From Spinacia oleracea (taxonomy: Eukaryota > Streptophyta > Magnoliopsida > Caryophyllales > Amaranthaceae), in contig NC_079487.1 in NCBI RefSeq assembly GCF_020520425.1, positions 131,028,385 through 131,092,384 of the forward strand: DNA of 64,000 nucleotides, written 5' to 3'. Position 1 is the first letter of the stretch; each line of letters starts with the position of its first letter. Below the pieces are notes generated by a model. The model did no database searches and was not told the DNA's origin. It was given only the letters and a program-made list of their open reading frames with translations. Made by a program: the position numbers and the translations under genes. Shown here one piece after another: positions 1-64,000 of this stretch.

Positions 1-1834
1 ATCGTTTTAATTATCTAAATATAGAATTCAAATTTATATATTTGCATAATGAGTTTATTAAATTTCAGATTTATTAATTTTGATTGAAATAAGAGTTTTA
101 ATTATTAAAACATGAATTTTAAGGTTTTAATAGTTTTGAAATCATGGTAGGATGATTATAAGTTATTGAAGTTATTGTTTTTATAATTTCAAACATGTTA
201 ATTATGTTTTGGAGTAGTTTGAAATTAGTTCATGTTGCTGGAAATTTAAAGAACGATGTTTTTATAGAGTTTTAATGAATTTCTAATCATTAATATAATA
301 ATTACTATGCTAGGAGGTTTAGCAGTTGAGTTTTGATGTTGGGGAATGTTCTAAATATGTTTAGGATGTATTTAGAATGCTTGGTTATGGTTGTGAATTA
401 GTAGAAGTTGATTGGGGATCTTTATTGGTTGTTTTAGGCGGAGAATTCTCTTTAGGCGACTTTTGAAAGTGTAAAGTGGCCTATCAGTTTGTTTACACAA
501 GGTACGTACATACCTGCGTGCTTGGAATGTGTGCTAATTGTTGAAATCATGTTGATATTATTGTTGAACTTGGTGATGTTGATATTATAGACAAACTTGG
601 TTATATGGAATGTGCATGTTTAATACTGTTGGACAAACTTATTGAACTTATTTTGCACTATAAGAACTGTAACATGTTAGTATGGATGTTTGATACAAAC
701 ATGTTGGTTGGGAACACTAGATTATTCTATATGATTGGGTTGGATCAATTGGTTGTTGTTCCCTTTCTATCTATTCACTACTTTATAAGGGCGGAGGACC
801 TTGTTTAGTAAGTTGAAACTCTATGCCCATATACAGGGTTGCTCATGGTTAAAGGAAAGGTTTGTTAAGTTGGAATGAGTCTTGATTGATGCTTTTATGA
901 TCACTTACTTAATTCCAAGATAAAAACAGTTGTGAACAAATGTGAATTGTCTGTCTTATGTAATGGTTGAGTCATAACGGAATCTCAATTTGTAAATCAT
1001 GTAAAGTGAAACTGAATAGCAATAGCTTTAGACTGTGCACGTCTGAAGTGACGGACAAACAGGAGTTGGGGTTCATGGTGGTAGCCCATGGCCTTTTCTG
1101 GGACCGGATTGATCACCGTGTCCTATTTTTATTTAAACGTTCCTCGATATCGCAGGTCACTAAGGTTACGGAGTCGCGCCCGTACCTCGTCTTCCTTAGT
1201 GAAGACTTCTGGATGGTCAACTCGGTCCATTGTCTATTTCAACTAAAATAATATTATGGTTATTAAGCCCAGCTTAGTCTAGTCAAGTATAATCGTCAAT
1301 TTATTATGTTTTGCCTGTCCTTACTTATATTTATTAGTATCATGTTAGGGTTGTTGGTTTGATAGTATCATGCTAGGATCGTTGTTGTTTTAGTATGTAG
1401 TACTCAGCTTTGCTGATTACGTGCTTTGTTTGTGTGTGTTGATCATGGATATGCCTTATTGATCCTGTGATGACCCATCCTTGGTGAGCAGTCTCTAAGG
1501 ATCAATAAGCGTTGCCCATCTACAGGTTTGAAGATGATGCATCATTGGGATCGGGATTAGAGAGCTTGTAGTTCTATTCGTTTAATTAAGTGATTTAATT
1601 TGTTAACTTGGATTTGAAATTTGTCGTACTATTCGTATTTCTTTAATTCAGTTAATTGGTTTGGACCTAATATGTAATAGATTATTTATGAACCTAAAAG
1701 TTAGTTTTATGTTTTCCGCTGCAAAATTCTGAATAAGCCGTAACGTTTTCACACGGGCGATAATGCCTTGATAATTCTCTACGTTTTATATTAAAAGATT
1801 ATTTTAGAAAAGAGAGAATTGTCGGGGTGTTACA
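1..1834. mobile_element. LTR of an LTR retrotransposon (gypsy-like), cut by window edge
   Basis: The stretch ends in GGGGTGTTACA at 1824-1834, which is the usual right-hand terminus of a plant Ty3/gypsy-type LTR (termini TGTAACACC...GGTGTTACA). No matching left terminus was found, so the element begins outside the window, and it could be a solo LTR or the end of a longer copy. Short open frames inside have no recognisable domain and are taken as chance. Fossil element; family assignment rests only on the terminus style. Confidence 0.5.
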
Positions 1835-3018
1835 CATAGAATGAAATGTTTGATTTTTTTTTATACTCTATATATTTAACTAATTTTAATTTCCCGTAAA
1901 AATTGAAATATGAAAAAATTTCCAAAAATGTTTGTACAACTTTATAATTAAGTCACAAAAATAATGACAAAGCAACCTATAATTTAATAGCAACATTTTA
2001 ATAAAATAGTTACAACAATTTTAAATGAACTAACGATCCATAACCTACAGTATCATGTATATTCAAATTTTCAATGCTAATATTTAAGGCATTAATGAAA
2101 ATTACTTTTAAAATTCATAAAAGTTAAGGTTTATTATTACGTCTTGTAGCTAGGTTTTATAATGTGTAATTAAAGATATATTTTAATACTCTGTAATAAA
2201 TTTATGTCACTAATTATTTTAGTAAACATTATTATGTCATTTATGGTTCCATAAATTTTTAAAATTTTATTTCATACCATTTAATTATTATTTTGGTAAA
2301 TATCTTAAATTTTTTAGAAATAATCTAATTAGAATTAAAAAAGTTCACTTTTTTAAATGAAATATTTCATGAAAATTTATTTTTGGTAAATGTAGTATTT
2401 TATATAATAATAATTTGATAATATTATGTTAAGTCCCCATTTTCCTTATTACATAAAATTTCCTCATTTATGTTGGCGAAATTATCGTTCTCCTTACAAA
2501 ATCGATCACCTAAATAATTTGGAATGACAAATCAAAAGTAAAATTTGTTTCTTTGTTAAATGAAATATTTCATTAAAAATTTAACTTTGGTAACTATATC
2601 TGTGTAGTATTCCACAAAAGAACTCAATATTTTTATGTTAAATTCCTATTTTAATTAATGTCTTAAAACTTTCTCATTTAAGAAAAATTGAAAGACTTGC
2701 CAACTGTAACGAACGATTTGGCGTCTTTGGAAAAACGCGTTGGCACAACTCTCGTGCCGCCGCCGCTAGTCTTTCACCAGCGACGAGTCCCGCCATTAGA
2801 ACCCCTGGAATGCAGTAAAAAAAAAGTGGAATTGACCACCACTGCTTCACCGGACTTCTCTCTAGTAACTAGCCAAGAAATCCTTGGTCGAGAATTCTTT
2901 ATTTACACTAATATAAACCTGGTCCACCCTAACTTAGCGTGGACCAGGACAGTGGAGTAATCTGGTTGGGAAATATGTGTTACTATCACGTTATAATTAT
3001 TTCTTGATTTAAATAATA
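1835..3018. other. AT-rich intergenic DNA
   Basis: No gene is supported. An open stretch near 2688-2960 begins with TTG rather than ATG and shows no domain. It contains a perfect 10-bp inverted repeat (2918-2927 with 2939-2948, loop 11 nt). Confidence 0.5.
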
Positions 3019-3307
3019 CTCTCTCCGTCCCAAATTACTTGTTACACTTACCTTTGCACAAAGTTTTAGGTGATACGTGATTGTTTGGTTATCAATTGTT
3101 ATTTTATTAAAAAAAATAGATGTGAAAGGAGTTAGTGAGGTATTTTTTTTAATTGAATGAGAGATGGTGTGGTGACAAAAAAAAAAAGTTAGTGGGAAGA
3201 GAGAGACAATAAAACAATTGTGGGGTCATTCCTAATTTAAAGGTGTAATAACTAATATAGGACGGATGAAAATGGAAAGTGTAACAAGTAATCTGGGACG
3301 AAGGGAG
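3019..3307. mobile_element. Stowaway-type MITE (Tc1/mariner)
   Basis: A 289-bp element has terminal inverted repeats of the CTCYCTCCGTCCCA type (left CTCTCTCCGTCCCAAATTAC, right arm ending GGGACGAAGGGAG) and is flanked by TA on both sides, the Stowaway target duplication. No coding capacity. Confidence 0.85.
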
Positions 3308-3753
3308 TAACTATATGCGTATTACATTAACAATGTGTTTTAAAGAGTTACTATATGTTTTCTAGAGTTTATATGCGATTTGTGTCTAGCCCAATTTATA
3401 TACATTTTAATTTTTTTTAATTTTTCAAAATTTCAGATATGCATTCTGTTCATTTCTCTCTCTTTATTTATTACACCCCACCTTCAACCCCTAAAATGAC
3501 ATGGTCCCCGCTTATTTCACCTATTAAAATATCTATCAAACTCCACTTTATTTCATTCAATTATTCTTCTTAATACCCGTATTCGAACAAGTATATCCCT
3601 TACATATGGAGGGGTTACAACTTAGACGAAGGGTAGGGCCCACTCATGCAAAGATGCCCATCCTTACTTCAATTCATGCCGTTATAAAAGCCCAACCTCC
3701 CCACTAAAAAATAGTTGCTCTCCTTTTATGCTCCACTAAACTCTCCTTACAAT
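3308..3753 (+). promoter_or_regulatory. Upstream region and TATA box of the small basic-protein gene
   Basis: A TATA motif (TTATAAAAG) lies at about 3682-3690, some 65 bp before the first ATG at 3754, a normal plant core-promoter spacing that predicts transcription starting near 3715. The rest is AT-rich with no recognised element. Confidence 0.5.
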
Positions 3754-4155
3754 ATGGCTTCGTTTTACTCCGATGCCCTCCTACATAAACAACCCCTTGC
3801 CACCCACTCTACCACCGTCACTTGGCCAAAACGCCCGAAGATCCGACTACACAGGCGTGGCCGGAGACTCCCAACAGTCCACCTTGGCACGAGTAGTAAA
3901 CCCCGTAGAGGCTTCTTCCTAGCTCGATTTTTACGACGAATACGTGTTAGATGGCTAAGGCTACAACATTCTTGTACGTTAAAGAAGCTTAAGAAATATT
4001 ATAGGTCATTAATCAAAGATTTAATTGAAGCAAATGCGGCGGCGGATTATCAACAAAGAGTTTTTATGGATACTTCTTTTGCTGTTCCTGTTGTTGGAGC
4101 TTCTTTTTCTACCTACCATGGTGGTATGGGCAACCCCAGATCTATCTTGATATGA
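3754..4155 (+). CDS. Small basic plant protein of unknown function (133 aa)
   Basis: An intronless frame starts at the ATG at 3754 (MASFYSDALL) and ends in TGA. The frame continues upstream only with non-ATG codons. The protein has a very basic middle (residues ~25-75, many Arg/Lys, including RRIRVRWLRL), a motif LKKYYRSLIKDLIEA, and a C-terminal AVPVVGASFS segment. From memory, this LKKYYRxLIKD...AVPVxG arrangement matches a family of small uncharacterised angiosperm proteins, but I cannot name a function. No signal peptide or membrane helix is evident. A TATA box sits about 65 bp upstream. The TATA box, the compositional contrast with its AT-rich surroundings and the family-like motif make it a probable real gene. 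Confidence 0.7.
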   Translation: MASFYSDALLHKQPLATHSTTVTWPKRPKIRLHRRGRRLPTVHLGTSSKPRRGFFLARFLRRIRVRWLRLQHSCTLKKLKKYYRSLIKDLIEANAAADYQQRVFMDTSFAVPVVGASFSTYHGGMGNPRSILI

Positions 4156-5638
4156 TCCAACATTTCCAAACTCATTTTAATATTGATTTTGGAACCATCA
4201 AGGTTCTTTTAGTATATTTTATACGTCATTTTATCATTTCTCACACATATTTTTAAGTTTTTATTTAATTTGTAACGCATTGATATTGTAAAGTGATGGT
4301 ATTTTATATTGTGTGCCAATGGTATCATAAACTAGTCCGTATCTCATAAAATAATATTTAGGGTATTTATTGACATTGTTGAATGATTTATATTCAGGTT
4401 CAAAATAACTTAGCTAAAATGTAGGACTTCTAAGTAGATGATTGTGTACCATCATCACTAAACTTATGAGTAAATTTATATTGATAACCTGTAAATTTGT
4501 AAGGGACCCATAAAGTATTAAGTATTAAAAAAGGTCAACTGCCTAGGTCATTGGGCCTTTAAGTTAGCTTTCTTAATTACTTAATTAGTGGTAGCAAACA
4601 CATGCAATTTTGTGTTGCGTAATGCTATATTTGTTGTTACTGGCACTGCTATAAAATATTGGTTAATGTTAGCTGATGAGTCAATATCATGTGCTTGGTT
4701 TTCGATATATCGAAGCAATATATGACTAGCAACATTATTTTACTCCCAATAATTTGCTTGTTTTAGGATCTCATCTAGCCTACTCTTTAATACGTTTTTC
4801 TCTTGATTGTATATCTAAGGTCCGGTGTGATAGAGTTATGAGAAAGCTTGATTGTATTGATGTTAATGTTGGAGTATTTATACAAGTCTAAGAATATTAC
4901 AAAGTCAATAATTTCCTAAATAAGAAGATATCCTATAATAATATCTATACAAATATAAAATATTGTGATTGATTATAATCCATCACTTACTACAATCAAG
5001 GATATATAATCTCCTTGATATTATCCTCAATACGGTGCACCTGAGTGTATTTTGACAAATGATAAACTTAAGGAAGATTTTCACTTCTTCCCAGCAAATC
5101 AACTTTGAGAAATGTTGATTTCCTTAGAAGAAGTGAAATTTTTCCTTGAATTTATTACCTCCCGTACATTTTCCCTTAAATGATGTTGTTGACTTTGTAC
5201 GTATTGAGGAGGTCATTTATGTAAACAACATTTTAGGTTTTTCCCTACATGTTTGTCGCTAATTCAACTACGTTAAATTAAGAATATTTCCTCTAGTTTT
5301 ACCTAAAAATACAAATAAAACTTGGCTAATTTCCCTTCATCCAATTTACTAGTATTATATACTCTATTTAGAAGGTACGACAGACGTTAGTAGTAGGTAG
5401 CTAGTATGATAAGCTTTTATGTTTTTCATTGTAAGCATTATTGTGCGGAAGCATCTGGCCATCGTAGGCCGTGAACGGGCGCCCTTTGCGTTTCCCTCAA
5501 GTAGTCAAGTACTCAAGTGTGTCTAACTTTATGCTATTTAATTTCTAGCTTAGTATTACTACCAAGCTTCGCAATTAGTTTTAATCACTACTTGCTTCTA
5601 ATATGTATGTACTCCGTACTTGATAAGGAGCGAGAATC
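4156..5638. other. Intergenic DNA, possible LTR fragment
   Basis: No gene is supported. About 4825-5040 resembles a copia-type LTR in composition (short AT-rich stretch with a GATAGAG start), but no terminal pair was found, so it is not called as an element. Confidence 0.4.
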
Positions 5639-8074
5639 TAATCTAATATATATAAATAAAGGGGAGTTTTTTGGAGAGTATTTAGAGCGTCCACGTAGGA
5701 TTTTCATGTCATCACACACTAATATTTTAGGTTTATCAAAAAATAAAATTAAATAATATATTAGAGCCCTGCCATAATTAAATTTCGTTAGAATGTTAGG
5801 CACCAAATCCTACGTCTACCTTTTCGTATATTATGTTAGAGTCCTGGCACCAAACAAAATTGTTGGAATGTTAGCACCAATCCTACGGCCATATATATAT
5901 ATATATTATATTAACAAATATTTTAGCTTATGATAAAGATTAGATTCCAACAAAATTTATCCTATTTCTACCAGCTTTTTGTATATATATCCCTCTATTT
6001 CTTTAAATTACCCATGACTTCATTATGCCTTAACGAGTTTGTCCCAACATCTCTTCTTCTACCTCCTCCTCCTCCTTATCCTCTACCACCTCATGTTGTT
6101 GTCGTAGGAAGATGGTATTTTTATGGTACCAAAGCCATGATATAAGCGAACCCCGTGCGGTTGTGTCAGGATTTGTGTCTTTTACACGATGTGGGGTGTT
6201 ATGTTCTGGTTGAGAGCTTCTTGGTTAGGAGGATTCTGGTTAGGAGGATTGATGAGATTTTGATTAAGAAGTACAACTTGAAGCGTATGAATACGATTCA
6301 ATGTAAATGGGATTGATTTGTAATCTTCTGTAAAAATGTCCTAATTCACTAATTGTATTGTACGTAAAGCTTCATTAATTAATGGATACACACAAGAATG
6401 TACCGATGTACGCTTGATGTTTAAAACAATTACTCCATGCTATTATACTTCTCCCTCCGTTTCATAAAATTCATCACTTTTACATTATGCGCGCTCCTAA
6501 ATCGTGTATTAGTAAAATCTAGATTTTAGTCGTTTATTAAATTGTTCATTTAAAATAAAAATTTTATTACAATTGTTAAATTTTATATATTAGATTAGAT
6601 TAGTTTTTTATTTTGAATTGAATTGAATTGAATTTTAGATTTATTTTTAATTAGTATAGTGTTTAATTTTAAATGGAATTGTATATATAATTAATTAGTT
6701 CATTAAAAATATCTACGTGGCAAAACAATCCAATACGAAAAGTGAGTCAAATAATTAATAGGCTATACTCAGTCTTAAAGTTTTTTATTTTAAAAAGGAA
6801 AAATAATCAAGAAAAAAAGATAGAATAGTCAAATTAATAGTACGATTAATTTATATTTTGAGATAATTATCAAGCATGTAATAGAGTTTTATTTACATTA
6901 AACCTTTGATATTTGGATCAATATTTATATCATAATTTTGAGTTATGATAATTATTATCATCATCATAAATTGGAATGGATAGGTAGCATAGTTAATATA
7001 AATTATTATCTTTAAAGTTCAAAAAGAAAAAAAAAACAATCAACTAACTACTACGTCGAAAATGAAGCAACAAAAAGAGTATATACTTATACAAAATATA
7101 TGTAATGATTTTGTTGAGATCACATGAATAACGAGTCCTGTCGTATTTAGAAACTGATAATAAAGTTTTCGTTGGAGACAAATGAGCTTCAAACCCCTTA
7201 ATATGATAAGAGGCAGATTTCAACAAACCACTTAATATGATAACATGATAAGAGATAGATTTCAACATATAAATATATTTTATTATCTTATGAATGTGAT
7301 AAAAGATAAGAGATTACAACAAACATGTGAATACATTTTTTTGTTTTGCCTGAAAAGTGCAATGTTCAGTAGTTAATTTTTCCAATGCCATAGTAATTTT
7401 GGACCTTTTGGTGATGTCTTTTATTTATGGACATTATGGTTGTGTTGACTCGCCTAGGTCTCTTTAAGCAAGGAAAGAAATAGGTGTGAGCTTAAGTGGA
7501 CGCCTAATATAAAGAGGATTTCAATGACATCTCACTTCAGAAGTAACAAATAAATCAGAAGAATATCAGTAATTACTCTTATTACTCTTAACTACAAAGT
7601 ATTCCCTCCGTCTCTTTTTGTTTTTTTTACGTTTGCTATTTTTCACGCGTTTTAACGAATAATTAATTTGCATTAAAATTTCTCAACTTTTTTATTTAAA
7701 CGAGATAAATTACGTTTACTTATAATGTTTTCACTTTTATCAACATTTTGATATTGGGAAATGAGAAAAATTTAATGCCGCAATGGAAAAATGTGAGAAA
7801 TTAAATGACCCAATGAATTTGATTGGTTGAAATAATAATCTTACTAGAGTTGTCCCATGAACTAATCATTTTATAAGTTCATTTTTTCTATGAGTGTAAT
7901 ATTTTAAATCGATCTTAAGAAAATATTTATGCTCCAGTTTGAATAGGGACCTATTTTTAACTTTTCATTATAGGCATAATTTATAAAAAACACCTATGTA
8001 TAAATGACGACATGATAAGTCAAAGATGTACGAAAATTGACAAACCCGTGCATCGCACGGGCTTCAAAACTAGT
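5639..8074 (+). mobile_element. Candidate degenerate Helitron (5' end near 5639, 3' end at 8074)
   Basis: The left end reads TCTAATCTAATATATATAAA after an A, the same 5' terminus as other Helitron pieces here (12182 on plus, ~42068 on minus). The right end at 8045-8074 has a perfect hairpin, CCCGTGC-ATC-GCACGGG, followed by CTAGT then T, the standard Helitron 3' end. Whether both ends belong to one 2.4-kb element is uncertain. Stowaway-like half-ends at ~6453 and ~7604 (CTCCCTCCGT words without partners) suggest later insertions and loss. No Rep/helicase coding sequence is present, so it would be non-autonomous. Confidence 0.55.
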
Positions 8075-8259
8075 TAACTAATATAGAGTGAGATTTAACG
8101 CCATATCCTAAAATTACGAAATGGCTCCATAAAACGAAGAATACGTACTAATTTACTATGTAGCACGTCATTTTATTAGCCTTGTTTTTTTGGTGTAGAG
8201 AGAGCCACAAAGGACAAGGCGACAAATGTTGTAGATGAGATTCGGTCTCAGTTCTTCAG

Positions 8260-8650
8260 TACGGGTGGACACGAGCCGAACAGAACCGGATTCTAATATG
8301 GCACGGATTGGTTTGGTTAATTTTTCCCGAGTTCGAACTCGAGCTCGAACTTGTCTCGCGCTTAAAAATCCTTATCGAGCGAGGCTTGACAAGAATTCTT
8401 CGAGTTCAACCGAGTTTCAAGCTTTTTCGAGCTTTGATTCGATAAACCGATATACCATATTCTACCAACATGTACAATAGTATTATTAATAGTATTTTGG
8501 TTCATTAAGTAAGAGTTTGGTTCGTTTAGTTATCGAACCATAAATTTAAGCTCAACCTTGATTCATTTACAAAAGAATCGAGCTCGAGCTGAACTTTTAT
8601 CGATCCAATTCCGAGTTGTTCACGAACAATCATGTTCATGTCCACCCCTA
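8260..8650. mobile_element. hAT-like MITE with GAGCTCGAGC-word interior
   Basis: Inverted termini GGGTGGACACGA (left) and TCATGTCCACCC (right) bound a 391-bp stretch built from repeats of the words TTCGAGCTCGAG and TCGAGTTC. No clean 8-bp target duplication could be read, so the exact ends are approximate. An open frame across it has the same repetitive composition and is not a gene. Confidence 0.5.
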
Positions 8651-8671
8651 GTACCACCCATCAAAATTTTA

Positions 8672-8950
8672 CACTACAAAAATTTGTATCTTTTATGACA
8701 ACCTAATAACGACGGGTAAAAATCCCGTCGCAAAAGCCCGCAAAAGGGCTTTTGCGACGGGGATAACAACCCAACAAAGACGGGAACAACCGTCGTAAAT
8801 GTCTTTTACGACGGATTAACGACGGGATTTTCCATTAACGACGGCCCCCTTTTATGACGGATTCGCGACGGAAAATCCCGTCGTTAATCAACAATTATTG
8901 ACCTTTAGCGACGGAATTTCCCGTTGTTAATAGTACAATTTCTTGTAGTG
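8672..8950. mobile_element. CACTA-type MITE, 279 bp
   Basis: The element starts CACTACAAAAA and ends TTCTTGTAGTG, flanked by a perfect 3-bp target duplication TTA, as CACTA (CMC/EnSpm) elements make. The interior is filled with GACGG / CCGTCG words in both orientations, typical of CACTA subterminal binding repeats. It has no transposase. Confidence 0.9.
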
Positions 8951-9166
8951 TTACCAATTAAGCTAATTGACATCCACATCGTATTAACCTTGTTTTAATT
9001 GTGTAAAACATTCTTTTCGCATAACTCATATCATGATTCCACCCAAATAACATAAAAAATTATCAAAAACTCAACTTTGTATACGTAGGGCGTAGTTTTA
9101 TAATTTGGGGTAGCGAAATACGTGAATATTATATTATATTATATACTCCGTACTTCATACTTCGTA

Positions 9167-9493
9167 CTCCCTCCGTCCCGGAATACTTGACCTGTTTTCC
9201 TTATCGGGCCGTCCCTTAATACTTGACCTGTTTCTAAAAATGGAAATATTCTAACAATATTATATTATTTCTCACTCCACCCCTATTAACCCACCTACCC
9301 CTACTCCATACAAAAAATAATTAAAAATTCAACCCCTACTCTCCCCCAACCCCACCTCTTAACCCACCTCCCACTAACTATATTAAAATAATACCCCACT
9401 ATCATCTACTACCTATTAAATTAAATAAGTCAATTCAAGTCCCTTAAACTCTGTGCCGGTCAAACCGGGTCGAGTATTCCAGGACGGAGGGAG
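9167..9493. mobile_element. Stowaway-type MITE, family A copy 1
   Basis: A 327-bp element with TIR CTCCCTCCGTCCCGGAATAC and its inverse at the right end, flanked by TA. Its sequence closely matches, in inverted orientation, the element at 50379-50706 inside a subtilase intron. Confidence 0.9.
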
Positions 9494-10323
9494 TATATAA
9501 CTTTCCTAGAAAAAAGGTTGGCACAAAACACAATTAAGATATGGACAGATGAGATCGGCAAGAGTATGGCCGAGATGACTACGAAACGCAATAGAGTCGT
9601 CTTTCATAACTCAGATATTCAACAACTAATTTGATAATATACTCTTAACTCACAAATTAGCATCAATCTAAAGATAATATGACAAAAGTTATGATTACAA
9701 CGTATTAAAATATTGTAACTGGTGAATTATAGACAATAATAGATTGTTCTACGTAGGTAATATTTTAACACCATCAATTTCTGGCTCTTACATTTCTAAG
9801 GGGTCAAAATTCACTATTTTTACTAACACCCTAGTCCGACATGAAAGTTAAGTTATGATGAACAAAGAAAAGTGTTCATAGCATTTTTAAGAGGAACATT
9901 CTAAGATTTTATTCGAGTTTTCCTCAAGGAGTAAAGTACTAAAATATACGGAATCCGAATCTTTTGCCCTACAATCTATGTGCTACATGTGTGTCATTTA
10001 ATTTTTCGCATTGGTTAATATTAATATCATTTTAGATATAAAAATAAAATTGGTTGACTGATTACAAATATCAACCAATAGAATAAAGTGGCATGCAATT
10101 TGCATATGGAATACAGTATTTTGGCTCAGGAGAGTGAGGTATACGTACTTAGATTAATCTACATAGGTCAAGTAAACTAACGAGGCAGAGAAAGGAGATG
10201 ACATGAAGTTTCCATTAAAGAATTAGAACCACCGATTGTCATTACATACAATTATACAACTCTACGTAACATGATAATTAATACTCGCAATGCTAATCGT
10301 ATGTGCTTACGTAAGGAGTGCTT
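9494..10323. other. Intergenic DNA, nothing recognised
   Basis: AT-rich, no supported gene or element. Confidence 0.5.
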
Positions 10324-10364
10324 AAGTTCTGACCCTTTTTTTTTGACGGGAAGTTCTGACCCTT
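10324..10364 (-). mobile_element. Minimal retroposon scar (13-bp insert, 14-bp TSD)
   Basis: The 14-mer AAGTTCTGACCCTT occurs at 10324-10337 and again at 10351-10364, enclosing TTTTTTTGACGGG. On the minus strand this is CCCGTC plus a poly(A) run, as left by an extremely 5'-truncated LINE or SINE insertion with its target-site duplication. Confidence 0.6.
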
Positions 10365-11029
10365 AACAAATTTTACATATTATATTAAGGTTGCAATTTA
10401 TGTTTAATTAATAGATGCTATCTCTATAGATAGATCTTTACCATGATATCAGTTTTTAGCCAAAATTTGTACGACTATGCTCCTTTATTTCAACGGAAAA
10501 TAGTTTTTTGTAGAAAACACAATTGTAAAATAGTTTCCTAAAATAGTTTCCTTTTTTTTCCCTTGCGAGAATAGCTAGTGAGAAAAAAGAGAACAGAAGT
10601 AGAAAGGATAAGATAGATGGGAGCTAGGACAAAAACAAATATGTATAGTATTGGAGTAACCGTTCTTTCCAAAGGAAAAATGGTTTCCACCCTTGCAAAA
10701 CTTTAGAAAAATGTTTTCCACCAACCCTAACAAACAGAGGAAAAAGGAAAATTTGTTTTCGGAGAAAATTTTTCGTCGAACCAAACAAACCTTAATGGAA
10801 AATCAAATTAATTTTAGTACTTTTATTCTTGAAATTATGTGCATAATTATACTAATGGAAATAGGCTAATTATACTTATCTTCTAAATATAACAAGACTT
10901 TAAATGTTCAATCTTTAACAAAAGTGTTTGTTGGTCGGAAAATAGGTTTGCCCGCATAAAACTACTCACTTAAAACTCTTTGCTGAAAGTGGTTTGTGTT
11001 TTCTTTTTTCATTTAACCAAACTAATCCG
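10365..11029. other. Intergenic DNA
   Basis: No gene seen. 10480-10800 is rich in GGAAAA/TTTTCC words and may be a degraded DNA transposon, but its ends could not be fixed. Confidence 0.4.
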
Positions 11030-12000
11030 GCTTTCTAGTAAAAGTAGGCCGAAAATACCCCTCTTGAACTGCACTCCTTACACGATCATCCGCCTTATGA
11101 ACATGTTCTCAATTAACCTTATAGATAATGCTCCTGTAGAAAAACCTACCTAGTTGTCGTATCTTGTAAATCGTCTAATGTTGATGAATATCCAGTGTTT
11201 GATACTTTTGTAAGGACGAGATAAGGATATAAGAGTCTGTTAAAATTAAGACCGAGTCAATCGAGCAAGACTCACGGTGGCACGCGGTGGCTTCAGCATA
11301 TGCCGCAGAATGTGACATGCCCCAAGCACAGGATCCAGAATGAGCTATTGTATCGACCACCTTGTTCCAATATGGTGATAGTCTTTATTCCAGGTTGCAT
11401 CAACCTGTAAATGAAAAGGGGTATGGCCATCCGCTTGTCACCCTATTTCAACCTTCCAATTAAAACCCCGGAGGCTGCATAGGGATTACATCAGTAAGAC
11501 CGAAAATCAAACAATGTCGTTGTCTAAACTTTAAAAGGGTCCCCAGCTGCTGCAAAATCCTCCTGAATATGGGTGACCACAATGTCAAAACTTCATATCT
11601 GATTCCAGAACACTCTATTATTCCGAGTAATCGAAAGAGCCCGACCATAAAGATAAATAAAATATAGCACTCTCTGACCATTATTCCCATCCGAGCTGAT
11701 AAATAACATGATATAATAGAGAATCCATTATTGAAAGGAAAGATTCTCATCATAATTAGAGTGAATGCTTAAATATTCACTCATCCAAACCTGTTGCGCT
11801 AAGAGACACAAACAAAACACACGTTGTAGATCTTCCTCCTTTAAACCACAATGTGTGCACGTAACTTCGATATGTATTTCACGATCCAGGATATTAGTGC
11901 AAATTGCTAGTCCACTCAAGAAACACTTCCAATGGAAAGGTTTCCATTTTTTCGGGATTTAAACCCCTTACAAGATTTTAAAGAAATTCGTTGGGGATTG
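11030..12000 (-). pseudogene. LINE (L1-like) fragment: zf-RVT and RNase H region
   Basis: The minus strand encodes, in broken frames, the C-terminal part of a plant LINE ORF2. Around 11940-11760 there is a zinc-binding reverse-transcriptase tail (KPFHWKCFLSGLA, then CTHCGLKEEDLQRVFCLC and AQQVW, the zf-RVT pattern). Around 11360-11060 there is an RNase H-like segment (AYAEATACHRESC, then LILTDS with the conserved Asp). Frames change several times, and neither the reverse-transcriptase core nor the endonuclease is seen, so this is a decayed 5'-truncated copy. Family calls come from motif pattern only. Confidence 0.7.
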
Positions 12001-12181
12001 CGAAGTATCCAGGGATAGGTGTTTTCCCTGCGCGCGAATCACACATGAAAGCATAACCTGACTTCACATGAAAGTGGTTTGTGAAAGCAAGGAGAAAATG
12101 TTTATCTGGTGTACGTTAAAAGTGGTCAAATTTTCTACTTTGCCGAGGGTGAACAATTAACCAATAGACAATTACAAAAAG

Positions 12182-13250
12182 TCTAATGTACGGAGTATAT
12201 AAATAAAGGAGACACATTTGTATAATTATTAGAGCGTCACGTATGAAATCTAATGATTTCGGCCAATAAAAAAATAAAATAAGATTTCTAATTTATTTTT
12301 GTATCAAAAAAAGCCGAGTGTCACTTGGATAAATATTTAGGTGTCACGTAAATATTTTTAATTAATTAATAATATATACAACTCCATCCAAAATCAAATA
12401 CTCTAATGATTAAAAAAAAATCTAAAATAAAATTCAATCCAAAATCAAACACTAATCTAAAATAAAATTTTATCCAAAATCCATCACTAATATAATATTT
12501 TGACATTTTTGTAATGTTTGTGAAGATTACATGGAGCGAACGACCCATAATTTTTTTTCCTGAACTCAATTATCTAAACTTATTTTTTTAATGAAACACG
12601 TGAAAAGAAGGTGAACAGGACAAAGACTAAGTTAATTTATTTTTTAATCAAAATACTATACTTCAATTTACAATTATTCAAGTTCTTGTGTGGAGTATTT
12701 ACTTTAATAAAATTCTATAACTACTGTTAAACTTTATATACATGGCTTTACATGTTAACCTTTGCTTCCCCCCTTAAGCTTAGTTTTATAAAGTTTGGCA
12801 TTCTTTCTATGACTTGATATATTTAAATAGCTTTGTACGTAACCTCTTTTAAAAATATTTTTAATTCAATTTGTCAAAAATAATTTCCAACTTAAAAAAA
12901 TTGATTTTTGATATGTAAATAATACGACATGATAAATGTTGATAAAAAACTAATCGTAAGAAAAAAAATCATAAAAATTAGTTCAAATAAGTTTAAATTA
13001 AGTTATACAACATGGCTCAATGTGAGTTTCAATTTCAAGCGTATTTTGCGCTCATTCTCAGTTTATATACATGCTTTCAATAACAATCAACGTGAAAAGA
13101 AATTTGAACATCATTATGGAATGGAGAGAGTACATTATAATTTTTTTTGTAATGGATAAACATGTTAAAGGGTTACATAATTAACTTTATACATTGTTAG
13201 AGATTTTAAAGGGTGGTTTTTTTTATTAAAGAGAATTTTTTTATTACCAA
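12182..13250 (+). mobile_element. Helitron-derived fragment (5' end family)
   Basis: It begins TCTAATGTACGG...AAATAAAGGAGAC and shares AGAGCGTCACGT..., GATTTCGGCCAATAAAA and the CCAAAATCAAAC blocks with 13310-13786 and, in inverse orientation, with 41894-42073. The right boundary is unclear. No coding sequence. Confidence 0.45.
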
Positions 13251-13309
13251 AAAATAGATTAATGTTTCATTATACAGGGGTAACTTTTAAACATTTTAAG
13301 CTAATTTTT

Positions 13310-13786
13310 ACTATGATGTACCATATGTTTCGGCCAATGAAAAATAATAGTTCTAAATTATTTTGGAATTAGAGAAGTCGATTACCACGTAAATAAATAA
13401 TTAGGTGCCATATATATAGATACTTTAATTAATCAATTACTGAGAAGGAAAAATCAGTAGGTGGATATTAATGAGAAAAAAGAAGGGGGATTTTGAAAAG
13501 ATAATATATAAGCCATTGCTTTTTCATCTAATGGTCGATATTGCTCAAACTCTACCTTGTAGAGTTATTTTAGAACTCTAGAGGATCCAAAACCCTAATG
13601 TATACAACTCCATTCAAGATCAAATAGTCTAATAATGAAAAAATAAATATAAAATTAAATTATTCAAAATCAAAATCAAACACTAATCTAATGTAATATA
13701 TAAAATATAGTAGTTGTAATATGAGTTTTATTTTAACTTAACAATTAAATAGAATCCGTGCATTGCATGACCTAAATTCTAATAGT
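13310..13786 (+). mobile_element. Second Helitron-derived copy, 3' end at about 13786
   Basis: It repeats blocks of the neighbouring copy (TTCGGCCAATGAAAAATAAT, TATACAACTCCATTCAAGAT). It ends with a decayed hairpin (CCGTGCATTGCATG) and a TTCTAATAGT terminus similar to the Helitron CTRRT end. Confidence 0.4.
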
Positions 13787-15257
13787 TAATGCTATCGTAG
13801 TTATTTATTATTTGTTTTTTATTTAATTAAAATTATTGAAATATTTATGTATATACATTTGCAAGACAATTGATTGATTGACTTTTTTTTATCATTTTAT
13901 TTATAATCCGTAGAAAATGACTTAAACTATTCAAATGTATATTTAGAATATCAAAAAAGTATTTTCCTACGAAATATAAACAAAACACGAAGTATATGTT
14001 TAACTAATATGGTTGTTCTTGAAATTTAGGAGGCCCGAATTGAAATATTAAACGTGAACACCTTTTAAAATATTAATTCAACTTATAAATAATTAATTAT
14101 ATTTTTTTCATCAAAAACTCATAATTCCAACTTTTAAATAGGTTGAATTTTTTTATCAAAACAACTTGGCTAATTTAATATTGCATATTAAATTACTCCC
14201 TTTCAACCAAAAAAATCATTTTATTCATTATTTGTACACCGTAAACATTTTTATGTAAAATTGTTTCTTTAAAAATGAATTAATGTAATTGACTATTTTT
14301 TGGTATACGTAAATAATTTTATGTAATTGTTGCTTGTAAAACTTTCATTTCACAAATGAATTTATTGCAAAATATTTTCACGGGATCCGATTTGAGGATA
14401 GCACTAACCACAGTCAACTCAATCCGGTACGAGATCCGAGATCACCGAAATGGCTACCGACGTCGAGTCGACGCCTGCCACCCAGGATTTCCACCAACTT
14501 TGAAACCAGCACCGATCTCTGTTACGTTTTTTTTTGTCAGCATGATGTATTTGTATGACATCAAGTTCACGCTTGAAAATAAAACGCTAGTTTATTCTTT
14601 CTTGTATCTACATGTTATAAATTGTCAAGAGATGAATCTAAAAATATGAGTTATGAACATAGTTATGCATTGAAGATTTGTGTGACGAGTTTCAGTTTAT
14701 TTGTTATTTCTCTGTTTTAAATTATTAGAATTAATGTTCGATGTAGATAATTTGATATGAGGAATTAGAATATTTATGAAGGAAGGCTCGTACTAAATTA
14801 GAATATACGAAGAGTTGTAGTCGTTTCATGGTATTAATTGGAAATCGTTTTTGCGATTCTATTACTTTTCAAGTAAACTTAAGATTTACTTCTATGTTTT
14901 AAAGAGTGATAGAAGGAAATAGTCGAGTTTGAACGATACCTAACCAATAAAACCCGACTATTAATTTATTTTAAAATGAAGGAAAATACTCCTTAAGATC
15001 AATAAAACTTTCCTCCCCTCTGCCTGTGGACGTAGCTAACACATTGTTAGTGAACCACGTTAAATCTCTGCGTTACGTTCTTTATTTACGATATTTAATC
15101 TTTCTTTACATCCGTTATAACAAAAACTTTCCAAAGTAGACTTGAAAAAAGTTATGTAACACTCAAACCTTTCTCTCAAGAGTAAATTTATTTTCCTTCA
15201 CTTTCCCTTAATCAAGGATGTCAAGTTGCCACCGTCTCAATTCATTGTTAATTTATA
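13787..15257. other. Intergenic DNA
   Basis: No supported gene. An open stretch at 14356-14649 has no domain, and its composition matches the flanks. Confidence 0.5.
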
Positions 15258-15512
15258 CTTCCTTTGTCCCTTAATACTTGCAACGTTTTAACTTTTTGCA
15301 TTATTCACATAATTTCACCCTATTTTATTTCTAGTATATGAAAATAAATGTTAGTGTATAATATATTTTTGGCATCATCTTAATATATATTTTCAAAGTA
15401 TTAATATTTTCATAAATTTTAATAATATGTGGTTAAAGATATTGTTGATCAAAGTTCTGCATTGTCAAGCGTGTCCAGTCAAAACGGTGCGAGTATTAAG
15501 GGACATAGGGAG
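15258..15512. mobile_element. Stowaway-type MITE, family B
   Basis: A 255-bp element with TIR CTTCCTTTGTCCCTTAATAC and its inverse (GTATTAAGGGACATAGGGAG), flanked by TA. A truncated relative in the other orientation lies at 41737-41893. Confidence 0.85.
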
Positions 15513-15549
15513 TAATAAATATATAATATAATAATACAACTAATTAACA

Positions 15550-16297
15550 TCTATACTAATCTATTAAAAAGCGTTGTAAAAAATGTATATGTGCCACGTA
15601 ATACTCTTCTCTTTACGCCACATCATCCACTCACCGATTGTTAGGACAACAAAAAATAATGAAGTTTAGCATTTACTTTCATTATTTAGTAATTAGTAGG
15701 AAACAATAAGTAGCAAAGCTACATTTATGGTTTATTCATTGAACAAATTATTACGGAGTAATTTATTTTGAGAATGTAGAACCTTCAAGCCATATCAATA
15801 AAGGCATTATTAATATCATTTTTCTTTAGTTACCAAGCATTTCAATCTAAGTCCATCTTGCCACATGTCGCTTCCTATTATCGATGACATGCCGCATCGT
15901 CGTCATTGACATGTCATGCATCTCATATAATTTTCTTGATCACGAAAAAATGTTAGTTATAGATTTCGTACCTACGACCTCTCATTTGTTAGAGACATAT
16001 TTTAACCACTACGCCACAATTCATTTTGTTGTTTCTTGTACGTGCACAATTATATTGAGTCAATATAATGGGAAAAATGATCTGAATCATTTATTAATAG
16101 TCTCGATCACATTACTAATTAGTCATTACTTTTACGAGTTAGTAACCCTTACATGTTAAAATTTATTAAAACATACTCAAATTAAAGCAAGATATATTGT
16201 AATGTAACAAATTAAATTGGACTCAAAACGAGTTATATAATAATCTAATTAATCCATTTTTCTACTATCCGGGATATCGCCCGGGGCACTAACTAGT
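15550..16297 (+). mobile_element. Non-autonomous Helitron, 748 bp, both ends visible
   Basis: It begins TCTATACTAATCTATTAAAA directly after an A and ends with a GC stem (CCGGG-ATATCG-CCCGG, about 16269-16284), a short spacer and CTAGT before a T. This is the A/T insertion and CTRRT-3' rule of Helitrons. An open frame inside (15884-16159) has no helicase or Rep motif. Confidence 0.8.
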
Positions 16298-16539
16298 TTA
16301 TTTTCATTTCTCGAATGATTTATTTAAGTGAATCATGGTTAATCTAAATACCCACTTAGCTATATTACTTTCGAACAAGGAGGAGAGGTGGCCGAATTTT
16401 CGCCCCTTTTTCCTTATATTTTCGAACTTTTGTACGTGTAACTTGATTCTATTAAAGTGAATTGATTTGGTTTGTTGGTCAGTAAGTTAAGTTTTGTCAG
16501 TGTCAAACCCAATCATTAAAGTTAAGTTTTGTTTCATCT
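16298..16539. other. Short intergenic stretch before the gag relic
   Basis: Nothing recognised. Confidence 0.4.
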
Positions 16540-16930
16540 AGAATGAGGGAAATGGCCAACGATAATGGTACGGATGAAGTTGTTAAGCAATTAGCCTTGG
16601 TTGCCCAAACCTTAGCAGAGAATAGAAATGTTCTGCATACTGACCTTGTTGGGAAGATGTTTAAGATAGCCCTCAGAGTAATTTGTTGTTATACCAAAGG
16701 GAATCAGACCCCAGTATTCTGGAAAACTAGTTAAGGAAATTCGATAAGTTTTTCAACACTGTGAGTTGTCTTGAAAATCTTAGGGTAAATAATGATGTGT
16801 ACGACCTTAGGATAAAGCTGATTTGTGGTGGCAAACGAGTGAGGTTGCTTTAAGAGCTTTGCCTAATTTTGGTTAAGAATCCTTTAAGAAAGCCTTGAGA
16901 GAAAAGTTCTTTCATGATGGAGGTTGGAGC
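16540..16930 (+). mobile_element. Ty3/gypsy-like gag relic, broken
   Basis: Short frames here read like the N-terminal part of a plant gypsy Gag (for example ENLRVNNDVYDLR and RALPNFG). It is a small, broken fossil of an LTR element. No LTRs or pol region accompany it. Confidence 0.6.
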
Positions 16931-17624
16931 TGGTGTTTCTTGGTGTGGTGTAGTTTAAGTCTTTGATGCTTAATGTGTGGTGTTTTGTGGTGTGCCATTG
17001 TTGTTATTGTTGTTGTACACTAGTTTAGTTGGTACTAAAAGATAGGATTTTTTAATTTAAAAAATGACGTAAGCACACCCACGCCGGCAAGTCAGCAAAA
17101 CTGCCATCAAAACGGTCTTTGTTAAACGTTTCTGTGAAACAGTCTCACACAAAAATTGCCTTTTCTTTTTTATCTTTAGGGGCGACTGCCCCCACCAGTC
17201 CCCTCTGTTTCCGCCGATGGATGGACAGATGGTAGCGGTGATTAGTCTTGTTTAACTCACGAAGGATGTGAAATTTTGTTGTTGTTTGCAATACTACTTG
17301 TATTTGTTTGTTACTTGTATGAAATAGGAATGGGACAATTGATTGCTATTCTGATGCTTTAGTATTCTGTTTTGGATTTTATTTTTATACTTGGTATGTT
17401 GTATGATAATTTTTTATTTTTCATTATTATCGTGTTCAAGTGGTCATGAAATTTTAAAGTGCATGTTAGTATGTAAGACCTCAATATTCTCCAAAAACTA
17501 TGAAACCTGATTTAATGGACGAGATACATAATTTCTAAATATAGGTTCAAAAAGACCAAAAGTAATAGAAACTAGCCCAAGTTTGTCATTAATTTCCTTA
17601 CATGTTTAGAAAATGAAATTGATG
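16931..17624. other. Intergenic DNA
   Basis: No gene or clear element seen. Confidence 0.5.
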
Positions 17625-17703
17625 TGATAAATAAGATCTCATAAATTTATAATAATATAATATAATAATACAAAAACTAATCAACATTGTTTCATAATAT
17701 CGA

Positions 17704-19519
17704 TCACTGCACTTGAATTAAACAGTTGGGTGAGGCTCTTGGTAAATTTTGCAACTTGCTCTCCAGTCTCTTAGGATCTCTTCTCGAATACCGAACATTT
17801 CGAATTACGATTAATTCCTCCAAAACTAGTGCATGTCTCAGCAAAAACTTGATCAAATATATTTCCCGTTTGATACCACCAAAGTAAGAATATATCACAA
17901 TTGTTTTCAGATAAGACCTGCAACAGCATGGAATAGTTGCTAGAGTTTTTCTGCAGAATTTTCGTTCCATCCTCGCTGCTTCCAAATCATCTTCCACTAC
18001 CGATACACACCCGTGTTGGTCCACACAGGCATCAGATATACCCTACAAAGTAATTAAACAGCAACATATCAAAGTCACACACCATTGCCTATTGCCTATT
18101 GCCTATTGCCTAATGCCTAATGCCTAATGCCTAATGCCTAATGCCTAATGCCTGCCAAAATTCACATAATTAAGAGATGAAGAAAGCAAACCGATGGAAA
18201 AACAAGCGTTTCTAAGACAGGTGAACGATTAAGGAAGGCCAACAGCACTTTATCCCAATAGGTGTATCCAACATAATCCAACTTGAGATACTTCAAATTG
18301 TGAAACACGGGAAGTTGATCCTCTACTCCTGGAACGTTTAGTTCCTTGAACCAAAAACATGCGAAAGGTTAACAATATATTATATACTAGTGTATAAAAC
18401 AATGATACTTAATTGACCAGAATTAGAAACACAAACCCCTGTGCAGCAGCCGAACAGATATAAATGTTGAACATTAGACAAGGGTTTGATAAAGTTAAGC
18501 ACTTGCTTAGTAGATTCCTCAAGTGTTCCCATTTGCAAGTTGGATCCCATTAAGATATCTGCTTTGACAAGACGATCCATGTTTGGGATTGAGTAGTGTA
18601 ATGCTAAATTATCACTGTACTTAAAATACTCCAAATTAGGAGTATGAATACGCACAAAATCAGTGTTATCAAATTCGTTCTCGAGCATATAGATGTCTAA
18701 ACACAATCTCTTGAGAGAAGTTGAAGAGATAGTCATGGAATGGATATGGTTAAACCAGGCTATGACAGTGAGGTCTTGGAGCAAAGGGCAGCTTGAAACC
18801 AGCCTCGACACAAAGCTTTCTTCTGAGATGAAAGATAGACGGAGGTCCAGTAACTTCAAGTTTGGAAGATGAAAAGATGGCATGGTGTAAGCTAGGTCAA
18901 GACCAAGGTTAACATCAAGCTTCAATACCTCCAATGTTTGACAAGTAAAGATTTCCGGGGGAAGCTGACTATGACCGGGTTCCCTGACGTTAATGCAGAG
19001 CTCAAGCTCCCTTAAAGTTACACCACCACAACTAGGAGCAGTAAATGGAAAAGAGATCCATGCATTAATTTGTGTGGGATTCAAGTCAGGCAAACAACAT
19101 TTCTCACATCTGCGCATAGCTGGTTCACAACCTCCGAAGTACCTAGTTCGAAAGTCCTTGCCCATACGAAGACAAAACCTGGTGAGGTACTGAGACTGGT
19201 ATGATTGGAGGACATTATCCACAAAGTTGACAAAACTGGGGAAACGTTCAACTGCATAAGGATGTCTCAAACAATGGGATATAGGTGAATCATCAAACTC
19301 CAGGCTAATCATATGACGGAAAACAGGCCATGTCTTCTTAGACAAGACGCAAGTAGCAGCAGCATCCTTGGTAGGAACCAAACTAAGTATCCGAATTAAC
19401 AATTCATCAGGTAAACTGGTGAGCCTATCTTCTACTACTGGATTATCGTCTACACATGGTTTCAACCTCTTCGTACTAGTACTAGTACTAGTAGTAAATG
19501 GTTTCAATCTCAAATCCAT
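17704..19519 (-). CDS. F-box/LRR/FBD protein, copy 1 (524 aa)
   Basis: Three coding exons on the minus strand: 19519-18437, 18344-18192 and 18042-17704 (stop). Junctions are GT-AG and keep frame, giving 524 residues. The F-box occupies residues ~31-70 (DRLTSLPDELLIRIL, then LSKKTWPVF). Leucine-rich repeats follow (LRELELCINV, LEVLKLDV, LKLLDLRLSF, LKRLCLDI), and exon 3 carries an FBD-like C-terminus (YLKTIVI, then KFLLRHALVLEELIV). F-box proteins dock to SKP1 and give SCF ubiquitin ligases their substrate choice; the LRR part would bind the target, which cannot be predicted. The large FBD/LRR class evolves fast by tandem duplication, as seen here. A leader intron precedes the ATG. Confidence 0.9.
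18084..18153. repeat. 7-bp minisatellite in intron 2 of F-box copy 1
   Basis: Ten perfect tandem units: four ATTGCCT followed by six AATGCCT. The duplicated gene has only one unit of each kind (about 23207-23220), so the array expanded after the duplication, or contracted in copy 2. Confidence 0.95.
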
Positions 19520-19528
19520 TGAGTGAAT

Positions 19529-19954
19529 CTATAAATATTATCACAGCTTAATTCCCAGAATTATTCAGTTAACAACCGCCCCGAGAGCTTCTGCATTAAA
19601 TTCAAATTGAAATTTAAATAAGAAATAAGCAAAGCTTTGAATCTACCAAATATCGACAACGGAAATTCAGTGCAATAAGATCAGCAAACAACAAATCAAT
19701 CAAATCAGAAGTTATTAGCGACCAATTAATCAGAAGAATTAAGCAAACAACATATCAATCAACTCGGAAGTTATTAGCGACCAATTAATCAGAAGAATTA
19801 AGCAAACAACAAGTCAATCAACTCAGAAGATATTAGCGACCAATTAATCAAAAGAATTAAGCAAACAACAAATCAATCAACTCAGAAGTTATTAGCGACC
19901 AATTAATCAGAAGAATTAAACAACCAATTAATCAATCAATTCATTACGACTTAC
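19529..19954 (-). repeat. Leader intron of F-box copy 1 with 59-bp tandem repeat
   Basis: A donor GTAAGT (complement of 19949-19954) and an acceptor TATAG next to 19528 define a probable intron in the 5' leader. Inside it, about four tandem copies of a 59-bp unit (AAGCAAACAACA...GCGACCAATTAATCAGAAG) run from ~19690 to ~19925. A TATA-like TTTATAAAA on the minus strand lies near 20020-20030, upstream of the leader exon. Confidence 0.65.
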
Positions 19955-20218
19955 CTGGTAGAAGAGGAAAACTAAACAATGAATTTTCTCCGTCTTGTGT
20001 GTCCCTAATGGATTTTATAAAGGGTTGTAGATTTCTTTTTATTAAATAGGAAAATTTAATGCTACTTTCCTAATTAAATTAGGAAATCAGAAAAAAGGAA
20101 AGATTCCCCAAACTGTTAATATGATGAAAGCAAAAGGGGTGTTAATTTTTGTTGAAGAGAACAAAATTAAGAATGTAAAAATAGAATGAGTTTAAAGTAA
20201 ATGGCGTGTACCGATATG

Positions 20219-20591
20219 TAGACCTGACAAAATTGACCCGGACCCGAAAAATCAACCCGATTAATCCGATCTGTAATCCGAAATTGATCCGAAACGACGA
20301 CCCGAAATTCACCAGAAAACCGAATAGACCCGACCCGAAACCGAAACCGACCCGTAAGTGATTTGACCTGAAATGACCCGATACCCGAACGACCCGAACC
20401 GAAGTACCCGAACCGATCTTCACCCGAAATCGAATTAACCCGAACCGAAAATAACTGTAAATTTTACATCAACCCGAACTGAACCGAACCGAAAATCTAA
20501 AACCGATCTAAACCGAAGAGCAACTCAAATTTACCAATTAATTTAAATATAATATAAGATTTTTTTAGCTTTTCTTAATATAATTATTTAC

Positions 20592-20650
<59 letters not shown>

Positions 20651-21619
20651 ACAATAACTGGATATCAATATATAAATGCACAAAATCCGTGTGTATTGTA
20701 TAATATTATGGAATTATATAACCATAGAATCTCATTCATTTCATCCATATACAGTCGAAGTGGGAGGTAATCGTACGCTAAGACTGTACCGAAAATCTTC
20801 AAATAGTACCAACGAAAGATATTGGTACAAATATATGCGATCTGAAATTGGGGGCTATCTAAGTATATCACATTACATGTCCTCATTTCATTACATAAAA
20901 GAAGATAAATGGCAATACAATAAAGCGACTTAATAAAAAGAATCAAATAGCAACCATAAATTTCATTTATAACGACATTTTTTCCTTGAAGTAATCCTAG
21001 TGTTTGGTCTCTATACTAGTTAAGTACTTACTTTACTAAATCATGATAATTTATTAGGGAGTATTATATTTGTACATGTCTCAATTCTCATTTTCTCGAC
21101 CGCAAATTAATAGTAGAATTAGGACTAAAATCGCCTACTTTATCACTTGTAAAAATTTGAAAATGTAACCTTTAAATTAGTGTTTACTATAACTCTCATA
21201 CCATAAACCATTAAATTTCAAACCGTAACGCTTAAGTAGTTAAGTCTAAACCTTTAACTTTTTTTGTAATAATAATAATATTATAAATAAACAATAATAG
21301 TGTATGACCACCAAAACAAAAGATAAATAAGTTGATCAAAACTCGAAACCCCTAAAATCTAATCCAACCCGAAAAACTCGATATAACCCGAAAAACCCGA
21401 TATAACCCGAAAAACCCGATCCGATATGAACCGATCTGATACGGTCCGATCCGATATTGACCCGGAATTTTGACACGAACCAGAACCGGCCGACTATAAA
21501 AAACCGAAGTAACCCGAAATCTGAAATTGACCCGATCCATACCCGAAACCGACCCGAGAAAAAATAACCCGAAATGACCCTACCCAAATCCAATCCAAAC
21601 GACCAGTTTTCCAGGTCTA
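20219..21619. mobile_element. hAT-type element with ACCCGA-word ends, 1401 bp
   Basis: Termini TAGACCTG and CAGGTCTA are inverted repeats, flanked by a perfect 8-bp target duplication CCGATATG (20211-20218 and 21620-21627). The first ~300 bp and last ~280 bp consist of degenerate ACCCGAA / GACCCGA words in the same orientation, with an (ATT)n microsatellite between. No transposase is encoded. A non-autonomous hAT element is the best call. Confidence 0.85.
20592..20648. repeat. (ATT)n microsatellite
   Basis: About 19 consecutive ATT units inside the hAT element. Confidence 0.95.
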
Positions 21620-21627
21620 CCGATATG

Positions 21628-22071
21628 TACCGCAACTGCTATGTATCGCTATGTATCTCTATAGTTATATTTATACAATAATCAAATTAAAGTAATAAAT
21701 CAATTAAATATACGAAGTATACTCTTAGTCCAATTGGTGTTCTGGCACTGTGATAATCTTCACCTCCATGCCTCTCACATTCGTCTTCTTTGTGCATTAC
21801 CGGTTACACTAAGCGAATCGAAATTAACTTTTTTAAATTAAAAGGAACGGCATTATTTTCATCCTATAAAAACCAGATTATTTGCTAAAATTTTGAACAT
21901 TTAAATTCCCCCCAAAAATAACATAAACAACTGAAATTTGGAGCAAAATTTGGGTAAAGAAGCTCATCAAGCATAATCTTTGATTTTTTAAGCAACTTTT
22001 TACCTTTGATTAATGAAATACGAAGTAATTAATTTGAGCATGGTTTACTCAATTAATCAATTTGGTTATTG
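21628..22071. other. Intergenic DNA between F-box copies
   Basis: No gene or element recognised. Confidence 0.45.
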
Positions 22072-22475
22072 TTTTTTTTTTTTTTTTTTTTTTGACATAG
22101 GCTTAACATACATAATTTAAAGTTTACACACTATTACAAACACTAAGGTCTTTAAAGACCATTACATCTATTATAATACCAACAATGAAATACATAAACT
22201 TCAAAAGGGCAGCAAATTCTTCTCGATTGATCCCTTGATTGTTGATGCAACCTTATTTACACAATCTTCTTTGAACAATTGTGCCAAGACTCCTTATCCC
22301 TGTGATTTCTTTATCGGAGATGACATTGATGTTGGCTTGACAACCACTAGGAGGCTCCTTTGAAAACCTGTAAAACTTAAGGGAAAAGGGAAAGAGCGGA
22401 CGAAAACCAATGTAATGGGGTAGGCGGCCAGACCTTGTGCATTGCACACAAACGTCTAGAATAAACTCGTTTGTT
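22072..22475 (-). mobile_element. Poly(A)-tailed retroposon of unknown source
   Basis: A run of 22 T (22072-22093) on the plus strand is a poly(A) tail on the minus strand, preceded by ~380 bp that reads like the 3' end of an mRNA. Flanks share GTTATTGT (before the T run and again near 22470), a plausible target-site duplication. A short minus-strand frame (22253-22447) matches nothing I recognise. It could be a processed transcript fragment or a LINE 3' end. Confidence 0.45.
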
Positions 22476-22817
22476 ATTGTGTTTTTTGGTGCAATGATTT
22501 ATGCTATTGTAACTGTGTTAGTTGAGTAGCTTTAATAATTTCTTGAATATTGATAAATTATTATCGTTTAGCGCTTAAATTGGATGAGATGAGATTGATA
22601 TGAGGAACTTTTGGGGGAAACAAATGTGGAAGAGAAACTTGGTTTAAAATCAATCAAATGCCAGTTTATACAATTTTCAATTTCGTTTTGGTCAATAGAA
22701 AAAGTAATCCAAACAAAAAAATGAAAATTAAATACTCTTGATAAATAAGATCTCATAAATTTATAATAATATAATATAATAATACAAAAACTAATTAACA
22801 TTGTTTCATAATATTGA

Positions 22818-24586
22818 TCATTGCACTTGAATTAAACAGTTGGGTGAGGCTCTTGGTAAATTTTGCAACTTGCTCTCCAGTCTCTTATGATCTCTATGAT
22901 CTCTTCTCGAATACCGAACATCTCGAATTACGATTAATTCCTCCAAAACTAGTGCATGTCTCAGCAAAAACTTGATCAAATTTATTTCCCGTTTGATACC
23001 ACCAAAGTAAGAACTTATCACAATTGTTTTCAGATAAGACCTGCAACAGCATGGAATAGTTGCTAGAGTTTTTCTGCAGAATTTTCGTTCCATCCTCGCT
23101 GCTTCCAAATCATCTTCCACTACCGATACACACCCGTGTTGGTCCACACAGGCATCAGATATACCCTACAAAGTAATTAAACAACAACATATCAAAGTCA
23201 CACACCATTGCCTAATGCCTGCCAAAATTCACATAATTAAGAGATGAAGAAACCAAACCGATGGAAAAACAAGCGTTTCTAAGACAGGTGAACGATTAAG
23301 GAAGGCCAACAGCACTTTATCCCAATAGGTGTATCCAACATAACCCAACTTGAGATACTTCAAATTGTGAAACACGGGAAGTTGATCCTCTACTCCTGGA
23401 ACGTTTAGTTCCTTGAACCAAAAACATGCGAAAGGTTAACAATATATTATATACTAGTGTATAAAACAATGATACTTAATTGACCAGAACTAGAAACACA
23501 AACCTCTGTGCAGCAGCCGAACAGATATAAATGTTGAACATTAGACAAGGGTTTGATAAAGTTAAGCACTTGCTTAGTAGATTCCTCAAGTGTTCCCATT
23601 TGCGAGTTGGATCCCATTAAGATATCTGCTTTGACAAGACGATCCATGTTTGGGATTGAGTAGTGTAATGCTAAATTATCACTGTACTTAAAATACTCCA
23701 AATTAGGAGTATGAATACGCACAAAATCAGTGTTATCAAATTCGTTCTCGAGCATATAGATGTCTAAACACAATCTCTTGAGAGAAGTTGAAGAGATAGT
23801 CATGGAATGGATATGGTTAAACCAGGCTATGACAGTGAGGTCTTGGAGCAAAGGGCAGCTTGAAACCAGCCTCGACACAAAGCTTTCTTCTGAGATGAAA
23901 GATAGACGGAGGTCCAGTAACTTCAAGTTTGGAAGATGAAAAGATGGCATGGTGTAAGCTAGGTCAAGACCAAGGTTAACATCAAGCTTCAATACCTCCA
24001 ATGTTTGACAAGTAAAGATTTCCGGGGGAAGCTGACTATGACCGGGTTCCCTGACGTTAATGCAGAGCTCAAGCTCCCTTAAAGTTACACCACCACAACT
24101 AGGAGCAGTAAATGGAAAAGAGATCCATGCATTAATTTGTGTGGGATTCAAGTCAGGCAAACAACATTTCTCACATCTGCGCATAGCTGGTTCACAACCT
24201 CCGAAGTACCTAGTTCGAAAGTCCTTGCCCATACGAAGACAAAACCTGGTGAGGTACTGAGACTGGTATGATTGGAGGACATTATCCACAAAGTTGACAA
24301 AACTGGGGAAACGTTCAACTGCATAAGGATGTCTCAAACAATGGGATATAGGTGAATCATCAAACTCCAGGCTAATCATATGACGGAAAACAGGCCATGT
24401 CTTCTTAGACAAGACGCAAGTAGCAGCAGCATCCTTGGTAGGAACCAAACTAAGTATCCGAATTAACAATTCATCAGGTAAACTGGTGAGCCTATCTTCT
24501 ACTACTGGATTATCGTCTACACATGGTTTCAACCTCTTCGTACTAGTACTAGTACTAGTAGTAAATGGTTTCAATCTCAAATCCAT
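22818..24586 (-). CDS. F-box/LRR/FBD protein, copy 2 (527 aa)
   Basis: Exons 24586-23504, 23411-23259 and 23165-22818 mirror copy 1. Exon 1 (361 codons) differs from copy 1 in only two residues by eye: Leu to Ser in GSN(L/S)QMG, and Gly to Glu at the last codon. Exon 3 has a few replacements (YSYF to SSYF, REIYLI to REINLI, RNVRYS to RDVRYS) and a three-residue insertion that repeats an ATGATCTCT-like word. Both genes are open throughout and keep F-box, LRR and FBD parts, so both may work as SCF substrate receptors. The higher identity in exon 1 than in introns and exon 3 could reflect selection or gene conversion. Confidence 0.9.
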
Positions 24587-24595
24587 TGAGTGAAT

Positions 24596-25022
24596 CTATA
24601 AATATTATCACAGCTTAATTCCCAGAATTATTCAGTTAACAACCGCCCCGAGAGCTTCTGCATTAAATTCAAATTGAAATTTAAATAAGAAATAAGCAAA
24701 GCTTTGAATCTACCAAATATCGACAACGGAAATTCAGTGCAATAAGATCAGCAAACAACAAATCAATCAAATCAGAAGTTATTAGCGACCAATTAATCAG
24801 AAGAATTAAGCAAACAACATATCAATCAACTCGGAAGTTATTAGCGACCAATTAACCAGAAGAATTAAGCAAACAACAAATCAATCAACTCAGAAGATAT
24901 TAGCGACCAATTAATCAGAAGAATTAAGCAAACAACAAATCAATCAAATCAGAAGTTATTAGCGACCAATGAATCAGAAGAATTAAACAACCAAATTAAT
25001 CCATCAATTCAGTGCGACTTAC
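24596..25022 (-). repeat. Leader intron of F-box copy 2 with 59-bp tandem repeat
   Basis: Same arrangement as copy 1: donor GTAAGT at the high end, acceptor TATAG next to the ATG-side leader, and about four 59-bp units (roughly 24750-24990) with a few single-base differences from copy 1. Confidence 0.6.
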
Positions 25023-25246
25023 CTGGTAGAAGAGGAAAACTAAACAATGAATTTTCTCTGTCTTGCGTGTCCCTAATGGATTTTATAAAGGGTTGTAGAG
25101 TTCTTTTTAAATAGGAAAATTTAATGCTACTTTCCTAATTAAATTAGGAAATCAGAAAAAAGGAAAGATTCCCCAAACTGTTAATATGATGAAAGCAAAA
25201 GGGGTGTTAATTTTCGTTGAAGAGAACAAAATTAAGATATTTTGAC

Positions 25247-25923
25247 TAGAGCTGATCGTTTGCGGGTTTGGACGGGTAACGGACGGGCAACTTTCCCAAA
25301 AATCTGTTCAACGGGCTTAAAAATGCTGCCCTTACCAGTCCGCCAAAAATATATTTATTACCCTTACCCGCCCTGTACATAAAATGCGGGCTGCCCGCGG
25401 GCTAACGGGCTTATGAAAGTGTAATACATAATTTTTTCAGCACTAATTAACCTTGTTATACCTACTAGATATTTGCAATAGAGTAAGAGAGTAGAGCAAG
25501 AAGAGGAGGAAGAAGAAGAAGAAGAAGAAGAAGAAGGAGGTAAGAGAGTAAGAGAGTGGAGGACTAAGGGTGGCTGGCGGCATTTTTGTGAAATGAAAGT
25601 GTTAGTCTATTAGATTGCCTTTGGGTTTTAGGGTTTCTTTTAGGCAATAGGAAGTATTAATTAGTTACTCTAGAAACCTAGAATGATCTACCATCAGAAT
25701 TGTAAGCAAGTTTACTTCAAAAAAAAAAAAGTAAGTTTATTTTAATTTAGCGGGCTGGGCGGACTTGCCCGTTAATAAATTTTGTGTGCCGTAATCCGCC
25801 CATTTTTATTAACGGGCCGGGCCTAGCCCTCCCAACTTTCACTTTTTTTTAAAAAAGCTTTGTCCAAGCCCGCTATTTTAGCGGGCCGGGCCTAGCGGGT
25901 TACCCCGCCCATGATCAGCTCTA
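25247..25923. mobile_element. hAT-type MITE, 677 bp, CGGGC-word interior
   Basis: Inverted ends TAGAGCTGATC and GATCAGCTCTA, with a perfect 8-bp target duplication ATTTTGAC (25239-25246 and 25924-25931). Subterminal regions are full of CGGGCNGGGC / GCCCGC words; a GAA microsatellite (~25500-25540) lies inside. No coding sequence. Confidence 0.9.
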
Positions 25924-26260
25924 ATTTTGACCACTTTTTTTTTTGCTAATGCTTCATACGAACAAAATAATAATAAATGCTACGGAGTACTCCATTCCTA
26001 TTTAAATTTCAATTTGGAATGCTTATAGCCTTATATTAAAACGCAAAAAACTTTGATCAAGATTACTCAACAATATTGGCCATACATAAGAAAAAAACAT
26101 ACTTATATGAAGTCCTATTAATTCATTTCAATATAAGTTACAGACTATATTGTTCACTTTGGGTTGACTCCCATCAAGTCATCAACCATAACCCGAGCCA
26201 TTTAAATAAACGGACTAGCAACTCTCAACCCTAAACGACCCGTTTATCAAACACGCACGT

Positions 26261-26571
26261 TAGAGCTGATCATCATGGGTCCGGCACGCTAGCCCGGCCC
26301 AGCCCGACCCGAAAATTTGTGGGTTTGGGCAGAATATTTCGGGCCCAGCCCGAACTTTTAAAAAAAATTGCAGGCTTTGGACAACGTAAAACAATTTTAG
26401 TTATAAATTTGGCCCAGCCGAAAATGGCCAGAAAAGCCCGCTAATTTTGGGCCGAAATAACGGGTTTTGGGCACAAAAAATTGGCCCAGAACTTGGCCCG
26501 ACCCAACATAATGGACAGATTTTTATTCGCTCGGCCCGACCCGAACCCGGCCCGCCATTTGATCAGGTCTA
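26261..26571. mobile_element. hAT-type MITE, 311 bp, GCCCGACCCG-word interior
   Basis: Ends TAGAGCTGATC and GATCAGGTCTA are inverted. Flanking 8-mers ACGCACGT and ATGCACAT differ only by C/T and G/A changes at CpG sites, as expected for a decayed target duplication. The interior is made of GGCCCGACCCGAA words. Confidence 0.8.
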
Positions 26572-26809
26572 ATGCACATTAATACCAAACACTAAAAATG
26601 GTAATGTTGAGACAAACACCCCGAAGGGCTAAGTTTATTAACTGCTAAACAAAAGTTTGACAGCTATTACACCTTCAACCCGCGACTTGAGTTTTGCTGG
26701 GATGCCCGTCAATTGTTGACAATAGGCCTTAATAGTTAATACAACAACCCAAAAACAAATCTTACATAATTAAGAGTACGATTCTAATAATAAGCCCACT
26801 TTATCAAAA
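26572..26809. other. Short stretch downstream of RBX1
   Basis: Probable 3' untranslated and flanking DNA of the minus-strand RBX1 gene. No other feature. Confidence 0.4.
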
Positions 26810-30154
<3,345 letters not shown>

Positions 30155-30269
30155 CGATTTACCGGAGAAAATTGAGAGGAGAGAGAAACACGAACAGATG
30201 ATCCCCACTTTTATCAGAAGAAGACGGAGTACTTTGACTAGTCTATATTGTCAAATCTCAAGAGCTATT

Positions 30270-30463
30270 TTTTTTTTTTTTTTTTAAATAGGTAAGAAGA
30301 AGGGACCCTAACTAAACCAGCACCTAGCACAGGTGAACCAGCCCAGCTTCGCAGGTCATCGCTTGAGCCACTCCCAAGCATTTTGCAGTTGATGGGGCTC
30401 GAACTTGTGACCTCCAAGTCACAATGTGAGTTCCCCACCAACTCCACCAACTTATGTTGGTTC
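30270..30463 (-). mobile_element. tRNA-derived SINE, 194 bp, perfect 15-bp TSD
   Basis: The minus strand reads GAACCAACATAAGTTGGTGG..., with an A-box-like segment (GTTGGTGGAGTTGGTGG), a B box (AAGTTCGAGCCCC) about 50 bp later, and a 3' poly(A) tail (T run at 30270-30285 on plus). It is flanked by a perfect 15-bp target duplication, ATCTCAAGAGCTATT, at 30255-30269 and 30464-30478. The insertion lies ~115 bp upstream of the RBX1 start codon, in its promoter or leader. Confidence 0.92.
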
Positions 30464-30569
30464 ATCTCAAGAGCTATTACGGAGTAATTTTTTTACTTGT
30501 CTTTTACCGTGTTAAATATGAATACACTATGAACAATTGAACAGCATTATGAAGTTCGATTTTACTTAG

Positions 30570-30976
30570 GTAAAAAGCGAGTTACAGATAGTATTATTAC
30601 TTTATTAGGACTTAAAATTTATAAAACTTAAGGTTAAGGAATAAGGACCTATTTTTTGCTGGTTAAGGACTCCAAAATAAATAAAAGATTAAAAGTTAGG
30701 CAAATTTGCGGTAAAAAACGAGTTAAGGATAGTATTATCACTGTATTAGGACTTAAAATTTATAAAACTTAAGGTTAAGGAATAAGGACCTATCTTTTGC
30801 TGGTTAAGGACTCCAAAACAAATAAAAGTTAGGCAAATTTGCGGTAAAAAAACGAGTTAAGGATAGCATTATTACTGTATTAGGACTTAAAATTTATAAA
30901 ACTTAAGGTTAAGGAATAAGGACCTATCTTTTGCGGGTTAAGGACTCCAAAACAAATAAAAGTTAGGCAAATTTGC
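30570..30976. repeat. Three tandem copies of a ~132-141-bp unit
   Basis: Units start GGTAAAAA(A)(G/A)CGAGTTA near 30571, 30712 and 30842, and each ends AAAGTTAGGCAAATTTGC. Units 2 and 3 are nearly identical; unit 1 has an extra AGATTAAA stretch. The last unit runs straight into the inverted repeat that follows. Confidence 0.9.
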
Positions 30977-31523
30977 TAAAAAAGATCTTTTATAATCCAA
31001 ATTTTGCGAGAAAGGATCTTATATAAATTTTTTTGTGAAATAACACCTTAATATAAATTTTTTTTTGCGAGAAAGGACCTTATATAATTTTTTTGTGTGA
31101 AATTAATTTGTTTTTTGCGAAAGACAACCAAAACTAAGTTTCCGGCATTGACTGAGTTTTTCCGGCCATTGACTTGCACTTGAGAAGCACGTGTGGCTTT
31201 ATTTTGCTAACCACACCCAATTTTCCTCCAAAATTCTAAGCTTTAAAACCTAAAGTTGCAAAAAAAATATCGAAATAAGATCAAGTTTTAAAATCCAGGA
31301 CTCGGGAAAATTAGTGCATTTAGCCAACTTAAGCCACACATGCTGCTCACATGCAAGTCAATGGCCGGAAAAACTCAGTCAATGCCAGAAACTTCCCTTA
31401 GGTCCTTTCTCGCAAAAAAAATTTACATTAAGGTGTGATTTCACAAAAAAAAAAAAATATAAGTCCTTTCTCGCAAAATTTGAGTTATAAAATGTCCTTT
31501 TTGACAAAAGTTATAACACCGCC
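30966..31523. mobile_element. Long inverted-repeat element (foldback / Mutator-like MITE)
   Basis: The left arm (~30966-31212) and right arm (~31305-31523) are inverted copies, with shared words TTTTGCGAGAAAGGA, AACACCTTAAT, GACTGAGTTTTTCCGGCC and ATTGACTTGCA. The transcript would fold into a ~220-bp hairpin around a ~90-nt loop. No target duplication could be read, probably because the left end overlaps the tandem repeat. The structure suggests a long-TIR MITE of Mutator type. Confidence 0.65.
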
Positions 31524-32543
31524 AAACTTTTCTTTCATTGACATGGCTTATTAAAGTTTAGGTAAATTATTAATCTTACCGTTTATTATTCCTTCCAAAG
31601 GGCATAACTAAGATAATTTGCAAAAAAATTATTGAGTAGTTATTTTCTGGTGATATGTTAAAGAAACTTTTGAGAAACAATTACTCAATTTCTTAAAATT
31701 ATGGAACTTATTATGATCCAATTGAACATTACTTTGCCAAAATCTTTACAACCGATTAGACCTTACAAACTACAAACAAAACTACTTCTTTGTTAATGTG
31801 TTTAGCCGTTTAGGTACAAGTCGTACAACTAGTTTAGATGAATATAACTTTAAAAGATCAAATCATATTTAATAAAATTAGGTGAAAATTCACATTTCAA
31901 AATATTGTAACATATTGATCCCAATTAACCCGGATGTTGTAGATTAATTTGTCAGAAGATTTGTTATTAATATTTCCTCGTGGTCAAATATAATTTCATA
32001 CATTTAGGCAACCTTTTGTTTTTTTCTCCTAATAATCTCTTAAGCTTTGCAACTTAATGGGAGTAACAAACTAACAATGATACTTTATACTTCCCTCATC
32101 CAACCAAACAAGAATTAAGTGTGCAAACATAAGAATTTGGGGAATGAAGTTCGTCATAATAACGCGATATACTAATTCCTCATTTCAATTTTCTTTCTTT
32201 CTTTTTCATGTCATATTGTAAAAGTTGTACCGTTAACGATTAAGATGAAAAAACGACCAAATTACCAACCATAAAGCCAGCACAAAGCTTAAAAGTACAC
32301 AAGCATAAGCCAGATGAAGAATTTCTTTATTTCGCTAATTAACATGGGGAAATAGAGTTGAATGATGATTTGATGTACAATTCTATCAACATAAACATAG
32401 ATTTTCCCAAGCTGCATTATGCTCTAAGCAAAGCACCTTCATTTCCCTGCAGGCTGCGAAAAAAATGTAACAGATTATTACAGTCAATAGAAAATTAGTA
32501 ACAGAGGTTTATGAAGGAGATTTTTACCTCAGATGGATGTGAT
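31524..32543. other. Intergenic DNA and ALDH7 3' region
   Basis: 32400-32543 is likely 3' untranslated sequence of the minus-strand ALDH7 gene; a GT (near 32529) and an AG (near 32455) suggest a small intron in the 3' leader. The rest shows nothing. Confidence 0.4.
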
Positions 32544-35500
32544 CTAGCCGAAGTTGATTCCCTGTGCAAGCGGTAATTCGCTCCCATAATTAATCGTACT
32601 GTAATGGTATTCAAATCAGATTAGTCAACGTGATAAAGCATTGAAAACATGAAAAATAATATTGGGCAGATAAGTTTGATAGGAGTAAGTGATATACGTA
32701 CCATGTTGCACGTCTCATGTATTGTTTCCAAGAGTCACTTCCTGCTTCCCTTCCACCTCCAGTTGCCTTTTCACCCCCAAAAGCACCGCCAATTTCAGCA
32801 CCATTTGTCGGTATGTTTACGTTCACAATGCCACAGTCACTCCCTGAAGGTCTGTAACAAACCAAATATGTTATTTTAGAAAGTTCGAGGATCCTAGGTA
32901 TGAAAATATACACTTGTTTGTTAAAATATAATTTCATACTGCAGAGGACCAGTAGTGCACTAACCCAATCCATCTGAAGATAGCTTCAGGTTTCTGAGTG
33001 AAGATAGAGCTACTTAAACCCTGAGGAACAGAGTTGTTTATTTCTATTGCTTCTTCAAAAGTCTGCATACATGCAAATGTAGGATTACTTATGTGACAAA
33101 AATGATAATTTACAGTTTCAAGGAAAAGGAAAACCAAGTTTGACAGACAAATTGACAACATACATGTAGTTTACTGGACAATACAAGAATATTTACCTTG
33201 AACTTCATAACATAGAGTACAGGAGCAAACAGCTCTTCTTTTACAATATCAGCATCAGGAGAAATTTCAACGATAGTGGGTTGAACAAAGTTTCCTTCGG
33301 ATTCTATGGCTGAACCGCCTGTAAGGATTTTACCTCCCTGCAAAGGAAAAAACATCGTACTATGATGAAAAAGTCATAAATGACCTTAATCAGGACTGCA
33401 GAAAAGGTAATAATGACTTTCATGCAAAAAGACCACGACTTTTGATGTAATGCTAAACAGTAAACCAATATTTGCAGCTCTAGACCAGAGACTAGCTAAG
33501 CAATACTGTCAAAAGCCTTCAACATAAACTAAGAGGCTACCGCAATAGTTTGTTGGGGTCAAAGTATTGTAAAAAGGTAAAGTCGTAATAAGGTTAGAAG
33601 ATTACAAACCTGGGACTTTATGGCCTCAATTCCCTTGACAAAGTTATCTCTTGAAGTTTTAGTATGCAATGGTCCAAGTAAGGTACCATTCTCAAGGGGA
33701 TCCCCTATCTTCACTTGTTTGTAGACATCAAGCAATTGCTCAATCACCTTCTCATATACGCTTTCATGAAGCAGCTAAGAAAATAGAAAAGGAAAAGAAA
33801 AACAGAGGAGCGTGCATGAGTGTCTCTTACGTACTACTCTTGTGAACTGAAACCTGTCATTCAATAAACAGATACTATGTGATTACCAGCCTACGGCAGG
33901 TTGTGCAGCGCTGACCAGCTGTACCAACAGCCGCAAAGACAACAGAACGAACAGCCAGCTTAATGTCAGCATCATCCATGACAATTATGGCATTATTTCC
34001 ACTCAATTCAAGCAAGCATTTTCCAAATCTTTGACTCACAGTTTGTTGAACCATCAGTCCAACCTATCATCAGAATGCAGCAGAAGTGAAACAACAGTTA
34101 ATTTGAGAGGGACATAAAGAAACCATCACCAATTGACAATAGAACCCTTGTTAAAAGCTAACAGCAGAAGTTTTAGCAACAACTTTTTCAACAAGAACTT
34201 AGAAATAGATTAACAAAAAAAAAATTAGACTCGACATAGAATCAGTATATTTTTTTGGTTGGGTTAATAACCAACCGCCATTTCAAAGAAAACTGTGGAG
34301 GAACTTTGCCACTGTGAAACAAAAGTTCAGTCGAACTTTCAAGTGCATCAAATATTTTCAACTTTCTTAGAATCATACCAAACATGGAATGTTACCAATG
34401 GTTAACATGCATAGTTGATGCAAGTGAATGTGTGTTATTTATTAGCATGTATGATTAACAGGCTAGGATATAAACATGATCATGTTCACTCATTGGCCCC
34501 AACTTTTACAACTGATGAGCCACTTTATTCAACAAAATCAGCAAATATTGGCTGGAAACTAGACTAATTTCAAGGCTGAATGTGAGATAAAAAAAGAAGC
34601 CATTTAGACATCTTCACTGGTTTTCTGCATCAATGCATAACTAGCCAAACCCATGCAGTTCCTAGGTTCTCAATATGATCAACTTAGTTAAAGTCAAACA
34701 CTGAACAAATAAACTTTTAAAAGAGAGCAAACTTATCAGCTGTCCTACCCTCGCACAATTCAGATCTATCATGAGTTCACTAAAGTTTACTATATTCCTA
34801 GTGTTAGTTGTCTCTTGGTCTGTTTTCCATCCACCACCACTACTTCACAGGACATCCCAGAGATAATCTAGTTCTATTTCAGGAATTGTGACTTATTTTC
34901 TGGACATCCAATAATAGTCTACATGACTGTTATTTCTGAATGGAAGGACTAAATTACATATAGTGATAGAAGAAATTAAATATTTGCAAAGACATGAAAA
35001 TCTACCTTCGAACTTCCTGTAAATGAAACAAGCTGAATGCGTGTATCTTTTGAAATTGCTTCACCAATTTCAGCCCCGCCGCAAAGGGAGGTGAAAATTG
35101 CTCCTGGCAAATTATTCTTTTCGAACACACCAGCTATAATCTTGGTTATTGCAATGGTGACCAAAGGAGTTGTCGGGGCACCTTTCCTGAAATAAAGGAT
35201 TCGAGAAAAGCATAATGTTAGATCTGATCTAAGGCATTAAATTGGATACTATACATGAAAATCCAGTAAACCCCTGTGAGAATCAAAGTTGCTATTCCTT
35301 TATACACTCCCCCCCTCCCCCTGAAGTTTAACATCCCAATATCCCACTATTGACAGATGTATGCACCCTCCAAATCAGTGGAGACTAAATGGAAAGGTAT
35401 TTCCAAACATTTACTGAGCTACCACCAAAATTTCCCCTTTTTCGGGGCAGGGAGGGTGAGAGGTCCAGAAGAGGAGGAAAATAACCAATAACTAAAAGAA

Positions 35501-38500
35501 ATGGTAAAAAGGCGATAACCAAGAGAATTAAGAGTAAGACTATTCATTTTAAAATTTCATCATCACTGTTTCAAAACATGTCACTTACATTGTGCACAAT
35601 GCATGTGAGAATATAAAGAAAAAGGTGCTAGTTTCTGACATTGAGATACTATACATGATCTCTAGACTCTAGAGGACAATGAAGCTTTAACTACATAAGA
35701 TCTCACATGCGTAGCTCTACCAGCCATGACAAATCTTGGGGCCAACAATCAAATTAATGTTTCTTGTAGAAGTACACGTCATTCCCAGAGCAGCAGTCAA
35801 ATATAGAAGAGTGTTAAAGATAAAACTTACCAGACAACACAATTGCCACAAACTAGTGCATTGCAAGCATTCCAACCTATGCAACCAAAGCAATAATATC
35901 ATTAACAGAAGATGCAAACATAATTTAACATAAAAGAAAGAACAGTTAAGATATTTTGACCCCAACTGAAATGAAAATAGATTTCTTCTTATTGGCCAGA
36001 AAGAGAAGAAGACTTACCAAGAACAGCACTTGGAAAATTGAATGCTGTGATTACACCCACTATCCCAAGAGGATTCCAGACCTGTGCTTTTAGTAGTTGT
36101 TTAGAAATGTAGAAGAAGAAAAGATTTCTCATCACATTATTCGTAATTTCATATAGAGTAAGATTGATGTGCAACATACCTCCAGCATTGCATGATTTGG
36201 ACCTGTTATAGAAAGTAACCAGAGTTAAATGGGGAAAACATGGATTGACTACTGGTTAGAACTTAGAAGTAAGAACTTCCATTTGTAACTTCAAAACAAA
36301 AGAACTTTGTATCAATAACACGAAAGCTTATTTTCCAAAAACATGAGTTACTCGACTTCTGCTAGATGAACTATACTATTACCAATACACATCTTTTATT
36401 CAAAACATTAATTGAGTCATTTTTAACTTACGCTCTGAAGGAATAATTGAGCCATTTAGTTGTCGGCTTAACCCCACAGCAAAGTCACACATATCAATAA
36501 TCTCCTGTATATGACATTTATTCAGTAGTTAGAAAAGTATACACAAGTCCAAAAAAAGACACGCTCCTGAATATCCAGGAAAGTGGAAACTATACTTTCT
36601 AACAAAGGCAAATCTGCCACTGGAAAAAAAAGAGACACTCCGTATGACATAAAACGAATTAATCTCAGACAATCAAAAGTTTAAGGGTTGTCTACATCTG
36701 ATCCCAGACATGGTTATATAGAAGACTTTGATAATTTGGATGAGTGATTGATTAAGTGATCTTCGCATTATTTTACTTGGTCGAATAAGGCAGATGGATT
36801 TGAGTGTATGGATCAAACTGGATATATTGCTGTTAATCGTCTGTGGTTTCTCAAAAAAAAAATCTGCTTCTACAGAGGTTCTTCTTAACTTGAATTCTTA
36901 TCAATCCTCCTCGGCAATGACCTTGGATACAACTCAAAAATTTATTTTCAGATCCTTTAATTTTTTGAACATGTAGGCTGAGTCCTCCCAAACTATTAGC
37001 ATTGATGAAAATGTACAGAACTGCAAAGGCTTAAGAATATGAAAAAGTGTGTAGGCGTCTTCATAGAGATTATGTTAAGTATGCAGAGAAAGTCCTTATT
37101 AGTCATGCAGCTGTGCCAAGCTCAGATTTTATTTGCTACTGCAACTACTGATCTACTCTGTCAACTGCTGAAAGCCTTAAAGTATACTTTGGTATGTCAC
37201 AAGAAGTATGAACATAGTCATTATTACGAGAACAAGCTTAAGCAGAGGATAGAGGACTAAAGTTTATGATGTTAAGCTATACGATTGATAGTAATAACTA
37301 CTCCGTAAAATTATGCTACGGTGAAAACAGTCAAAACACGCTTTAGACCTATGGCATCAAGAGTACTACTAAAGATGACGGCAGAAGTGTGTCTCACTCT
37401 CAGGATGTAAAATCTCCATGACTTTCTTGAAATCAATAATAAAAAAAATAAAAAATGTTGGTTATATTTGACCTCTCAACTTTGTGATCGGTGAATCATG
37501 GTCCAGGGTCCTGACTTTCCCTGAGATAAGGGTGGTTTTCTGAAGTTCCTAATGACAGACCATAGACCCAATGATAACTCTCACTGCTTGGAAGGTGATG
37601 GGGAGTGATGAAGGATGACGTGTGTAGATGGTACCCTTGCTTGATTCTCCTAAAGGTCACAAAAAAATGCCTATAGATAATGTTTTTTAGTGTTATCCCA
37701 TGCATAGAAAATGTAGCTTCACTCACTCCACCTTTATAGATGGCACGCTGTCAGCAAAGGCCGTTGCCTTCTGTCGCTGCTTTCAGAAGACTCTTCAATG
37801 ATTTCTCTGATATATCCTGATCTGTAGAAAGTTTCTCCAAGTATGACATTTAATGAGTGGTATTGATCTTAACACTAATGAGATTTACATGAGTGGTATT
37901 GATCTTGACACTAATGGTCATCTTCTCAATCTTACTAGTTATACTAAGGTAGTAAGGTGCTTTGTTAATTGTAATCCCCTAATGGTCTTGCTGAAGCTGT
38001 GTTGTGTAATAAAACACAGCACAGTTCCTATGTTCTAAAGATGAAAGTTACACAATATGCCTCTATGGCTTGCATGTGTTTTCATCCATTTTCTTCAAGA
38101 TCCCTAAAGCTGTTTTGCACCAGATAATTTGTTACAGTCTGGTCACTAGTTCTACTCATACTTAAAAGTTAGTTCCCTATCAGCTAGGCCAGGTCACTCA
38201 ACCAATAGATTTATTTTGTATAGAGACATTATCATTACTGCGACTATATACTACATAAACATCGCTAGACATCCTTCGCCTTATCTTAGTTGTTTAACCG
38301 CCACTCCAAGAACCAAGAGCATACATCATTAGGCCCAAGACAAATTGATATTGCCAATCGGGCCAACACACCCCATGAGGGTCCAACCCATAAAACTTCC
38401 ATAGATACAACTTAAAGCATGTATAACAAGCCTTGAGTTTATTCGTTATACCACAGCTAAACTCTACCACACTAAAAGTACCATACCTGAACTTCTCCTA

Positions 38501-41058
38501 TACCTTCAGGCAGTATCTTTCCCATCTCAAGTGACACCAACCGTCCGAGCTGCTGGAGTTTATCTCTCAAAGCATCACCGATCTGTCTAACAATTTCACC
38601 TCTCTTTGGTGCAGGCATCTTACAACAAAGAAAAAGTAGTTACAAACATGTCAAAATATTGCAATAAATATACGGATATTTCATGAAATACCCCCGAGTT
38701 TTGCCTTAATTCACCAAATGCCCATCAAGTTCCAATAATTCACCAAATACCCCTCAGGCCCTCACAAATGACTTAATACCCCAAATACCCCTCCATGACG
38801 TCATCATCCTCATAATCAACCAATTACGATCTAATTACTCACCTAATCCCTAATTAACCCCCCTAATTCCTAATCAACCCACCCATTAACCCATTAACCC
38901 ACCCATTAACATATTAACCCACCCATTAACCCACCCATTTCTTTTTCTTTTCTCACTCCCATTCCTTCTTCCATTAACCCACCACCCACCTCAAGGATTT
39001 CCATGGCAGCCCCCCTTCTTCACTCTCTCTCCTCACCACCTTCCTTCTTCCCTGACCTTCCCATATCTTTCTCTCTCCCTCCTTCCTTCTTCCATTTACG
39101 ACTAATTCACACACATCAATTGCAATCCCAACATACAACAAATCAGGTGAAGAATAATAATACCCAAAATCGAGCATTGAAGAATTAGGTGAAGAACATG
39201 GCTAATTTTGATGAAAATGAAAGGGGTTTTGTGCGAAAACAGTTGTTAAGAAATTGAGTTTGGGATTGATGGAGGAAAGAGAACCCAACTTCGTTCATGT
39301 GGGTTGTTCTCTTCATTTCTTCTGGTGTCGATATCGGTTGTTTTTTTTGTGGTTCTGGGTTTGACGACGGCGGCGATTGTTCTCTTTGATTCTTCCGGCG
39401 TCGATTTTGGTGTGGTGTTGTCGGGGGAGGCTGGTGGTGTTGGTGTTGTCGGAGGAGGAGATCCGGCGTCGATTTTGGTGTGGTGTTGTCGGAGGAGGCT
39501 GGTGGTGTTGATGTTGTCGGAGGAGGAGATCCCGCGTCGATTTTGGTGTACGTGGTGTTGTCGGAGGAGGCTGGTGGTGTTGGTTTTGTCGGAGGAGTAG
39601 ATCAGATGATGATGATGAGTGGCGGCGGTGGTGGTAATGTAGGGAGGGAGGACGTGAGGGAGGAGGAAAAGGCGAGGGGCGACAAATGGTAAATGGGGGC
39701 GAGGTGGTGGCGACGGTGATGGGGTCGAGGAGGGAGAAAACGGGGGCGATGTGGTGGCGGAAGAAGGGAGATGAAGAAGGGGTGGTGGCGGAAGAAGTGA
39801 GAGGAAGAAGATGGGTTAATTAATAAAAATGGGTTAATTAGGAAAAATGGGTAAATGAGTGGGTTAATTAGATGGTAATTGAGTTAATTGAGGATGATGA
39901 CGTCATGGAGGGGTATTTGGGGTATTAAGTCATTTGTGAGGGGTATTTGGTGAATTATTGGAACTTGATGGGCATTTGGTGAATTAAGGCAAAACTCGGG
40001 GGTATTTCATGAAATATCCGATAAATATATGTCCAACTTCCGATACAACATTTTCGAAGCCAAAACAAAAACAAGATAAAGGACAGTATAAACCACCTGC
40101 ATCCACATCTTTGAAGCTTCTGCACAAGCTTTCATGCCTTCCTCATAATCTTCCAAAGAACCTTCCACGACCTCAGCAATTGGCTGAATCAACACCAGAG
40201 AAAATATTTACACAACAAGCAATTAGACACTCTCATCTCTTTCAAGTTTCCCATCATCAACATAGGAAATCATTCAGACTTCCCGCATTACCACCTACTT
40301 GCCTTTAATGGTCAAATTTCATTAACTTGACCATTCATCTATCAAACATATGTAACCAATTATCAAGTGTAACATTATTACTAGTTTAATCTTACTAAAC
40401 ACTTTGCTTTCGCAACGATATAGTAATGATCAAACTTCAAAACATCGGACTATAAAAGATTAAAAGTCAAACATAGCCTATTTCGATAACTACAGATTAA
40501 CCAAGATCAATAAGCATATTAAAAAAACCAAGAAAAAATAGCAGATTGCTCTAGTAAACTACTTCCACCACGCCCCTCATCCCAGATTCCCATCAACTGA
40601 TCAACCACGTCAATTTTTTTTGGCTAAATGGGTATGATTAACAGAATTACAACTTTAAGAAGTTGGTATTACAATGAAGTTACAACAAAAGTCAATAACC
40701 TAAAACTTAATCTCGGAAAATCATGATAAAAAATAACAACCCAGCATACAAACAAAGGTGATAAATCAGACAATCAAAACCCAATTCAACAATACAGTAC
40801 ACAACATATTGCTCTAATTTCAATCTAATCACCCTGATAATAAATTCATCAAAATTACAACAAAATCCATCTTTTTCAATTGCTTTTTACAAATGACAGA
40901 AATTCAAGAAATGAGGGTTATACCTGATTATTAGCAGGATTAACAGTTGAGATGACAGGACCATTAGCCTTCCATTTTCCGTTCACATAACACCCTAGAT
41001 TACGCGGGCTAATATCAATCTCCTTTAAAAATTCATAATCTTTCTTTGCAAAATTCAT
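32544..41058 (-). CDS. ALDH7B4: Aldehyde dehydrogenase family 7 member B4 (antiquitin), 508 aa
   Basis: Fourteen coding exons on the minus strand: 41058-40924, 40183-40097, 38618-38487, 36504-36432, 36202-36180, 36081-36018, 35876-35831, 35186-35006, 34063-33887, 33774-33610, 33337-33197, 33062-32965, 32851-32702, 32598-32544. Summed, they give 508 residues, as I recall for Arabidopsis ALDH7B4, with every junction in phase. Landmarks are the cofactor-binding FTGSSKVG, general-base Glu266 in LLELSGNNA, catalytic Cys300 in GQRCTTCRR, and the family-7 C-terminus ([16 protein letters not shown]; ends GINFG). Antiquitins oxidise aminoadipate semialdehyde and stress-derived aldehydes with NAD+, and in plants are induced by drought, salt and ABA. 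Exon 5 is a 23-bp microexon. A leader intron probably ends just before the ATG (GGCAG|GGATG). Confidence 0.97.
35187..35830 (-). other. ALDH7 intron 7
   Basis: Intron sequence with no nested gene or element recognised. Confidence 0.6.
36505..38486 (-). other. ALDH7 intron 3 (about 2 kb)
   Basis: Large intron. Open stretches on the plus strand (36794-36976, 37039-37260, 37853-38038) have no recognisable domain. 37853-37918 holds two copies of a 36-bp unit (ATGAGTGGTATTGATCTT...). It may contain a degraded insertion, but its ends could not be found. Confidence 0.5.
38673..40020. mobile_element. Mutator-like element with long TIRs in an ALDH7 intron (1348 bp)
   Basis: Terminal inverted repeats of about 190 bp start CGGATATTTCATGAAATACC and end with the inverse. 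They are nearly identical except for a ~7-bp insertion (CAGGCCC region) in the left arm. A perfect 9-bp target duplication ATAAATATA flanks it (38664-38672 and 40021-40029), the Mutator signature. The interior has a run of TTAACCCACCCA words on the left and a GC-rich part with three 68-bp tandem units on the right. No transposase is seen, so it is a non-autonomous MULE sitting between coding exons 2 and 3 of ALDH7B4. Confidence 0.93.
39395..39600. repeat. Three 68-bp GC-rich tandem units inside the MULE
   Basis: Units begin at 39395, 39463 and 39531 (GGCGTCGATTTTGGTG..., GGAGGAGGCTGGTGGTGTTG..., GTCGGAGGAGGAGATC). 68 is not a multiple of three, so open frames through it (39304-39692) rotate frame each unit and are unlikely to be protein-coding by design. 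Confidence 0.85.
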
Positions 41059-41300
41059 CCCTGCCAAAAAAAAAAACCAGGTAAATTGATCATCTAACTC
41101 CATACCTTTCCAAAAAAAAAAAAGTTGAAATTGCCAAATCAATTGATCAATGATTAAGCAAAAGCCTGAAATGGGCATGCATACTTATTTTCTTTGTTTT
41201 TTCCGCTTTTGGTTTATCGTATGGAACTGGAAAAGGTGAAGTGAGTGAGATGGTTAGAAATGGGGCAGAATTGGAGTTATAAATAGGAGCTTAAAGTGGG
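41059..41300 (-). promoter_or_regulatory. ALDH7B4 leader intron and core promoter
   Basis: An acceptor CAG just before GGATG (41059-41061) and a possible donor GTATGC near 41183 frame a leader intron. A TATTTATA motif on the minus strand near 41278-41285 is a plausible TATA box, placing the transcription start near 41250. Confidence 0.45.
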
Positions 41301-41736
41301 GAGTGCCGTATCATATTAAAAGTTTAGGATATGAACATGACAAGAAACCAACAAGGTTACAATGACACGTCATTACACCAACAGGTGAACAGGTATGAGT
41401 ATGACCGTATGAGACTATGATGTGAATGACACTATGGCCCTATGAGTAAGAAAATGAAGTTCTTCACCAATTTATGTAGATTAACGATTTTCTAACATAA
41501 ACACAATATTTCTCGTTGTTTTTAAATTGACATATTTCGTTTATTACGTTTGTCAAAGTATATTTCAATCAATAATACTCTTTCCATCTTAATCTAATCG
41601 CTGAAATAGGCTTTCAGACTTTTCACGAAATTGTATGCGATAAATTCTTATAACTTATCGATTACTCTCTCCGTTTCGAAATAATGGGGACGGTTTCTTT
41701 ATGTTAGAATAATGCCTTAAATCGGTCTAGAGAGTA

Positions 41737-41893
41737 CTCACTCTGTCCCAGAATACTCGCACCGGTTCGAGTCAACACGCTTACCAATGCACAACTTTGA
41801 CCACCAATATCTTTAACTACATATTATAAAAACTTATGAAATATTAATATTTTGAAAATATATGTTAAAGATGAAGTATATATTATGTGCTAA
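41737..41893. mobile_element. Truncated Stowaway-type MITE, family B
   Basis: Starts CTCACTCTGTCCCAGAATAC after TA and matches, inverted, the 15258-15512 element up to GTGCTAA, where it stops. The right terminus is missing. Confidence 0.65.
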
Positions 41894-42073
41894 TTAATTA
41901 TCTACGTGGCACTCAATTTTTTTAATCCAAAAATAAATTAGAAATCTTATTTTTCATTGGCCGAATCCATTAGTAATCCTAGGTGACGCTCTAATTTTTC
42001 AGCAAATATGCATCATTTATATATGTATTAGAAAATATGCCTCTTTTATATATGTATATTAGATTAGATTAGA
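41894..42073 (-). mobile_element. Helitron 5'-terminal fragment
   Basis: The inverse complement begins TCTAATCTAATATACATA and continues with the AGAGCGTCACCTAGG and TTCGGCCAATGAAAAATAAG blocks found at 12182 and 13310. Only the first ~180 bp of the family is present. Confidence 0.55.
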
Positions 42074-42129
42074 TTTTTCTCATCAATATTAACCTCCTGA
42101 TTTAGAGTTTTATTAAAATTCTAGAGGAT

Positions 42130-42677
42130 CCAAACTCGTTATAAAAGCCCCTCCGCAATGAGTTTGTAACTCTTCCGATGAGTAAATGGAGATTTCATGA
42201 TCCATTTTTCACGATCCATTCTTGATAAGCCCACACTAACATTTCAATTTTCACCTTCACGTTTTCCACGTTACTGCTGTTCCAGCTTCTCTCTCATACA
42301 GAGTACATCCTACCAACAACAAAAAAGAAGACGCAGACTTTCGAGGAAATTTCCCAGACTATAGATTTCGAAAAATCCAATTTTTCCTAAAACCCATTCA
42401 CAATTTAAAGACAGAGATTTCCCGAACATACAACGATTTTATTTCAAGATATTCGACGTCCCAGAATTTCAATTTGTAATCATCGGGTAAGACAACACAA
42501 CTCCTTCAAGTTGATTTTTGCGTTCTTCATTTATACAAAGAACTTGTATAATTTGACATTGTCAATTGAATTCATTTCCAGTCATTAGAAACACTAGGGT
42601 TTCAATTTCCCCCCAAATTGAATTGAAACCCTAGACTACTTCAATTTTGTTCGATGTAATTAGCGCGAGCTCAATAA
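42130..42677 (+). promoter_or_regulatory. CCX gene promoter and 5' leader
   Basis: A TATA motif (TTATAAAAG) lies at 42138-42146. The ~500-bp leader may hold an intron (GGGTAAGAC at ~42484, acceptor TTCCAG at ~42576-42581). Only one ATG-initiated long frame follows. Confidence 0.5.
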
Positions 42678-44636
42678 ATGGAGCAATTGGGTATTTTTAA
42701 TCCTAGGAGAAAACCCCAATTTCGTGGGATTTTCAATGGATTATGTGCAGTGATCCTATTTTTCTTTTTCTTCAATAGAGAAGATGTTCTCAGAAATCCT
42801 TTACTTAGGCAATCTTCTGTGACTGATAATCGGTGGCCTGTTCGTCTTAATTCCGGTGATGGGTCGGTCCAAGTGGAAATAATCCGGCGTAAGACAGCTG
42901 AAATTAGGGATAATTCAACAAATACTGGTAATGGGTCTATTTCAGATAATGCTTTAAGTGGAGAGAATGCTGTGTTTTGTGTTGGGTTAAGGGATCATGT
43001 AGGTTTTGATTCCCAGTGTGAGTATCTAAAGGCGCATTCAGAGTGTTCAACTAGCGGGTTCTTTGATTACTTACAGTTTTTTTACTGTGATTGCCGAAGA
43101 CTTGGGGTTTTAGGGTACGCAATTTTAGGGGTTTGGCTCGCGGCATTGTTTTACCTTCTAGGTAATACTGCGGCCGATTACTTCTGTTGTTCCCTGGAAA
43201 AGCTTTCGAGTATATTGAAACTGCCACCTACTGTGGCAGGGGTCACTCTCCTTCCCCTTGGGAATGGAGCTCCTGATGTATTTGCTAGCATTGCTGCTTT
43301 TGTAGGTACTGGTGCTGGTGAGGTTGGCTTGAACAGTGTGTTGGGAGGTGCAGTTTTTGTTACTTGTGTTGTTGTTGGTACTGTTTCTCTCTTGGTGGCT
43401 AATAAGCGGGTTCAGATTGATCGGAGATGTTTTATTAGGGATCTTAGCTTCTTTCTGGTGACCATCTTGTCACTCTTGTTGATTTTGTTTGTTGGAAGGA
43501 TAACTGTTGGGGCAGCCATTTGTTTTTTGATGATATATGTTCTCTATGCATTTGTTGTTGCTGCAAATGAGTTGTTGAGAAAGGAAGCACATAGACTTAA
43601 ATTTGATGCTGTAACTCCATTGCTTCCTGTGAATGGGAGTGCCTTCTCTCTAGGAGGTTCAGAGGATGATGCTATATACAGTCCCCTGCTTGACTTTGAG
43701 AGCGAGACTGATGCTCCCAATCTTCATCCTTCCTTGCCACAATGGATGTGGGCTTCAAATGTTGCGATCTACTCACATCAGTCTCTCAGATCAGATAATG
43801 AAAGGTCCCCTTGGGGATGGAACGACGAACGTGGTGGGGAATCTGAGAACTCTTCTTTTTCTTGCCCTAAATTTTTCTCTCTTTTGGAGCTTCCTTTGTC
43901 TCTTCCTAGACGATTAACGATTCCAATGGTGGAGGAGAAAAGTTGGTCAAAGCCATATGCTGTTGCCAGTGCCACATTGGCTCCTATTCTCATTTTGTTT
44001 TTATGGAGCTATGTTGATGTTCCTAGTTCTGTTGGCAAAGATCTTGCCTACGTTATTGGATTGGCAGCTAGTTGCATACTTGGAGTTCTCGCATACTATT
44101 ACACCACACCAGATCATCCACCACAGAGATTGTTATTACCGTGGGTTCTTGGAGGTTTCTTTATGAGTATTGTGTGGTTCTACATGATTGCAAGTGAACT
44201 CGTGGGTCTTTTGGTGGCACTAGGCATTATTTTGGGAATCAACCCGTCAATTCTTGGATTGACTGTTTTAGCATGGGGGAACTCTATGGGAGATCTGGTC
44301 TCAAATATTGCTTTGGCATTGAATGGTGGGGATGGTGTTCAGATTGCCTTGTCAGGGTGCTATGCTGGTCCCATGTTTAACACACTGATCGGGCTTGGGA
44401 TTTCATTGCTACTAGGCGCCTGGTCAGCTAGCCCTATATCATATATAGTTCCCAAAGACAGTAGCTTGTTCTACACAATTGGCTTTCTTTTAACCGGGCT
44501 TATCTGGGCTATTGTTATCTTACTCAAGAAAGACATGCGTCCTAGTAAAGTGTTGGGGATTGGTCTTATATCTTTGTACCTGATTTTCCTGTCTTTTAGG
44601 ATTGTCAGTGCGATGAGCGTGGGTGGTTTACAGTAA
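42678..44636 (+). CDS. CCX4: Cation/calcium exchanger, CCX type (652 aa)
   Basis: An intronless 652-aa membrane protein with about 12-13 hydrophobic helices split by a long hydrophilic loop (residues ~315-415). Both alpha repeats of the CaCA superfamily are present: [10 protein letters not shown] (residues ~195-204) in the first half and [10 protein letters not shown] (~534-543) in the second. These are the CCX forms of the ion-binding motifs, typical of the potassium-dependent-exchanger-like clade. The N-terminus ([20 protein letters not shown]) is a first helix or signal anchor, followed by a Cys-containing lumenal region ([18 protein letters not shown]). CCX proteins move Ca2+, Na+, K+ or other cations by exchange across endomembranes. 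CCX3/CCX4-like is my best subgroup guess; the exact ortholog is uncertain. Confidence 0.92.
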
Positions 44637-46136
44637 GAAACAGAACACATATTCATGCCTTGTTGCTGCCGTGCTGGGAATCAGAGAAGCCAATGAGATG
44701 TCTGATCTGCTTTGACGTATTCACACTATCTTGTAGGTATGAGCTTCTGGACTCTTGAGCTGAAATAGCAGCAAATTATTCTTGTAAATGACAGTCCTGT
44801 TGTTGTACTTAGTGTCCGCATGTATCCATACAACCATACATACTTAGAAAGATAGCTCTGTCTTGATTGATTATGGGGAAAATTTTCCACGGATATGATC
44901 TCTATTTACTCTTTGTAAAACTTCTCACAATTACTTGACTGTTCTGTCAAGTGAATTGGAATTCAATAATGGAAAATAAAACCCATTCTTTTCTGTAACA
45001 CTTCTTATGCTGGTTCTTGTTAGCATATAAAGAATATTTCTTCTGTTTTGAAGACAATTTCTTTGAGATTATTCTGGCATTTGCTATAATGGTTAGATTT
45101 GGTCGTAGTTTGTTGTGCCAATTCCTCCCTTGTATTATTTTAACTTTCTGGCAACAGGTTAAACTTTCAGGTTATTTGATGACAATCTCTTATGACCTGA
45201 TTAGGCTGATTGGATACGTATGTTGACAACATTTTGCACATCAGTCTTTTTAAGTAATCCTTCTGTCCACGTTTAGTTACCACATTACTAGTACTACCGG
45301 ATTGTTGTTTGACAGTAACGGTAAGGCCGCCTAGGCCGGTGACGACAGTTATCCACCTAAGAGTGGTCGATTAGCTAAAAAAAACATCGCATTGCTAGCT
45401 ATTACTAGCCGCCTATCTGATCGTCACTGGTATCCGGCCTAAATTCTGCCATTGGTAAAGTATATAGAGCATCCAATACAGAGTGTGTCATTTGTTCAGT
45501 ATTAGATGTCACATTACTAGTTTAACTCAGAATCAAGTTAAGAAATACGGAGTACTCTTATTCTTAACAAATTGTACCATTCATATTAGTGTTATCATTA
45601 ACTATTGTTGCTCTCTCGAGAAAAGAAAAACAAAAAGAACATGGAGAAATGGGAAAGTGGAGAATGCGGCTGTGAGCAAATCCAAGGAAAACGGTTGGAT
45701 TCCCATTCAATGACGTCATCAACCTATGTAAACTCACCTGTTCGAGTATTTGACACCTCATTTCTTTTCCTCGATATCCTCCAAACAACAAGACGACACC
45801 GTCTTCTCCGCCGTGGTATCTTTGTCATTTAATCACCTATCTTTCCAATTCCCTATTTTACCCCTTACCCTCCTCCTCCATTCACTACAAATTCCTGGGT
45901 CTTTTTCGGAATTTTAAAATATTCTCTCTCCTGAAACTACCCCTCTGAAAATCTCACGTGCCATCTCTGCTCTGTTTCTCTCCTCTTCAACTCAGTGTCA
46001 CAGTCCACTATCTTCCTGCTACATAGTCAATGCACCATTTACGACGTCGTTTTCAATCGTCAGTAGCTATATGGTTCCGCTCCAGCGTTGCAGTTTTATA
46101 GTAAAGGTGTAAAAATTCTCTGCTAAAACACCAAAA
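44637..46136. other. Intergenic DNA between CCX and G-gamma genes
   Basis: The first ~300 bp is probable 3' untranslated sequence of CCX. The last ~250 bp (CT-rich, several CTCTC words) is probable promoter and leader of the G-gamma gene. No gene is supported between. Confidence 0.5.
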
Positions 46137-48465
46137 ATGGCGGAGCAGCCGATGCCAAAATCACCTCCCGGGTTGTTCGCCAAGCGCCGCCACCAGGCTA
46201 AACTTCAGGTTTTGGAGAGAGAAATTGGTTTTCTTGAGGTAATTTTATTCTCTCATTTTTTGTGTTTTTATTGAAACAAACGTTATTTCTCTCTTTTTAA
46301 GTATGTAACAGCTGAGGGAATATTCATTCATAGATTCAAATGTATGATTGTATGTTTGTAACATGCAAGTACTCCGTAGTATGCAACTGTGCAAGGAATT
46401 TCATTGCTTTATTTGGCTATGATTTGTGTACCCCAACTAGTTTCGTGGCCCCAAAGTCTTGGGGCCGCACCAAAGATCGAATCTTGTCTACATTCAATCA
46501 TGCCTGTGTAATTTGTTACACGTACTAAGCTTGATAAAAGTGTCCACCAAGGCTGCAGGGTAGCACTAGAACGAAGAAGAACTAGCTTGAGAAATATTTA
46601 AGGCTAAATTAATAGTAGAAGTTTTTCTGATGAACTAAGAATCAAGCAATCCTTTTCCCCCCATCTTACAAGACTTATCTTGATAAATATACCTGAATTG
46701 TCATTAAAGGTATTCCATTTCTTCATTCCTATGAACCTTTAAGCCTTAGTTCTTGTCTATATAGTTGAATCGTTCCTTCGAAAACTTATCCATCCATCAA
46801 AACCAAATTTCTTTCGGAATATATACAAGCCTTTTGCATATTTTGTTTCCCTTCACAATGCCAATGAAACCGACAACCACCATGTCTTCTGAGGCAATGC
46901 AGCCGAACCCACCATCTAACGAAGGGGAGAAGCACAAACAGTTAGACCACGAGATTAGAGAGATGGTCTCTTCTCTTACCTCCCGCCTCAATGATCTTCA
47001 TCAAAGCCATAAGCCGGGAGGGAGTGGGCCCCATATGGGGGACGAAGATGAAAACGGAGTTAGAATCATCACGATTGCTGGGACCAACACAGGGGCTACC
47101 ATGAAGCGTGAATTGTTGGATCATCACCATAAACATCACCACCACCACCACCACCACGAGGTATTCCCCGATGATGATCAGCCTGAAGGTTTGGACACCT
47201 ATGTGAACAGCAACTCCCAAGCCGTCAACAACTCGATCATGCTTGGTGCTAGCTACACCAGCAATGATCCAGGTGTCCACATGGACATTACAGATGTAGT
47301 GGACACCCATGGCCGGAAGGTCGAGAAGCACGGGAGAAGAGGAATAAGAAAGGGAAAGGAGCCTGCTCAAGCCAACTTACAGTCTGAGTTTTCTGAATGA
47401 TCATCTGAGTTCTGACAAGGAATCAAACATGACCAAATAATTGCATTTCTTGTAATATTCTAGCCTCCGACGTGTAAGAGAAAATTATGTGATTAAGTCA
47501 AATCGAAAACTTTACAAATAGAATGTGTGGATGTATGTGATAGGTTGAGCCGTTGAGTAGTTCTTGATTCTGTTGTGTGTACCTGTTTTTGGAGTTGTAC
47601 CTCTAAATTCACAATAATGGGAATATCTAGCTATCTTCAGTTTTAAAACTGTGTTATAATGACAGTAATGGAATCAGATTATTTCTCTACTCATGCATTT
47701 AACCTAGACACTGTTGATCTCATGAAAAACAGGAGGAGTTGAAGTCACTTGACAACATCCAGCCTACTTCTAGGTGTTGCAAAGAGTATGTATGGCTCGT
47801 TGACTGTCTGATTTAGCTAATTTTATAATCCTTCACAGATTTATCTTTTGTTCTTTTGTTTGTTTTCATCTATTGATCTCAGTGTCTTTTTCTTTGATGT
47901 AATGCTAATTAACAGGATCAATGACTTCGTCGTTACAAAACCAGATCCCTTGATAACTACGTATGATAATTCTACGCGTTATCTAAAATCTTGTGACTGT
48001 ATAGTACAGAGTATATTGATATGGAAATAAACTTTTTCCCCTGATGGTTATTTGCAGAAATCAGAAGTCTAGTCCGTCAGACTGTTCGTGTTCATGTAGG
48101 AGAATCAGGTACTTTTCTTTAAAAAAATCCCTTGGCTGTTCAAATCTCGGTCTGTTTACAGAATATATGCAAGATCGTACCATAGTATTAATAATATCTG
48201 AAACATGACCAGGGGGAAATCATGTTTTAAATCGTCGTGGACTTGCTGTTTCAGTGGATGCTGCCGATCAGATAAAGAGCATCGCCAGCAAGCACGAACA
48301 AATTGCTGTTGTTCGAGGGAGAGTTATTGTCCTAAATGTTGTGCCATAAAAGGCTGTTCATGTTACCCTCAGAATTGCTGCTTATTTAGGTTGTGCTCTA
48401 ATTGTTGCTGTAAGGTAAAGCTTTGCCCCAATTGTGTACCAAGTTGTTGTGGTTCTTGCTGCTAA
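46137..48465 (+). CDS. AGG3: Class C heterotrimeric G-protein gamma subunit (AGG3/GS3 type), 167 aa
   Basis: Five exons: 46137-46238, 47733-47785, 47916-47960, 48058-48108 and 48213-48465, all GT-AG and in phase, giving 167 residues. The N-terminal G-gamma-like coiled coil reads RRHQAKLQVLEREIGFLEEE, then LKSLDNIQPTSRCCKEINDF, followed by the DPL motif of gamma subunits (VVTKPDPLI). Exon 5 encodes a Cys-rich tail with 25 Cys in 83 residues, ending CCGSCC, the mark of class C gamma subunits; there is no CaaX box. AGG3 pairs with G-beta at the plasma membrane, and rice GS3/DEP1 relatives control seed and organ size. The tail is short compared with the longest class C members. Intron 1 (1.5 kb) holds a separate gene. 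Confidence 0.93.
46858..47400 (+). CDS. Intronless 180-aa plant protein nested in G-gamma intron 1
   Basis: An ATG at 46858 (MPMKPTTTMSSEAMQ) opens a 180-residue frame on the same strand as the host gene, wholly inside its first intron. A TATA-like TCTATATAG lies about 100 bp upstream, and no splice sites needed by the host are touched. Segments HEIREMVSSLTSRL, GVRIITIAGTNTGATMK, NNSIMLGASYTSNDPGVHMDI and a basic C-terminus (HGRRGIRKGKEP) look like a conserved angiosperm protein of unknown function that I recall only vaguely. Residues 89-100 are almost all His. The single exon could mean retroposition or simply an intron-poor family. No signal peptide or membrane helix. Function unknown. Confidence 0.75.
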   Translation: MPMKPTTTMSSEAMQPNPPSNEGEKHKQLDHEIREMVSSLTSRLNDLHQSHKPGGSGPHMGDEDENGVRIITIAGTNTGATMKRELLDHHHKHHHHHHHHEVFPDDDQPEGLDTYVNSNSQAVNNSIMLGASYTSNDPGVHMDITDVVDTHGRKVEKHGRRGIRKGKEPAQANLQSEFSE

Positions 48466-49351
48466 AGACAATGAATTTTTATATAATTTTCCTAAGTTAA
48501 TGTTTCTAGGGGTATTATTTCCATATATTCGCTCTCTTGATGGTTTCTTATTCCGCATAGAGAAGGAGTAATGCTTCGTTTTTTCTTTGGCATTTTTCGC
48601 ATGATAATTTTTTTAGAAGACTTTTTTGTTGAACGTGTTTGTTTTGATGCTACTTTTCTATTGAAAACATAACCATCCTTACTTATCCTTAATTTCATTT
48701 TTGCAAGACTAGCTCTCGGAGGTGTTATTGTAAAAGTATGTCAACTCTCAGTCTGGAAAAAAATGTATGAAATTGACTCGTTAAAAGTTTTGGTACCCTT
48801 GAATATATGTGCATTTAGTGCTTGAGTTGTTCCACACTGGAGAAAAAATAGTCACTTTATTGTATTAGAAAGTTTCTCTTCCCATTTTTAGTTTTAGATT
48901 AAACCTTAATTACTCTAGATTGTAAGTTACGGTACTGATCTAGACACGGTATGTTAAGTTTATTTTCAATCTTCAGTGACCATCATGCTTCTAGGTGTCT
49001 ACTGTAATAAAATCCGAGGTGTTTTTTATTGAGTGTACTCTAAGTTGTTGTCAATGATTGCAGTATGTTAATGAATATATTTTTCTGGCTGGATTTGGAT
49101 TTTAATCCGTCGTATAATATTCTAATCCAAGGAGGCAATACAGAGCATATCTGTTAGTCTGTTACCCAAATAATTTATCAAATCAAACCTACTCCTTTTG
49201 ATTTTATTATTTTTCAATACTCGTTTTGCATTCCATGAATTATGTATTATATTTCCTGCTTCAATATGTTTCATGCACATGACGCAGTCTGTATTCTTTC
49301 CCCTTTTAAAAGGGAGAAAAAACCAGAACCTACCAAAAATAGCAAACAAAA
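48466..49351. other. Intergenic DNA before the subtilase cluster
   Basis: 3' flank of the G-gamma gene and 5' flank of the first subtilase. No further gene supported. Confidence 0.5.
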
Positions 49352-52300
49352 ATGGCCAATTTCTTTCTCTTATTCGTCTTACTCCTCTCCCTCTTCCTAC
49401 CCTATACACTATCAAAATCCACCTACATCGTTCATGTGTCGAAATCCCACAAGCCCGCCACCTTCTCCTCCTCCTCCTCCAAAGACTGGTACACCTCTAT
49501 CCTCAACTCTCTCTCCTCCGCTACCACTACCACCACCCCTAGCCTATTATACTCTTACACTCTCTCCTCTACTGGCTTCGCGGCACACCTCTCCACGGTG
49601 GAAGCAGCGGAGCTTCACCGTCACCCTGCTGTCCTTACCATCATCCCGGACAAAGCACACCACATCCACACCACCCGTACCCCACACTTCTTGGGCCTCA
49701 AGGAAAGATCCGGCCTCTGGCCTAAATCTCAGTACGCTTCTGATGTCATCATTGGTGTACTTGATACTGGCATATGGCCTGAACTCCCTAGCTTCTCTGA
49801 TGAAGGGTATGATCAGGTGCCTGCCACCTGGAAAGGGTCTTGCGAGGTGGGCTCTGATTTTCCTGCTAGCTCCTGTAATCGGAAGATCATTGGCGCTCGT
49901 GCCTTCTACCAGGGGTAAGTTCTCCAGTTTTCTTATTTGGGTCAAAATCCTTCATTATTGTAATAATATGTTGACTTTTTATCCTAAATTCCAAAGGTGA
50001 AAGTATCATGACTTATGAATGAGTATGATCATCAAGCTTTTTTTTTCCATGTCATGTTAACAATGTTTAAATTGAGCTGTCAAATCACGTGTTTATGTCG
50101 AGTTATATTAGGTTGATGTCGTTTAACTGGTTTGTCATCTCATGGTAGTCAGTTTAGTATTGTGAGTTCTAGTTTTCAATAGATTAAAATGAAATATACT
50201 ACGTAGAATGTTATATATACGTATAAACTTTCTACAATAAGTTTTTGTTGTACTCTGAATATTTTCTTCTTCTTTTTAACCTAGTTTTTGTTGTACGAGA
50301 GTACTTGTACGGTATTTTAGTTATTAATTTATTATTGCAGCAGTGGTTTGACAGTTCTACTACTCATAGTATCTACTACTCCCTCCGTCCCGGAATACTC
50401 GACCCGGTTTGACCGGCACAGAGTTTAAGGGACTTGAATTGACTTATTTAATTTAATAGGTAGTAGTTGATAGTGGGGTATTATTTTAATGTAGTTAGTG
50501 GGAAATGTGTGAAGGGGTGGGGTTGGGAGAGAGTAGGGGTTGAATTTTTAATTATTTTTTGTATGGAGTAGGGGGTAGGTGGGTTAATAGGGGTGGAGTG
50601 AGAAATAATATAATATTGTTAGAATATTTCCATTTTTAGAAACATGTCAAGTATTAAGGGACGGCCCGATAAGGAAAACAGGTCAAATATTCCGGGACGG
50701 AGGGAGTAGTACGTTTAAATACTTCGTAATAAGTATAATCGTCTATCAAGTCAGAAAAGTAAAAGATTTAAAGATTGGAAATGAAAGTAAAGATTAGTTT
50801 TAAGATTGAGTGTTGATGGGAACTTTTGTGACCCTTGGGATAGGTACGAAGCAGCAAAAGGGCCAATGAACGAGACAAAAGACTCGAAATCACCTCGAGA
50901 TACCGAGGGGCATGGAACTCACACGGCCTCAACAGCAGCTGGATCAGTAGTTCCAAATGCGGGACTATTTGATTATGCTCGAGGAGAGGCCTGGGGGATG
51001 GCTATCAAGGCTCGCATTGCAGCCTACAAAATCTGCTGGAGTCTAGGATGCTTTGAATCCGATATACTGGCCGCCATAGACCAGGCCATTGCGGATGGAG
51101 TACACGTGATATCGCTCTCTGTCGGAGGTAAAAAGGTGGCTCCAAGTTATGACAAAGATAACATTGCTATTGGTGGCCTACATGCTGCACAGAGAGGTGT
51201 GTTGGTGTCTTGTTCAGCTGGAAACTCTGGGCCAAAGCCTTTTACTGCAGTGAATATTGCGCCGTGGATTTTGACCGTTGGAGCATCAACCATTGATAGA
51301 GAGTTCTCCGCAGTTGTGGAGTTGGGTGATGGGAGGAGTTTCAAGGGTGCGTCTTTGTATGCCGGAGAACCTTTAGATGACAGTGTTTATCTAAAGTTGG
51401 TTAATGGAGCAGATTGCGGCAGTAGATTTTGCATTGCAGGTTGGTTATCCGATCCTTTCTTTTCCTTTTTTTTTTTCCTCAATTGATTTGATCCTTAATT
51501 TGTCTAGATACTTGTAGCTTGTTTCATGATAAAATTGGGCCTCGGTTCAACTTTTTTCGAATTTCTTGACAAACCATCTGTTACTTGCAAGTTGCAAGGG
51601 TTGCAACATGCTGGTTACTTTCACAACAACTTATGACCTATGTTACTTGGACTCGGGTACTAGTGTCGGACACGGGTACATGTCCAGTGTCCGACTCAGC
51701 TAAATTGTGAAATTTATCCAGGATTTAAGTCGAAAATGAAGTGTCAGAGTGTGGAGGATCCAACACGGGTAATTGAGGTAAAATAAAGAGTCGGAGCAAC
51801 TTTCAAGGGTTATTAACTTGTTAGTTCAAAAAATAACTTGCAACAAATTAGTTTGGGACATTCTTACCCAAAACTTACTGCTAGAAATAAGATGTACCGG
51901 ATGTGTGCTACACCTCCTCACTTATTAATAGTAGAAGTATTACGAGTACAAATTATAAGCCAAGCCCATACAATGCAGTGTAATCTTTGGGATGTATAGT
52001 TTAAATGTATGCTGTTCTAGCTAGAATCTTGTTAATTTAGTTGTTGCTGCTGATACCTCGAGGTTGTCTATTGTCACAGGTGAACTGAATTCATCAAGAG
52101 CAGCAGGAAAAATGGTGATATGTGACCGAGGAGGAGCAAACAGCCGAGTTGCCAAGGATTATGCAGTTAAACAAGCTGGTGGTGTGGGAATGATTCTGAC
52201 TAACCTAGCAGAAAGTGGTGAAGAACTATTAGCCAATTCACATATTATCCCCGCCACTTTGGTGGGTCAAAGTGCCGGGGACCAAATCAAGGATTATGTT

Positions 52301-52864
52301 TCTTCAAACACTAATCCAACAGCTACAATCAAGTTCAAAGGAACCGTAATAAGTCCCTCGCCATCAGCCCCAAGGCTAGCAGCATTCTCTAGCAGAGGAC
52401 CCAACTCAGTCACACCCGAAATCCTAAAGCCTGATGACATTGATGCTAGTGACTATATTTCCTTTTTATGTTCCGTTGGGTATGACTCCAAAAAGATTGC
52501 CATTTTCCTCAAAGATCCTGCTACTATTGATTGTGGAGCAAAGAATTTGTCTATCCCTGGTAATCTGAATTACCCTTCGTTCTCAGTTGTGTTTGAATCT
52601 GGCAAAACTATAGTGAGATACACTAGGGTGGTGAAAAATGTCGGACTCTCAGCTAATGCAGTTTATACGGTTAATGTGAATGCACCAACAAACGTAAATG
52701 TCAGTGTTACTCCGAGAAAGCTCATTTTCAGTGGCAAGAAACGAACACTGTCGTATGAGATCGTGTTTACGAGCATAAGAAGTGATGAATCGGTCTTCGG
52801 AACATCAAGTTTTGGGTCAATAGAGTGGAGTGATGGAAGTCATCGCGTGAGGAGTCCTATTTAG
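49352..52864 (+). CDS. SBT1-type subtilase lacking the catalytic-serine segment (647 aa)
   Basis: Exons 49352-49914, 50844-51439 and 52080-52864 splice in frame and match the intact gene downstream. Present are the signal peptide (FFLLFVLLLSLFLPY), the I9 propeptide, catalytic Asp (VLDTGIWP) and His (GHGTHTAS), the oxyanion Asn (SAGNSGP), the PA domain and most of the Fn3-like C-terminus. Missing in frame are about 111 residues between PEILKPD and IDASDY (junction near 52435). The loss includes the [11 protein letters not shown] serine motif, so the product cannot be an active serine protease. It also stops at RSPI, ~16 residues before the family end. It is either a pseudogene or a pseudoprotease. 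Intron 1 carries a Stowaway MITE. Confidence 0.85.
50379..50706. mobile_element. Stowaway-type MITE, family A copy 2, in a subtilase intron
   Basis: A 328-bp element with TIR CTCCCTCCGTCCCGGAATAC at both ends, flanked by TA. It is the inverse of the 9167-9493 copy, with only scattered differences by eye, so both are fairly young. Confidence 0.92.
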
Positions 52865-54424
52865 GAATATGGCCCAAAAAAACCACCTTCATCGTCCACA
52901 TGTCACATTCCCAGAAACCGGGCACCTTCGGGTCCTCCCATGGCTGGTACACATCCATCCTCAACTCTCTTTCTTCAAACTCCACTGAAGAAACGCCAAA
53001 CCTCCTTTACACATATTCTCACGCTGCTACTGGTTTCGCAGCTCATATTTCGACAGCTCAGGCAACAGAGCTCCGAACTCATCCATCCGTGTTATCTGTC
53101 ATCCCTGACCAAATTGTGGACGCCCAAACAACCCATTCTCCCAGTTTCTTGGGCCTTTCGGACTCTTCAGGAATATGGCCCAATTCGCATTGGGGATCTA
53201 ATGTCATTATTGGCGTTATAGACTCTGGGATATGGCCTGAAAGCCTCAGCTTTCACGATATGGGCCTTGGTCATGTGCCCGCCCGTTGGAGGGGTTTTTG
53301 CGAGGTTTCCCCTGACTTTCCGGCTACTTCTTGTAATAACAAAATCATTGGTGCACGTACATTCTATCGCGGGTAATCGTAATTTACACTTTTCTTAAAT
53401 ATTCACGTAACTACTTTCTCTGTTTTTTCTTTATCATTCCCGAGCAACAGTTAGTTATACAAGTGGAATACGTATCAAAAAATACATGTCTTCAACTGGT
53501 AAACCAACAGCCAGAATCAAGTTCCGAGGGACTATAACAAGCCACTCCCCATCAGCACCAAGGGTAGCTGCGTTTTCTTCCCGCGGCCCCAACAATATCA
53601 CACCTGAAATACTAAAGCCTGATATTATTGCCCCTGGTGTTAACATCCTTGCCGCTTGGACAGGTGCTGACACAAGAAAGGTGCGATACAACATTATATC
53701 TGGTACTTCTATGGCTTGTCCACATGTAAGTGGCTTAGCTGCTTTGCTAAAACAAACTTACCCTACTTGGACCCCTGCTGCTATCAAATCTGCAATCATG
53801 ACTACGGCTTATAACCTCGACAATTCTGGTAATAACATCACTGATCTCTCAGCACCTTTGAACAAATCCTCCTTGTTTGTTACAGGATCCGGCCATATTC
53901 ACCCTAACAAGGCTCTCCATCCTGGTCTAGTCTATGATCTAGATACTAGTGACTATGTGGCATTTCTATGTTCCATTGGGTACGACTCCAGAAAGACTTC
54001 TCAATTCGTCCAACACCCAACAACCATTGATTGCCGCACTTATTATAAGAGGTTCTCAACTCCTGGTCACTTGAATTATCCATCCTTGCCTGTTGTGTTT
54101 AAATCTGTTAACGACGTTGTAAGATACACAAGGGTTGTCAAAAACGTTGAGAGATCAAAGAATGCAGTATATCGAGTTAGTGTGAGTGCACCAAGATATG
54201 TCAAAGTTAAAGTTTTTCCTAGAAAACTCGTCTTCAACGCCAATAAACCAACATTGTCCTATACCATAACTTTCACTAGCATCGATGGAATTGTTATTCC
54301 GACCAATGGATTAGCGACTTTCGGGTCAATTGAATGGACTGATACAAGTCATCGTGTAAGGAGCCCTATTGCAGCTTATTGGCCTTATAGAACCGCCCAA
54401 GAAAACTTCGTAGCTTCAATATAA
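52865..54424 (+). pseudogene. Subtilase gene fragment lacking signal peptide and His/Asn segment
   Basis: It follows the preceding gene with no spacer. 52876-53372 encodes an SBT1 propeptide start (TTFIVHMSHSQKP) and the Asp motif (VIDSGIWP), ending at ARTFYRG with a donor-like GTAATC. 53451-54424 resumes inside the PA domain (YMSSTGKPTARI) and continues with the serine motif GTSMACPHVSG and a full C-terminus ending FVASI. The signal peptide and the exon with catalytic His and oxyanion Asn are absent. Simple splicing of the two parts across the CAG at 53448-53450 does not keep frame. It is best read as a deletion remnant of a third cluster gene, diverged from its neighbours. Confidence 0.8.
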
Positions 54425-55376
54425 CTCATATCACTACTCTTTTCAAGTTCACTACTCTTTTCAAGTTAAAAATGAGTTTGGGTATGTCATAATTCATGAA
54501 TAACTAGCTTAGGTTAGCAGGTTACCATTATGAATGAGTTATGACTTATGGTTGTTAGTTTGCTCCATTATATGCTCCTATTATGCATAATTACTTTCTT
54601 CATAAGCTCCTCTTGTTGAAATAAAGTTTGTGTACCGGACTATTGGGTAGAGTCTTAGAACGTGTAATTTGGTTATGGTGATCAGACACGAGTCAGTTTT
54701 GTCAACTCTACCTACACATACTAACTTATTTGTTTTGCATACCACTTAACATTTATATGAAATTGGACAGTACAAAGAGAAGCTTCTAGGTTTTTGTATG
54801 ATTGTGTGTTACGAAAAATGCAAGCGTATTGTGAATTGTATCTGCTGTTATTCTTATGTCATGTGTCTATATCCCTAAAGTCAAGCTTTCTCTTATCAAA
54901 GAAACTACATATACGCACAAATTCCAAAGTTTCTTGCTTCCTCTAAAATTTGTATCCTTGGAAAAAGATATTTACACAAGCGATTGTCATTTAATGCGCG
55001 ACTACAATTTTATTTTAAGAAATTGCTAGTTTGAAATTACATATGAATCGAGACGAATCTAAAAAAATCACATGAAGAACGAACATGATTTACGAGGAGA
55101 ATGATAATTTTTATATTATCTAAAAAAATAATTCTAAAAAAATCATCATGTTCGTTCTTCATGTATGATACTTTTTATTTTATTTTATTCTCCTTGTAAA
55201 TCATGTTCTTATAAAAATTTTAGATAAATTATCATTCTCCTCGTAAAAAAATAATAATAATATCATAATGTCATTGGAAATGCAATCTCATCAAAAACTT
55301 AGTTTTCCATCGTAAATTTTCATTCACATTACCACCATTTAGTTTCTTACGGCAAATGAATAGGAGAATCTATTTA
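54425..55376. repeat. Intergenic DNA with nested inverted repeat (about 55065-55250)
   Basis: ACATGAAGAACGAACATGA (~55071) pairs with TCATGTTCGTTCTTCATGT (~55147). TTTACGAGGAGAATGATAATT (20 of its bases, ~55090) pairs with its inverse near 55225. Together they could fold into a two-arm hairpin. No target duplication or coding sequence was found; the rest is AT-rich. Confidence 0.6.
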
Positions 55377-55711
55377 GAGCAAGATCAAGGGTGTTTTGTC
55401 TTAAGACTTTCTTCAATTGCCATGTCAACATTTCATTAATATTTAATAATTAAATTGTTGTTAAAACTTCTTAAAATTCAATCAAATTTAGCTCCTCACC
55501 CATCAAATTCATTTAAGACTTGTAAATTTATATACAATATTAGTTTTATTATTAAATTTAACTCACACACCAAGTCTTGAGCTGCGTCTTAGTTTTTCAA
55601 GACTCAATTTAAGACTTTGTTAAGACTTGTCTACTTCAATGCTACAATTACTATGAGTCATATGCCATGTCAGCACAATTCAAATCTTAAGACATGGGGC
55701 TGGTCATGCTT
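55377..55711. mobile_element. PIF/Harbinger-like MITE, 335 bp
   Basis: Left end GAGCAAGATCAAGGGTG and right end (inverse) AAGCATGACCAGCCCCATG share imperfect inverted termini and a TCTTAAGA motif ~20 bp in. The flanks are TTA on both sides, the Harbinger target site. AAGACTT words repeat inside. Confidence 0.6.
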
Positions 55712-55978
55712 TTACAATAGTTCACACTTTCAAATTATTCCTCCCTCATTTAGACCAAAACAAAATACTCCATTTATGAAACAAAAGGAGTATAGCGTAC
55801 TTACAAACAACTCAAATACAATCCGTAATGAGAATCCAGGTGAGCAAATCTACCTGTCAAGATTCAAACCCAATCATCTTTTCAGAATCTCCATCACTAT
55901 AATAAGAATACCACCCAATCCTTAAATATGGGAGAAGAAAAAACTGACTCACCCCACCAAAATTAAAAGTAAAAAGAT

Positions 55979-58900
55979 ATGGCAGCAACTTTCTCTCTCC
56001 TCTTTTTTCTCTCCCTCTCTCTCTTCATATCTCTTAGCCAATCAAAATCCACCTACATAGTCCACGTGTCAAAATCCCATTCGCCCACCACCTTCTCCTC
56101 CCCAAAAGACTGGTACTCCTCCATCCTCCACTCTCTCTCCTCCTCCGCCACCACCACAACCACCCCTCCCCACCTCCTCTACTCCTACACTCACTCCTCA
56201 ACAGGCTTTGCGGCCCATCTCTCTGAGGCCCAAGCAGCCCACCTCCGCCGCCATCCTGCCGTCCTATCTATCCACCCTGATCGGGCCCATCAGATTCACA
56301 CCACCCGTACTCCTCACTTTTTGGGTCTTCAAGAAGGGTCTGGTCTCTGGCCCAACTCCCATTACGCCTCTGACGTTATCATTGGTGTTCTTGATACCGG
56401 TATCTGGCCCGAGCTACCTAGCTTCTCCGATGATGGGTATGATCACGTGCCTTCCACGTGGAAAGGCTCCTGCGAGGTGGGCCCCGAATTTCCCGCCGAT
56501 TCTTGTAATCGGAAAATCATCGGCGCTCGTGCTTTCTTCAAAGGGTATGTTTTTACTTTATATTCTGTCGAAAATTTGATCCGAACAAAGCATTGACTTT
56601 TTTTAATATTTCTTTTCTGGGTTTGATTGTGCTTGACTACAATTTTAAAATTAAAGTTTGATTATCAGAAGATTAACATCTTTAATCGTAGCTATACTGT
56701 TTTTAAAACACATTCTGCTATGTAATCTTGTACTGTTTGCTCTTAATCACGCTGTTATTGGTGTAATTAATGTTTAATTAGTTCTTAGGATTGGCTTGAA
56801 AATTGTTATCATTTCCGTAATCATATTGGGATTGATTTGAAAATTGATACTCTTTCTTGCTCGTTGAAGTTCTACCTACTTTCCGTTTATATCCGTTCCA
56901 TATCGCGTTATACAATGCTTTCGATTTTCTGTACAGGAACTATGTTGTAAGTTGTTACATAGGGGACAATGTGATTTGTGATATAAGGTGTTTGTTGCAG
57001 TTCATATTGGTTGATTTTTAAAAAAAATGGACTACTGAGTACTGACCCAGAAAGGGCTGTGCTGCAATCTTAATTCAGGAATCAATTACCCTCAGTTTTT
57101 CAAGTGATTAGTTCAATTTTTTAGTATAAATTCGAACATTGATGAGGATATTTATCACCACTGTGTAGGTATGAGGCATCCAAAGGGCCGATGAACGTAA
57201 CTAAAGAGTCAAAATCACCACGAGACACCGAGGGGCATGGGACTCATACAGCCTCAACCGCAGCTGGGTCAGTGGTTCCCAATGCTGGATTTTTCGAGTA
57301 TGCTCGTGGGGAGGCTCGGGGGATGGCAACAAAGGCTCGCATTGCAGCTTACAAGATCTGCTGGAAAACTGGTTGCTATGATTCTGATATTTTGGCTGCC
57401 ATGGACCAGGCTATTGAGGATGGAGTCCACGTGATCTCGCTCTCTGTTGGATCTTCAGGATTGGCACCGAACTTTGATGATGATAGCATTGCTATTGGTG
57501 CACTACATGCTGCCCAAAGTGGGGTTTTGGTGTCTTGTTCAGCTGGGAATTCTGGGCCTGATGCTTTTACTGCAACGAATATTGCACCTTGGATTTTGAC
57601 TGTGGGAGCATCCACCATTGATAGGGATTTCCCAGCGGATGTAGTGTTGGGAGATGGGAGGAGTTTTAAGGGGGTGTCTTTGTATTATGGGGATGGTTTG
57701 AATGACAGTGTTTATTTGGAGTTGGTTAGAGGTGCTGATTGTGGCAGTAGACTTTGCAAAGCAGGTACTCATTAACCCTTTTTTTTCCAATTTAGCTCTG
57801 GCTGTTTTTCGATTATGTTTTTTAAATGTTAGGTCCTGATTTTAGGAAGGTATCCCTTATTTGAAAGCAACTTGCTAGACTATCTTAATGTAACTACTCA
57901 AATTAGACTTATTGATTGCAAATCTTTGCTTTGTTTCAGTCCTTCCAACTATGTTTAATCATACTTCTGTGTGTCTGCACACCAATAAATGTTCATAGGT
58001 GAAGCAATATCCTTCAAATTATGTCGATGAACCTTGTGTTACTTCAACTTCTTGATGTGATCTTGTCTGAAATTTTCTGGAAAGAGTGAAAATAGGGTGA
58101 ATTAATTGTCTTTTAGTGTTAGAGTTCATATGGATGTCAGTATAGTGGTCTAAATCATGCCAAGTCCATAAGTATACGAAGTACCAAGTACAATGTATCG
58201 AGATTATTAGGAATATATTATGTTTACAACTCCAGTTTCCTGTTTGGATGTTCAGGCCTTAAGGTTAGTCTATTGAATTGTCGCAGGTGAACTTAATTCA
58301 TCACAAACAGCAGGGAAGATGGTGATATGTGACAGAGGAGATACTGCTCGAGTGGCCAAGGGTGATGCAGTCAAACAAGCTGGAGGTGCAGGAATGATTC
58401 TGGCTAACACAGCTGAAAGTGGTGAAGAACTGATAGCTGATTCACATTTAATCCCTGCAACTATGGTAGGTCAAACTGCCGCGGACCAAATCAGAGACTA
58501 TGTTTCATCGGCCCCTAACCCAACAGCCACAATCAAGTTCAAAGGAACTGTGATCGGCCCCTCACCATCAGCCCCGAGAGTAGCAGCCTTCTCTAGCCGA
58601 GGGCCCAGCCATCTAACACCCGAAATCCTCAAACCTGACGTCATAGCTCCTGGGGTTAACATCTTAGCTGGTTGGACAGGGTCTTCTGCACCTACAGACC
58701 TGGAGATTGACCCAAGGAGGGTTAAGTTCAATATCATATCAGGAACTTCAATGTCCTGTCCACATGTTAGTGGGTTAGCTGCTTTGCTTCGAAATGCTTA
58801 CCCCAATTGGAGTCCTGCAGCTGTAAAGTCTGCCCTTATGACCACAGCTTACAACCTTGACAACTCCGGTAAGAATTTTACAGATCTTGCCACAGGAAAG

Positions 58901-59464
58901 CAATCCTCACCGTTTGTTCATGGATCAGGTCATGTTGACCCTAACAGGGCTCTCAACCCTGGTCTAGTCTATGACATTGACACTAGTGACTACATCGCCT
59001 TTTTATGTTCCATTGGGTATGATTCAAAGAAGATTGCCATATTTCTCAAAGAGTCTGCAACTGTTGATTGTGGTGCAAAGAATTTGTCTACACCCGGAAA
59101 CCTAAACTACCCTTCGTTCTCAGTCGTGTTTGAATCTGGGAAGAATGTGGTGAAATATACTAGGGTGGTGAAAAATGTTGGAAGCTCAGCTGATGCAGTT
59201 TATCAAGTTAGTGTGAAATCACCACTGAATGTAGATGTCAGTGTTTCTCCAAGTAAGCTTGAGTTCAGTGCTGAGAAACAAACACTATCTTATGAGATAG
59301 TTTTTACAAGCAATAGTGGAACTTATCTAACTGGTAAAAAACCAATACTGGGAACGTCGAGTTTTGGGTCGATTGAATGGAGTGATGGAAGTCATCGTGT
59401 AAGGAGTCCTATTGCAGTGAGATGGATTGAGGGTACTCAACAACATTTCGTAGCTTCGATTTGA
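55979..59464 (+). CDS. SBT1.4: Subtilisin-like protease, SBT1.4 type (779 aa)
   Basis: Three exons: 55979-56544, 57169-57764 and 58287-59464, in phase, total 779 residues, normal for plant subtilases. Order: signal peptide (residues 1-22), I9 propeptide (~25-105), catalytic Asp139 (VLDTGIWP), His212 (GHGTHTAST), oxyanion Asn316 (SAGNSGP), PA domain (~385-480), catalytic Ser542 ([11 protein letters not shown]), Fn3-like C-terminal domain ending FVASI. The sequence resembles Arabidopsis SBT1.4 from memory ([35 protein letters not shown]). It would be secreted to the apoplast and self-process; SBT1.4 is linked to senescence and reproductive branching. It is the only intact member of this three-gene cluster. 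Confidence 0.95.
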
Positions 59465-59994
59465 GTTCGACTTTGTAACAAAGATGTTAATGGTGAAAAC
59501 TGCAGAGTATCTTATGTTCAGATTTCGGGTCATGATTATATTGAGCCTGCACCCTTCTCCATTTCTGAATTGTTGTATTGTAAACATTCTTTTTCCACTG
59601 TATATTTCCTGTTACATATCTGATGCATGAGTTTACTTCCTTTTTTATCTGTGATAAATTGATAATACAGAACTTATTAAGTTTAGGTTCTGCACTTTGA
59701 TTTTTCAGTCACTGTGAAGTAAATTTGTAGATTTACCGAGCAATAAATCTTGATGAAATACAAGAGACAGTAGCAAATCTAGCAGTTTCATTACCAAAAT
59801 AATAATTGCAATAAATCTTGATGAACTACAGGAGACAGTAGCAAATCTAGCTATTTCATTACACGAAGCCCTAAACAAAAATAAAAAATAAAATTGTGCA
59901 TGCTGCAAGAACATATGAGTGCGAATCCCTATTTCATCACCCTAAACCACTAAAGTAAGGAGCATTCTATGATCTTTGCATTCATTAAATACTA
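59465..59994. repeat. 3' flank of SBT1.4 with a short direct repeat
   Basis: About 300 bp of likely 3' untranslated and flanking DNA, then two tandem copies (~59740-59794 and ~59809-59863) of a unit containing GCAATAAATCTTGATGAA and AGACAGTAGCAAATCTAGC. Confidence 0.7.
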
Positions 59995-60331
59995 TTCCCT
60001 CCGTTCCTGAATAAGTGTCACTTTTCCTTTTTTGATTTTCCTTATAATTATCACTTTTCTATTTTTGAACATATACTTTTCCCACTTTTCACACTATTTC
60101 ATATATTTTTTCCATTTTCCCTTAAATCATGATTACTTTTACTTACACATTTTTCCACTTTCAATCCCCATATCCAATTTTATTTGTAATTTATTAATAA
60201 ATACGAGTAATTATCTAATTTTTCCTTTCCCAAATCAAAAACATTCCCAATCTTACATCTTACACACTTCACAATTTTATTAAGCTCCTTGCCGTTCCCA
60301 ATAAGTGACACTTATTTAGGAACGAAGGGAG
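59995..60331. mobile_element. Stowaway-type MITE, family C
   Basis: A 337-bp element with TIR TCCCTCCGTTCCTGAATAAG at left and the inverse TTATTTAGGAACGAAGGGA at right, flanked by TA. Confidence 0.85.
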
Positions 60332-60333
60332 TA

Positions 60334-61605
60334 TATAACCATTTCTTTAAAATGACCCACCCGCCATTCCCTAGCTCCACCACTAAGTACTCCTCAATAT
60401 AAAAATTTGATATTATTAACCTACATATTAAGACGAACAAGATAAGATCTCACATTAATATGTTTTGAATTACGTATTGAAAAGAAATTAAAAAATTCTC
60501 TTCAATTGTGAATAATGTCAAGATTTTAAAATTCGAGAACGGAGGGAGTATGTAGTCCTCCATACAAGTTATATAATGTTTCAAATTTCGCTTTGGTTAC
60601 GTATATCCTACTAATTGCGTGAACAAATCTTGAAAGGTTTCGATTTGAACTTGAAAGTTGAAACATTAATAGCATGAAATTAAAAAGCTTATGATCGAGG
60701 ATCATATGAAATTGACAGAAAATCTTTAAAAATGTGCGTCTTATTTATAATTGGAGAATTGCACGGAGTATATTTGAAGATGAATAAGCCAAGAAAACAT
60801 GACGAATAAAGCGTATAGATCGATTTGGAAAAGCATATGTATATAAAAAAAAAGCAAATGATAGTTAATTATTTGCTTTAACGATTAGGGAGACATGAAT
60901 TAATTAATTAAAGAAACATGAAAATTATTTGATCAATGATTTGTATTTTAGTAGATAAGATAAGATTTGGACACGTGAGGTTGCATAATTCAAGTTGCTT
61001 AAAGAATATATTTAAATTTTTATTTATTTGTTGTTTGGTCATTATACCAAAAACTTTTATAAATTTAATGTAAGTTGGCATCGGATATTTTAGGATCTTT
61101 TGCAAGTGCTTCAGAGTTCAGACTAAGTATTGATCGCTAATCTAATGTGTAATTCACCTGATTTTCATTTATATGAACTAATTTGAATTTACATGAATTG
61201 AATTTAGTTAAACTGAACTTATTCGCTTGATGGTGTTAATTAAATCATCGATGCTCTCTATGTGAAGTTGCCGCTTGTTTTGTGATCACGTTGATAACGT
61301 CAAGTGATATCGGATATCCTAAATGAAATTATTGTCCATTTGATTAGACTAAGCAAACAACAGTGACCTAATAATAATAAATGAATGAAAACATTGTAAA
61401 TCATGTGGTTGAAGAACAATGATTGAAAATTAAAATCATTATAAATGTAAATTGATTAGGTAAACTACTTGCCCACGACGGCAAAGGTGAAAACAACTCA
61501 TGCCCTTGTTGTTATTTTAACTTGCCGCTTGCAATTATAAGTTGTTTTTGACAGATGACGAACTCGACAAAAATCTTAAGCAAGGGCTTGAAGTGTTGAT
61601 GTAAC
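60334..61605. other. Intergenic DNA
   Basis: AT-rich, no gene supported. An isolated Stowaway right end (GAACGGAGGGAG) lies at about 60538-60549. Confidence 0.5.
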
Positions 61606-62058
61606 TAGTTTGAGCAGATCTATTCGAAAAATTTGAAATTCTATCCGATTCGAAAAAGTGGGTACCCGAACCGATATGGTTATCGATTTCGGTACTCGAT
61701 CAGAAATTCAGGTGTTGGATATGGTTAAGTTTTCCCCAATTTAAATGTTTTTCCCCAAGAGCTCAAAATCCTAAATGTTAATAATCAATGTATAATTTGA
61801 GTAAATTGTAATTTCATTAGTGTAGTCAAAATCACGTGCTAATGTTGGTATTTAGTGTTGAATGATATTACAATAATCTAGTTATAAAGTCTTTTTTCTC
61901 CAATTGGATATCATAATGGGTACCCAATATCTGATCTGAAATTTTGGGTACCCGAACTTATTGGTCAGTTCATAGATATCAATTTTAGTATTATTGGTTA
62001 TCAGTTACTCGATCCGATAATGCTATTGGTTCGGGTACCCGACCCATGCTCACCCCTG
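61606..62058. mobile_element. hAT-type MITE, 453 bp, GGGTACCCGA-word ends
   Basis: Left TAGTTTGAGCA and right (inverse) CAGGGGTGAGCA share the terminal repeat. Flanking 8-mers GATGTAAC and GATATAAC differ by one base, a near-perfect hAT target duplication. Subterminal sequence is made of GGTACCCGAAC / GATATC words. Confidence 0.8.
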
Positions 62059-62066
62059 GATATAAC

Positions 62067-62880
62067 ATAGGTATTCTCATATTGCCACGTTAGCTCCAAT
62101 ACCATGCCAAAAACTCAACTCAATCAAAAATTTAAGCTAAAATTTGAATTCCCAAAATGAGTTTCATACTCTATCAGTTTTTATAAAAAAAAACAATCAT
62201 TTTCTTATAAAATGATTCGTATTCGTAACATATTCTACTGCTCAGATAATTGACCAAATTGGAATAATCACATGTTCTGTAATTTGATTATTCAATTAAT
62301 GAAGTTAATCATAATTATTTATTTACTTTTTTTAGACATAGAAAACTAAAAAAACCCAAAAGAATTGGAGTACGTAACATAAAATAAAACTAAAGCTACG
62401 CAAGACCACGTTGATCCCGACTCCCATTGATGCATTTGGAACGGCAAATGATTTTGACACACCAAATAGTAATTTAGCACTTACTGTTCTTGCACCCTAC
62501 TCACGTAAAAAATAAAATTGTGTCAAAAATTAACAAAGTGGTGCGAAAAAACATTTTCCTCTTGGAACACGTACTACCTCCCTGCTGTCCACCTTATGAA
62601 TCATGTAGACCGATTTGAAATTGCTTAATTTTAGCTGAATTTCCCTAGCAGTGTAGCAGAACTTTCTTGTGACACACTGACACGCTGCCATGGCTAAAGG
62701 AGTCTGTAAAGATGCTAATATCTTGACTCTTGTAGATGTATTATTACCAATGACCAATCTATGCAAGACCAGCAATCTATGTAAGGAACCAAGGATTCAG
62801 CGTCAGTAAGCAGAAGTGGCAACCGCAAAACTACTGCGAGTAATCCACATATGAGCTGGGACTAATTGTTGTTGGAAGTT
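62067..62880. other. Intergenic DNA
   Basis: No gene or element recognised. A minus-strand open stretch (62530-62775) lacks any domain. Confidence 0.45.
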
Positions 62881-62889
62881 TTCCTTGTT

Positions 62890-63075
62890 TTTTTGGTTCT
62901 ACTACGAGGAGTTTCCACCGCCTTCGACGAGGTAATCTCCCGTGGGAGTTTGCATGGGTACCTCGATGGGCAGCATCCCTCCCAGTTGAGATTTTTTCCA
63001 TTCCCAAGGCTCGAATCTGAGACCTTGGTTAAAGAGCAAGAGGCCCTTAACTACGCATGTCAACCTCAATTGGTA
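62890..63075 (-). mobile_element. tRNA-derived SINE
   Basis: The minus strand reads AACATACCAATTGAGGTTGA..., with an A box (TAGTTAAGGGCC) and a B box (AGATTCGAGCC) about 30 bp later, then a unique body and a short poly(A) (T run near 62887-62893). Similar flanks, GTTTTCCTTGTTT (~62878) and GTTCTCCTTGTTTT (~63078), form an imperfect target duplication. It is a different SINE family from the one near RBX1. Ends are approximate. Confidence 0.75.
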
Positions 63076-63784
63076 TGTTCTCCTTGTTTTAATTGGAGAA
63101 TGGGTGTAACTCTTGTTTAAGAAAGTGTGAGAGTGGTACGGGTGGACATATAACACGCACGTGCCGGGCCGGGCTAATATTACGTCCGTCACCGTCATTA
63201 TTGTTTCTGCCCGTTTTGTTTTACTGTTGGTTATCTTAGTTCTGATTATTTAATCAGAATTCCGTTTTCATTTTACACACAGAAATTATTCAAACACTTT
63301 CCAGAAAACTGAAAACACATTCCTTTTCTCTCACACATTCCAGAAGAAGGTTGACTAAAATATAATTTTAACTTAAAAATATAGTATTTACGAACATACA
63401 TGTTAAAAATCATTAAATTTATACGTAGTAGATAAAAATGGATGAAACATATTAAATTAAAAATATAATTGAAAGGAAAAATAAGACCGTCTCTAAAGTG
63501 GTATAGACACGAGAAATCAAATCTCGTGAACGCGTGTGATGGTGATAATGGAAGCATCACTAGAAAGCTGATCGATCAATTGTAAGCGAAACTTTTGATA
63601 ATATGAGTGAAGATGCAATGATGAATTGATGAGCAATTTTACATCACACCCAACTAAGGGAACTTAACAATTATTAGGGTTTGTGTAACTTTATTTTGTA
63701 TTGTTTCATTTGTATATATGTGTTGAAAGAGAAACCTCGTGACCATTATTTCCAACATTATTTTAAGTGATTATTGACTATAGC
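63076..63784. other. Intergenic DNA
   Basis: A short GTGCCGGGCCGGGC word (~63161) resembles hAT-MITE interior sequence. Nothing else recognised. Confidence 0.4.
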
Positions 63785-63790
63785 TAGGGA

Positions 63791-64000
63791 TGTCAATGGG
63801 GCGGGGCGGGGCGGATGCGGATGTAGGTCCCTCCATCCCCATCCCCACCTAAATTTTTCATCCCCATCCCCGCCCCATCACCCATGGCGGGTACAAAATT
63901 AATCCCCATCCCCGCCCCAACGGGTACAAACTAAAATCCATCCCCGCCCCACCACCCGCCTGGGTATCCATCCCCATCTCACCCCCGCCCCATACCCGCG
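63791..64000. mobile_element. hAT-type MITE, left end, cut by window edge
   Basis: Begins TAGGGATGTCAATGGGGCGG after ACTATAGC, followed by many CCCCATCCCCGCCCC words. The right end is outside the window. Terminus and interior style match the other hAT-like elements here. Confidence 0.65.

Follow-up and report, generated by a model that had tools for sequence, protein, structure and literature searches.

A spinach tandem array with one intact subtilase gene and two copies very probably disabled by local deletions

Tandem clusters of subtilase genes, whose products carry a signal peptide, a prodomain and catalytic and PA domains, are described in the available portions of papers on tomato (PMC6043521) and grape (PMC4378017). 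The spinach (Spinacia oleracea) locus analysed here resembles them in these respects but differs in that deletions appear to have disabled two of its three copies; neither paper uses the words pseudogene or truncated in its main text. According to the available part of a phytaspase paper (PMC11203471), catalytically dead plant subtilase precursors cannot cleave their prodomain and stay out of the apoplast, and a prodomain-free Ser mutant is secreted when the prodomain is supplied in trans; the first of the two disabled spinach copies (gene 1) differs from that mutant in having its prodomain attached. A precedent for a non-proteolytic role is Arabidopsis SBT5.2(b), an intracellular subtilase isoform reported, in the excerpts of PMC5074803, to act independently of protease activity. 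Like the second disabled copy (gene 2) it has no signal peptide, but it arises as a splice isoform whose catalytic triad is complete, whereas His and Asn are missing from gene 2, and gene 1 retains its leader and is without Ser. Searches by title and the start of abstracts in one open-access library, which are no proof of absence, returned no plant subtilase pseudoprotease, the pseudoprotease papers retrieved being on malaria parasites. By title, the literature on pseudogenes and catalytically inactive subtilases yielded no Ser-less plant subtilase, and the spinach subtilase genome titles examined included none on this locus; a search joining spinach subtilisin-like protease, pseudogene and tandem duplication found nothing.

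The locus lies in a 64,000-nucleotide stretch of contig NC_079487.1, here called the window. Self-comparison of the window revealed tandem copies in direct orientation, and we consider it very probable that they form an array of three subtilase genes of the secreted type, of which one is intact and local deletions have disabled the other two, with the following parts.

49352..49914, + strand: gene 1 exon 1, with leader, I9 prodomain and catalytic Asp (open frame, GT donor; PF05922, PF00082).
50374..50711, no strand assigned: inverted-repeat element in gene 1 intron 1, with 37-nt terminal inverted repeats that are 89% complementary (repeat comparison); presumably MITE-like or Stowaway-like.
50844..51439, + strand: gene 1 exon 2, with catalytic His, oxyanion Asn and the start of PA (open frame, Pfam); lowest omega of gene 1 (0.065).
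52080..52864, + strand: gene 1 exon 3 remnant, with the remaining PA, part of S8 and fn3 (frame, Pfam, alignments).
52430..52442, + strand: junction D1, 333 bp lost in frame with 1-3 nt of microhomology (against the left and right flanks of the intact gene).
52863..52877, + strand: junction D2, a 15-nt filler equal to 53169-53183, between the gene 1 3' end and gene 2 exon 1.
52876..53374, + strand: gene 2 exon 1 remnant, with I9 prodomain and Asp motif, no signal peptide.
53375..53435, + strand: gene 2 intron 1 remnant running into junction D3 (end approximate; breakpoint placed by eye).
53436..54424, + strand: gene 2 exon 3 remnant, with GTSMACPHVSG, fn3 and the native stop (start approximate).
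55979..59464, + strand: intact neighbour of 779 aa in three exons (55979-56544, 57169-57764, 58287-59464), which we take, as did the original prediction, to be SBT1.4-like.

Gene 1 (49352-52864) consists of three exons with GT..AG introns and runs through 647 codons, with no stop and no frameshift, to a TAG. By eye, it has a start codon, a leader that is hydrophobic, and the motifs of Asp (DTG), His (GHGTH) and the oxyanion Asn (SAGNSGP). In alignments, exactly 111 aa, the Ser motif included, are absent relative both to the intact neighbour and to a C6 paralogue of 770 aa that is likewise intact, confirming against two intact copies the predicted in-frame loss of about 111 residues from a gene that keeps its leader, Asp, His and Asn. 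Pfam identified I9, PA and fn3, with S8 matched only over profile positions 2-206 of 288, and the Asp, His, Asn and Ser that an active plant subtilase (S8A) carries in one open frame are incomplete in gene 1, which has no Ser. Alignment to the intact copies further revealed that gene 1 is missing its last 16 aa, a C-terminal loss that the original prediction had overlooked.

Gene 2 is reduced to a remnant of exon 1 (to 53374) and one of exon 3 (~53436 to 54424), having no start codon, signal peptide, exon 2 (with His and Asn), intron 2 or first part of exon 3 and little of intron 1. Alignment and Pfam, which found I9, partial S8 and fn3 in the fragments, bear out the claim that it lacks signal peptide, His and Asn and retains the Asp motif and the Ser segment (GTSMACPHVSG). 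With neither His nor Asn it does not have the S8A catalytic set, and it shows the marks of an unprocessed pseudogene, with essential coding parts lost, a remnant of an intron kept and, as shown below, neutral evolution.

The breakpoints hint at how these losses arose. At D1, the intact gene's left flank (CCTGACG) and its right flank (TATGACATTG) share 1-3 nt within the CCTGATGACATTG of gene 1; the microhomology proposed near 52435 is therefore present, at 52434-52436, but weak. At D2, CCTATT of gene 1 is followed by a T, then by the 15-nt filler and then by gene 2 exon 1, with the TAG stop of gene 1 (52862-52864) sitting at the fusion; the filler occurs only once more in the window (both strands searched), 306 bp downstream within gene 2 exon 1. 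D3 joins gene 2 intron 1 to exon 3 (exact place by eye). All three junctions fall within ~1 kb and each joins non-homologous positions, so that end joining or template switching would be a likelier origin than unequal exchange, and D1, D2 and D3 possibly stem from one single event. Papers on templated-insertion end joining in plants (PMC10923293, PMC6071589, PMC5217109) likewise describe, in their available parts, deletion junctions whose short fillers match sequence close by; the spinach junction differs in being old and having no parental sequence to compare, and the pathway is the one such junctions suggest. Unequal crossing-over between copies, which are indeed tandem and in direct orientation, would place a breakpoint at homologous positions of two copies, but D1, D2 and D3 all join non-homologous ones, and we regard it as extremely unlikely that the pair was produced in this way. 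The proposal that the pair is debris of unequal exchange in a tandem array thus stands as to tandem-array debris, the best supported reading, but not as to unequal exchange, which is largely refuted by non-homologous breakpoints, one of them with filler matching nearby sequence.

Misassembly can occur in tandem arrays of similar genes, and a true locus of one or two complete genes, wrongly joined or collapsed, was therefore also considered. We searched the whole assembly (894,210,420 bases in 242 contigs) for the Ser segment, scoring 62 candidates so that counts are lower bounds, and obtained at least 57 matches among the best candidates, all on C1-C6. Among the matches listed, the intact neighbour ranked first (100%), followed by the C6 paralogue (78%), gene 2 (73%), a fragment on C4 (69%) and weaker ones; one was the remnant in gene 1 itself, and the 57 included no separate gene-1-like Ser segment. 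Likewise, a DNA search of the same genome with the junction region returned, among the best candidates, a single match to the locus itself and six further pieces that are 64-81% identical, with no second copy of the junction among the matches listed. The matching pieces found are only ~60-89% identical as DNA, and the filler at D2 resembles biological repair. Moreover, the spinach Monoe-Viroflay assembly, most likely the one analysed (~894.3 Mb, six chromosomes), was built, according to the available part of PMC8668906, from 118x PacBio CLR reads of libraries sheared to ~20 kb and from a homozygous inbred line. An assembly error or collapse, which the original prediction had allowed for, is on these grounds very unlikely.

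Has either disabled copy remained under selection? Omega was fitted with a five-sequence codon model in a script of our own. For gene 2, comparison was possible with the dispersed C4 fragment, which shares 90% identity with it and is both frameshifted and truncated at its 5' end. The two have 243 codons in common. When the changes there were polarised with the remaining copies, 8 nonsynonymous (N) and 3 synonymous (S) ones fell to gene 2 and 16 N and 4 S to the C4 fragment, while a further 5 of each kind could not be assigned to either. Because the free omega of the gene 2 tip alone was unstable (2.7 at length 0.022; 20 in a two-class fit), the two tips were pooled; their omega was 0.91, with omega = 1 not rejected (2ΔlnL 0.07) and a clear difference from the remaining branches (2ΔlnL 16.8). 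Gene 2 has thus been neutral since its split from the dispersed C4 fragment, over a tip of ~0.02 per site (0.062 per codon). The branch before that split is long, with an omega of 0.23, so that the lineage was functional earlier.

Gene 1 groups with the C6 paralogue by 5.6 to 6.6 log units in four-sequence likelihoods, and its omega, an average over the whole branch that cannot be dated to after the deletion, is 0.17 compared to 0.26 elsewhere, with no gene-wide relaxation and omega = 1 rejected (2ΔlnL 44.8); the profile crosses 3.84 between 0.10 and 0.12 and again between 0.25 and 0.30. With its open frame and canonical splice sites, gene 1 could in principle encode a retained non-catalytic product in which the prodomain and the Asp/His/Asn half are still selected, for example for inhibiting paralogues in trans via the prodomain or for helping them to fold. 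In line with this, the omega of 0.09 fitted for exons 1-2 rises to 0.41 in exon 3 (2ΔlnL 11.5 for the split), a contrast not seen in the intact gene (1.8) or in the C6 paralogue (1.2), and parsimony gives N:S ratios of 21:52 and 27:24 respectively (Fisher p 0.009). The split was, however, chosen after the fact, and although only 10 of 2000 permutations were equally uneven in N:S, so were 13% of circular shifts. Nor is exon 3 significantly raised relative to other branches (0.38 vs 0.28, 2ΔlnL 0.7), the values for its stretches before and after the deletion being 0.32 and 0.49 (2ΔlnL 0.1 and 1.3). The unusual constraint is instead in exon 2, where omega is lowered to 0.065 compared to 0.28 on the other branches (2ΔlnL 8.5), that is, in the catalytic part bearing His and Asn and not in the prodomain, as in an ordinary protease. 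Since the fitted branch of gene 1 is shorter in exon 3 (0.45 vs 0.99 per codon), gene conversion may contribute to the regional contrast. A constraint peak in the His/Asn exon is more to be expected of a protease with a long working life than of a prodomain inhibitor, and a retained product of gene 1 appears unlikely.

How long gene 1 could have been free of constraint was examined by setting the last fraction f of its branch neutral. Under a single shared omega, the cost in 2ΔlnL is 2.6 for f of 0.05 and 5.5 for f of 0.1, and any neutral phase must therefore be short. With the pre-loss omega free, neutrality over the final 5-10% of the branch is compatible with the data, f of 0.1 needing a pre-loss omega of 0.085; f of 0.2 costs less than 3.84 and needs the pre-loss omega to be at its lower bound (0.007). 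The chance of finding no stop in 647 codons, counting substitutions only and not indels, is 0.13 at 0.03 neutral substitutions per site and 0.035 at 0.05. Conserved sites showed no decay in gene 1, which departs from the other aligned rows at 2 of 142 family-invariant columns (intact gene 0/140, C6 paralogue 5/145) and at 3 of 199 columns conserved at 85% (2/200 and 12/205 respectively), the columns being defined from eight paralogue rows (two of which, L010 and L044, are one gene), with 6 of 12 loci left out for having no frame above 480 aa on the single strand read. Given the ~0.02 per site of the neutral gene 2 tip, the deaths of gene 1 and gene 2 may be roughly contemporaneous, but continuing constraint on gene 1 would also agree with the data. 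The low omega of gene 1 fits equally well a protease that worked until recently, and is no proof that the broken product is kept. The suggestion of an expressed, secreted pseudoprotease accordingly finds no support, given also that Ser-dead precursors, being unprocessed zymogens, are not secreted, as far as the available part of PMC11203471 goes.

The serine segment of gene 2 might alternatively be reunited with gene 1 in a transcript. Gene 1 has no native 3' end, so that its transcript would probably run into gene 2, and splicing of its exons 1-2 from the donor that follows 51439 onto the acceptor at 53450 would yield a 710-aa chimera that is open and in frame to the native stop of gene 2 and contains Asp, His, Asn and Ser, with part of PA missing. 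In-frame acceptors, however, arise by chance in about one of three cases, the acceptor at 53450 is average (tied rank 11 among 58 [CT]AG sites by a crude pyrimidine score), and the Ser half of gene 2 is neutral, leaving the chimera with no sign of selection; we deem this splicing route highly improbable. Even taken together, either of two outcomes, a single transcription unit making a chimeric subtilase with reduced PA or a gene 1 N-terminal half selected as a non-catalytic in-trans regulator of the intact neighbour, has only a small chance of being true.

We therefore return to the reading of two array copies disabled by local deletions, which would have been repaired via end joining or template switching. 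Gene 1 has lost its Ser segment in frame together with its C-terminal tail, and from gene 2 the promoter side, the signal peptide and the exon bearing His and Asn are gone. Gene 1 was probably a working protease throughout most of its past; its loss of function is probably recent and may go back to the same repair event. Its zymogen, if translated, could not cleave its prodomain and would probably be retained and degraded in the cell. Both genes thus look like recently disabled copies and not like a new kind of secreted decoy enzyme. Proof that gene 1 is retained would nevertheless make it a pseudoprotease among the plant subtilases. On the ordinary reading, the locus is a clean example of tandem-gene death via end-joining deletions with filler, and it cautions that annotation may label an open frame in an array of this kind as a protease even though it has no catalytic Ser.

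The decay of gene 2, one of the two damaged subtilase copies, was measured against a dispersed fragment on chromosome C4 (locus L051) of the spinach assembly (G000), which is 5'-truncated and frameshifted and whose match also covers some of the gene 2 3' flank.

G000:C4:20520491-20521341 (L051, about 6492-7342): gene 2-like dispersed fragment, 90% identity to the gene 2 3' part
G000:C2:102492092-102507682: further tandem subtilase cluster, among the matches listed in the whole-assembly search
Window 42678-44636: sodium/calcium exchanger family frame (PF01699 match)
Window 47700-48470: exon fragments, presumably class C plant G-protein gamma subunit-like
Window 59993-60333: second MITE-like element; its terminal inverted repeats are 31 nt long

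The C2 cluster comprises at least three long frames and one partial copy. Within the window, the exchanger-family frame spans 652 aa without introns, and the gamma subunit-like fragments include the peptide stretches EELKSLDNIQPTSRCCKE... and TKPDPLIT and a very Cys-rich tail; one 23-aa piece from these fragments, scanned against Pfam, matched no family. The second MITE-like element lies next to the intact subtilase gene, and close to this element lies a 55-nt direct repeat, with copies at window positions 59740 and 59808.
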